NCBI GenBank assembly: GCA_017471785.1
Contig: JAFURP010000049.1
Location: 1 to 37,419, forward strand
Direction: 5' to 3'
DNA length: 37,419 nt
DNA from: Clostridia bacterium
Lineage (GTDB): Bacteria > Bacillota > Clostridia > Christensenellales > Borkfalkiaceae
Numbering within the stretch: position 1 is the stretch's first letter; each line of letters begins with the position of its first letter. The position numbers and the translations under genes are program-made. Below, piece after piece: positions 1 to 37,419 of this stretch. The notes beneath the pieces are model-generated. The model saw only the letters and a list, made by a program, of their open reading frames with translations. It did no database searches and was not told where the DNA came from.

Positions 1-1185
1 AGCATGTTCGAGGCGGTAGGCGCGTACACGGCGGGCAAATTGGACGAAGGGGGCTTGACCGAGTTCGAACGCAAGGTTTGTCCCACCTGCGGCTCTTGTT
101 CGGGTATGTATACGGCAAACTCTATGAACTGCCTTACCGAAGTGCTGGGTATGGGCTTACAGGGCAACGGCACGATCCCCGCGGTATATTCCGCGCGTAT
201 CGAGCTTGCCAAGCACGCGGGTATGCAGGTGATGGAGCTGGTGAAAAAGAATATCCGTCCGCGCGATATCATGACGGCGGCGGCGATCAAAAACGCGATC
301 ACCGCGGACATGGCGCTCGGCTGTTCCACCAACAGTATGCTGCACTTACCTGCGATCGCGAACGAATGCGGCGTGCCGTTCGACCTGGAGGAGGTCAATC
401 AAATCAGCGAAAAGACTCCGAATTTGTGCCATCTCGCGCCGGCAGGACCGACGTATATGGAGGACTTGAACGAGGCGGGCGGCGTTTACGCCGTTTTGAA
501 GGAGCTGGATAAATTGGGGCTTGTGGATACTACGGTTATGACCTGTACGGGCAAGACCTTGGCTGAAAATATCCAAAACGCGAGAAACACGGACGAAACG
601 GTGATCCGTACGCCCGAAAATCCTTTCTCGAAAACGGGCGGTATCGCCGTTTTGAAAGGCAATCTTGCGCCCGACGGGTGCGTGGTGAAACGCGCGGCGG
701 TCGCGCCTGAAATGCTCGTGCACGAGGGTCCTGCCAAGGTATTTGAAAGCGAGGAGGAATGTATCGCGGCGATCTACGGCGGCAAGATCGTCAAGGGCGA
801 CGTCGTGGTTATCCGTTACGAGGGACCTGCGGGCGGACCCGGAATGCGCGAAATGCTTTCGCCTACCTCGGCGATCGCCGGTATGGGCTTAGATAAGGAC
901 GTGGCGCTCATCACCGACGGAAGATTTTCGGGCGCGACGCGCGGCGCTTCCATCGGGCACGTATCCCCCGAAGCCGTTTCGGGCGGTCCTATCGCGTTCG
1001 TCAAGAACGGCGATATCATCGCGATCGATATTCCCAACTATACGATCGAGCTGAAGGTTTCGGACGAGGAGCTCGCCAAGCGTAAGGCGGAAACGGTGAT
1101 CAAGCGCAAGGAAGTGACCGGCTATTTGAAGCGGTACGCGGCGCAGGTCAGCTCCGCCGACAAAGGCGCAATTATCAACAAGTAA
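1..1185 (+). CDS. ilvD: Dihydroxy-acid dehydratase, C-terminal part (5' end outside window)
   Basis: Catalyses dehydration of 2,3-dihydroxy acids to 2-keto acids, the shared step of valine/isoleucine synthesis that also feeds leucine. The reading frame is open from base 1. About 394 residues are present against roughly 550-560 for the family, so the N-terminal third lies off the left edge and the first in-window ATG is not the start. Visible family motifs are the iron-sulfur segment [18 protein letters not shown] (about residues 26-43), [14 protein letters not shown], and the C-terminal [19 protein letters not shown]. It is the first visible gene of an ilvD-leuCDB-ilvA-ridA run. A hairpin-rich spacer (1186-1280) separates it from leuC. 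The identification is secure; regulation cannot be judged because the 5' region is missing. Confidence 0.96.
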
Positions 1186-1188
1186 AAG

Positions 1189-1268
1189 GCACCTACGGTG
1201 CGTGAATTGCCGCCGTAGGCGGCGTTATCGTAATAGTTTTACGGCGTAACGCAAAGCGTTCAATTCAC
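1189..1268 (+). repeat. Mini-hairpin cluster with GTGAATT/AATTCAC linkers in the ilvD-leuC spacer
   Basis: Most of the ilvD-leuC spacer is made of small hairpins. They are GCACC-TAC-GGTGC (1189-1201), linker GTGAATT (1202-1208), GCCGCC-GTA-GGCGGC (1209-1223), an imperfect hairpin CGTTA.CGTAA/TTACG..TAACG (1223-1251), AACGC-AAA-GCGTT (1248-1260), then AATTCAC (1262-1268), the reverse complement of the first linker. The leuC ribosome site follows within about 6 bases. The same architecture recurs before oppC and before the hydrolase at 28985. The function is unknown; it lies in the leuC leader whatever the promoter. Confidence 0.75.
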
Positions 1269-1288
1269 TCTATAAGGAGTATATAATT

Positions 1289-2548
1289 ATGGCAATGACA
1301 ATGACGCAAAAGATCCTTGCGGCGCACGCAGGGCTCGATAAGGTGGAGGCAGGGCAGCTCATTCTCGTCGATTTGGACAGGGTGCTCGGCAACGACATCA
1401 CCTCCCCCGTGGCGATCCGCGAGTTCGACCGTATCGGCGCGAAAGCGGTGTTTGATAAGGATAAGGTTACGATGGTCATGGACCATTTCGCGCCCAACAA
1501 GGATATCAAAGCGGCGGTACAATGTAAGATGTGCCGCGAGTTTTGCGATAAGCACGAGGTTACTCATTTCTACGACGTAGGACAAATGGGTATCGAGCAC
1601 GCGTTGCTTCCCGAAAAGGGGCTCGTCGTCCCCGGGGACGTCGTGATCGGCGCGGACTCGCACACCTGCACCTACGGCGCGCTCGGCGCGTTTTCCACGG
1701 GCGTAGGCTCGACGGATATGGCGTGCGGTATGGCGACGGGCAAGGCTTGGTTCAAAGTACCCTCCGCCATCAAATTCGTTTTGAAGGGCAAATTAAACAA
1801 ATTCGTGTCGGGCAAGGACGTGATCTTGCATATCATCGGTAAGATCGGCGTGGACGGCGCGTTATACAAGTCTATGGAGTTCGTGGGCGAGGGCGTAAGC
1901 GCGCTCACCGTGTTCGATCGGTTGACCATTGCCAATATGGCGATCGAAGCGGGCGCGAAGAACGGTATCTTCGAGGTGGACGAGCAAACGGAAGCGTACG
2001 TGAAGGAGCGTTCGGACAGGAAATTCACCGCGTACAAAGCGGACGAGGACGCCGTGTACGACGCGGTCTACGAGATCGATCTTTCCACGATCAAATCGAC
2101 GGTGGCGTTCCCGCACCTGCCCGAAAACACCAAGACCTTCGACGAGATCGAGGATATCAAGATCGACCAAGTCGTTATCGGCTCGTGCACCAACGGGCAC
2201 TACAAGGACTTGGAGGAGGCGGCGCAAATACTCAAGGGCAGAAAGGTGGCGAAGCGTGTGCGCGCCATCATTATCCCCGCTACGCAGGATATCTATCTCA
2301 AGGCGCTGGAAAACGGGTTGTTGAAGATATTTATCGAAGCAGGCTGTATCGTTTCCACGCCCACGTGCGGACCTTGCCTTGGCGGCTATATGGGTATTTT
2401 GGCGGCTGGCGAACGGGCGGTGGCTACGACGAATAGAAACTTCGTCGGGCGTATGGGCGACGTTGCTTCGGAAGTATATTTGGCTTCGCCTGCGGTAGCG
2501 GCGGCGAGCGCGGTGGCTGGCAAGATAGCCGACCCTTTAAGCCTTTAA
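1289..2548 (+). CDS. leuC: 3-isopropylmalate dehydratase, large subunit
   Basis: With LeuD it isomerises 2-isopropylmalate to 3-isopropylmalate in leucine synthesis, in the cytoplasm. The 419-residue product has the length of the shorter LeuC/HacA type common in Clostridia and archaea. Aconitase-fold signatures are visible: [20 protein letters not shown], the GSCTNG cluster loop and [10 protein letters not shown], which supply the three cysteines of the [4Fe-4S] cluster. The start is ATG at 1289, 9 bases after AAGGAG (1274-1279). leuD follows after 18 bases, as expected for subunits made together. Homoaconitase is a close relative, but the adjacent leuD and leuB make the leucine role most likely. 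Confidence 0.95.
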
Positions 2549-2566
2549 GTATCGGGAGAAAAAAGT

Positions 2567-3061
2567 ATGAAATTTACAGGTAAATCCATTAAATACGGAG
2601 ATAACGTAGATACGGACGTCATTATCCCCGCGCGATATCTCAACACGAGCGACAAAAAGGAGCTTGCCTCCCATTGTATGGAGGATATCGACAAGGAATT
2701 CAAGAGCAAGGTTTGCGACGGCGATATTATGGTTGCGGGCTTTAACTTCGGTTGCGGCTCGTCGCGCGAACACGCGCCCATCGCGATCAAGGAGAGCGGT
2801 ATTTCCCTCGTGATCGCCAAGAGCTTTGCACGTATCTTCTATCGCAATTCCATCAATATCGGGCTTGCGATCGTGGAATGTGACGAGGCGGTAGAGGGTA
2901 TTTCCGACGGCGATCGGGTGGAGGCGGACTTGGACGCAGGCGTTATCTATAATAAGACGACGGGCAAGAGCTTCCAAATCCAACCCTTCCCCGAATTTAT
3001 TCAAAAGATCATTCAAAACGGCGGGTTGGTACGCTCCATTCAAGTCGGGGAAATCAAGTAA
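2567..3061 (+). CDS. leuD: 3-isopropylmalate dehydratase, small subunit
   Basis: This is the small (swivel-domain) subunit that completes the LeuCD isomerase. The 164 residues match the short LeuD type that pairs with a LeuC of about 420 residues. Recognisable features are an N-terminal [15 protein letters not shown] segment and the substrate-binding loop [10 protein letters not shown] around residues 62-71. A purine-rich GGGAGAAAAAAG precedes the ATG at 2567. It sits between leuC and leuB. Confidence 0.95.
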
Positions 3062-3068
3062 AGAAGTA

Positions 3069-3087
3069 TACCGTGTACGAGGTGAAA
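3069..3087 (+). other. Leader motif shared by leuB and ilvA
   Basis: TACCGTGTACG (3069-3079), followed two bases later by GTGAAA (3082-3087), lies just before the leuB ATG. The same 11-mer and GTGAAA with identical spacing occur upstream of ilvA (5364-5382), where the motif is embedded in a perfect hairpin. The segment may contribute GAGGTG as the leuB ribosome site. Whether the repetition is regulatory or only a decayed repeat is unknown. Confidence 0.5.
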
Positions 3088-3089
3088 TT

Positions 3090-4160
3090 ATGAAAACATA
3101 TAAGATCGGACTTCTCCGTGGGGACGGTATCGGCCCCGAGATCGTAGACAGCGCGGTGCGCGTTTTGGAGGCGGTGGGTAAAAAATATTCCGTCGGCTTC
3201 ACCTTTACTCCTTATCTTATCGGCGGCGCGGCGATCGATCAATGCGGTCAGCCGTTGCCCCAAGAAACGGTGGACGGGTGCTTGAACAGCGACAGCGTTT
3301 TGCTCGGCGCGGTAGGCGGTCCGAAATGGGATAACCTCGCAGGGCATTTGCGCCCCGAAAAGGCGCTTTTGGGTATTCGCGCGGCGATGGGATTGTTTAC
3401 CAATCTTCGTCCCGCTAAATTGTACCCTGCGCTCAAAGCGGAGTGTCCCTTGCGCGAGGATATCGTGGAAAACGGCTTCGATATTATGATCGTGCGCGAG
3501 CTGACGGGCGGTATCTATTTTGGTGAAAGGGGATATCGCGAGGGTAAGTACGGCGAGGAGGCTTACGATACGGAGAGCTATAGCCGTATGGAGATCGAGC
3601 GTATCGTGCGCGTGGCGTTCGAAACGGCGAAAAAGCGGCGTAAAAAGCTGACGAGTATCGATAAAGCGAACGTTTTGGAAACCTCGCGTCTTTGGAGAAA
3701 GATCGTGCACGAGATCGCGGGCGAATATCCCGAGGTGGAGGTGAGCGATATGCTCGTGGATAACGCGGCTATGCAGCTCGTAAGAAATCCCTCGCAATTC
3801 GACGTGATCGTAACGAGCAATATGTTCGGGGATATCCTCTCCGACGAGGCTTCGCAGATCACGGGCTCTATCGGTATGTTGCCGAGCGCCTCTCTTTCGG
3901 GCGGTACGCGCGGCTTGTACGAGCCGATTCACGGCTCCGCGCCCGATATCGCGGGGCAAAATAAGGCAAACCCGATCGCGACGATCCTGTCGGCGGCAAT
4001 GATGCTTTTGTACGCGTTCGACGAACGGGAAGCGGCGGAAGCGATCACCGCGGCGGTGGATAAGGTATTGGACCAAGGCTTGAGAACGGCGGATCTTGCG
4101 CGCGGAAAGGAAGCGCTTTCCACGACGGAGATGACGGACGCGATCATTGAAAATTTGTAA
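3090..4160 (+). CDS. leuB: 3-isopropylmalate dehydrogenase
   Basis: Oxidatively decarboxylates 3-isopropylmalate with NAD+ to the 2-oxo precursor of leucine. The 356-residue length is typical. Family signatures include the N-terminal [16 protein letters not shown], the substrate-loop [13 protein letters not shown] and the metal/NAD region [11 protein letters not shown] followed by [17 protein letters not shown] at 3090 follows GAGGTG by 6 bases. The next gene starts 12 bases after its stop, so the DUF815 ATPase is probably co-transcribed. Confidence 0.96.
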
Positions 4161-4172
4161 GAGGCGTAAAAG

Positions 4173-5354
4173 ATGGAACAGGGCAAGCTGCGGAAAATAT
4201 ACGCTGCGTTGGAGTTTTCCGGCGTATTTATCGGTTTACTGAAAAAACCGCTGTTTACGGCGTTTGCCGCGTATATCAAGGCTAGTGATACGAATAAGCG
4301 TAGCGCGTACGCCGCGTTCGTTGCGGAGATCTACGCGGGTGGCGGCGATCTGACCGCGCTCGTGCAGCGGCTGTTGTTCGAGGACGAAAATATTTTCGTA
4401 AGGAGCGTGGCGCTCGAAGAGAAATTGCTTGCTTGTATCGAAAGCTCGGCGTATCGCGAATTGGACGCGTTTTCGGCGTTCGGCGCGATCGCAAGCGACG
4501 ATTTTGCGGCGGATATGGGGGTGAGCGTGGCGGATATCCCCACCTTCGTTTCCTCTCCCGTGAATATGTGCGCGGCGTATAAAAAACGGCTTTGCAATAT
4601 CCGCAAATACGGCTACGGCGTGTTTTCCTCCTACGGAATGTTCCGCCTTTCCGACGAGAAAGAGATCGAGCCGATCGTGTCCGCGGACAAGGTATCTCTC
4701 GACAGCTTTATCGGGTACGGCGAAGAGCGCGAGCAAATTTTGCAAAACACGCGCGCGTTTATCGAGGGTAGACCTGCGGCGAACGCGCTGCTTTGCGGCG
4801 ACGCGGGTACGGGAAAATCCTCGACGGTGAAAGCGGTGGCGAACGCCTTTTATAACGAGGGCGTGCGACTCATTGAATTGCGCAAGGACCAGCTCAAATT
4901 TTTGCCCTCGGTGATGGCGAGGATCAACGGCAATCCGTTGAAGTTTATCATCTTTATCGACGATTTGGCGTTTAACCGCAGCGACGACAATTTCAGTATG
5001 CTCAAGGCGGCGTTGGAGGGCTCGGCGAGCGCGAAAGCGGACAACGCGGTCATCTACGCGACGAGCAACCGTCGGCACATCATCAAGGAAAGCTTTTCCG
5101 ACCGCGACGGCGACGACGTGCATAGGAACGACACGATGCAGGAAACGCTCTCCCTTTCCGAACGGTTCGGGTTGGTGGTTTCCTTCTTCAAGCCGAGCAA
5201 GGCGTTGTATTTGGATATCGTGAAACAGCTCGCGAAAAAGCACGGCGTTAAAATGCCCGAGGGTGAGTTGGAGATCAAAGCGGAAGCGTTCGCGCTTAAA
5301 AGAGGTAGCCGCTCCGCACGCTGTGCCGAGCAGTTTATCGACGGTTTATTGTAA
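4173..5354 (+). CDS. AAA-type ATPase of the DUF815 family
   Basis: Predicted cytoplasmic ATPase of 393 residues; its biological role is not established. About 170 N-terminal residues without a recognised fold are followed by the ATPase module: Walker A GDAGTGKS (209-216), Walker B FIIFIDDL (258-265), a sensor-like YATSNRR (295-301) and the family-typical LSLSERFGL (about 326-334). The order and wording of these motifs match DUF815 proteins. It lies tightly between leuB (12-base gap) and ilvA (47-base gap with a hairpin), an unexpected place for it. No functional link to branched-chain amino acids can be read from the sequence. The start at 4173 has only a weak ribosome site. Confidence 0.85.
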   Translation: MEQGKLRKIYAALEFSGVFIGLLKKPLFTAFAAYIKASDTNKRSAYAAFVAEIYAGGGDLTALVQRLLFEDENIFVRSVALEEKLLACIESSAYRELDAFSAFGAIASDDFAADMGVSVADIPTFVSSPVNMCAAYKKRLCNIRKYGYGVFSSYGMFRLSDEKEIEPIVSADKVSLDSFIGYGEEREQILQNTRAFIEGRPAANALLCGDAGTGKSSTVKAVANAFYNEGVRLIELRKDQLKFLPSVMARINGNPLKFIIFIDDLAFNRSDDNFSMLKAALEGSASAKADNAVIYATSNRRHIIKESFSDRDGDDVHRNDTMQETLSLSERFGLVVSFFKPSKALYLDIVKQLAKKHGVKMPEGELEIKAEAFALKRGSRSARCAEQFIDGLL

Positions 5355-5359
5355 AAACG

Positions 5360-5382
5360 GGCGTACCGTGTACGCCGTGAAA
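5360..5382 (+). promoter_or_regulatory. Perfect 7-bp hairpin with GTGAAA tail in the ilvA leader
   Basis: GGCGTAC-CGT-GTACGCC (5360-5376) is a perfect inverted repeat with a three-base loop, followed by GTGAAA. It has the same design as the mini-hairpins at 1189-1268, 13010-13053 and 28925-28968, and it contains the leuB-leader motif. There is no T-run, so it is not an intrinsic terminator. It could stabilise or process the polycistronic message. Confidence 0.55.
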
Positions 5383-5401
5383 GGTAAAAGAGGTAAAAAT
5401 T

Positions 5402-6595
5402 ATGTTGACGATCGACAACGTTTACAGAGCAAGCAACGCGCTTAAGGGCGTGATCCGCAAGACGGACGTGATCTACGCGCCCAAGCTTTGTCAAGGCGCG
5501 GAGCTGTACTTAAAAACGGAGAATTTGCAGATCACCGGTTCGTTCAAGGTGCGCGGCGCGTACTATAAGATGACCAAGCTCAGCGACGAGGAAAAGGCGC
5601 GCGGCGTGATCGCTTGCTCGGCGGGCAACCACGCGCAGGGCGTTGCGTTGGCGGCGCAAAAGAACGGTATCAAATCGGTCATTTGCCTGCCTGACGGCGC
5701 GCCCATATCCAAGGTGGAAGCCACCAAGGGCTACGGCGCGGAGGTGTGTCTCGTCGAGGGCGTGTACGACGACGCGTATAACCGCGCGTTACAGCTGCGC
5801 GACGAAAAGGGGTATACCTTTATCCATCCGTTTAACGACGAGGACGTGATCGCGGGACAGGGGACGATCGCGCTCGAGCTTATCGAACAGTTGCCCGATT
5901 TGGACGCGGTGATCGTGCCCATCGGCGGCGGCGGTCTGATCTCGGGTATCGCGTATACCATTAAGACGGTCAATCCGCGCGTAAAGGTATACGGCGTGCA
6001 GGCGGCGGGCGCACCCTCTATGAAAAATTCCGTTTCGGACGGAAAGCTCGAGGAGCTTTCTTCCGTTTCGACGATCGCGGACGGTATCGCCGTGAAAAAG
6101 CCGGGGGAGCTTACCTACGAGCTTTGCAAAAAATACGTGGACGAGATCGTAACGGTGTCCGACGACGAGATCTCGGCGGCGATCTTGGCGCTGATGGAGC
6201 AGCACAAGCTCGTGACCGAGGGTGCAGGCGCGGTTGCCGTTGCGGCGGCTATGTTCGGCAAGGTGGATATCAAAAACAAAAAAGCGGTGTGCGTGCTTTC
6301 GGGCGGTAATATCGACGTTACCATTCTTTCGCGCGTTATCAAGCGCGGCTTGTTGATGTCGGGTAGAAGCTGTCAGCTTATGATCGAGCTGATGGATAAG
6401 CCCGGGCAGTTGAAAAACGTATCGCGCATTATCGCCGATTTGGGCGGCAACGTGACCTCCGTCCATCACGAACGCGCCAACGAGGGCTCGGACGTCAACG
6501 GTTGTTACTTGCGTATCATTCTCGAAACGAGAAACTACGCGCATATCGAGGAGATCAAAAAGGCTTTGACCGATTTCGGCTTCAAGCTGTTGTAA
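5402..6595 (+). CDS. ilvA: Threonine ammonia-lyase with C-terminal ACT domain
   Basis: PLP enzyme that deaminates threonine to 2-oxobutyrate, the entry to isoleucine synthesis. The catalytic PLP lysine is K49 in ITGSFKVRGAYYKM. The substrate loop SAGNHAQG is at 73-80 and the phosphate-binding PIGGGGLI at 173-180. Residues about 323-397 form one ACT-like domain containing DKPGQLKNVSRIIADLGG. The 397-residue form with a single ACT domain occurs in both catabolic and biosynthetic enzymes, and the surrounding leu/ilv genes favour the biosynthetic role. ACT domains usually bind amino acid effectors, so feedback control is plausible. ridA follows at once and would remove the reactive enamine/imine released by this enzyme. 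Confidence 0.94.
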   Translation: MLTIDNVYRASNALKGVIRKTDVIYAPKLCQGAELYLKTENLQITGSFKVRGAYYKMTKLSDEEKARGVIACSAGNHAQGVALAAQKNGIKSVICLPDGAPISKVEATKGYGAEVCLVEGVYDDAYNRALQLRDEKGYTFIHPFNDEDVIAGQGTIALELIEQLPDLDAVIVPIGGGGLISGIAYTIKTVNPRVKVYGVQAAGAPSMKNSVSDGKLEELSSVSTIADGIAVKKPGELTYELCKKYVDEIVTVSDDEISAAILALMEQHKLVTEGAGAVAVAAAMFGKVDIKNKKAVCVLSGGNIDVTILSRVIKRGLLMSGRSCQLMIELMDKPGQLKNVSRIIADLGGNVTSVHHERANEGSDVNGCYLRIILETRNYAHIEEIKKALTDFGFKLL

Positions 6596-6610
6596 AAAGG
6601 AGTGATGATT

Positions 6611-6988
6611 ATGGAACTGAAAAAAGTATCGACGGAAAAAGCGCCTGCGGCGATAGGACCCTATTCGCAAGCGATCGTATGCGGAGAAATGGTATTCACC
6701 TCGGGACAAATTCCCATCAATCCCGAAAACGGGCAGGTGGAAGCGACGACGATCGCAACGCAAACGGAGCAGGTGATGAAAAACCTCGGCGCGGTGTTGC
6801 AGGCGGCGGGAAGCTCTTTTGAAAAGGCGGTCAAAACTACCTGTTTCCTCGCGGATATCGCGGACTTTTCGGCGTTTAACGAGGTGTACGCGAAGTATTT
6901 CACGACCAAGCCCGCGCGTAGCTGCGTAGCCGTCAAGGACCTCCCCAAAGGGGTGCTCGTCGAGGTGGAAGTGATCGCGACCTTATAA
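6611..6988 (+). CDS. ridA: RidA family 2-iminobutanoate/2-iminopropanoate deaminase
   Basis: Hydrolyses the reactive enamine/imine intermediates released by PLP dehydratases such as IlvA, protecting other PLP enzymes. The 125-residue size is typical. APAAIGPYSQA is the N-terminal family signature. R103 in KPARSCVAVKDLPKG is the carboxylate-binding arginine of active RidA proteins, and E118/E120 lie in the last strand. ATG at 6611 is chosen because AAGGAG (6597-6602) lies 8 bases upstream; the GTG at 6602 and ATG at 6605 are too close. It lies 15 bases after ilvA and is the last gene before a strong terminator. Confidence 0.93.
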   Translation: MELKKVSTEKAPAAIGPYSQAIVCGEMVFTSGQIPINPENGQVEATTIATQTEQVMKNLGAVLQAAGSSFEKAVKTTCFLADIADFSAFNEVYAKYFTTKPARSCVAVKDLPKGVLVEVEVIATL

Positions 6989-7001
6989 AAAAGAAAAAAA
7001 T

Positions 7002-7034
7002 AAAAAGCCTACCGAAGCTTCGGTAGGCTTTTTT
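7002..7034. terminator. Bidirectional intrinsic terminator between ridA and metA
   Basis: AAGCCTACCGAAG (7005-7017) is followed directly by its exact complement CTTCGGTAGGCTT (7018-7030), with an A-run on the left and a T-run on the right. It can therefore terminate both ridA (+) and metA (-), whose coding ends are 13 and 3 bases away. Confidence 0.93.
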
Positions 7035-7036
7035 GT

Positions 7037-7963
7037 TTAATGGTCCGCTTTGACCTGTTGGATATCGTAGGGAGTGCTTTGGTATACGAAATAGTTGAGC
7101 CAGTTGGAGAACAACAAATTCGCGTGCGCGCGCCAAGATACGATAGGCGGCTTCGTCGGGTCGTTATCGGGATAGTAATTTTCGGGGAGAGCGCATTTTT
7201 TGCCCTGCGAGGTGTCGCGTAAATATTCGTTTTGCAGGGTGTCCGCGTCGTATTCCGAATGGCCCGTGATGAAGATCTGCCGACCGTTTTTCGTGGATAC
7301 CGCGTATACGCCCGCCTTTTTCGAGGAGGCGAGGATCTTTAATTCCTGCACCCTTTCGATATCCTCCCGCAATACCGTCGTATGGCGCGATTGCGGCACC
7401 ATAAAGGAATCGTCGAAGCCGCGGAAGAGGATGGAGGATTTGTATTCCACCTCGTGGGGGAATACCCCGAAGATCTTTTCGGGCGTCGCGTGCTTATCGA
7501 TACCGTAATGATAGTATAGACCCGCCTGCGAAGCCCAGCAAATATGCAGCGTACTGTGCACGTGCGTTTTGCTCCATTCCATAATTTCGCAAAGCTCCTG
7601 CCAATACTCCACCTCTTCGAAGGGCATATGCTCCACGGGCGCGCCCGTGATGATCATACCGTCGAAGTTTTCGTCTTTTACGTCCTTAAACGTCTTATAA
7701 AAGGCGAGCAAATGCTCCTCCGTAACGTTTTTGGACTGATGGGAGGAGGTGTGGATGAGCGTAGGCTCCACCTGCAAGGGGGTGTTTCCGAGCAGGCGCG
7801 CGAGCTGCGTTTCCGTTTCTATTTTCTTGGGCATCAAATTGAGAATGAGAATACGTAAAGGACGGATATCCTGCGTGATGGCGCGCGTTTCCGTCATAAC
7901 GAAAATATTCTCTTCCTGCAAGGTCTTTGCCGCAGGCAAATTGTTGGGAATTTTAATGGGCAT
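7037..7963 (-). CDS. metA: Homoserine O-acyltransferase, predicted acetyl-CoA type
   Basis: Activates homoserine for methionine synthesis. The 308 residues include the family's catalytic cysteine C142 (HICWASQAG) and the H235/E237 pair (TGHSEYDA). Residue 111, in [15 protein letters not shown], is glutamate; established work on the MetA family links Glu here to acetyl-CoA use and Gly to succinyl-CoA use. The adjacent metY uses O-acetylhomoserine, which agrees. The gene is minus strand, starting 22 bases after metY stops, so the two probably form an operon transcribed from the promoter at 9308-9337. The name metA covers both specificities; acetyl specificity is inferred. Confidence 0.94.
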
Positions 7964-7985
7964 ATATTTTACCTGTTCTTAAAAA

Positions 7986-9263
7986 TCAAAGAGTGTCGAG
8001 CGCTTGCTTGATATCGTCGATAAGATCCTCGTAGCTTTCCAAGCCGCAGGAAAGACGGACTAGATCTCCCGGTACGCCTGCCGCGATCAGCTCCTCCTCG
8101 TTCATTTGACGATGCGTCGCGCTGGCAGGATGCAAGCAGCAGCTCCGTGCGTCCGCTACGTGCGTTTCGATGGCGATAAGCTTCAGCGCTTTCATAAATT
8201 TCTCCGCAGCACTTCTGCCTCCTTTCACGCCGAAGGAAACGACGCCGCAGGTGCCTTTGGGTAGATATTTTTGCGCGAGCGCGTGGTATTTGTTGCTCTT
8301 AAGTCCCGCGTAATTTACCCAACCGATACGCTCGTCGCTCTCCAAAAATTCGGCTACCTTTTGCCCGTTCAAGCAATGCCGTTCCATACGCACGTGCAGG
8401 CTTTCCAGACCGAGATTGAGATAGAACGCGCTTTGGGGGGATTGCGTACAGCCGAAATCGCGCATGAGCTGCGCCGTCGCCTTGGTGATATACGCGCCCG
8501 CGTTGCCGAACCTTTCCGCGTAGGTGACGCCGTGATAGCTTTCGTCGGGGGTGCAAAGCCCCGGGAATTTGTCCGCGTGCGCCATCCAATCGAATTTGCC
8601 CGAATCGACGATACAGCCGCCGATCGCCACGCCGTGTCCGTCCATATACTTGGTGGTGGAGTGGGTAACGATATCCGCGCCGAATTCGAACGGGCGGCAG
8701 TTGACGGGGGTCGCGAAGGTGTTGTCGATGATGAGGGGTACGCCGTGCGCGTGCGCCGCTTTGGCAAATTTTTCGATATCCAAAACGGTGAGAGCGGGGT
8801 TGGCGATCGTTTCCCCGAACACCGCTTTGGTGTTGGGCTTGAACGCCGCGTTAAGCTCCGCTTCCGAGCAGTCGGGATCGACGAAAGTAAATTCGATACC
8901 CATACGCTTCATCGTAACGGCGAAAAGGTTGTACGTACCGCCGTAGATACTAGACGAGGACACGACGTGGTCGCCTTGTCCCGCGATATTGAACACCGCG
9001 AAAAAGGAAGCGGCTTGTCCCGAGGACAAAAGCATCGCCGCCGAGCCGCCCTCCAGCTCGCAAATTTTAGCCGCTACCGTATCACAGGTGGGGTTTTGCA
9101 AGCGGGAATAAAAATAGCCGCTTGCCTCCAAGTCGAAAAGCTTGCCCATATCCTCGCTGGTGGCGTATTTGAAGGTCGTGCTTTGAATAACGGGTACTTG
9201 GCGCGGCTCGCCGTTTTTGGGAGAATAGCCGCCCTGTACGCATTTCGTTTCGATTTTACGCAT
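7986..9263 (-). CDS. metY: O-acetylhomoserine sulfhydrylase (aminocarboxypropyltransferase)
   Basis: PLP enzyme of the Cys/Met gamma family that joins O-acetylhomoserine and sulfide to give homocysteine. The 425-residue length fits MetY rather than the shorter MetB/MetC (about 380-400). Motifs: substrate-entry GYFYSRLQNPT (about 49-59), PLIIDNTFATP (about 176-186) and the PLP lysine K205 in HSTTKYMDGHG. An AAGGAG ribosome site (9269-9274 on the complement) precedes the ATG. A perfect 16-bp palindrome abuts it upstream, and a sigma-A promoter lies further out. It is divergent from oppA. Confidence 0.94.
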   Translation of the reverse strand: MRKIETKCVQGGYSPKNGEPRQVPVIQSTTFKYATSEDMGKLFDLEASGYFYSRLQNPTCDTVAAKICELEGGSAAMLLSSGQAASFFAVFNIAGQGDHVVSSSSIYGGTYNLFAVTMKRMGIEFTFVDPDCSEAELNAAFKPNTKAVFGETIANPALTVLDIEKFAKAAHAHGVPLIIDNTFATPVNCRPFEFGADIVTHSTTKYMDGHGVAIGGCIVDSGKFDWMAHADKFPGLCTPDESYHGVTYAERFGNAGAYITKATAQLMRDFGCTQSPQSAFYLNLGLESLHVRMERHCLNGQKVAEFLESDERIGWVNYAGLKSNKYHALAQKYLPKGTCGVVSFGVKGGRSAAEKFMKALKLIAIETHVADARSCCLHPASATHRQMNEEELIAAGVPGDLVRLSCGLESYEDLIDDIKQALDTL

Positions 9264-9274
9264 AAAAGCTCCTT

Positions 9275-9290
9275 ATCACGCGCGCGTGAT
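9275..9290 (-). promoter_or_regulatory. 16-bp perfect palindrome abutting the metY ribosome site
   Basis: ATCACGCG|CGCGTGAT is a perfect palindrome lying roughly +18 to +33 from the predicted metY transcription start and touching the AAGGAG ribosome site. It may be a repressor operator, or an RNA hairpin that occludes the ribosome site. It does not resemble a SAM riboswitch or S-box leader, which would need far more than the roughly 45-base leader available. Confidence 0.55.
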
Positions 9291-9307
9291 CGTATGAATT
9301 TTTATCA

Positions 9308-9337
9308 AGTATACCATAAAAACCGCTTTTTCGTCAA
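9308..9337 (-). promoter_or_regulatory. Sigma-A promoter for metY-metA
   Basis: On the minus strand, TTGACG (complement of 9332-9337) and TATACT (complement of 9308-9313) are separated by 18 bases. The predicted start is near 9301, giving a leader of about 40 bases. Confidence 0.75.
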
Positions 9338-9383
9338 GTATTTTCACCGTATAAAAACCGACGGTTGAAGCAAAATAGAGGGT

Positions 9384-11558
9384 ATGGAACGATTACGAGA
9401 AAAAAAGAGGATTTATTCGCTTGCGGTCGCCGTATTGGCGACCCTGTCCTTCGGCTTCGCAGCGGCTTGCGGCAAGAAAAAGACGAACGATTTCACCGCG
9501 GATATCCTGACGCGCGAGGACTATACCTCGGTGTATAGCCAAATCGGCAAGGGACTTACGATCGATAAGGTGGTGGAAAGGGAGGACGGTAGGGCGTACG
9601 CAAGCGTGGACGGCGTGGAGTACGAGCTGGGTATGGACTTTTTGTCGATGGCGATGGTGTATAACACCGCGCCCGCGGGGGAATTCGACACGCCTACCAA
9701 GGTATACAACGAATGGTGGCGGCTGTTTATGCAGCGTTGGAATTTGCTCGTGCCCGAAGCGCCCCTTTATTCCAACCAGTATTACGACGTGTATAACGCC
9801 AAGATAGACGAGCTGAAGACCAACCCCTATTGGAGCGTGACGGACGCGATCGTGGGCGCGAAGATCGTGTCGGGCGAAAACGCCGTCGTGTTGGGCAGCA
9901 ACACCGAGCTTTCGGGCGCGTTTCGCGACGCGTCGTTCGGTAAGTCCTCCCCCGGGGCGGCGGACCTCGCCGTGCAAACCTTGACGAGCGGCTATTCCAC
10001 CGTCGTCACCGACGAGAGCGGCTCGTTCGTGTGGGCGGATACGGATATCGTGCGCGCGCATACGGAAACGGAAAGCGGGGACGGCAGTAAGACCTTTACG
10101 ATAACCATAGCCGAGGATCTGACCTTTTCCGACGGTTCGCCTATCAAAGCGGAGAATTATCTCGCGGCATTGCTCGTCGGCAGCAGCGCGGTGATGAAGA
10201 GCGCGGGCGGCGGCGACGCGGCGGGGTTGACGATCGTCGGCTACGAGGCTTTTAACGCGCAAACGGGGGAGGGCGCGCCCGTGCCCTTTTCGGGAGTGCG
10301 GCTTTTAAGCCCCTATTCCTTTTCCGTAACGGTCAAGCCCGAGTACGCGCAATATTACTACGCGATACGTTACGGAGCGTTTACGCCCGTGCCTTTAACT
10401 ATGTATTTGGGCGAATATTCGATCAAGGACGACGGCGAGGGGGCGTATATCGAAAACGGCTTTTACGAAAAAACGGAAAAGAACGGCGTGACCGCCTTTA
10501 CGATGAGCGACAGGCTTGCGCAAAGCTTGGCGAACGCCTCCGCAGCCGCCTTTCCCTATTCGGGACCTTACTACGTGGAAAGCTACGACCAAAGCGCCAA
10601 GACGGCTACCCTCAAGCGCAATACCCGCTATAAAGGGGATATCCGCGGCAGGGCGAGTATCGACCGTATTTCGTACGTGAAGATCGTTTCCGAAACGCAG
10701 CTCGATCAACTTAAAAAGGGGCGCGTGGACGTGCTTGCCTCCATTACGGGCGGCGAGGAAACGAAGGCGGCGCTTGCGATCGTGGACGGCGTGAAGTTCA
10801 AGGAAACGCATTACGATCGGGCGGGGTACGGTAAGCTTGCGTTCCGTTGCGATTTCGGACCCACGCAATTTGCCGAGGTGCGCCGCGCGGTGATGCACAC
10901 CATCGACCGCGACGAGTTCGCGCAGGTATTTACGGGCGGCTACGGGAGCGTGGTGCACGCGCCCTATTATACGGGCTCGGAAACCTATCTTGCCGTAAAG
11001 GACAAGCTCAAGCTCGATAAATACGAATACAGCGTGGAAAGGGCGAAAGCGTGCTTGAAAGAGGGCGGCTGGACGTACGACGGAGAGGGTAAGCCCTACG
11101 ACGAGGCGCGCGGCGGCGTGCGGTATAAAAAGCTTTCGGGGTACGAGCTGAGCTTTAACAATCTCGCGTTCGCTTCGACGGATAATAAATATAAGACGGT
11201 GAAGATCGACGGGGAATATTATATGCCTCTCGTGATCAATTGGATGGGGACACAGCCCAATCCCGTCACCGATCAGCTCATCACCGCTTGGCAAAACAAT
11301 CCCAACGCCGGCGAAAGGATCGGCGCGTATATCACCTATTCGTCGGGGGATATGACCTCCGCGCTCTACGGCGAATACTATCAAATGCCCGCCTACGGCT
11401 TTACCAAAGCGCGCTTTGGCGCGGTCAATTTCGCCACCGGCTTTACGAGCGCGGTGTACGATCAATCCTTCTATTGGACGGTCGACCCCTCTATGTACGA
11501 CAATTACAGTAGTAACTTTTTGATGGACGAAGCGGATTTCTATGAAAAGCGCGTATAG
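9384..11558 (+). CDS. oppA: Oligopeptide ABC transporter substrate-binding lipoprotein
   Basis: Extracytoplasmic family 5 solute-binding protein that delivers peptides to OppBC. It begins with a basic stretch, a hydrophobic core and a lipobox-like FAAAC at about residue 29, so it is probably lipid-anchored. TFTITIAEDLTFSDGSPIKA (about 225-244) resembles the family 5 signature. At 724 residues it is longer than the usual 530-600. The extra material lies mainly at the N-terminal side (about 40-160, including YNEWWRLFMQRWN and YSNQYYDVYNAKI). It heads the opp cluster. The final codons (EKRV) and TAG lie inside the left arm of the repeat at 11544-11672, suggesting the natural C-terminus was slightly altered. 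Peptide binding is inferred from family and context. Confidence 0.88.
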   Translation: MERLREKKRIYSLAVAVLATLSFGFAAACGKKKTNDFTADILTREDYTSVYSQIGKGLTIDKVVEREDGRAYASVDGVEYELGMDFLSMAMVYNTAPAGEFDTPTKVYNEWWRLFMQRWNLLVPEAPLYSNQYYDVYNAKIDELKTNPYWSVTDAIVGAKIVSGENAVVLGSNTELSGAFRDASFGKSSPGAADLAVQTLTSGYSTVVTDESGSFVWADTDIVRAHTETESGDGSKTFTITIAEDLTFSDGSPIKAENYLAALLVGSSAVMKSAGGGDAAGLTIVGYEAFNAQTGEGAPVPFSGVRLLSPYSFSVTVKPEYAQYYYAIRYGAFTPVPLTMYLGEYSIKDDGEGAYIENGFYEKTEKNGVTAFTMSDRLAQSLANASAAAFPYSGPYYVESYDQSAKTATLKRNTRYKGDIRGRASIDRISYVKIVSETQLDQLKKGRVDVLASITGGEETKAALAIVDGVKFKETHYDRAGYGKLAFRCDFGPTQFAEVRRAVMHTIDRDEFAQVFTGGYGSVVHAPYYTGSETYLAVKDKLKLDKYEYSVERAKACLKEGGWTYDGEGKPYDEARGGVRYKKLSGYELSFNNLAFASTDNKYKTVKIDGEYYMPLVINWMGTQPNPVTDQLITAWQNNPNAGERIGAYITYSSGDMTSALYGEYYQMPAYGFTKARFGAVNFATGFTSAVYDQSFYWTVDPSMYDNYSSNFLMDEADFYEKRV

Positions 11559-11672
11559 CACGCCTCCTGATCGCAAAAACGGAGCTTGCTCTCGCTTACG
11601 TACGCTTATGTACGCGCGCTTCGAGCAAAACCGCGTATTTTGCGACAATTAGGCGCGCTCTCCGCACTTTTC
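11544..11672. repeat. Stop-anchored hairpin element, copy 1 (oppA-oppB)
   Basis: Outer arms are GAAAAGCGCG (11544-11553, inside the oppA 3' end) and CGCACTTTTC (11663-11672), pairing 9 of 10. Inside are the family motif GCGTATAGCAC (11551-11561), a long imperfect hairpin TCGCAAAAACGG...CCGCGTATTTTGCGA (11571-11645), and an apical GTAC-GCTTAT-GTAC (11600-11613). It lacks the downstream GAGTATACAA palindrome seen in copies 2-4. It fills most of the oppA-oppB gap. Confidence 0.7.
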
Positions 11673-11706
11673 GGTGGGTTGGAATGGGGGGATAGGAAGA
11701 AATTTT

Positions 11707-12720
11707 ATGCTTAAATATATTTTCAAACGCATCTTATATATGCTGGCGGTTTTGCTGTTGTTGTCTTTGCTGATCTATCTCGTCTACAATTTATTACCCG
11801 TGGATAAGGCTGCGGATATGGCTATGCAGGAGATCGCGGCGAATAAAAATTTGAACTATGCCGAACGCTATTTGTATTGGCAACGCCGTTACGGCTTGGA
11901 CGGAGGGCTGTTCACCCGTTATTTGCGTTGGCTGGGGCTGACGCCCTTTTACGACGGCTCGTATAACGGGCTGTTGCAGGGCAATCTCGGCAGCTCGGTG
12001 GCGTACGGGAAGCCCGTGGCGGAGGTGATCAAAACGCCTCTGCTTAACACCGTGTTTCTTAACCTGCTTGCCACGACGGCGGCGCTCGCCATAACCCTTC
12101 CCCTCGGCGTGTATTGCGCGCGGAAACGGGGCGGTAAACGGGATTTCGCCGTGCAGGTGGGGACCATCGTCGGCTACAGCGTGCCCACCTTTATCATCGC
12201 CATTTTGTTTATTTGGCTCTTTGCGATCCAGCTCAATCTTTTCCCCGTTTCGGGTATGTCCTCGGTGGGCAAGGATTACACGGGCTTCCGCGCGGTATTG
12301 GACAGAATATACCATTTTGCGTTGCCCCTGATCGTAATGACCTTTTGTTCGCTCGGGGGAATGACGAGGTACGTGCGCGCTTCTATGATCGAAGCGCTGC
12401 GTATGGACTGTATCCGTACGGCGCGCGCAAAGGGGCTTCGCGAACGGCTCGTCGTGCGCTCGCACGCGTTCCGCAACGCCTTGATACCCATTATCTCCCT
12501 GCTCGTAGGCTGGCTGATCGGGATATTTTCCGGCTCTATTATGATCGAAAACATCTTCGGTATCAACGGGATCGGCAGGGTCTATTTCGAGGCGCTCTCC
12601 ACGGGCGATAACGAGATAGCTTTGGCTATGCAAATGTTCTATATCGTCATCGCGCTCCTCGGCAACCTATTGATCGATATAGCGTACGGGCTTGCCGATC
12701 CCCGTATCCGCTTGGGGTAA
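11707..12720 (+). CDS. oppB: Oligopeptide ABC transporter permease OppB
   Basis: Inner-membrane permease of the binding-protein-dependent type, 337 residues. The first membrane segment directly follows MLKYIFKRILYM, and about five more follow. The cytoplasmic coupling (EAA) loop IEALRMDCIRTARAKGLRE is clear, as is the GLD...GNLGSSV extracytoplasmic segment typical of OppB/DppB. ATG at 11707 is preferred over the upstream in-frame ATG at 11674 because the latter would add MGWNGGIGRNF of repeat-derived sequence before a canonical N-terminus; a GGAAG-type ribosome site precedes 11707. Repeat elements flank it on both sides, which is unusual inside an opp operon. Confidence 0.93.
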   Translation: MLKYIFKRILYMLAVLLLLSLLIYLVYNLLPVDKAADMAMQEIAANKNLNYAERYLYWQRRYGLDGGLFTRYLRWLGLTPFYDGSYNGLLQGNLGSSVAYGKPVAEVIKTPLLNTVFLNLLATTAALAITLPLGVYCARKRGGKRDFAVQVGTIVGYSVPTFIIAILFIWLFAIQLNLFPVSGMSSVGKDYTGFRAVLDRIYHFALPLIVMTFCSLGGMTRYVRASMIEALRMDCIRTARAKGLRERLVVRSHAFRNALIPIISLLVGWLIGIFSGSIMIENIFGINGIGRVYFEALSTGDNEIALAMQMFYIVIALLGNLLIDIAYGLADPRIRLG

Positions 12721-12923
12721 AATTGCGTATATACTTCGCATTTCTTCGTTGTCGCTTAGTTGCGTACTATCGGTACGCGCCCTCGCTCCGCCTTGAACTG
12801 CTCGCATCTACGCAATTTTACTTCGCTCGGCTTTGAGTATACAATTATAATTGTAAATCCGCGCCCTCCTTGTCTTGCTCGCATCTCCGCCGTTTTACTT
12901 CGCTCGGCTCGGGGTGTACAACG
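12718..12923. repeat. Stop-anchored hairpin element, copy 2 (oppB-oppC)
   Basis: Perfect 12-bp outer arms TAAAATTGCGTA (12718-12729, beginning with the oppB stop codon) and TACGCAATTTTA (12809-12820). The apical hairpin is GCGTAC-TATCG-GTACGC (12762-12778). To the right come CTTCGCTCGGCT and the palindrome TACAATTA|TAATTGTA (12840-12855). The right half is partly duplicated: TTTTACTTCGCTCGGCT occurs exactly at 12816-12832 and again at 12893-12909. The 357-base gap before oppC holds only this element, the repeat at 12926-12993 and the mini-hairpins at 13010-13053. Confidence 0.8.
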
Positions 12924-12925
12924 AT

Positions 12926-12993
12926 GTCATTGCGTTCAGCTTTAGCTATTTGGCGTAGCCAAGGAGGGCAAAGCCCGACGCGGCAATCTCATA
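12926..12993. repeat. GTCATTGCG...GGCAATCTCATA dispersed repeat, copy 1
   Basis: Begins with GTCATTGCGTTCAGCTTT (12926-12943) and ends with GGCAATCTCATA (12982-12993). Both ends recur exactly at 22444-22461 and 22498-22509. ATTGC and GCAAT near the ends are inverted. It resembles REP/MITE-like intergenic repeats seen in many bacterial genomes. Confidence 0.7.
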
Positions 12994-13009
12994 CAAATAT
13001 TACCACAAC

Positions 13010-13053
13010 GCCGCCGTAGGCGGCAATTCACGAAAACGCAGTTTTCAATTCAC
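13010..13053 (+). repeat. Mini-hairpins with AATTCAC linkers before oppC
   Basis: GCCGCC-GTA-GGCGGC (13010-13024), AATTCAC (13025-13031), GAAAAC-GCA-GTTTTC (13032-13046), AATTCAC (13047-13053). Both stems are perfect with three-base loops and unrelated stem sequences. The oppC ribosome site AAGGAG lies about 14 bases downstream. Same architecture as 1189-1268 and 28925-28968. Confidence 0.8.
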
Positions 13054-13077
13054 TACCGTCTGTTCCAAGGAGTTATT

Positions 13078-14985
13078 ATGGAAAAACCGCAAAAGGAAAA
13101 CCCTATCGTCCGCGGCTGCAAGCGGATAGCTTCGTGGTTTCGCCGCGCCTTTACGGGCAATAAATGGCAGGACGCGGAGGGGGAGATCGAAAGTCCGTCC
13201 AAGCTTTTGCGGCAAAGCTTTTTCCGTAAAAAGGGCGCGGTGGTCGCCCTCGTTTTGCTCGTCGGATTGTTTTTGTTCGTCTTTATCGCGCCCCTGTTCG
13301 CGCCTATGGACGTGAACTACACCGATCCCCTGCAACAAAACGTCGCGCCCGTGTATTCCCTGCGTAAGGTGCCGCGAAAGCTCAAAGGCGCGGTGCAAAC
13401 GATCGACGGCTTTTCCGGCTTCACCGTCGGGCTGTCGAGCGAAGGCGAGGCGTTCGTTTGGGGGAGCAGTACGGACAAGCTGCAAAAGACCGACCTGAAA
13501 GAGCTTCCCGACTCCGTAAAGGAGGAGGGCGCGGCGCATATCGCGGCGGGCAAGGATCATATCCTTGCCGTTACCAAATCGGGAAAACTCGTCGGTTGGG
13601 GGGATAGAAGCTGCGGTCAATACGGCTTCGACCAAATCTTGAACGCGCTTACCACGCCCGACGAGCTTGCCCAAGGGATCGCGCCCGAACGGGTCAAGCG
13701 GCTCGTATGCGGGTACCAAACCTCCGCGCTCGTTACCACGGAGGGCAAAGCGCTCGTTTGGGGTAATTTGAACGCCGTACGCAACCTTGCTTCGATGCAG
13801 GGCTTGGAGGGGGTGGCGGATATCGCGTTCACCAACTCGGCGGCGGTCGCGTTGCTTTTCGACGGTAGCGTTACGACGGGTAGCGAACGGGTGTTTACCT
13901 CTCTCGTCAGCTCGCGCGGCGCGACGGGCGCGACCTTGTCGGAATATCTTGCGGATAAGAAAGCGGTGGCGATCGCGACGACGAACAAATGCTTGGCGGT
14001 GCTTATCGAGGACGGAGAGCTGGTCGTTTCGGGCGTATTCGAAAACGGCGAGGAGCTGTTGCCCGTCTTGCAAGAGGGGGAATATTTTACCTCGCTCGAC
14101 GGGGGGACGCGCCACTTCGTCGGCGTGACCAACCTCGGCAACGCCTACGCTTGGGGGCATAACGCCTACGGACAATGCGAGCTGGAGCAAAACGGAAGCG
14201 CGGCGCGGGCGTTCGCCGGCTCGTTGCAAACTTACGTCGTCGACGGCGAGGGAAGGCTCGTACAAAGCGTGGGCTTAAAGGGGTATCCCTTGGGCACGGA
14301 CGGACGGGGCAGGGACGTGTTCACGCGCATTATCCACGGGGGTAAGATGACGATGACCATCGGCGCGGTGGCGGTGCTCGTTTCCTCGACGATCGCCGTG
14401 ATCGTCGGGTGTGTTTCGGGGTATTTCGGGGGCGTGGTGGATACCCTTTTAATGCGGATCACCGAAATTTTCTCCTCCATACCCTTTTTGCCCTTCGCTA
14501 TGCTCCTTTCGCAAATCATTAAAAATTACAATATTCCCGAAACCACCCGTATTTTTATCATCATGCTCATTTTGGGCGCGCTGTCGTGGACGGGCTTGGC
14601 GCGTATGATACGGGGGCAGGTGCTCGTCGAGCGGGAAAAGGAATTCGTCGTCGCCGCGCGCGCGATCGGCGTCAAGGAGCGCAGGATCGCCTTTCGGCAC
14701 GTACTGCCCAACGTCGTTTCCGTCATACTCGTCAGTATGACCCTCGATTTCGCCGGCTGCCTTTTGACGGAGTCCTCTCTTTCCTATCTCGGCTTCGGCG
14801 TGCAACAGCCGCAGCCTACTTGGGGAAATATGCTCACGGGCTGTAACAACAGCGTCGTCATACAAAATTATTGGTGGCAATGGCTATTTCCGGCGCTGTT
14901 TTTATCCTTGGCGACCATTTGTATCAACGTGGTGGGGGACGCCTTGCGCGACGCGCTCGACCCCAAGAGCCATCTGGAAAAATAG
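13078..14985 (+). CDS. oppC: OppC-type permease with inserted RCC1-like beta-propeller
   Basis: The 635-residue permease subunit of the peptide transporter is about twice the usual OppC length. Residues 1-50 are cytoplasmic and TM1 spans about 53-75. Residues about 88-395 (bases 13339-14262) contain seven spaced repeats ending in WGS/WGD/WGN/WGH-like turns: GEAFVWGSS, GKLVGWGDRSCGQYG, GKALVWGN, GSVTTGSE, GELVVSGV, GNAYAWGHNAYGQC and a last YVVDGEGRLV blade. This is the RCC1 (regulator of chromosome condensation 1) pattern. Normal OppC then resumes with YPLGTDGRGRDVFTR (403-417), further membrane segments and the EAA loop EKEFVVAARAIGVKERRIAF. The frame is uninterrupted, so this is one protein, with the propeller outside the membrane. 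AAGGAG precedes the ATG. The propeller's partner is unknown. Confidence 0.9.
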   Translation: MEKPQKENPIVRGCKRIASWFRRAFTGNKWQDAEGEIESPSKLLRQSFFRKKGAVVALVLLVGLFLFVFIAPLFAPMDVNYTDPLQQNVAPVYSLRKVPRKLKGAVQTIDGFSGFTVGLSSEGEAFVWGSSTDKLQKTDLKELPDSVKEEGAAHIAAGKDHILAVTKSGKLVGWGDRSCGQYGFDQILNALTTPDELAQGIAPERVKRLVCGYQTSALVTTEGKALVWGNLNAVRNLASMQGLEGVADIAFTNSAAVALLFDGSVTTGSERVFTSLVSSRGATGATLSEYLADKKAVAIATTNKCLAVLIEDGELVVSGVFENGEELLPVLQEGEYFTSLDGGTRHFVGVTNLGNAYAWGHNAYGQCELEQNGSAARAFAGSLQTYVVDGEGRLVQSVGLKGYPLGTDGRGRDVFTRIIHGGKMTMTIGAVAVLVSSTIAVIVGCVSGYFGGVVDTLLMRITEIFSSIPFLPFAMLLSQIIKNYNIPETTRIFIIMLILGALSWTGLARMIRGQVLVEREKEFVVAARAIGVKERRIAFRHVLPNVVSVILVSMTLDFAGCLLTESSLSYLGFGVQQPQPTWGNMLTGCNNSVVIQNYWWQWLFPALFLSLATICINVVGDALRDALDPKSHLEK

Positions 14986-14996
14986 GAGTAAGCTAT

Positions 14997-16028
14997 ATGG
15001 CACTTTTGGAAGTAAACGATCTGTTCGTGGCGTTTAGAACGCGCAAGGGCTTGGTGCACGCCGTAAACGGCGTGTCCTTTGCCTTGGAGGAGGGACGGAC
15101 CCTTTGTATCGTGGGTGAGTCCGGCTCGGGCAAGAGCGTGGCGGCGATGAGCGTTTTGCGGCTGCTCGACGAGAACGGGTATATCGAAAGCGGCGAGATC
15201 CTCTTCGAGGAGAACGGGGAAAAGACGGACCTCGTTTCCCTGACGAAAGATAAGCTGTACGCGGTGCGCGGCAATAAGATATCCGTGATCTTTCAAGAGC
15301 CGATGACGGCGCTCAATCCCGTCTTTACGATCGGCAGGCAAATTTCCGAGCCGTTTATCATTCACCGCGGTATGGACAAAAAGAGCGCCTTTGCGGAGGG
15401 CGTGAAAATGCTGGAACGGGTGCGTATCCCCACGCCCGAGCGCGTGATGAAGCAATACGCGCATCAGCTTTCGGGGGGTATGCGCCAACGGGTGATGATC
15501 GCGATGGCGCTCGCCTGCCGTCCCAAGATCTTGATCGCCGACGAGCCGACCACCGCGCTCGACGTTACCATTCAAGCGCAAATTTTGGAGCTGATGAAAC
15601 GGCTGCAAAGGGAGAACGGTACGGCGATCCTATTCATCACCCACGATCTGGGGGTGGTCAACGAGACGGCGGATCAGGTCGCGGTGGTCTATTGCGGTCG
15701 GGTGGTGGAATACGCCTCGCGTAAGAAAATTTTTCAAAGAGGGGGCTGTTCCCACCCTTACACCGAGGGCTTGCTCGCCGCTTTGCCCGAGCGGAGAAGG
15801 GCGGGGGAGCGGCTGGAATGTATCGAGGGCAACGTGCCCTCGCCGTTATCCCTGCCCAAGGGGTGTAAATTTGCGCCGCGATGTAAATATTGCACGCAAA
15901 AATGTATGGAAGCCGAGCCGCCGCTTTTCGAGCTTTCGGGCGGGCAAAGCGTGCGGTGCTTTTATCCCAAAAAGGAGGAAAGGAGAAGTGAAGAACACGC
16001 CAAGCTTGTTGTCCGTCGTCCGTCTTAA
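14997..16028 (+). CDS. oppD: Oligopeptide ABC transporter ATPase OppD
   Basis: Cytoplasmic ATPase of the peptide transporter, 343 residues. Walker [10 protein letters not shown]-loop [10 protein letters not shown], signature LSGGMRQR, Walker [13 protein letters not shown] and H-loop FITHDLG are intact. The C-terminal oligopeptide/dipeptide extension with [13 protein letters not shown] identifies the OppD/DppD class. The start is ATG at 14997 ([10 protein letters not shown]), 9 bases after TAGGAG and 12 bases after oppC stops; the longer upstream reading is oppC overlap. It overlaps the GTG start of oppF by 41 bases. Confidence 0.94.
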
Positions 16029-17322
16029 AAAATATTTTCCGCTCGCCAAAAGCTCTCTCTTTGCCAAAAAACGGCAGTATCTTCGTGCCAACGAGGACGT
16101 CACCCTCGATATCGTGGAGGGGGAAACCTTTGGTTTGGTGGGCGAGAGCGGTTGCGGTAAATCCACCTTCGGCAGAACGCTGTTACAGCTCTACCGCCCC
16201 ACGCAGGGGGAGGTGATCTATTACGGTAAAAGCTTGGAGGAGATCGCGCCGAGGTACGCTTTTCGCTTTTTGAAAAACGCGGAAAAATACCGCGCGGACT
16301 ACGCGAAAGAGCCGTCTTTGGACGGGAACGCGCACGAACCGGAATTCTTTGCCGCGGCGCGGATCCTCGGCGGACTGCTCGCGCTGTCCGAGGGGGACTG
16401 CAAACGGGGCGCGGCGCTCTACGCGGAGTATTTACGCCGACCGAGTGAGGTGCTTTTGCATAGATTTACGGAGTTTAAGCAAGCCGCGGAAAAGAGCGAG
16501 GGGTTCGCCGAGCTGGAGGCGCAAACGGGCGGCGTGGACCTGGCGCGGCTCACGACGGACGAGCTTCGCAGCCTCCGCAAGGACTTGCAAATCGTATTCC
16601 AAGACCCCTATTCCTCGCTCGACCCCCGTATGACGGTGGGGCAAATCATCGAGGAGGGGGTCGCCACGCATAAATTTTATAAGCGGGGGACGCCGCAAAT
16701 GCGCGCGTATATTTTGGATATTATGAAGCGTTGCGGCTTACAGGAGCATATGCTGCACCGTTATCCCCATCAATTTTCGGGCGGACAGCGACAGCGTATT
16801 TGTATTGCGCGCGCGCTTGCGCTCAAGCCGCGCTTCGTCGTTTGCGACGAATGCGTGTCCGCCTTGGACGCGTCCATTCAATCGCAAATACTCAATCTTT
16901 TGTCCGAGCTGAAGGAGAGGGAAGGGCTCACCTATCTTTTTATCTCGCACGATCTATCCGTCGTGCGGTATATCTCCGACCGTATCGGCGTAATGTATTT
17001 AGGGGATATCGTGGAGCAGGGCAATGCGGAGGAGGTGTTTGAAAATCCCCGCCATCCGTACACGATCGCGTTGATGAGCGCCGTCCCCACGGTAGGCAAG
17101 CGCGAGGGGGAGCGGATATTGCTAAAGGGGCATATGCCCAGCCCCGTAACGCCGCCGAGCGGCTGTAAATTCCACACCCGTTGTTTTATGGCGTGCGAAA
17201 AATGCAGGCAGGGCAAGGTGCCCGTGGTGGAGGTGGAAAAGGGGCATTTCGTCGCCTGTCATTTCGCGGAAAAGTCCACCGCCGAGAAGCAAAAGCTCGC
17301 GCGAAAGGGGGAGGAAGTGTGA
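15988..17322 (+). CDS. oppF: Oligopeptide ABC transporter ATPase OppF with internal insert
   Basis: Second ATPase of the transporter, 444 residues from GTG at 15988, which follows AGGAGGAAAGGAGAA and gives [17 protein letters not shown]; an in-frame ATG upstream (15871) would need a 158-base overlap with oppD. Walker A GESGCGKST is at 52-60, the Q-loop FQDPYSSLDP near 204-213, signature FSGGQRQR at 263-270, and H-loop FISHDLS. Walker B reads FVVCDECVSALD, with Cys where DEP is usual. Between the Walker A strand and the Q-loop (about 82-188) lies an insert of about 105 residues, largely helical and charged. The C-terminal SGCKFHTRCFMACEKC is the oligopeptide-type cysteine segment. Confidence 0.91.
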   Translation: MKNTPSLLSVVRLKKYFPLAKSSLFAKKRQYLRANEDVTLDIVEGETFGLVGESGCGKSTFGRTLLQLYRPTQGEVIYYGKSLEEIAPRYAFRFLKNAEKYRADYAKEPSLDGNAHEPEFFAAARILGGLLALSEGDCKRGAALYAEYLRRPSEVLLHRFTEFKQAAEKSEGFAELEAQTGGVDLARLTTDELRSLRKDLQIVFQDPYSSLDPRMTVGQIIEEGVATHKFYKRGTPQMRAYILDIMKRCGLQEHMLHRYPHQFSGGQRQRICIARALALKPRFVVCDECVSALDASIQSQILNLLSELKEREGLTYLFISHDLSVVRYISDRIGVMYLGDIVEQGNAEEVFENPRHPYTIALMSAVPTVGKREGERILLKGHMPSPVTPPSGCKFHTRCFMACEKCRQGKVPVVEVEKGHFVACHFAEKSTAEKQKLARKGEEV

Positions 17323-17359
17323 AAAAGCGTAAAAAAATGCGAATAGGGGGATATTCGTG

Positions 17360-17389
17360 TTGACAAAAGTCGAGAAAATATATTATAAT
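17360..17389 (+). promoter_or_regulatory. Sigma-A promoter for the CNNM/CBS gene
   Basis: TTGACA (17360-17365) and TATAAT (17384-17389), both perfect consensus hexamers with an 18-base spacer. The predicted start is near 17396. Confidence 0.88.
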
Positions 17390-17453
17390 AGTATTCGTGA
17401 AGCTACGCGCTTTACGAAAATATTATTTTATTTCGGAGGATATTAAAAATATC

Positions 17454-18731
17454 ATGGATCCCCTACCCCTATCTATCATTATCGTAGTTTTAGTGCTTCT
17501 TTCCGCTTTCTTTTCGGGAACGGAAACGGCGTATTCGTGCGCGAACAGGATCAAGCTCAAAAGTATGGTGATGCTCGGCAAGAAGAACGCGAAAGCGGTG
17601 TATAAGTTCGCCGACGAAAACTACGATAAACTCGTTACGACCATTCTTATCGGTAACAATATCGTAAACTTGAGCGCGTCCGCGCTCGGCACGGTACTTT
17701 TTGCCAAGCTTTTGATGGGAACGAACGTCGACCCGACTTCCATTTCCACCATCGTTTTGACGGTGGTCGTATTGCTTTTCGGCGAGATCACGCCCAAGTA
17801 TTTCGCAAGCGTATATCCCGAAAAATTTTGCTTTTTGTTTTATCCGCTGATACAGGTGTTCTATTGGATACTTTATCCCTTGGGCAAGATCTTCGACGGG
17901 TATAAGGCGCTTATGGCGAAAGTGTTCAAGCTGAAAAAGGACGCGACCGTTACGGACGAGGAGCTGATGTCCCTCGTGGACGAAGCGGAGGAGGACGGAA
18001 CGCTCAAGGAGGACGAATCGGAGCTCGTGCGTTCGGCGCTGGAGTTCGACGATTTGAAAGTAGAGGATATATTGGTGCCGCGCGTAGACGTGTACGCCGT
18101 CGACGAGGATTCGACGATGGAGGAGGTGCGCGAGGTATTCAAAAAGACGGGCTATTCCCGTTTGCCCGTTTACAAGGAAACGATCGACAACGTTATCGGC
18201 TTGATACACGAGCGGGACTTCTTCAACGGCTACGTGGAGGGGGAAAAGGAGATCGGGCACTTGGTGCAGGATATCGTTTTCACCACCGAATACACCCGTA
18301 TTTCCACGCTTTTGAAGCAGCTGCAGAAGCGTAAGATCCATATGGCGGCGGTGTCCGACGAGTACGGCGGACTCGTGGGTATCGTGACCTTGGAGGACGT
18401 CCTGGAGCAGCTCGTAGGCGAGATCTGGGACGAACACGACGAGGAAGAGGTGCTTTACGGCAAGATCGCCGAGGACGAATATTGGGTGGACGGCAAGTTC
18501 CCCTTGGCTGATTTCTTCGCGCTCTACGATATGGAGGACGAGGACGATAAATACGACGCCAATACCGTCGGCGGCTGGGCGATGGAAAAGTACGGCGAGA
18601 TCCCGTCGATAGGCGAAACCTTGCGCTGTAAGGATCTGGAGATCAAGATCGTCAAGGCGAACAAGCAAAAGGTGCTCAAGGTGCGCTCCAAGCGCGTCGA
18701 GGACGTCGAGGACGACGAGGACGAGGATTGA
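17454..18731 (+). CDS. CNNM/CorC-family membrane protein with CBS pair
   Basis: Probable ion (Mg2+/Co2+-type) transporter, often annotated as hemolysin-family. There are 425 residues from ATG at 17454. The upstream in-frame ATG at 17397 sits at the predicted transcription start and cannot be used. CGGAGGA (17434-17440) is a slightly distant ribosome site. The N-terminal DUF21/CNNM domain has about four hydrophobic segments (LSIIIVVLVLLSAFFSG, then VVVLLFGEITPKYFAS). It is followed by an acidic linker, a CBS pair (from VEDILVPRVDVYAV to VGIVTLEDVLEQLVGEIWDE) and a C-terminal CorC_HlyC domain. The tail is very acidic (VEDVEDDEDED). It has its own promoter, so it is independent of opp. Confidence 0.9.
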   Translation: MDPLPLSIIIVVLVLLSAFFSGTETAYSCANRIKLKSMVMLGKKNAKAVYKFADENYDKLVTTILIGNNIVNLSASALGTVLFAKLLMGTNVDPTSISTIVLTVVVLLFGEITPKYFASVYPEKFCFLFYPLIQVFYWILYPLGKIFDGYKALMAKVFKLKKDATVTDEELMSLVDEAEEDGTLKEDESELVRSALEFDDLKVEDILVPRVDVYAVDEDSTMEEVREVFKKTGYSRLPVYKETIDNVIGLIHERDFFNGYVEGEKEIGHLVQDIVFTTEYTRISTLLKQLQKRKIHMAAVSDEYGGLVGIVTLEDVLEQLVGEIWDEHDEEEVLYGKIAEDEYWVDGKFPLADFFALYDMEDEDDKYDANTVGGWAMEKYGEIPSIGETLRCKDLEIKIVKANKQKVLKVRSKRVEDVEDDEDED

Positions 18732-18785
18732 TCTTTTCGGAGAAAATTTTCGAAAGATTATCATAAAACAATGAAAAATTTTCTA

Positions 18786-18814
18786 TTGCTTTTTTAAGGG
18801 ATAGAGAGTATAAT
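18786..18814 (+). promoter_or_regulatory. Sigma-A promoter for galE
   Basis: TTGCTT (18786-18791) and a perfect TATAAT (18809-18814) with a 17-base spacer, about 28 bases upstream of the GAGGTG ribosome-site region of galE. Confidence 0.8.
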
Positions 18815-18849
18815 AAAGGTACGAAAATCAAGTAAAGAGGTGTGAATAA

Positions 18850-19863
18850 ATGGCAACGATTTTGGTTACCGGCGGTTGCGGTTATATCGGCTCGCATACC
18901 GTATTGGAGCTTTTGAACAAGAACTACGAGGTGGTCGTAGTGGACAATTTCAGCAATTCGAGCTTTGAAAGTATCCGTCGCGTGCAAAAGATCACGGGCA
19001 AGACGGTGGTTTTCTACGAGGCGGACATTCGCGACAGCGCGGCTATGGAAAAGATATTTTCCGCGCATGCGTTCGACGCGGTCATTCATTTCGCGGCGTT
19101 CAAAGCGGTGGGCGAAAGCTGCAAGCTGCCCTTGAAATACTATGAAAACAACATCAGCGGTACGGTATCTCTTTTGCAGATAATGGAAAAGCACAACGTA
19201 AAGAAGATCATCTTCTCTTCGTCGGCTACCGTGTACGGCGATCCCGAGCGGTTGCCCCTCGACGAAACCTGCCGCCTTTCCACGACCAACCCGTACGGCA
19301 GCACTAAGCTTATGATGGAAAACATTATGCAGGACGTACATAAGGCGGACAATAGCTGGAATATCATTCTTCTCCGCTATTTCAACCCCGTCGGCGCGCA
19401 CGAGAGCGGTCTTATCGGCGAGGATCCCAAGGGTATCCCCAACAACCTGATGCCCTTCGTGGCGCAGGTGGCGAGCGGCAAATTGCAATGCATCAACGTA
19501 TTCGGCAACGATTACGACACCCCCGACGGCACGGGCGTACGCGATTATATCCACGTCGTAGACTTGGCGCTCGGGCATATCGCGGCGATCGAGCAATGCA
19601 ACGAAACGGGCGTGCATATCTATAACCTCGGCACGGGGCACGGATATAGCGTGCTCGATATGATCCACGCGTTTGAAAAGGCGTGCGGCAAGACTTTGCC
19701 TTATAAAATTTGCGAACGCCGTCCCGGGGACATCGCGGCTTGCTACGCTTGCCCCGATAAGGCGAAGAAGGACCTCAAGTGGGAGGCGAAATTCGGCATC
19801 GAGGAAATGTGCGCTTCGCAATGGAAATGGCAAAGCGGCAATCCCAGAGGCTACGAGGCGTAA
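18850..19863 (+). CDS. galE: UDP-glucose 4-epimerase
   Basis: NAD+-dependent interconversion of UDP-glucose and UDP-galactose, for galactose use or envelope glycan precursors. The 337-residue extended SDR enzyme has the Rossmann motif TGGCGYIGS (7-15). The catalytic triad region is SSSATVYG with Y149/K153 in NPYGSTK. YFNPVGAH and the C-terminal RRPGDIAACYA are GalE-specific. GAGGTGTG precedes the ATG. The next gene begins 10 bases after its stop. Confidence 0.95.
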   Translation: MATILVTGGCGYIGSHTVLELLNKNYEVVVVDNFSNSSFESIRRVQKITGKTVVFYEADIRDSAAMEKIFSAHAFDAVIHFAAFKAVGESCKLPLKYYENNISGTVSLLQIMEKHNVKKIIFSSSATVYGDPERLPLDETCRLSTTNPYGSTKLMMENIMQDVHKADNSWNIILLRYFNPVGAHESGLIGEDPKGIPNNLMPFVAQVASGKLQCINVFGNDYDTPDGTGVRDYIHVVDLALGHIAAIEQCNETGVHIYNLGTGHGYSVLDMIHAFEKACGKTLPYKICERRPGDIAACYACPDKAKKDLKWEAKFGIEEMCASQWKWQSGNPRGYEA

Positions 19864-19873
19864 CCGTCCCCGT

Positions 19874-20539
19874 ATGGTCGTTCAACCCGATACAATAATC
19901 CGTTCCGATCGTAAGACGCTGTCCGTCAGCATCGATCCCTTGGGTCGATTGACGGTGCGCGCACCCAAGCGGTGCAGCGAGGAGCGGATTTTTGCCTTTT
20001 TGCAAGAAAAGGAGGCTTGGATAAGCAAGCACAAACGGCAAAGAGAGGGGGCAGGTGCGAGACTACCGAGCGAAAACTTGGACGGCTTCACCTTTTTACT
20101 GCTTGGAAAGGAGCATACCGTTTCTCTCGTTTCGGGCGCGAAGATAGGCTACGACGGCGAGAATTTGCGGCTGTTCGTGCCGCGGGAAAGCTCGCGCGAG
20201 CGGTTAGTACGATGGCTGAAAGAAAACGCCAAGCGCATTTTACGCGAGGTAACGGCGCAAACGGCGCGGCGAATGGGCGTAGCGTATAAGTCCGTTTCGA
20301 TCTCAAGCGCAAAGACCCGTTGGGGCTCCTGCTCGGGGGATAACGCGGTGCGCTATTCCTTTCGGTTGTTGTACGCGCCCAAGGAGGTGCTCGAATACGT
20401 GGTCGTGCACGAGCTGGCGCATACCAAGCACAAGAACCATTCGGCGGCGTTTTGGGACGAGGTGAAAAGATACGAGCCGGCGTATAAGCAAAAGCGGAAA
20501 TGGTTAAAGGATAACGCGATCCTGATGGAGATTTTTTGA
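19874..20539 (+). CDS. YgjP-type zinc metallopeptidase-like protein (DUF45)
   Basis: About 221 residues from ATG at 19874; the upstream open frame is a shadow of galE. The zinc motif HELAH (179-183) with a third ligand H189 (HTKHKNHSAAFW) and the preceding KTRWGSCSG are hallmarks of the YgjP/DUF45 group. An N-terminal half with DPLGRLTVRAPKRCS matches the same family. There is no signal peptide, so it is cytoplasmic. No clear ribosome site is visible; translation may be coupled to galE 10 bases upstream. The substrate is unknown. Confidence 0.87.
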   Translation: MVVQPDTIIRSDRKTLSVSIDPLGRLTVRAPKRCSEERIFAFLQEKEAWISKHKRQREGAGARLPSENLDGFTFLLLGKEHTVSLVSGAKIGYDGENLRLFVPRESSRERLVRWLKENAKRILREVTAQTARRMGVAYKSVSISSAKTRWGSCSGDNAVRYSFRLLYAPKEVLEYVVVHELAHTKHKNHSAAFWDEVKRYEPAYKQKRKWLKDNAILMEIF

Positions 20540-20558
20540 GAAACGGCGGAAAAAGCGT

Positions 20559-20586
20559 TTGAAAATATGCCCCTACGGGGTATATT
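20559..20586 (+). promoter_or_regulatory. Candidate promoter with hairpin spacer upstream of sufC
   Basis: TTGAAA (20559-20564) and TATATT (20581-20586) with a 16-base spacer. The spacer contains the inverted repeat CCCC-TAC-GGGG (20570-20580), placed where a repressor could block polymerase. Confidence 0.5.
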
Positions 20587-20616
20587 ATATAGAGCGACGA
20601 GCAAGGAAATACGAAA

Positions 20617-21336
20617 ATGTTAGAACTGAAGAATATAAGCTATAAGGTAGACGACGAGCTTGGTGAAAAATATATATTAAAGGATATCGATTTGACGCTT
20701 GACGAGCGGTTCGTGGCGTTTACGGGCCCCAACGGCGGCGGTAAATCGACGCTTGCCAAGGTGATCGCCGGTATTCTCAAGCCCACCTCGGGAACGATCT
20801 ATTTGGACGGAGAGGATATCACCGCGCTTTCGGTGACCGAGCGCGCGAAAAAAGGTATATCCTACGCCTTTCAACAGCCCGTACGCTTTAAGGGCTTGAC
20901 GGTACGCGATCTGATCAATATCGCCGCGGGAAAAACGCTCAAGGTGTCCGACGCCTGCGCCTATTTGTCGGAGGTGGGCATGTGTGCGCGCGATTATATC
21001 GATCGCGAGGTGAACGCTTCCCTTTCGGGTGGCGAATTGAAGCGGATCGAGATCGCCACCATTCTCGCTCGTAGCACCAAGCTTTCGGTGTTCGACGAGC
21101 CGGAGGCGGGGATCGATCTTTGGAGCTTTGGCAATCTCATCAAGGTATTTGAAAAGATGCACGAAAAAACGCAGGGGAACATTTTGATCATCTCCCATCA
21201 GGAGCGTATTTTGAATATAGCCGACAAGATCGTCGTGATCGCAAACGGCAGGATCAAAGAGCAGGGCAAAAAGAACGAGGTGCTGCCCTCGCTTTTGGGA
21301 CAAGACGCTTGTAAAGCGTTGACGGAAAAGCTGTAA
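20617..21336 (+). CDS. sufC: SufC-like Fe-S assembly ATPase
   Basis: ABC-type ATPase, 239 residues, that drives a SufB/SufD-type scaffold in iron-sulfur cluster assembly. Walker A GPNGGGKST, signature LSGGELKR, Walker B LSVFDEPEAGIDLW and H-loop IISHQE are intact. The DEPEAGID wording and FAFQQPVRF-type Q-loop (YAFQQPVRFKG) are SufC-like rather than transporter-like. It lies 12 bases before a single SufB/D-type gene with no sufS, sufU or second scaffold gene nearby, matching the SUF-like minimal system (SmsC). Confidence 0.9.
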   Translation: MLELKNISYKVDDELGEKYILKDIDLTLDERFVAFTGPNGGGKSTLAKVIAGILKPTSGTIYLDGEDITALSVTERAKKGISYAFQQPVRFKGLTVRDLINIAAGKTLKVSDACAYLSEVGMCARDYIDREVNASLSGGELKRIEIATILARSTKLSVFDEPEAGIDLWSFGNLIKVFEKMHEKTQGNILIISHQERILNIADKIVVIANGRIKEQGKKNEVLPSLLGQDACKALTEKL

Positions 21337-21348
21337 GGAGGTAGGCGT

Positions 21349-22275
21349 ATGGACGCGATCGAAAAGGATTTATTGCTGAAAATCGCCGACCTGCACGGCG
21401 TGCCCGAGGGGGCGTACAATATCCGCGGCAACGGCGAGCTTTCCGCGCGCAATACGACGGCGAATATCGATATCGTAACCAAGACGGACGGTAAATCAGG
21501 TATCGATATCTATATCAAGCCCCACACGAAAAACGAGAGCTTGCATATCCCCGTCGTTATCAGTAAGGCTGGCTTACAAGAGGTGGTATATAACGATTTC
21601 CATATCGGCGAGGGAGCGGACGTGGTGATCGTGGCGGGCTGCGGTATCCACAACTGCGGCGGCGTGGATATGACCTCGCGCCACGACGGCGTGCATACCT
21701 TTTACGTGGGGAAAAACGCCAAGGTGAAATACGTGGAAAAGCATTACGGCGAGGGGGACGGCAACGGTAAAAACGTGATGAACCCCGAAACGGTGGTGCA
21801 TCTCGAGGAGGGCGCGCGAATGGAGATGGAAACGACCCAGATCAAGGGTATCGATTCGACTAAGCGCGTCACCCGTGCGGATATGAAATCGGGGGCGAAT
21901 TTTATCGTCAAAGAAAAATTGTATACGCACGGCAAGCAATCGGCGGACACCGATTTTATCGTGGATATGAACGGAGAGGGGTGCAGCGCGGACGTCATGT
22001 CCCGTTCGGTAGCGGCAGGTACCTCCCGTCAAAACTTCGTATCGACGATGAACGGTAACGCACCCTGCCACGGGCATACCGAGTGCGACGCGATCATTAT
22101 GGACGACGCGGCGGTCACCGCGGCGCCCTGTCTTTCGGCGAACCATATCGACGCGGAGCTTATCCACGAGGCGGCGATCGGTAAGATCGCGGGCGAACAG
22201 CTGATCAAGCTTATGACCTTGGGGCTTACCGAAAAGGAAGCGGAGGAGCAGATCATCAAGGGCTTCCTACATTAA
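21349..22275 (+). CDS. sufB: SufB/SufD-family scaffold, minimal (SmsB-like)
   Basis: Predicted scaffold partner of SufC, 308 residues, much shorter than SufB (about 465) or SufD (about 420-440). It has the right-handed beta-helix core pattern (HIPVVISKAGLQEVVYNDFH, then DVVIVAGCGIHNCGG with C98 and C103) and the conserved C-terminal SCLSANHIDAELIHEAAIGK-like segment (here CLSANHIDAELIHEAAIG). AAGGAGG precedes the ATG. The length and single-copy pairing with SufC fit the minimal SmsB type. Which cysteines bind the cluster is not known from the sequence. Confidence 0.88.
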   Translation: MDAIEKDLLLKIADLHGVPEGAYNIRGNGELSARNTTANIDIVTKTDGKSGIDIYIKPHTKNESLHIPVVISKAGLQEVVYNDFHIGEGADVVIVAGCGIHNCGGVDMTSRHDGVHTFYVGKNAKVKYVEKHYGEGDGNGKNVMNPETVVHLEEGARMEMETTQIKGIDSTKRVTRADMKSGANFIVKEKLYTHGKQSADTDFIVDMNGEGCSADVMSRSVAAGTSRQNFVSTMNGNAPCHGHTECDAIIMDDAAVTAAPCLSANHIDAELIHEAAIGKIAGEQLIKLMTLGLTEKEAEEQIIKGFLH

Positions 22276-22433
22276 AAACAAAGAATATACGGCGCAATAC
22301 GGCGTTAAGCTTGCGTTTTCTCTCGCTCGTTTACCTTCGTAAATCTCCCGTCGAGAAATCCGCGCTTTCCTTGTCTTGCTTGTATCTTGCTTTGTTTTTA
22401 TCGCTTGGCTCGGAGTATACAATTATAGTTGTA
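22273..22433. repeat. Stop-anchored hairpin element, copy 3 (after sufB)
   Basis: Perfect 11-bp outer arms TAAAAACAAAG (22273-22283, starting with the sufB stop codon) and CTTTGTTTTTA (22390-22400). The internal hairpin region has GTTTAC-CTTC-GTAAAT at its apex and flanking TCTCG/CGAGA. To the right come TCGCTTGGCTCGGAG and the palindrome TACAATTA|TAGTTGTA (22418-22433), which has one G-T wobble. The whole gap 22276-22552 is this element, the repeat at 22444-22509 and a ribosome site. Confidence 0.8.
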
Positions 22434-22443
22434 AAACCCGTTT

Positions 22444-22509
22444 GTCATTGCGTTCAGCTTTCTTACTATTGTCATTGCGAGGGAGCGTAGCGACCGTGGC
22501 AATCTCATA
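22444..22509. repeat. GTCATTGCG...GGCAATCTCATA dispersed repeat, copy 2
   Basis: GTCATTGCGTTCAGCTTT (22444-22461) and GGCAATCTCATA (22498-22509) match copy 1 exactly. A second GTCATTGCG at 22471 begins a GAGGGAGCGTAGCGACC segment, so this copy appears to be a nested or tandem pair. Confidence 0.7.
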
Positions 22510-22552
22510 TAAAATCCAGCCGTATCATTAACTATCAAAGGAGAAAATAACT

Positions 22553-23929
22553 ATGAGCGAACTTGCTTATAAAAGAACGAACGTATACGAAAAGGCGGAC
22601 GAAAAGCTCTTAAAGGAGATCTTCGATTACGCGGAGGGGTATAAGGTATTCCTGGACGAGGGCAAAACGGAGCGCGAGGCTTGCGCGTTTGCCAAAAGCG
22701 AAGCGATCAAAAACGGCTATAAGCCGTATAAATTCGGACAAAAGCTCGTCGCGGGAGATAAGGTGTACTACGATAACCGCGGTAAGAATTTGTACCTTAT
22801 CAAGGTAGGCACCAAGCCCGTGGAGGAGGACGGTATCCGTATCCTCGCTTCCCATATCGACAGCCCCCGTATCGATTTCAAGCAAGTGCCCTTGTACGAA
22901 ACGGAGGGCATCGCGTTTGCGAAAACGCACTATTACGGCGGTATCCGCAAATATCAATGGGCGACCGTTCCTCTCGCGTTGCACGGCGCGGTGGCGCTCA
23001 AGGACGGCAGCGTGATCGATATCAAGGTAGGCGAGGACGAAAACGATCCCGTATTCTACATAAGCGACCTTTTGCCCCATTTGGCGGCGAAGCAAAACGC
23101 AAAGTCGCTTGCGGAGGGTATCGGCGGCGAGGATCTCAACGTGTGGCTGGGCAATCTTCCCTACACCCTTGCGGAAAACGAAAAGGATAGAACCGTCAAG
23201 GAAAACCTGCTTAAAATTTTGAACGAGAAATACGGTATGGCGGAGGCGGATTTCTTGAGCGCCGAGCTGTGCGTGGTGCCTGCCTATAAGGCAAAGGATA
23301 TCGGCTTCGACCGCGCGCTTATGGGTGCGTACGGGCACGACGACCGCGTTTGCTCCTATCCCGCGTTTACCGCCCTTTTCGACGAGCCGGACGGCGAGCA
23401 TACCGTTATGGTCATTCTCGCGGATAAAGAGGAGATCGGGAGCGAGGGAACGACGGGTATGCAATGCGTGCTGTTCACCGACCTTATCGACGCGATCGCG
23501 CAATCGTTTAACGTTTCCTCGGCGGCGGTGCGCGCCAATTCCAAATGCCTTTCCGCGGACGTGAACGCAGGGTACGATCCCAACTTCCGCGACGTATGCG
23601 AGCCGCTCAATACGGCGTATATCTCCTGCGGCGCGGGCGTTACCAAATTCACGGGCGCGCGCGGCAAGGGCAGCTCCAACGACGCGGACGCGGAGTTTAT
23701 CGGCTTCTTGCGTAAGATCTTCGACGAAAACGGCGTCGTTTGGCAAACGGGCGAGATGGGCAAGGTAGACGCAGGCGGCGGCGGTACGGTGGCGAAATAT
23801 ATCGCCAAAATGAATATCGACACCATCGATATCGGCGTGCCCGTGATCTCGATGCATTCGCCCTTCGAGGTGATCTCCAAAGCCGATTTGTACGAGGTGT
23901 ATCTCGCTTTCCGCGCTTTCTTGAAATAA
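22553..23929 (+). CDS. M18-family aminopeptidase (first copy)
   Basis: Cytoplasmic zinc aminopeptidase of the M18 family (APEB/aspartyl-aminopeptidase-like), 458 residues. Family motifs: the metal ligand ASHIDSPRIDF (about 100-110), YGHDDRVCSYPAFTAL, the catalytic/metal pair DKEEIGSEGTTGMQ and the C-terminal PVISMHSPFEV. AAAGGAG lies about 8 bases before the ATG. A second, divergent M18 gene converges on it from the right. Together with the opp transporter, a role in breaking down imported peptides is plausible but inferred. Confidence 0.92.
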   Translation: MSELAYKRTNVYEKADEKLLKEIFDYAEGYKVFLDEGKTEREACAFAKSEAIKNGYKPYKFGQKLVAGDKVYYDNRGKNLYLIKVGTKPVEEDGIRILASHIDSPRIDFKQVPLYETEGIAFAKTHYYGGIRKYQWATVPLALHGAVALKDGSVIDIKVGEDENDPVFYISDLLPHLAAKQNAKSLAEGIGGEDLNVWLGNLPYTLAENEKDRTVKENLLKILNEKYGMAEADFLSAELCVVPAYKAKDIGFDRALMGAYGHDDRVCSYPAFTALFDEPDGEHTVMVILADKEEIGSEGTTGMQCVLFTDLIDAIAQSFNVSSAAVRANSKCLSADVNAGYDPNFRDVCEPLNTAYISCGAGVTKFTGARGKGSSNDADAEFIGFLRKIFDENGVVWQTGEMGKVDAGGGGTVAKYIAKMNIDTIDIGVPVISMHSPFEVISKADLYEVYLAFRAFLK

Positions 23930-23943
23930 TTTTTACGCAAAAG

Positions 23944-23978
23944 AAAAAGGTTTTCCCGGACTTGGGAAAACCTTTTTT
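23944..23978. terminator. Bidirectional terminator between the two M18 genes
   Basis: AAAAAGGTTTTCCC (23944-23957), loop GGACTT, GGGAAAACCTTTTTT (23964-23978). A- and T-runs on both flanks serve both convergent genes. Confidence 0.93.
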
Positions 23979-23992
23979 GCCGTTTTTGCGCG

Positions 23993-25264
23993 TCAGCGAA
24001 TAATATAGCCGTCCTCCTCGACGAGAAAATCGGAGGAATAGAACGCCGTTAAGGCGTTGACCAGCTCGGTGTAGTCCGATTTGGCAAAGCACTCGCAAGC
24101 GGAATGCATAGCGAGCTGTGCGATACCGATATCCGCGCCCGCCATTCCAAAACGCGTGACCGCCGAAGCGCCGAGAGTGCTGCCGCTACGCACGTCCGAG
24201 CGGTTGAAAAAGCTTTGCCGCTTTACGCCCGCCTTATCGAGCAGGGTCTTTACGACGACGGAGGAGATCGCGTCCGTAATATACGCGCCGCCCGCGTGCG
24301 ATTTGATCACTACGCCGCCGCCCAGCGCAGCCTTGTTGGTCGTATCCGATTTTTCGGGGTGATTGGGATGCGTCGCGTGCGCGTTATCCACCGAAAGGAG
24401 GAAGGAGGAGGCGAGCGCCTTGTAATATTCGTTGTCGTCGAAACGGAGGGCGTACGCGATCCTACGCAATGCGTTTTCGAGGAAATCCCCGTCCGCGCCT
24501 TGGGCGGTACGATTGCCGATCTCTTCCGCGTTCATAAACGCCGCTACGCACACGCCGTCGCTTTCCGCCGCGGAGAGCAAGCCCTCCAAGCTCGCGTAGG
24601 CGCTCGTCAAATTATCGATGCGGGGAGAAGCCAAAAATTCGTCGTTCACGCCGAAGAAGTAAGGGGCTTGCGCGTTGACGAGATACAGATCGTAGGAAAG
24701 CACCTTGCCCTCGCCCGAAAGGCGTTCCAGCCAGTCCGTTTCCCCGTCCGCAAAGCCCAAGACGGGTTGTAGATCGATCTGCGGATTGACGGCAAAGCCG
24801 TCGTTCACGCCGCGGTTTTGATGGGCGGCAAGGGAGGGTATGGTGACGAGATAGGGAGAAACGACCGTTTCCGCGCGCACCCGATTGTTTTCGCTCTTTA
24901 CCACGCGTCCCGCGATCCTCAAGGGACGGTCGAAGAAGGAATACCAAACGCCGCCGCCGTATGGCTCGGTGTTGAGCGTAGCAACGACGCCCTTTTTCTC
25001 CACGGGATTTTCCTTGAGCTTGAGCGCGGGCGAATCGAGGTGCGAGGCGGCGATCTTATAGGAGAAGCTGTCCAGATCGCCGACGACGAACGCCACCAAA
25101 CAGCCGCCGCCCCGTTCGACGAAATATTTACCGCCCTCGCAAAGCTCCCATTCCTCCGTTTCCTTTAACCGCTTGAAGCCGTTTTCCGATAAAACCGCGC
25201 GGATATTTTCACAGGCGTTGTACGCCGTGAGGGAAGTGCTTAAAAAATCGAGTAATTTTTCCAT
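23993..25264 (-). CDS. M18-family aminopeptidase (second copy)
   Basis: Second zinc aminopeptidase of family M18, 423 residues, minus strand. Motifs: ASHLDSPALKLKENPV (metal-ligand His/Asp), EPYGGGVWYSFFDRPL, FLASPRIDNLTSAYASL (Asp ligand), MNAEEIGNRTAQGADG (Glu pair) and NAHATHPNHPEKSD. The wording differs clearly from the neighbouring M18 protein (for example GNRTAQGA against GSEGTTGM), so this is an old paralogue or separate subfamily, not a recent duplicate. It has its own promoter at 25301-25329 and shares the terminator with the first copy. Confidence 0.92.
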   Translation of the reverse strand: MEKLLDFLSTSLTAYNACENIRAVLSENGFKRLKETEEWELCEGGKYFVERGGGCLVAFVVGDLDSFSYKIAASHLDSPALKLKENPVEKKGVVATLNTEPYGGGVWYSFFDRPLRIAGRVVKSENNRVRAETVVSPYLVTIPSLAAHQNRGVNDGFAVNPQIDLQPVLGFADGETDWLERLSGEGKVLSYDLYLVNAQAPYFFGVNDEFLASPRIDNLTSAYASLEGLLSAAESDGVCVAAFMNAEEIGNRTAQGADGDFLENALRRIAYALRFDDNEYYKALASSFLLSVDNAHATHPNHPEKSDTTNKAALGGGVVIKSHAGGAYITDAISSVVVKTLLDKAGVKRQSFFNRSDVRSGSTLGASAVTRFGMAGADIGIAQLAMHSACECFAKSDYTELVNALTAFYSSDFLVEEDGYIIR

Positions 25265-25300
25265 GACCGTTCTCCGATAAACCCGTTGTTTCGTATATCC

Positions 25301-25329
25301 ATTGTAGCATTTTTTCCTCCGTTTGACAA
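25301..25329 (-). promoter_or_regulatory. Sigma-A promoter for the minus-strand M18 gene
   Basis: On the minus strand, TTGTCA (complement of 25324-25329) and TACAAT (complement of 25301-25306) are separated by exactly 17 bases. Confidence 0.82.
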
Positions 25330-25420
25330 GCCTTTACGCGAAAAATGTTTCTAAAAGGTTAACGAACGGTAAAATATATGAAAAAATGATGAAAAGTATA
25401 AAAAGGGTGTTGTAACAAGC

Positions 25421-25448
25421 TTGACAAAATCGCAAAAGGGTATATAAT
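25421..25448 (+). promoter_or_regulatory. Sigma-A promoter for marR-ABC operon
   Basis: Perfect TTGACA (25421-25426) and TATAAT (25443-25448) with a 16-base spacer, bracketed by two TTGT...ACAA inverted repeats. Confidence 0.85.
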
Positions 25449-25449
25449 A

Positions 25450-25466
25450 TTGTATGAATAATACAA
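25450..25466 (+). promoter_or_regulatory. Candidate MarR operator
   Basis: TTGTAT-GAATA-ATACAA, a perfect 6-5-6 inverted repeat immediately after the -10 box, over the predicted transcription start. A related TTGT-A-ACAA (25410-25418) lies just upstream of the -35. This placement is typical for autorepression by MarR proteins. Confidence 0.65.
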
Positions 25467-25479
25467 GGAGAGGAAGGAT

Positions 25480-25956
25480 ATGGAGAAAGAAACGTTTACC
25501 GCATTGCAAAAAGGGGATAAGAACGAGGAATATTTATTCAAGGTTTTCGGTATCCTCAAAGCGCGGGAAAGCTTCGTGATCTCGAGCGAAAAGACGCATT
25601 TCAATAAGACGGAATTGCGGTTGATCAGCGAAGTGCTCGCGGCGAGCTACGAGAACCGTCGGCTCTTTTCCACGCAGATCGCCAAGATCTTGGGCGTGAC
25701 CCGTTCGGCTGTTTCGCACACCGTAAACCGTTTGGAGGCGCGCGGCGTGGTGAAAAGGATACCCTCGAATACCGATAAAAAGGTGGAATACATAGAAATT
25801 TCCGAGGATATTTTGAAAACGTACAAAGAGGATATACAAAAGTGCGTCCGTTTCGTCGGCGAGGTCGTCGAGGAATTCGGCGAGGACGATTTTTATAAGA
25901 TGTGCGAGCTTTACGAAAAATTCGTGAATATGGCGCAGGCTAAACTCAAAGACTGA
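25480..25956 (+). CDS. MarR-family transcriptional regulator
   Basis: 158-residue winged-helix regulator. The helix-turn-helix is STQIAKILGVTRSAVSHTVNRL (residues about 64-85 in total), followed by the wing EARGVVKRIPSNTDKK and a C-terminal dimerisation helix region. AAGGAGAGGAAGG precedes the ATG. The exporter gene starts 15 bases after its stop, so the pair looks like a self-regulated export operon. The inducing ligand cannot be inferred. Confidence 0.9.
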   Translation: MEKETFTALQKGDKNEEYLFKVFGILKARESFVISSEKTHFNKTELRLISEVLAASYENRRLFSTQIAKILGVTRSAVSHTVNRLEARGVVKRIPSNTDKKVEYIEISEDILKTYKEDIQKCVRFVGEVVEEFGEDDFYKMCELYEKFVNMAQAKLKD

Positions 25957-25971
25957 TTAGAGGATAAAAAA

Positions 25972-28713
25972 ATGTTACAGCTTAAAAACATCAAAAAAGA
26001 TTACAAGACCGCCGGAGCGACGGTACACGCGCTTCGCGGCGTTTCCCTGCGCTTTAGGAAAAACGAGTTCGTTTCCGTTCTCGGCGCTTCCGGTTGCGGT
26101 AAGACCACCCTTTTGAACATCATCGGCGGTTTGGACCACTACACCGAGGGCGACCTCGTCATTTGCGGCGTGTCCACCAAGGATTACAAGGACCACGATT
26201 GGGACGTATACAGAAACCACCGCATCGGGTTCGTATTTCAATCGTACAATCTCATTCCCCACCAAACGGTGCTCGGCAACGTCGAGCTTGCGTTGACGAT
26301 CGCGGGCGTTTCCAAAGCGGAACGCCGTCGTCGCGCGGAGGAAGCGCTCGTAAAAGTGGGCTTGGGCGAGGAGCTTCACAAACGCCCCAACCAGCTTTCG
26401 GGCGGTCAAATGCAACGCGTGGCGATCGCGCGTGCGCTCGTCAACAATCCCGAGATATTGCTCGCGGACGAGCCGACGGGTGCGCTCGATACCACGACGA
26501 GTATTCAGATCATGGAGCTTATCCGCGAGATCGCGGGCGAGCGCCTCGTCATTATGGTTACGCATAACCCCGAGCTAGCCGAGCAGTATTCCTCCCGTAT
26601 CGTGCGCTTGCAGGACGGGCTCGTCGTGTCCGATAGCAACCCCTACGAGGGCGAGGAAGCGGAGGAAGCGGAGATTTGGGAGGAATTTACGCCCGTAGAG
26701 GAAGAAGAAAAGGGTGAACGGAAAAAGGCGAAAAAGGAGAAAAAGGCGAAAAAAGAGCGTTCGGCGATGTCGTTCGTCACCTCGCTCGGTCTTTCCGCGC
26801 GTAACCTTTTGACCAAAAAGGGCAGGACGATCATTACCTCGGTGGCGGGCAGTATCGGTATTATCAGCGTATGCTTGGTGCTGGCGCTTTCCAACGGCTT
26901 CAATAACTACATATTGAAGACGGAGGAGGATATGCTTTCCTCCAACCCCGTGCGCGTTACGGAAACCACCTTCGATATGGAAGCCATTATGTCGGGTATG
27001 ACCACGCTCGAGGATATGCCCGAGCTCGATAAGCTCGGCGATAAGGTATACGTCAATTCGTTTTTGACCAATATCGCGCAAGGTATGACGGTCACCAACG
27101 ATCTGTCCGAGGACTATCTCGCTTATTTGGAGGCGATGGACGAGGACCTGTATACGGCGATCGTGTACGATACGGGTATGGATATCGCGCCCAACCTGTA
27201 TACGGAGGTGGAGCTTGAAAACACCGACGGCGTAAAGGAAAAACGCGCCATTTCCCTGTCCGCGCTCAAAACGCATTACACGACCAAGCTCACGCAACAG
27301 GAAGAAAAATACGCCCAGCTGGCGCCTATGGTGGATTATTTGGGCGAGATATTCGGGACCATTCCCGGAACCAAGGACTTGACGCGAGAGGACTGCGGCG
27401 ACTACGTGCTTTCGCAGTACGATATCGTCAAAGGCAGCTTCCCCACCCAAGCCAACCAAGCGGTGCTCGTCATCGGCGGCAATAACGACGTGACCGACCT
27501 GACCCTTGCACAGCTCGGGCTTATCGACGAGGAGCTGTTTATGTCCCTGTTCCCCGTGGCGGGCGAGGAAAACACCGACTACGAGCAAACGAAAACGATC
27601 GATTTCGAGAAGATCTTGGGCAAGAAATTTATGCTCAATTACAACAACGCTATCTATACGGCGGCGGAAGCGACCGGTACGTATATGTTCGATTACGAAG
27701 GTAGTAGAGCGAGCTTAGACCAATACGGCGCAAGCGGCGGTATCGGCGTGGAGGTCACGGGCATACTGCGTTTGAAGGAGGGTATGAATTACGGGTGCTT
27801 GGGCAGCGGCTTGTTCTTTACCGAAAACCTGATGAACGACTTCCAAACGGTGCAAATGGAAAGCGAGATCGTCAAGGAGATCAAAACGCAAGCGGAAAAG
27901 CAGGCTACCTTGATACCGCAGCTGCAAGCGTTCCAAACGCAAATCGAAAAGCTCGACCCTACGGCGGCGGATTATCAAGTGCAGCTTGGTCAAATCGCCA
28001 CGCAGATCCAAACGCTGTTGCTTTCGGAGGGAAAATATATCAAGGCGGCGGCTTCCACGCTCGCTTCCTATTATATGACCTCGTCCGAGATGGACAATAT
28101 CTCTATCCTGTACGGGGACACCGCGCTCCGTAGCGTGGGAGGTAAATCCAACCCCAACGCGATCTCTTTATACACGGACAATTTCGATTCGAAAGAGGGT
28201 ATGCTCGTCTACCTCGACGCGTGGAACGACAACCACGAAAAGGCGGAGCAGGTGCGCTATACCGACACGATCGGTATGATGATGACGATGGTGGAATCCA
28301 TGCTCAACGCCATCACCTACGTACTCGTGGCGTTCACGGCGATCTCCCTCGTCGTATCGTCGGTCATGATCGGTATCATCACCTACGTATCCGTCGTGGA
28401 GCGTACCAAGGAGATCGGCGTTTTGCGCTCGCTCGGCGCGCGTAAAAAGGATATCAAGAACCTGTTCAACGCCGAAACCTTTATTATCGGCTTGACCTCG
28501 GGCGTGTTCGGCGTAGCCGTAACCTACTTGCTCTCTATCGTCATCAACGCGATCTTGGGCTCGCTCACGGGCATCGCGACGCTCGCTTCGCTTCCCTTCC
28601 TTTCGGCGTTCATCATGATCTGCGTCAGCGTAGGCTTGACCTTGATCAGCGGTCTTATCCCCGCGCAGGCGGCGGCGAAGAAGGATCCTGTTATTGCTCT
28701 CCGCACGGAGTAA
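25972..28713 (+). CDS. Fused ABC ATPase-FtsX-type permease (MacB/LolCD-like exporter)
   Basis: 913-residue single-chain ABC protein. The N-terminal ATPase (about 1-225) has Walker A GASGCGKTT, signature LSGGQMQR, Walker B ILLADEPTGALD and H-loop MVTHN. A very charged linker of about 40 residues (Glu-rich then Lys-rich) leads to the first membrane segment (TIITSVAGSIGIISVCLVLAL). There follows an extracytoplasmic domain of over 400 residues and three C-terminal membrane segments with FtsX signature VVERTKEIGVLRSLGARKKD. Such proteins usually move lipoproteins, peptides or antimicrobials, or act mechanically, rather than importing nutrients. Co-transcription with marR suggests response to an external compound. 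The substrate is unknown. Confidence 0.9.
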   Translation: MLQLKNIKKDYKTAGATVHALRGVSLRFRKNEFVSVLGASGCGKTTLLNIIGGLDHYTEGDLVICGVSTKDYKDHDWDVYRNHRIGFVFQSYNLIPHQTVLGNVELALTIAGVSKAERRRRAEEALVKVGLGEELHKRPNQLSGGQMQRVAIARALVNNPEILLADEPTGALDTTTSIQIMELIREIAGERLVIMVTHNPELAEQYSSRIVRLQDGLVVSDSNPYEGEEAEEAEIWEEFTPVEEEEKGERKKAKKEKKAKKERSAMSFVTSLGLSARNLLTKKGRTIITSVAGSIGIISVCLVLALSNGFNNYILKTEEDMLSSNPVRVTETTFDMEAIMSGMTTLEDMPELDKLGDKVYVNSFLTNIAQGMTVTNDLSEDYLAYLEAMDEDLYTAIVYDTGMDIAPNLYTEVELENTDGVKEKRAISLSALKTHYTTKLTQQEEKYAQLAPMVDYLGEIFGTIPGTKDLTREDCGDYVLSQYDIVKGSFPTQANQAVLVIGGNNDVTDLTLAQLGLIDEELFMSLFPVAGEENTDYEQTKTIDFEKILGKKFMLNYNNAIYTAAEATGTYMFDYEGSRASLDQYGASGGIGVEVTGILRLKEGMNYGCLGSGLFFTENLMNDFQTVQMESEIVKEIKTQAEKQATLIPQLQAFQTQIEKLDPTAADYQVQLGQIATQIQTLLLSEGKYIKAAASTLASYYMTSSEMDNISILYGDTALRSVGGKSNPNAISLYTDNFDSKEGMLVYLDAWNDNHEKAEQVRYTDTIGMMMTMVESMLNAITYVLVAFTAISLVVSSVMIGIITYVSVVERTKEIGVLRSLGARKKDIKNLFNAETFIIGLTSGVFGVAVTYLLSIVINAILGSLTGIATLASLPFLSAFIMICVSVGLTLISGLIPAQAAAKKDPVIALRTE

Positions 28714-28874
28714 AAACGCGTATAGCACGGCATCTTATCCGCAAAGCCGGAACGCACCCTCACTCGTTTACTAAAAGTAAATCTCCTTTCGGGTGCAACC
28801 CGCCGTTTGCGGCAACCTGCCGCCCTCTCCGCATTTTTAATTCGCTTGGCTCCGAGTATACAACTATAGTTGTA
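28711..28874. repeat. Stop-anchored hairpin element, copy 4 (after ABC exporter)
   Basis: Outer arms TAAAAACGCG (28711-28720, starting with the stop codon) and CGCATTTTTA (28830-28839), 9 of 10 paired. Internal stem CCGCAAAGCCGG (28739-28750)/CCGCCGTTTGCGG (28800-28812), nested GCACCC (28754-28759)/GGGTGC (28791-28796), apex GTTTACT-AAA-AGTAAAT. To the right come TTCGCTTGGCTCCGAG and the perfect palindrome TACAACTA|TAGTTGTA (28859-28874). The GCGTATAGCACG motif (28718-28729) is shared with copy 1 and 32905-32916. Confidence 0.8.
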
Positions 28875-28924
28875 AACGCTCGCGCGCCTTGAACTGCTTG
28901 TAGCTACGCCGTTTTAACGGCAAC

Positions 28925-28968
28925 GCCGCCGCAGGCGGCAATTCACGGCGGCATAGCCGCCGATTCAC
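28925..28968 (+). repeat. Mini-hairpins with AATTCAC linkers before the hydrolase gene
   Basis: GCCGCC-GCA-GGCGGC (28925-28939), AATTCAC (28940-28946), GGCGGC-ATA-GCCGCC (28947-28961), GATTCAC (28962-28968). The design and spacing are identical to 13010-13053, but the second stem is unrelated in sequence. It ends a few bases before the ribosome site of the next gene. Confidence 0.8.
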
Positions 28969-28984
28969 TATCAAGGGTATCGAT

Positions 28985-29896
28985 ATGCAAACGAACAATT
29001 ATACGATTCGATCGAATTTCGACGGCTTGGAGTTAAGCGTTTTGGAGGTCTTGCCCGACGGCGAGAAAAAGGGCGTGTTCCAAATTTTACACGGTATGTG
29101 CGAGCATAAGGAACGGTATTTGCCGCTTATGGAATTTTTGAGCGGTCACGGCTTCGTATGCGTTTGCCACGACCACCGCGGTCACGGCGACAGCGTGAAA
29201 ACGCCCGACGATCTGGGCTATTTCTACGAAAGAAGCGGAAACGCGGTCGTGCAAGACGCTATTCAGTTAACCGAGCGTATCAAAACGACGTATCCTAATT
29301 TGCCTATCACCCTGTTCGGGCACAGCATGGGCTCGATGATCGCCCGTTGCTTCGTGCAAACGGCGGACGATAAGATAGACAAGCTGATCGTTTGCGGCTC
29401 GCCCAGCCAAAATCCGCTGGCGGGCGTTGCGGTATGTCTTGCCAAGACGATAGCGCTTTTTTGCGGCAAGCGGCATAGAAGCAAGCTCTTGACCTATCTT
29501 TCGACGGGCAAGGGCAACGAACGCTTTGTGGGCGAGGGAAAATGCGCTTGGCTTTGTAAAAACCGTGCGGTGGTGCAAGCATACCTCGCGGACGATAAGT
29601 GTCGGTACTCCTTTACCTGCAACGGCTTTGAAAACCTGTTCAAGCTGATGAAGCGCACCTATCAAAAGAAAAGGTTCAGGGTGCAAAATCCTACGATGCC
29701 TATCCATTTTATCGCAGGCGGCGACGATCCCGTGATCGTGGACGAGCTGAAATGGTTCAAGGCGATCGAAGCTATGCGCGAGGTGGGCTACGAATCGGTA
29801 TCGGGCAAGCTGTACGAGGGGATGCGCCACGAGATCCATAACGAAACGGACCAACGAAAGGTATTCGACGATATTCTTGCTTTTGCAAACGCATAA
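28985..29896 (+). CDS. Alpha/beta hydrolase, lysophospholipase/monoglyceride-lipase-like
   Basis: 303-residue alpha/beta hydrolase with no signal peptide. HGMCEHKERYLPLMEFL gives the oxyanion region, DHRGHGDS is a family landmark, and the nucleophile elbow is GHSMGS (Ser about residue 117). The late FIAGGDDPVI and YEGMRHEIHNE supply the probable catalytic Asp and His. The wording matches the Serine aminopeptidase S33/PldB group, commonly lysophospholipase or monoacylglycerol lipase; the exact substrate cannot be read. It lies after repeat-rich DNA and before a DUF378 gene. Confidence 0.88.
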   Translation: MQTNNYTIRSNFDGLELSVLEVLPDGEKKGVFQILHGMCEHKERYLPLMEFLSGHGFVCVCHDHRGHGDSVKTPDDLGYFYERSGNAVVQDAIQLTERIKTTYPNLPITLFGHSMGSMIARCFVQTADDKIDKLIVCGSPSQNPLAGVAVCLAKTIALFCGKRHRSKLLTYLSTGKGNERFVGEGKCAWLCKNRAVVQAYLADDKCRYSFTCNGFENLFKLMKRTYQKKRFRVQNPTMPIHFIAGGDDPVIVDELKWFKAIEAMREVGYESVSGKLYEGMRHEIHNETDQRKVFDDILAFANA

Positions 29897-29937
29897 AACC
29901 TCGAAAGGGGGACATACTGCTTGCAGGAGGAAAGATT

Positions 29938-30165
29938 ATGCGTATTATCAATATCATTGCTTATATTTTGGTAATCGTCGGCGCGCTGAACTGGGGTTTA
30001 TTCGGGTTCTTTAATTTCAACCTCGTATCCTCGATCTTCAGCGGTGCGAGAACGGCGGGTTCTATCATCACCTACACGCTTATTGCACTTGCGGCGCTTT
30101 GGCTCATTTTGTCGCCCATGATCACGGACGGCGTTTTGTGGCTCAAGAGCAGACGCGCGGATTGA
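29938..30165 (+). CDS. DUF378 small membrane protein
   Basis: 75-residue protein with two hydrophobic segments, IINIIAYILVIVGALNWGLF (residues 3-22) and SIITYTLIALAALWLILSP. ALNWGLFGFFNFNLV is the DUF378 hallmark. AGGAGG lies about 8 bases before the ATG. Its function is unknown. It ends at the terminator at 30197-30236, so it may be co-transcribed with the hydrolase 41 bases upstream. Confidence 0.88.
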   Translation: MRIINIIAYILVIVGALNWGLFGFFNFNLVSSIFSGARTAGSIITYTLIALAALWLILSPMITDGVLWLKSRRAD

Positions 30166-30196
30166 TTTCCGCTTCGTTGGCGGCTTCCGAAAAACG

Positions 30197-30236
30197 AAAA
30201 ACGGGACTCTTTTGTTAAAAAGGAGTCCTGTTTTTT
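30197..30236 (+). terminator. Intrinsic terminator after DUF378 gene
   Basis: AAAAACGGGACTC pairs with GAGTCCTGTTTTTT around a T/A-rich loop (one G-T pair), followed by a T-run. Confidence 0.88.
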
Positions 30237-30267
30237 ATGCGCGCGGTAAAAAATTTTCGTCAAAGTA

Positions 30268-30296
30268 TTGATTTTTTTTCGTTCGTATAGTATAAT
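30268..30296 (+). promoter_or_regulatory. Sigma-A promoter for lemA operon
   Basis: TTGATT (30268-30273) and a perfect TATAAT (30291-30296) with a 17-base spacer. Confidence 0.82.
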
Positions 30297-30302
30297 AAGA
30301 CT

Positions 30303-30325
30303 ACGGAAAAAAGAAATTTTTCCGT
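30303..30325 (+). promoter_or_regulatory. 5'-leader hairpin of lemA
   Basis: ACGGAAAAA-AGAAA-TTTTTCCGT is a perfect 9-bp stem at the predicted 5' end of the transcript, ending right against AAAAGGAG. It may protect the message or tune translation. Confidence 0.6.
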
Positions 30326-30341
30326 AAAAGGAGAAAAAACC

Positions 30342-30956
30342 ATGTTACATTCCTTGCTTTTAAGCGGCGGCGCGATCGCCGGTATCGTAGTGGGCGCGAT
30401 CTTTTTAGTGCTCCTGATCGCGGTGATCGCCATCGTCGTTTGGTGGATCAAAACGCGCAACGCGTTCGTGCGCTTGAAGAATAAGATCGAAGAAGCTTGG
30501 GCGACCATCGACGTCTATTTGAAAAAGAGATACGATCTGATCCCCAACCTCGTCGAAACGGTCAAGGGCTATGCCAAGCACGAGAGCGAAACGCTGCAAA
30601 AGGTGATCTCGGCGCGCAATATCGCTATGAGCGCGAAAACGCCGAGCGAGCAGATCGCGGCGGAAAACGGGTTGACGAGCTCGCTCCGTACCTTCTTTAA
30701 CGCCGTTTCCGAAAGCTATCCGCAGCTCCAAGCCAACGCCAATTTCCTCGATCTGCAAGGGCAGTTAAAGGGCATCGAGGGCGAGCTGGAAAGCGCGCGG
30801 CGTTATTATAACGGTCAAGTAAAGGCGTTCAACACCAAGCTGGAGATTTTCCCCGCTTGTATCGTCGGTAAGCGTATGGGCGCGGACTACGTGAAACAGC
30901 CTTACTTTGAGTTGGATAGCGAAGAAGAACGTAAGAACGTCAAGGTTCAATTCTAA
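30342..30956 (+). CDS. lemA: LemA family protein
   Basis: 204-residue membrane-anchored protein. One N-terminal hydrophobic segment (AGIVVGAIFLVLLIAVIAIV, about residues 7-27) leads into the LemA helical domain, with NKIEEAWATIDVYLKKRYDLIPNLVE and AETVKGYAKHE-like wording, ending PYFEL. RBS AAAGGAG. It is paired with a DUF2207 gene 3 bases downstream, a very common pairing. The biochemical role of LemA is not settled. Confidence 0.94.
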   Translation: MLHSLLLSGGAIAGIVVGAIFLVLLIAVIAIVVWWIKTRNAFVRLKNKIEEAWATIDVYLKKRYDLIPNLVETVKGYAKHESETLQKVISARNIAMSAKTPSEQIAAENGLTSSLRTFFNAVSESYPQLQANANFLDLQGQLKGIEGELESARRYYNGQVKAFNTKLEIFPACIVGKRMGADYVKQPYFELDSEEERKNVKVQF

Positions 30957-30959
30957 AAG

Positions 30960-32900
30960 ATGAAAAACTATTGTCAACAAAAGCGGCTTTCGTTCTTTTG
31001 GAAAGCCGCCTTATTGCTTTTTTTAAGCGTATTTTTATTGGCGCTCCCGTTTACGGGTAGGGGCGAAACGGCTACGCTTTCGGCGAGCGCGGCGTCCGAC
31101 GTGATCGAGATCAACGCGTTCGAAACGGAGATGGTTATCCGCGAGGATAGAAAGGTGGAGGTGCGCGAGCGTATCACCGTCAGGTTTTTGCAATCGGGCT
31201 TGACGATGTTCTACCGTAGCCTGCCCACCGAGGGCGCGAAGTACGGGGATATTACGGCGACCTGCGAGGGCAACGACGCCTTTTCCTATTACGTGGCGAG
31301 CAACCCCGACGTCAGCGGTTTTCTCGATATCAACTGCGTGGGTAACGCGCAAAAGGGGAAAACGTGGACGTACGATATCTCGTACACTATGGAAAACCAT
31401 TTCGATACGAAAGACTCTATGACGATCGATATTATTCCCTTCGGCTTCACCGTGCCGTTGCACAACGTAAAGGCGACCGTCCGTTTTCCCGCCGCGATCG
31501 AACGGGACGATTTCCGAATTTTCGTCGGTTACGGCACGAGCACGCCCGAAACGGGCGGCGAGGCGACGGCTACGCTGTCCGAGGACGGCAAAACGCTGAT
31601 CGTGGAGGCGTCTGTTTTGGAACGCGCGTATAGCGAGGATTTCGACGAATGGGTAGCCAAGGGCGTAACGCTCGACTTCACCTTGGAGGAGGGCGTTTTG
31701 GACGGATACTTGAAAACGCGCTTCTTCACCGACGATATGTGGTGGCTGCTCCTTTTGGGCGTTGGGTTTTCCGCGCTGACCGTGGCGGTGGTTTTCTTGA
31801 CCAAAAAGAAACGGGAGATCGTCACGGTGGTCAATATCAAAGCACCCGAGAGTATGGACCCGATGAAGATGGGTAAGCTCCTCGACGGGACGGTAGACAA
31901 AGAGGATATTACCTCGATGATCTACTATTTCGCGCACAAGGGGTACTTAAAGATCGATTTTTCCAACGAGGACGATCCCGTTTTGGAAAAGCGGGCGAAC
32001 TTGGAGGAGGGCGTTTCGCCTCATATCCGCACGCTGTTCAACGGTTTGTTCGCAAGCGGCGATAGGGTGGCGGTGTCCGATCTATCGGAAAAATTCTATG
32101 TGTACGTGGATAAAGCGACCAAGCAGGTGCCACACGAGCAAATGTATGAAAAACGCTCGGTGGTAGGTTTTATTCTCGGCGGCGTGCTCGGCGTTCTGTA
32201 CGCCGTGATCGCTTCGTTCGCGCTCGGCTTGAAGCTGGGCGGCGACTATACCTATTTTCTCGGTATTGCGTTCGCCCTGCCCGTTGCGGCGGTGCTGCTT
32301 ATCGGCTATATCGGCGAAAACTACCGCTATAAATGGAAGCAAAGCCGACGGAGAGGTATGGCTTTGGCACAGCTGATCGTTGTCGCTTTGGGGGTTTTGA
32401 TCTTTGTGTTGGGCTTTGCCAAGCATATTTCGACGGAATACGAACGGCTCGTTATCGGCGTGTTTTCCGTTTTGCCCGTCTTACTCTCGCGCGGCGTGCT
32501 TTCGCGTACGCAAAAGTATTGCGATAAGCTGGGCGACGTCCTCGGCTTTAAGGAATTTATCGTCGTGACGGAAGAGGAAAAGATCGCGTTTATGCTCAAG
32601 GAAGACCCCGAGCTGTACTATAAAGTGCTCCCGTACGCGCAGGTGCTGGGCGTAACGGACGAATGGGAGAAAAAGTTCGAGAATATCCTTATCGAACCGC
32701 CTTCGTGGTCTACGGGTACGAATATGACGGTATTCGATTATTGGATATTAAACCGTATGATGACGCGCGCTATGATCGTAGCTACCGCAAGACCGCAACC
32801 CAAGGGCGGCGGCTCGTTTACGGGTAGAAGCGGCGGAGGCGGCGGCTTCGGCGGCTTCGGCGGCGGGGGCTTTGGCGGCGGCGGTGGCGGCGCACGGTAA
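30960..32900 (+). CDS. DUF2207 membrane protein with Gly-rich tail
   Basis: 646 residues. A signal peptide (about 1-40) precedes an extracytoplasmic DUF2207 domain with MVIREDRKVEVRERITV and a later VPLHNVKATVRFP. A membrane segment (about 258-277) and a DUF2207 C-terminal cytoplasmic region follow, then two to four more hydrophobic stretches (VVGFILGGVLGVLYAVIASF, ALPVAAVLLIGYIG and two later ones). The last 30 residues are almost all Gly/Phe/Ser (GGGGFGGFGGGG pattern). It is probably coupled translationally to lemA. Function unknown; an envelope or cell-surface role is inferred. Confidence 0.9.
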   Translation: MKNYCQQKRLSFFWKAALLLFLSVFLLALPFTGRGETATLSASAASDVIEINAFETEMVIREDRKVEVRERITVRFLQSGLTMFYRSLPTEGAKYGDITATCEGNDAFSYYVASNPDVSGFLDINCVGNAQKGKTWTYDISYTMENHFDTKDSMTIDIIPFGFTVPLHNVKATVRFPAAIERDDFRIFVGYGTSTPETGGEATATLSEDGKTLIVEASVLERAYSEDFDEWVAKGVTLDFTLEEGVLDGYLKTRFFTDDMWWLLLLGVGFSALTVAVVFLTKKKREIVTVVNIKAPESMDPMKMGKLLDGTVDKEDITSMIYYFAHKGYLKIDFSNEDDPVLEKRANLEEGVSPHIRTLFNGLFASGDRVAVSDLSEKFYVYVDKATKQVPHEQMYEKRSVVGFILGGVLGVLYAVIASFALGLKLGGDYTYFLGIAFALPVAAVLLIGYIGENYRYKWKQSRRRGMALAQLIVVALGVLIFVLGFAKHISTEYERLVIGVFSVLPVLLSRGVLSRTQKYCDKLGDVLGFKEFIVVTEEEKIAFMLKEDPELYYKVLPYAQVLGVTDEWEKKFENILIEPPSWSTGTNMTVFDYWILNRMMTRAMIVATARPQPKGGGSFTGRSGGGGGFGGFGGGGFGGGGGGAR

Positions 32901-32911
32901 AAATGCGTATA

Positions 32912-32942
32912 GCACGGCGTGATCGCCGTGCATATTTTTTTG
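32912..32942 (+). terminator. Intrinsic terminator after DUF2207 gene, carrying the GCGTATAGCACG motif
   Basis: GCACGGCG-TGAT-CGCCGTGC (32912-32931) followed by ATATTTTTTTT. The preceding TAAAAATGCGTATAGCACG (32899-32916) is the same left-end motif found in the stop-anchored elements at 11544 and 28711, here built into a simple terminator. Confidence 0.88.
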
Positions 32943-32957
32943 CGCTAAAACATATAG

Positions 32958-32984
32958 TATGCTATCCATAGGAGGGATAGCATA
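32958..32984 (+). promoter_or_regulatory. Hairpin presenting the ribosome site of the M1 peptidase gene
   Basis: TATGCTATCC (32958-32967) and GGATAGCATA (32975-32984) form a perfect 10-bp stem. The 7-base loop ATAGGAG holds most of the AGGAGGG ribosome site, and the GTG start begins at the very next base (32985). As RNA this would partly trap the ribosome site and the approach to the start codon; as DNA it could be an operator. Confidence 0.65.
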
Positions 32985-34439
32985 GTGAAAAGGATAGCTT
33001 GTTTAATACTCGCAGTCGCGTGCGTCTTAAGCGTTTCTTACGGCTTTATCGGCTGTAAAAAGGAAACGAAAGTAAGTAGCAGGTACGAGATCACCGCCGA
33101 ATACCTGCCCGAAAGCGGCACTCTTGCCGGCACGACCAAGCTGACCTTCGAAAATTGCGGAGATAATGAAATTTCCGTGCTTAAATTTCAGCTCTATCCC
33201 AACGCCTACCGCAAAGACGCGCTTTTTAAGCCGGTGTCCAAGGCGTACGAAAACGCGGCGTATTACGCGGGCGAGAGCTACGGCGAAATGGTGATCTCCT
33301 CCGTCAACGGCGCGAAAAATTGGGAGGTGATGGGGGAGGACGAAAATATTCTCTACGTCTATCTCGAGCGCTCCCTTTTTCCCGACGATAAAGTGGTGCT
33401 GGATATCGGTTTTTTGCTGAAGCTCGCGCGCGTTAATCATCGGACGGGCGTTACCGAAAAGACGGTCAATCTCGGCAACTTTTTTCCCGTGCTTTGCGCG
33501 GAAAAGGATGGCGGCTTTTACGAGTGCGCCTATTATTCGGACGGCGATCCCTTCCTGTCCGAATGTGCCGATTTCAAGGTAACGATCACCGCGCCCAAGG
33601 ATTACCTGATCGCCGCTACGGGCGAAACGGTGAGCGAGCGTAGCTTGGAAAGCAAAAAGGAGCATATCTTCACCGCCCAAAGCGTGCGCGATTTCGCGAT
33701 GGTCCTTTCCGATCACTTCGAGGTAATGGAAAAGACGGTCGGGGATACCGAGCTCGTCTACTACTATTACGACGATCCCTCCGCGAAGGAGACCCTTGCC
33801 ACGGCGGCGGAGGCGTTCGCCTATTTCGAAGATACCTTCGGGGATTACCCCTACGCGCGGTATAGCGTGGCGCAAACGGGCTTTTGCCTTGCGGGTATGG
33901 AATACCCCAATCTCGCGATGATCTCGGACGACCTGCTTGCCGCGGAATTGAGCCGCGCGATCGTGCACGAAACGGCGCATCAATGGTGGTACGGCGTGGT
34001 GGGAAGCAACCAGATCGAGGAGGCGTGGCAGGACGAGGGGCTTGCCGAATATTCCGCCTTGCTCTTTTTCGAAAATTATGAAAAATACGGCTTCAATCGC
34101 GAGGATACCGTGATGAAAGCGCTCAAAGAATACCGCTCCTATTACGACGTTTACGGAAGCGTTTTGGGACGCACGGATACTCGAATGACCCGTCACTTAA
34201 AGGACTATTTGAGCGATTACGAGTACAAGTGCTTGGCTTACGACAAGCCGCTCGTGATGCTCGATACCCTGCGAAAGAGCGTGGGGGACGAACAGTTTCT
34301 ATCCTCCTTGAAAAAGTATTACGCTACGAACAAATTCGCGGTAGCCTCGTCCGCCGACCTGATCGCGGCGTTTGAAAAAACGGGCTTGGACGTTCACGGC
34401 TTTTTCGACAGCTTTTTAAGTGGAAAGGCGATTTTGTAA
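32985..34439 (+). CDS. M1-family metallopeptidase lipoprotein
   Basis: 484 residues from GTG. The lipoprotein signal peptide ends at FIGC (C24), so it is probably anchored outside the membrane. Gluzincin zinc site HETAH (328-332) with E351 exactly 18 residues on, in HETAHQWWYG...EAWQDEGLAEYSALL. The exopeptidase-type substrate loop reads GMEYP (304-308) instead of GAMEN, as in many bacterial M1-like proteins. At this length it has the N-terminal beta domain and catalytic domain but not the long C-terminal domain of full aminopeptidase N. The start choice rests on AGGAGGG within the hairpin loop. Substrate unknown. Confidence 0.88.
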   Translation: MKRIACLILAVACVLSVSYGFIGCKKETKVSSRYEITAEYLPESGTLAGTTKLTFENCGDNEISVLKFQLYPNAYRKDALFKPVSKAYENAAYYAGESYGEMVISSVNGAKNWEVMGEDENILYVYLERSLFPDDKVVLDIGFLLKLARVNHRTGVTEKTVNLGNFFPVLCAEKDGGFYECAYYSDGDPFLSECADFKVTITAPKDYLIAATGETVSERSLESKKEHIFTAQSVRDFAMVLSDHFEVMEKTVGDTELVYYYYDDPSAKETLATAAEAFAYFEDTFGDYPYARYSVAQTGFCLAGMEYPNLAMISDDLLAAELSRAIVHETAHQWWYGVVGSNQIEEAWQDEGLAEYSALLFFENYEKYGFNREDTVMKALKEYRSYYDVYGSVLGRTDTRMTRHLKDYLSDYEYKCLAYDKPLVMLDTLRKSVGDEQFLSSLKKYYATNKFAVASSADLIAAFEKTGLDVHGFFDSFLSGKAIL

Positions 34440-34448
34440 CGAAAATGC

Positions 34449-34477
34449 TTGCCAAACGCCGTTTTTAAGAGTATAAT
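34449..34477 (+). promoter_or_regulatory. Sigma-A promoter for the zinc-ribbon gene
   Basis: TTGCCA (34449-34454) and a perfect TATAAT (34472-34477) with a 17-base spacer. Confidence 0.82.
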
Positions 34478-34505
34478 AAAGGTATTGAAAAAGGAGTGAG
34501 TGGAA

Positions 34506-34703
34506 ATGCCTTTATTGCAATACAAATGTGAAAAGTGCGAAAAACGCTTTGACGAGCTGGTGAAAAGCTATTTAGACGAAGTCAAATGCCCCGATTGTGG
34601 TGGCGCGACTTCTCGCGATTATTCGGGGGATATGTTCTCGTCAACGGGAAAGACGAGCAAAAAATGCTCGGGAAATTGCAAAACCTGCGGCGGTTGTAGA
34701 TAA
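34506..34703 (+). CDS. FmdB-type zinc-ribbon protein with Cys-rich tail
   Basis: 65 residues from ATG at 34506, which lies 9 bases after AAGGAG; the in-frame GTG at 34500 is too close. Two CxxC knuckles (YKCEKC and VKCPDCGG) form the FmdB/CxxC regulatory-type zinc ribbon. The C-terminus adds a second cysteine cluster, KCSGNCKTCGGC, which could bind another metal. The family's role is poorly defined. It is the last gene before the A+T-rich island and is closed by a perfect hairpin. Confidence 0.85.
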   Translation: MPLLQYKCEKCEKRFDELVKSYLDEVKCPDCGGATSRDYSGDMFSSTGKTSKKCSGNCKTCGGCR

Positions 34704-34724
34704 AAATAAGAATACATGATATTT

Positions 34725-34768
34725 ATACGCCTCTGAAGTTTAAGAACTTCAGAGGCGTATTGTTGTTA
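34725..34768. terminator. Perfect 16-bp hairpin between zinc-ribbon gene and xre
   Basis: ATACGCCTCTGAAGTT-TAAG-AACTTCAGAGGCGTAT (34725-34760) has no mismatch. The 3' side has TGTTGTTATT rather than a clean T-run, so termination strength on the plus strand is uncertain. It could serve both convergent genes and marks the left edge of the A+T-rich island. Confidence 0.75.
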
Positions 34769-35080
34769 TTCATTTTTTAGTTCTCTTAAAAATTGTAAAA
34801 GTGCAAATTTTTGAGGGTCTGTAAGTTTGCGAATAAATTTCAAAATCGTTAATTCAACTCCTGTAACAGGGTGTGAGCTTGAAATGGAAGAATTTTTACC
34901 AAACAATTCGTCGATTGTAATATCAAAAAATTCGGCAAGTTTTAATATTGTTTCACAATCTGGCTCACTAGTGCCGTTTTCCCAGTTGCTTACATTTCTT
35001 TGGACATTTTCAATTTTCTGGGCAAGCTCATTTTGTGTTAAATGCATTTCTTCGCGAAACTCTTTAATCTTTAATTTCAT
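34766..35080 (-). CDS. XRE-family transcriptional regulator
   Basis: 104-residue protein on the minus strand. The Cro/CI-type helix-turn-helix occupies about residues 4-60 (LTQNELAQKIENVQRNVSNW, then LAEFFDITIDELFGK). A short tail ends in LTDPQKFALLQFLRELKNE, which may help dimerisation. GGAGG lies about 10 bases before the ATG. It is divergent from the four-gene A+T-rich operon starting at 35198, sharing a 117-base intergenic region, so it is likely to control that operon and itself. Confidence 0.88.
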   Translation of the reverse strand: MKLKIKEFREEMHLTQNELAQKIENVQRNVSNWENGTSEPDCETILKLAEFFDITIDELFGKNSSISSSHPVTGVELTILKFIRKLTDPQKFALLQFLRELKNE

Positions 35081-35129
35081 AAGAGAAATCCTCCTATAAC
35101 AATATTACCAAAAAAAGTGCTAAATTTAC

Positions 35130-35158
35130 TTGACATAGAAATAATAATACTGTATAAT
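35130..35158 (+). promoter_or_regulatory. Consensus sigma-A promoter for the A+T-rich operon
   Basis: TTGACA (35130-35135) and TATAAT (35153-35158) with a 17-base spacer: a perfect consensus, which would be very strong unless repressed. Confidence 0.9.
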
Positions 35159-35169
35159 ATTGAAAAATA

Positions 35170-35182
35170 GAAAATAATTTTC
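35170..35182 (+). promoter_or_regulatory. Candidate XRE operator
   Basis: GAAAAT-A-ATTTTC is a perfect palindrome about 12 bases after the -10 box, in the early transcribed leader and before the AGGAGG ribosome site. Its position suits a repressor roadblock, but A+T-rich DNA makes chance palindromes likelier. Confidence 0.45.
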
Positions 35183-35197
35183 TCTCTAGGAGGATTT

Positions 35198-35560
35198 ATG
35201 AAAAAATTAACTTTTGATATTTATATCGGAAAGGGTATGCACCAACGACAAGAAGAAAATATTGTAGCATTTGTAGTTTTGCCGAGTGATATTCCTATGG
35301 GGCAAGTGAGCGTAGGTGGTGAAACAATAGATAATACAATTGGATTTTCTTTATTGGACTTATTGAGTAATTATATTATAGATTGGCTTGATTTGGTTGA
35401 GGATGAAAATTTGATAAAGGCGAATATACGCTTGAATAAACAATCGCCAAGTAGAGTATTCAAAGGTAGGGAAATTGTGAGGGCTATTGATATTATAGCC
35501 AAAGAAAATAATCGTACCTGTACTTGTTCAATTAATTCTGTTTGGGAGAAAATACAATGA
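35198..35560 (+). CDS. Unrecognised 120-residue cytoplasmic protein
   Basis: First gene of the A+T-rich operon, with a perfect AGGAGG 8 bases before the ATG. No signal peptide or membrane segment. It is mixed alpha/beta by eye (FDIYIGKGMHQ, ENIVAFVVLPSD, SLLDLLSNYIIDWLDLVEDE) with a C-terminal CTCSIN. I do not recognise a family. Its stop overlaps the next start (ATGA at 35557), so the two are translationally coupled. Codon use (ATA, TTA, AAA) is unlike the G+C-rich neighbours. Confidence 0.75.
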   Translation: MKKLTFDIYIGKGMHQRQEENIVAFVVLPSDIPMGQVSVGGETIDNTIGFSLLDLLSNYIIDWLDLVEDENLIKANIRLNKQSPSRVFKGREIVRAIDIIAKENNRTCTCSINSVWEKIQ

Positions 35561-35745
35561 AAGTTTTAATTTGGATTGGTTGTATGATTGTGGGTGGTTT
35601 TATTATGACCTTTATACCTAATCTTTCGCCACTGTTGAAAACCTTAATTTTTGCAGGGGAGTGCGCATTGGCAACTTATTTATGTAAGAAATGGAACAGG
35701 TATAAGGAGGCGAAAAAAGAGAATGAAAGGAAAAATAAAGACTAG
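35557..35745 (+). CDS. Unrecognised small two-TM membrane protein
   Basis: 62 residues from ATG at 35557, overlapping the previous stop as ATGA. Two hydrophobic segments, VLIWIGCMIVGGFIMTFI and LLKTLIFAGECALATYL, are joined by a short Pro-containing loop and followed by a very basic/charged tail (KKWNRYKEAKKENERKNKD), which should be cytoplasmic. The size and topology resemble many small membrane helpers or holin-like proteins, but no family is identifiable. It overlaps the next gene by 23 bases. Confidence 0.65.
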   Translation: MKVLIWIGCMIVGGFIMTFIPNLSPLLKTLIFAGECALATYLCKKWNRYKEAKKENERKNKD

Positions 35746-36280
35746 TATTTTATGCCTATTAACAATAATATTATCTTCGTTTTCGGCATGCTTCAAGCAA
35801 GCCTTAACAGTGCAAGAATTAACATCAGATGAGCAATGGTATGTAGGAAAGTGGGAATTATCGAGAATTACATATATTGCAAGTGTTAATCCATTGTATC
35901 AATTGTTTTATCCGGCGCAAGGAAATGGTGCATATACAGTATTGTTTAATGAAATAGGCAGTGAATATTGGGGACGGACAAGTTTTATGTTTTCGGACAA
36001 TAAAATAAATGGTGAAATCGACGGATACTTGCAAATAGGAGAATCCATTGATGACTTTAAGTGGAGCAATGCAGGAAGTAGTAGGCATAGGGACACAACT
36101 ATGGAATTTTCACAAAAATTCTATTTTAGTGGGATTAATGGTAGAGGTGAAAGAATACATGAAGAGGTTGCGATTCTTACTGATGATAATGATAAAAACT
36201 ACATTTATGATGATGAATTAGTAATAGGTGTAAATGGTTTAATGATATATGTTTTTGTTAGAGCGGAGGAGCAGAACTAA
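35723..36280 (+). CDS. Unrecognised lipoprotein
   Basis: 185 residues from ATG at 35723, chosen because it gives a basic start (MKGKIK) followed by a hydrophobic core and a lipobox-like FSAC (C about 23). AAGGAGG (35703-35709) is 13 bases upstream, slightly far. The mature part begins with WYVGKWELSRITYI, reminiscent of small beta-barrel (lipocalin-like) domains, and is rich in aromatic residues and predicted strands. No known family is recognisable. It overlaps the previous gene and lies 2 bases before the next, so all four genes are one transcript. Confidence 0.7.
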   Translation: MKGKIKTSILCLLTIILSSFSACFKQALTVQELTSDEQWYVGKWELSRITYIASVNPLYQLFYPAQGNGAYTVLFNEIGSEYWGRTSFMFSDNKINGEIDGYLQIGESIDDFKWSNAGSSRHRDTTMEFSQKFYFSGINGRGERIHEEVAILTDDNDKNYIYDDELVIGVNGLMIYVFVRAEEQN

Positions 36281-36282
36281 AA

Positions 36283-36876
36283 ATGAGGTCAAAGGGTCAA
36301 GGCGGAATCATCCTAATAATATTATTATGGATTGTTTTGTTTTTTTTGTATCAAGCAGGACAGGAAATGGTTTATTATGAGTATGATGCTCCTTTGTATA
36401 TATCAAAAGAGTTTATGATACAGCGTAATGGACAAGGTGGATATATAATAAGTGGTCAAATTACAAATTCTTCTGCAGAAACGATAAAAGTTCTTAATGT
36501 TAGAATTATAGCCACAGCCAAAAGACAAGGAAATACATCTTATTCAGCCACATTAAATCTTGCAGGTTTTGAACTTGTTGCGCAAGATACTATCTCGATA
36601 TATCAAGAGGATTTATACATAAAAGAGGAGTTGTTTGATAGTTGGAGTGAGGGAACAACCATATCGAATAGTGTTGTATATTCAAATATTTCCTCTGTTG
36701 TTTGTGAAGTAGACTCTGAAAAATATAGTGTGGAATATTCCTTGATGAGTTATCGAGAAATCGAAGAAAATAGAGAAAAGGGAAAGATATTATCTGTTGT
36801 AGCTGTGTCAGGTGGGATAATCGTGGCTGTTGTGCTTATATTAATATGTATATATGCTTGGAGATTATCAAAATAA
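36283..36876 (+). CDS. Unrecognised membrane protein with extracytoplasmic beta domain
   Basis: 197 residues. TM1 is IILIILLWIVLFFLYQAG (about 9-26). An outward domain of about 140 residues contains GQITNSSAETIKVLNVRIIATA, which resembles the FxLYD/CARDB-like beta-sandwich pattern found on bacterial surfaces. TM2 is VVAVSGGIIVAVVLILICIYAW near the C-terminus. It starts 2 bases after the lipoprotein gene stops. With that lipoprotein and the small two-TM protein it may form an envelope complex; this is inference from gene order only. Confidence 0.7.
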   Translation: MRSKGQGGIILIILLWIVLFFLYQAGQEMVYYEYDAPLYISKEFMIQRNGQGGYIISGQITNSSAETIKVLNVRIIATAKRQGNTSYSATLNLAGFELVAQDTISIYQEDLYIKEELFDSWSEGTTISNSVVYSNISSVVCEVDSEKYSVEYSLMSYREIEENREKGKILSVVAVSGGIIVAVVLILICIYAWRLSK

Positions 36877-36942
36877 TAAATAGCAAAGGGTTATCGTTGA
36901 ACTAATTTATTCGCGCGCGACATATTATATAATGTATATCTT

Positions 36943-36972
36943 AACAACGGGCGTAAAAACCCGTTGTTTTAA
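36943..36972 (+). terminator. Intrinsic terminator of the A+T-rich operon
   Basis: AACAACGGG (36943-36951), loop CGTAAAAA, CCCGTTGTT (36960-36968), then TTAATAAAAA. It separates the operon from the rRNA promoter. Confidence 0.85.
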
Positions 36973-37002
36973 TAAAAATAAAAAAAATCAAAAAAATTTT
37001 GA

Positions 37003-37061
37003 ATTTTTTTTCAAATTTTTTTTCAAAAATGCTTGACTTTATGGTTTGTAAATGGTATTAT
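37003..37061 (+). promoter_or_regulatory. Strong rRNA-type promoter with UP element
   Basis: TTGACT (37033-37038) and TATTAT (37056-37061) with a 17-base spacer. Immediately upstream is a perfect 12-base tandem repeat, ATTTTTTTTCAA twice (37003-37026), continuing A/T-tracts from about 36971. This is the A/T-tract UP element expected at rRNA promoters. Confidence 0.82.
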
Positions 37062-37067
37062 GTTTAG

Positions 37068-37358
37068 GCTGTCACTTAGGCGGTAGCGTTTTTGGCGGCA
37101 ATCTTTCTGAAGAAAGATAGAAGAGAAGATTAACAACTGCATAGCAAATAGTGAAAGTTTTTTATTGGAAACAATGAAAGACGAGTACGAAAGGCAAAGA
37201 AAATTTTCATATTAGTTATTGAATAAGCTAATTTGGTTAATAAAGCATAAAGGCGTTAAAAGGCAATTTTAAGGCTCGATAGCTGCAATTAAAGGAATTA
37301 GCCGAGTAAGAAATATAGAATTTTTAGAAATCGAAAAGACGAGTAGAAAGAGAGAGAA
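37068..37358 (+). other. Transcribed leader between rRNA promoter and 23S
   Basis: About 290 bases without a credible CDS, tRNA or 16S sequence. It has a perfect hairpin ATCTTTC-TGAA-GAAAGAT (37101-37118). AACAACTGCATAGCAAATAGTGAAAG (37132-37157 approx.) resembles the AAACTG...GAAA part of 16S-23S spacers in Bacillota. The purine-rich end before 37359 may pair with sequence beyond the window for RNase III processing, which cannot be checked here. Confidence 0.6.
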
Positions 37359-37419
37359 GATCAAGCTACAAAGGGCTTACGGAGGATGCCTTGGTACGTG
37401 GCGCCGAAGAAGGACGTGA
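37359..37419 (+). rRNA. rrl: 23S ribosomal RNA, 5' end (continues outside window)
   Basis: GATCAAGCTACAAAGGGCTT followed by ACGGAGGATGCCTTGG and GAAGAAGGACGTGA aligns by eye with the conserved 5' end of bacterial 23S rRNA (GGTTAAG...AAAGGGC...CGGTGGATGCCTTGGC...GATGAAGGACG). Only about 61 bases are present. One difference from the very conserved core, GGAGGATGCC in place of GGTGGATGCC, is visible and may be lineage-specific. No 16S lies upstream in this window. Confidence 0.9.

Follow-up and report, generated by a model that had tools for sequence, protein, structure and literature searches.

The oppABCDF operon

The window, meaning the whole 37,419-nucleotide stretch of DNA that was analyzed, contains a complete oppA-B-C-D-F operon at positions 9384 to 17322. 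The permease gene oppC carries a large inserted domain of RCC1-like repeats. The features of the operon are as follows.

9384..11558, + strand: oppA, 724 amino acids (aa); SBP_bac_5 (Pfam PF00496, E 5e-31)
11674..12720, + strand: oppB; Pfam BPD_transp_1 (E 1e-36) and BPD_transp_1_N
12721..13077, no strand: oppB-oppC spacer of 357 bp with a dispersed repeat inside
13078..14985, + strand: oppC with the inserted propeller, 635 aa
13231..13299, + strand: OppC TM1, residues 52-74; a helix in the model, within the OppC_N match (39-91)
13360..14277, + strand: predicted seven-bladed RCC1/BLIP-II-like propeller, residues 95-400; Pfam, profile search of the PDB, AlphaFold2 model, Foldseek, and VIA-align
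14278..14982, + strand: OppC core (GTD-GRD motif, remaining TM helices, coupling loop); PF00528 at residues 440-630
14997..16028, + strand: oppD, ATPase subunit; PF00005 and PF08352
15988..17322, + strand: oppF, ATPase subunit, 444 aa; PF00005 and PF08352
16234..16527, + strand: helical insert of OppF between Walker A and the Q-loop, about residues 83-180

Beside OppC, the operon supplies a binding protein, a second permease, and two oligo_HPY ATPases. By its family, the oppA product would be an extracellular peptide-binding lipoprotein, and its sequence has a lipobox-like N-terminus; in complete propeller operons oppA lies upstream of oppB. OppB, the first permease subunit, has 348 aa and no large insert. 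OppD also lacks an insert, with 60 residues from Walker A to the Q-loop. We infer a GTG start codon for oppF, and the 444-aa product is covered over 99-100% by homologues of 443 and 456 aa. The dispersed repeat in the spacer (12718-12930) has 52 matches in the window's own genome, including itself. With the first ATG taken as the oppC start, the oppB-oppC spacer is shorter than 20 bp in 40 of 45 propeller operons; one other locus (L030) also has a long spacer, of approximately 600 bp. Promoter and terminator patterns in and around the operon numbered 7 and 12, compared to 4.7 and 12.3 in shuffled sequences, and no RNA element was found in the window at Rfam gathering scores.

Downstream of the operon, the window also has an ABC ATPase gene followed by one for a single SufBD-like protein of 308 aa (20617-22275), resembling a minimal SUF pair, and two M18 aminopeptidase genes arranged tail to tail (22553-25264, convergent).

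Domain content and predicted fold of OppC

The oppC gene is one intact frame of 635 aa with 0 internal stops. It runs, as the sequence-only reading of this DNA had stated, from the OppC start through the repeats to the core, in the order N-terminal helix, approximately 306 residues of RCC1-like repeats, and normal OppC core. OppC_N (PF12911) matched residues 39-91 (E 8.7e-11, 42 bits against a cut-off of 23.9) and BPD_transp_1 (PF00528) matched residues 440-630 (E 1e-32, 113.6 bits against 26.4), so that both domains of the OppC family are present in the expected order above their curated cut-offs. The score for the Opp4C equivalog NF045476 was 306 bits, below the 350 required.

The sequence-only reading had called the insert an RCC1-type propeller and had proposed a domain search, a structure prediction, and a survey of homologues as checks. 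In the domain search the insert matched RCC1_2 (PF13540; E 3e-21, 75 bits against a cut-off of 22). Two further models were similar but under their cut-offs: RCC1 (PF00415), slightly, at residues 354-372 (19.6 against 21.7), and the full-length RCC1-like model PF25390 (WD40_RLD), with E 7e-26 but 91.8 bits against 150. The only 3 RCC1_2 matches in the window's own genome, an assembly 83% complete, are all inside oppC. When a profile of 62 relatives was compared with solved structures, OppC structures were matched (8z21, E 2e-67), and the inserted part matched UVR8, HERC2, RCC1, and BLIP-II at E values from 6e-33 to about 3e-15.

AlphaFold2, run with a 62-row alignment, modeled residues 95-400 as a closed seven-bladed propeller nested in the OppC fold, with blades at residues 106-129, 152-175, 206-230, 246-278, 296-319, 337-360, and 377-399. 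The pLDDT was 86-97 in 30 of the 31 ten-residue blocks from residue 91 to 400 and 80 in the remaining block. A disordered linker in place of the propeller is not supported by this model. The solved folds nearest to the predicted propeller were UVR8 and the bacterial inhibitor BLIP-II, both of which align along its length (VIA-align), and HERC2 was also among the nearest. The model as a whole has the fold of a solved OppC, as 287 residues align with the OppC of 8j5t over model residues 34-635. The domain had been placed at 13339-14262 (residues 88-395) from sequence; the domain holds, but its limits are better set at 13360-14277.

The propeller is predicted to be outside the membrane, in agreement with the earlier proposal. 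The prediction is supported by the charges around TM1: residues 1-51, which precede it, have 12 K/R versus 6 D/E, and the loop at residues 75-413 has 29 K/R versus 39 D/E.

Distribution of propeller OppCs

We surveyed the window's own genome and 60 relatives (36 of the genus and 24 of other families of the order). A full-length propeller OppC was found in the own genome and in 25 of 36 further genomes of the genus; it was not found in the other 11, three of which are 93-96% complete. In the other families of the order it was present in 1 of 24 genomes (G058). In a class sample of 391 genomes, at least 16 besides the own genome had it, in nine further families. In a phylum sample of 398 genomes, 15 matched at E 1e-25; subtraction of the own genome, one already in the class sample (G124), and one with another RCC1 protein (G817) left at least 12 new genomes, from four families outside the class. 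The loci of 11 of these 12 were taken for further analysis (G744 was left out). The class and phylum counts are lower bounds because only the best five candidates per genome were scored where there were more. The survey of homologues therefore places propeller OppCs across lineages, in at least 15 families including those of the window and of G058. Named metagenome-assembled genomes with a propeller OppC include Oscillospiraceae, Lachnospiraceae, Eubacterium, Solobacterium, and Erysipelotrichaceae, and several are from animal guts.

A scan of contigs with two short core motifs, which supplies organism names, gave at least 74 loci and is no basis for counts; among the 74 loci listed, 16 were propeller OppCs (L057-L071 and L088) and the rest were ordinary OppCs. 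Protein searches returned 1561 and 1875 proteins. The best 120 of each, 240 in all, had RCC1-type matches; among them, P0138 lacked the permease domain and P0114 the N-terminal domain. These 240 are uninformative on OppCs at large because they were chosen as nearest relatives. Any names given by the sources are no more than generic, for example "ABC transporter permease subunit".

The window belongs to a draft assembly in 61 contigs that is 83% complete, and the fusion could in principle have been an error of assembly or annotation. However, the single frame recurs in tens of separate assemblies, two of them single-contig genomes (G102 and G084), and in the listed protein clusters. These independent intact copies refute an error, to which we give practically no weight.

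One genome of the class Clostridia (G108:C4:18119-106258, with L181-L186 joined) has a single open frame of 29,380 residues with a signal-peptide-like start, approximately 160 RCC1-like W-G motifs, and a Thr/Asp-rich C-terminal repeat. It is predicted to encode a giant secreted RCC1-repeat protein.

Origin of the propeller and other inserts in the same loop

When the OppC cores, without the propeller, were placed in a maximum-likelihood tree (231 columns), all 52 of 52 propeller OppCs fell on one side of one branch with support of 100/99, and the branch was recovered in 99% of 200 bootstrap trees, although the bootstrap was not quite settled. The trees leave out 2 of 64 non-propeller loci and the genus propeller loci L002-L020, and the sampling of non-propeller OppCs is uneven, with many from Pseudomonadota. 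A single origin of the propeller OppC is not rejected by this tree. On a quick tree the propeller OppCs meet two other groups at an open fork: four OppCs of the window's order, among them the second OppC of the window's genome (L027), and a group of three, long-branched, from Nitrospinota and Deferribacterales.

The sequence-only reading had taken OppC to have normally only a short loop at this position, but a large insert is not special to the propeller OppCs. Three of the four same-order OppCs (L023, L024, and L025) have large non-propeller inserts in the TM1-TM2 loop, and these had no Pfam match at gathering scores. The three are from other families of the order (L023:5833-7404, L024:5773-7596, and L025:4331-6508), and their loops span approximately 200-400 residues from TM1 to the GTD motif. 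The TM1-TM2 loop is an insertion hotspot, since related OppCs have large loops of other kinds. An opp operon without a propeller at L028 also encodes an OppC with another large loop insert.

The OppF insert

The sequence-only reading recognized the propeller but missed an insert in OppF that accompanies it in most operons. Walker A and the Q-loop of OppF are 197-251 residues apart in 41 of 50 readable propeller operons, which is about 150-200 extra residues ahead of the Q-loop. Among 42 operons without a propeller (36 from far relatives and six from the order), this distance is 49-56 in 41 and 138 in L028; for these 42 it was taken from an alignment because a strict pattern failed on 20 and a looser one misread L079 and L081 as long. 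In OppD of the propeller operons the distance is 56-62 residues, which is normal. One further oppF, at L168:9722-11282 (G574), is in two overlapping frames and is not among the 50 readable operons.

The insert is absent in 8 of the 50 propeller operons (55-59 residues). Seven of these belong to the window's genus or to close relatives of it on the tree, and the eighth is L066; G032 (L021), labelled as the same genus, retains 222 residues. In the window's own OppF the distance is 153 residues, so its insert is shorter than in most propeller operons. A profile of the long insert did not find this OppF at E 1e-6, but 98% of it is covered in alignments with long-insert OppFs of 540 aa, and the short insert is best read as a putative reduced form. 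In the window's OppF model the insert is a group of helices at about residues 83-180 (block pLDDT 93-98 over 81-180). The rows listed by VIA-align for its fold were all ABC ATPases and are uninformative on the insert itself.

In the class sample, the long-insert profile matched 18 of 391 genomes, comprising all 16 of the 16 non-genus propeller genomes and two others (G134 and G162), whose matches are on short contigs that do not show oppC. The G134 match covers 55 residues of a 69-aa frame at a contig end, and no opp gene was found on this contig of 4.2 kb; the G162 contig ends inside oppD. Given these contigs, neither genome shows an operon with the OppF insert and no propeller.

In the E. 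coli Dpp transporter, the permease DppC pairs with the ATPase DppF, according to the accessible part of PMC12136057. By homology, the propeller and the OppF insert would be on one half of the transporter, and they may act together. The eight propeller operons without the insert mean that the propeller does not need it and that the two are separable.

Divergence and conservation

In 34 complete operons, the divergence of the propeller was correlated with that of OppA at a partial r of 0.66 (jackknife 0.62-0.67), and 0 of 5000 permutations were as high. With the rest regressed out, this was the strongest subunit pair, followed by OppA with the OppC core (0.51); values for the propeller were 0.31 with OppD and -0.27 with the OppC core. 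Seven of 41 propeller loci had been dropped from this set for a missing gene or short frame. Because OppA and the propeller are both fast-evolving, the analysis was repeated in 36 operons (7 of 52 loci dropped, then the 36 of 45 with a long OppF insert), this time adding quadratic terms and using the OppF insert, which evolves fastest of all parts, as a control. The OppA-propeller correlation was 0.52, with 0 of 2000 permutations as high. Controls were 0.27 for the propeller and OppF insert (0 of 2000) and 0.21 for OppA and the OppF insert (10 of 2000); these pairs also exceed most permutations and are therefore not null, just weaker. The pairs are not mutually independent, and shared fast evolution or ecology can also produce a distance correlation. 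Taken together, these data support, but do not prove, that the propeller works with OppA.

The propeller has a mean identity of 0.35 and diverges faster than every other part except the OppF insert. Conservation across 50 sequences longer than 580 aa is mostly at structural W-G and G positions. Long inter-blade loops are variable, with a mean score of 0.354, and hairpin loops score alike in both of their classes (0.515 and 0.516), so no face is singled out; strands and loop classes over the 50 sequences show only the structural motif and no conserved binding face.

These results bear on more than one possible scenario. The propeller could be a neutral passenger in an OppC lineage whose TM1-TM2 loop tolerates large inserts, one of which happens to be a propeller. 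The other large inserts in the same loop of L023, L024, and L025 are in keeping with this, as is the fast divergence. However, the frame is fully open and the W-G and G positions recur throughout the 50 sequences, the clade covers two classes by kinship labels, and divergence is correlated with that of OppA. In addition, no OppC inside the clade lacks the propeller, although most rows were gathered with the propeller as bait. We regard a passenger as very unlikely.

Alternatively, the propeller could be an outside sensor of a ligand or effector (small molecule, peptide, or protein) that gates the transporter, in which case the OppF insert would form the internal half of the switch. RCC1-type propellers have diverse binding partners, and the solved folds closest to this one include UVR8, BLIP-II, and HERC2. 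Also in favor of a sensor, most operons have the OppF insert on the transporter half that bears the propeller, and the insert shows an extra correlation of 0.27 with the propeller. However, no pocket residue is conserved apart from the structural motif, OppA gives the strongest partner signal, and 8 propeller operons have no insert; a sensor therefore seems unlikely.

The neighborhood of the operons suggests another possibility. In the stretches retrieved around 44 propeller operons, an M3-type metallopeptidase gene lies beside 9 of the operons, and the one that was scanned (L022:11128-12822) is an M3 family oligoendopeptidase by TIGR02289. These genes fit with oligopeptide feeding, and from them and the transporter family the substrate is likely to be oligopeptides. 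They would also fit a propeller that anchors or spaces the transporter on the cell wall or on another surface structure, for instance a peptidase, so that peptides are concentrated close to the channel. Further RCC1-repeat proteins are common across the class, as partial matches, and the giant one has a signal-peptide-like start. However, M3 metallopeptidases are usually cytoplasmic, and OppC has no Pfam match to a wall-binding domain, which makes an anchor quite improbable.

Proposed mechanism

We favor a reading in which the propeller, held outside the cell in the TM1-TM2 loop of OppC, acts as a clamp or docking platform that keeps peptide-loaded OppA over the channel (probability about 0.5). 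Guided docking had been among the roles suggested from the sequence, beside ligand sensing and cell-wall binding, and it now has indirect support from the OppA-propeller correlation and the precedent of AmiC. The propeller loops would touch OppA just as, in published AlphaFold models, the TM1-TM2 loop of AmiD and the extracellular domains of AmiC touch their binding protein. Less firmly, the OppF insert, located just ahead of the Q-loop, could couple or tune ATP hydrolysis on the C-F half. A more speculative and somewhat unlikely extension is an importer class with matched modules on the OppC-OppF half, namely the external propeller and, within the ATPase beside the Q-loop, a helical lever. 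In such an importer, docking of loaded OppA on the propeller would pass straight on to ATP hydrolysis.

Peptide importers rank with the best-studied ABC transporters. Searches of the open-licence literature for RCC1 with OppC or with an ABC permease, and for BLIP-II with a permease, found no such protein described and no peptide importer with a channel-borne beta-propeller, as the sequence-only reading had supposed. We regard a peptide importer of this form, with its propeller ectodomain and the OppF that is elaborated in most members, as new. It offers a natural experiment on binding-protein recruitment and its coupling to ATP use, and the propeller can be produced alone and so tested for binding.

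Comparison with known systems

OppABCDF and DppABCDF (E. coli 8z21 and 8z1y; M. tuberculosis 8j5t and 8wdb) are type I peptide ABC importers. The system here differs from them by the approximately 306-residue propeller in the OppC TM1-TM2 loop and, in most members, by the helical OppF insert before the Q-loop. The OppCs of L023, L024, L025, and L028 have inserts of another kind at the same site, between TM1 and the GTD motif; OppF has no insert in the L023-L025 operons, and in L028 its Walker A and Q-loop are 138 residues apart. A longer-than-usual OppF is also represented by NF043078 (NCBIfam, 649 positions), which we take from the model name to be an enlarged OppF of Mollicutes; its extra length is upstream of the best-aligning part.

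Among propellers, BLIP-II (1jtd, 3qhy) is a beta-lactamase inhibitor with approximately 20% identity, whereas the propeller here is embedded in a permease. UVR8, RCC1, and the RCC1-like domains of HERC proteins are eukaryotic soluble proteins. UVR8 has a cross-interface Trp cluster in addition to its W-G motifs. That cluster is absent here, where the only four Trp residues (W128, W174, W228, and W359) are all in W-G motifs, and UVR8-like light sensing was rejected for lack of Trp beyond them. The RCC1-like proteins of Hepatoplasmataceae are not transporters, according to the accessible part of PMC10928387.

Our favored reading draws its analogy from pneumococcal AmiACDEF, which also has a permease with an enlarged outer part, proposed there as a clamp for the binding protein. 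In the AlphaFold-Multimer models described in the accessible part of PMC11192437, two extracellular domains of AmiC could clamp the binding protein and the AmiD TM1-TM2 loop touches lobe 2; the AmiC domains are not called propellers in that part of the paper. The enlarged subunit is AmiC (498 aa) in that system, whereas here the enlarged part is on OppC and OppB is normal (348 aa), so that no AmiC-type enlargement of an OppB-like subunit is seen. We infer that AmiC is in the OppB-like position and AmiD is the counterpart of OppC, in which case the propeller would occupy the place of the AmiD TM1-TM2 loop.
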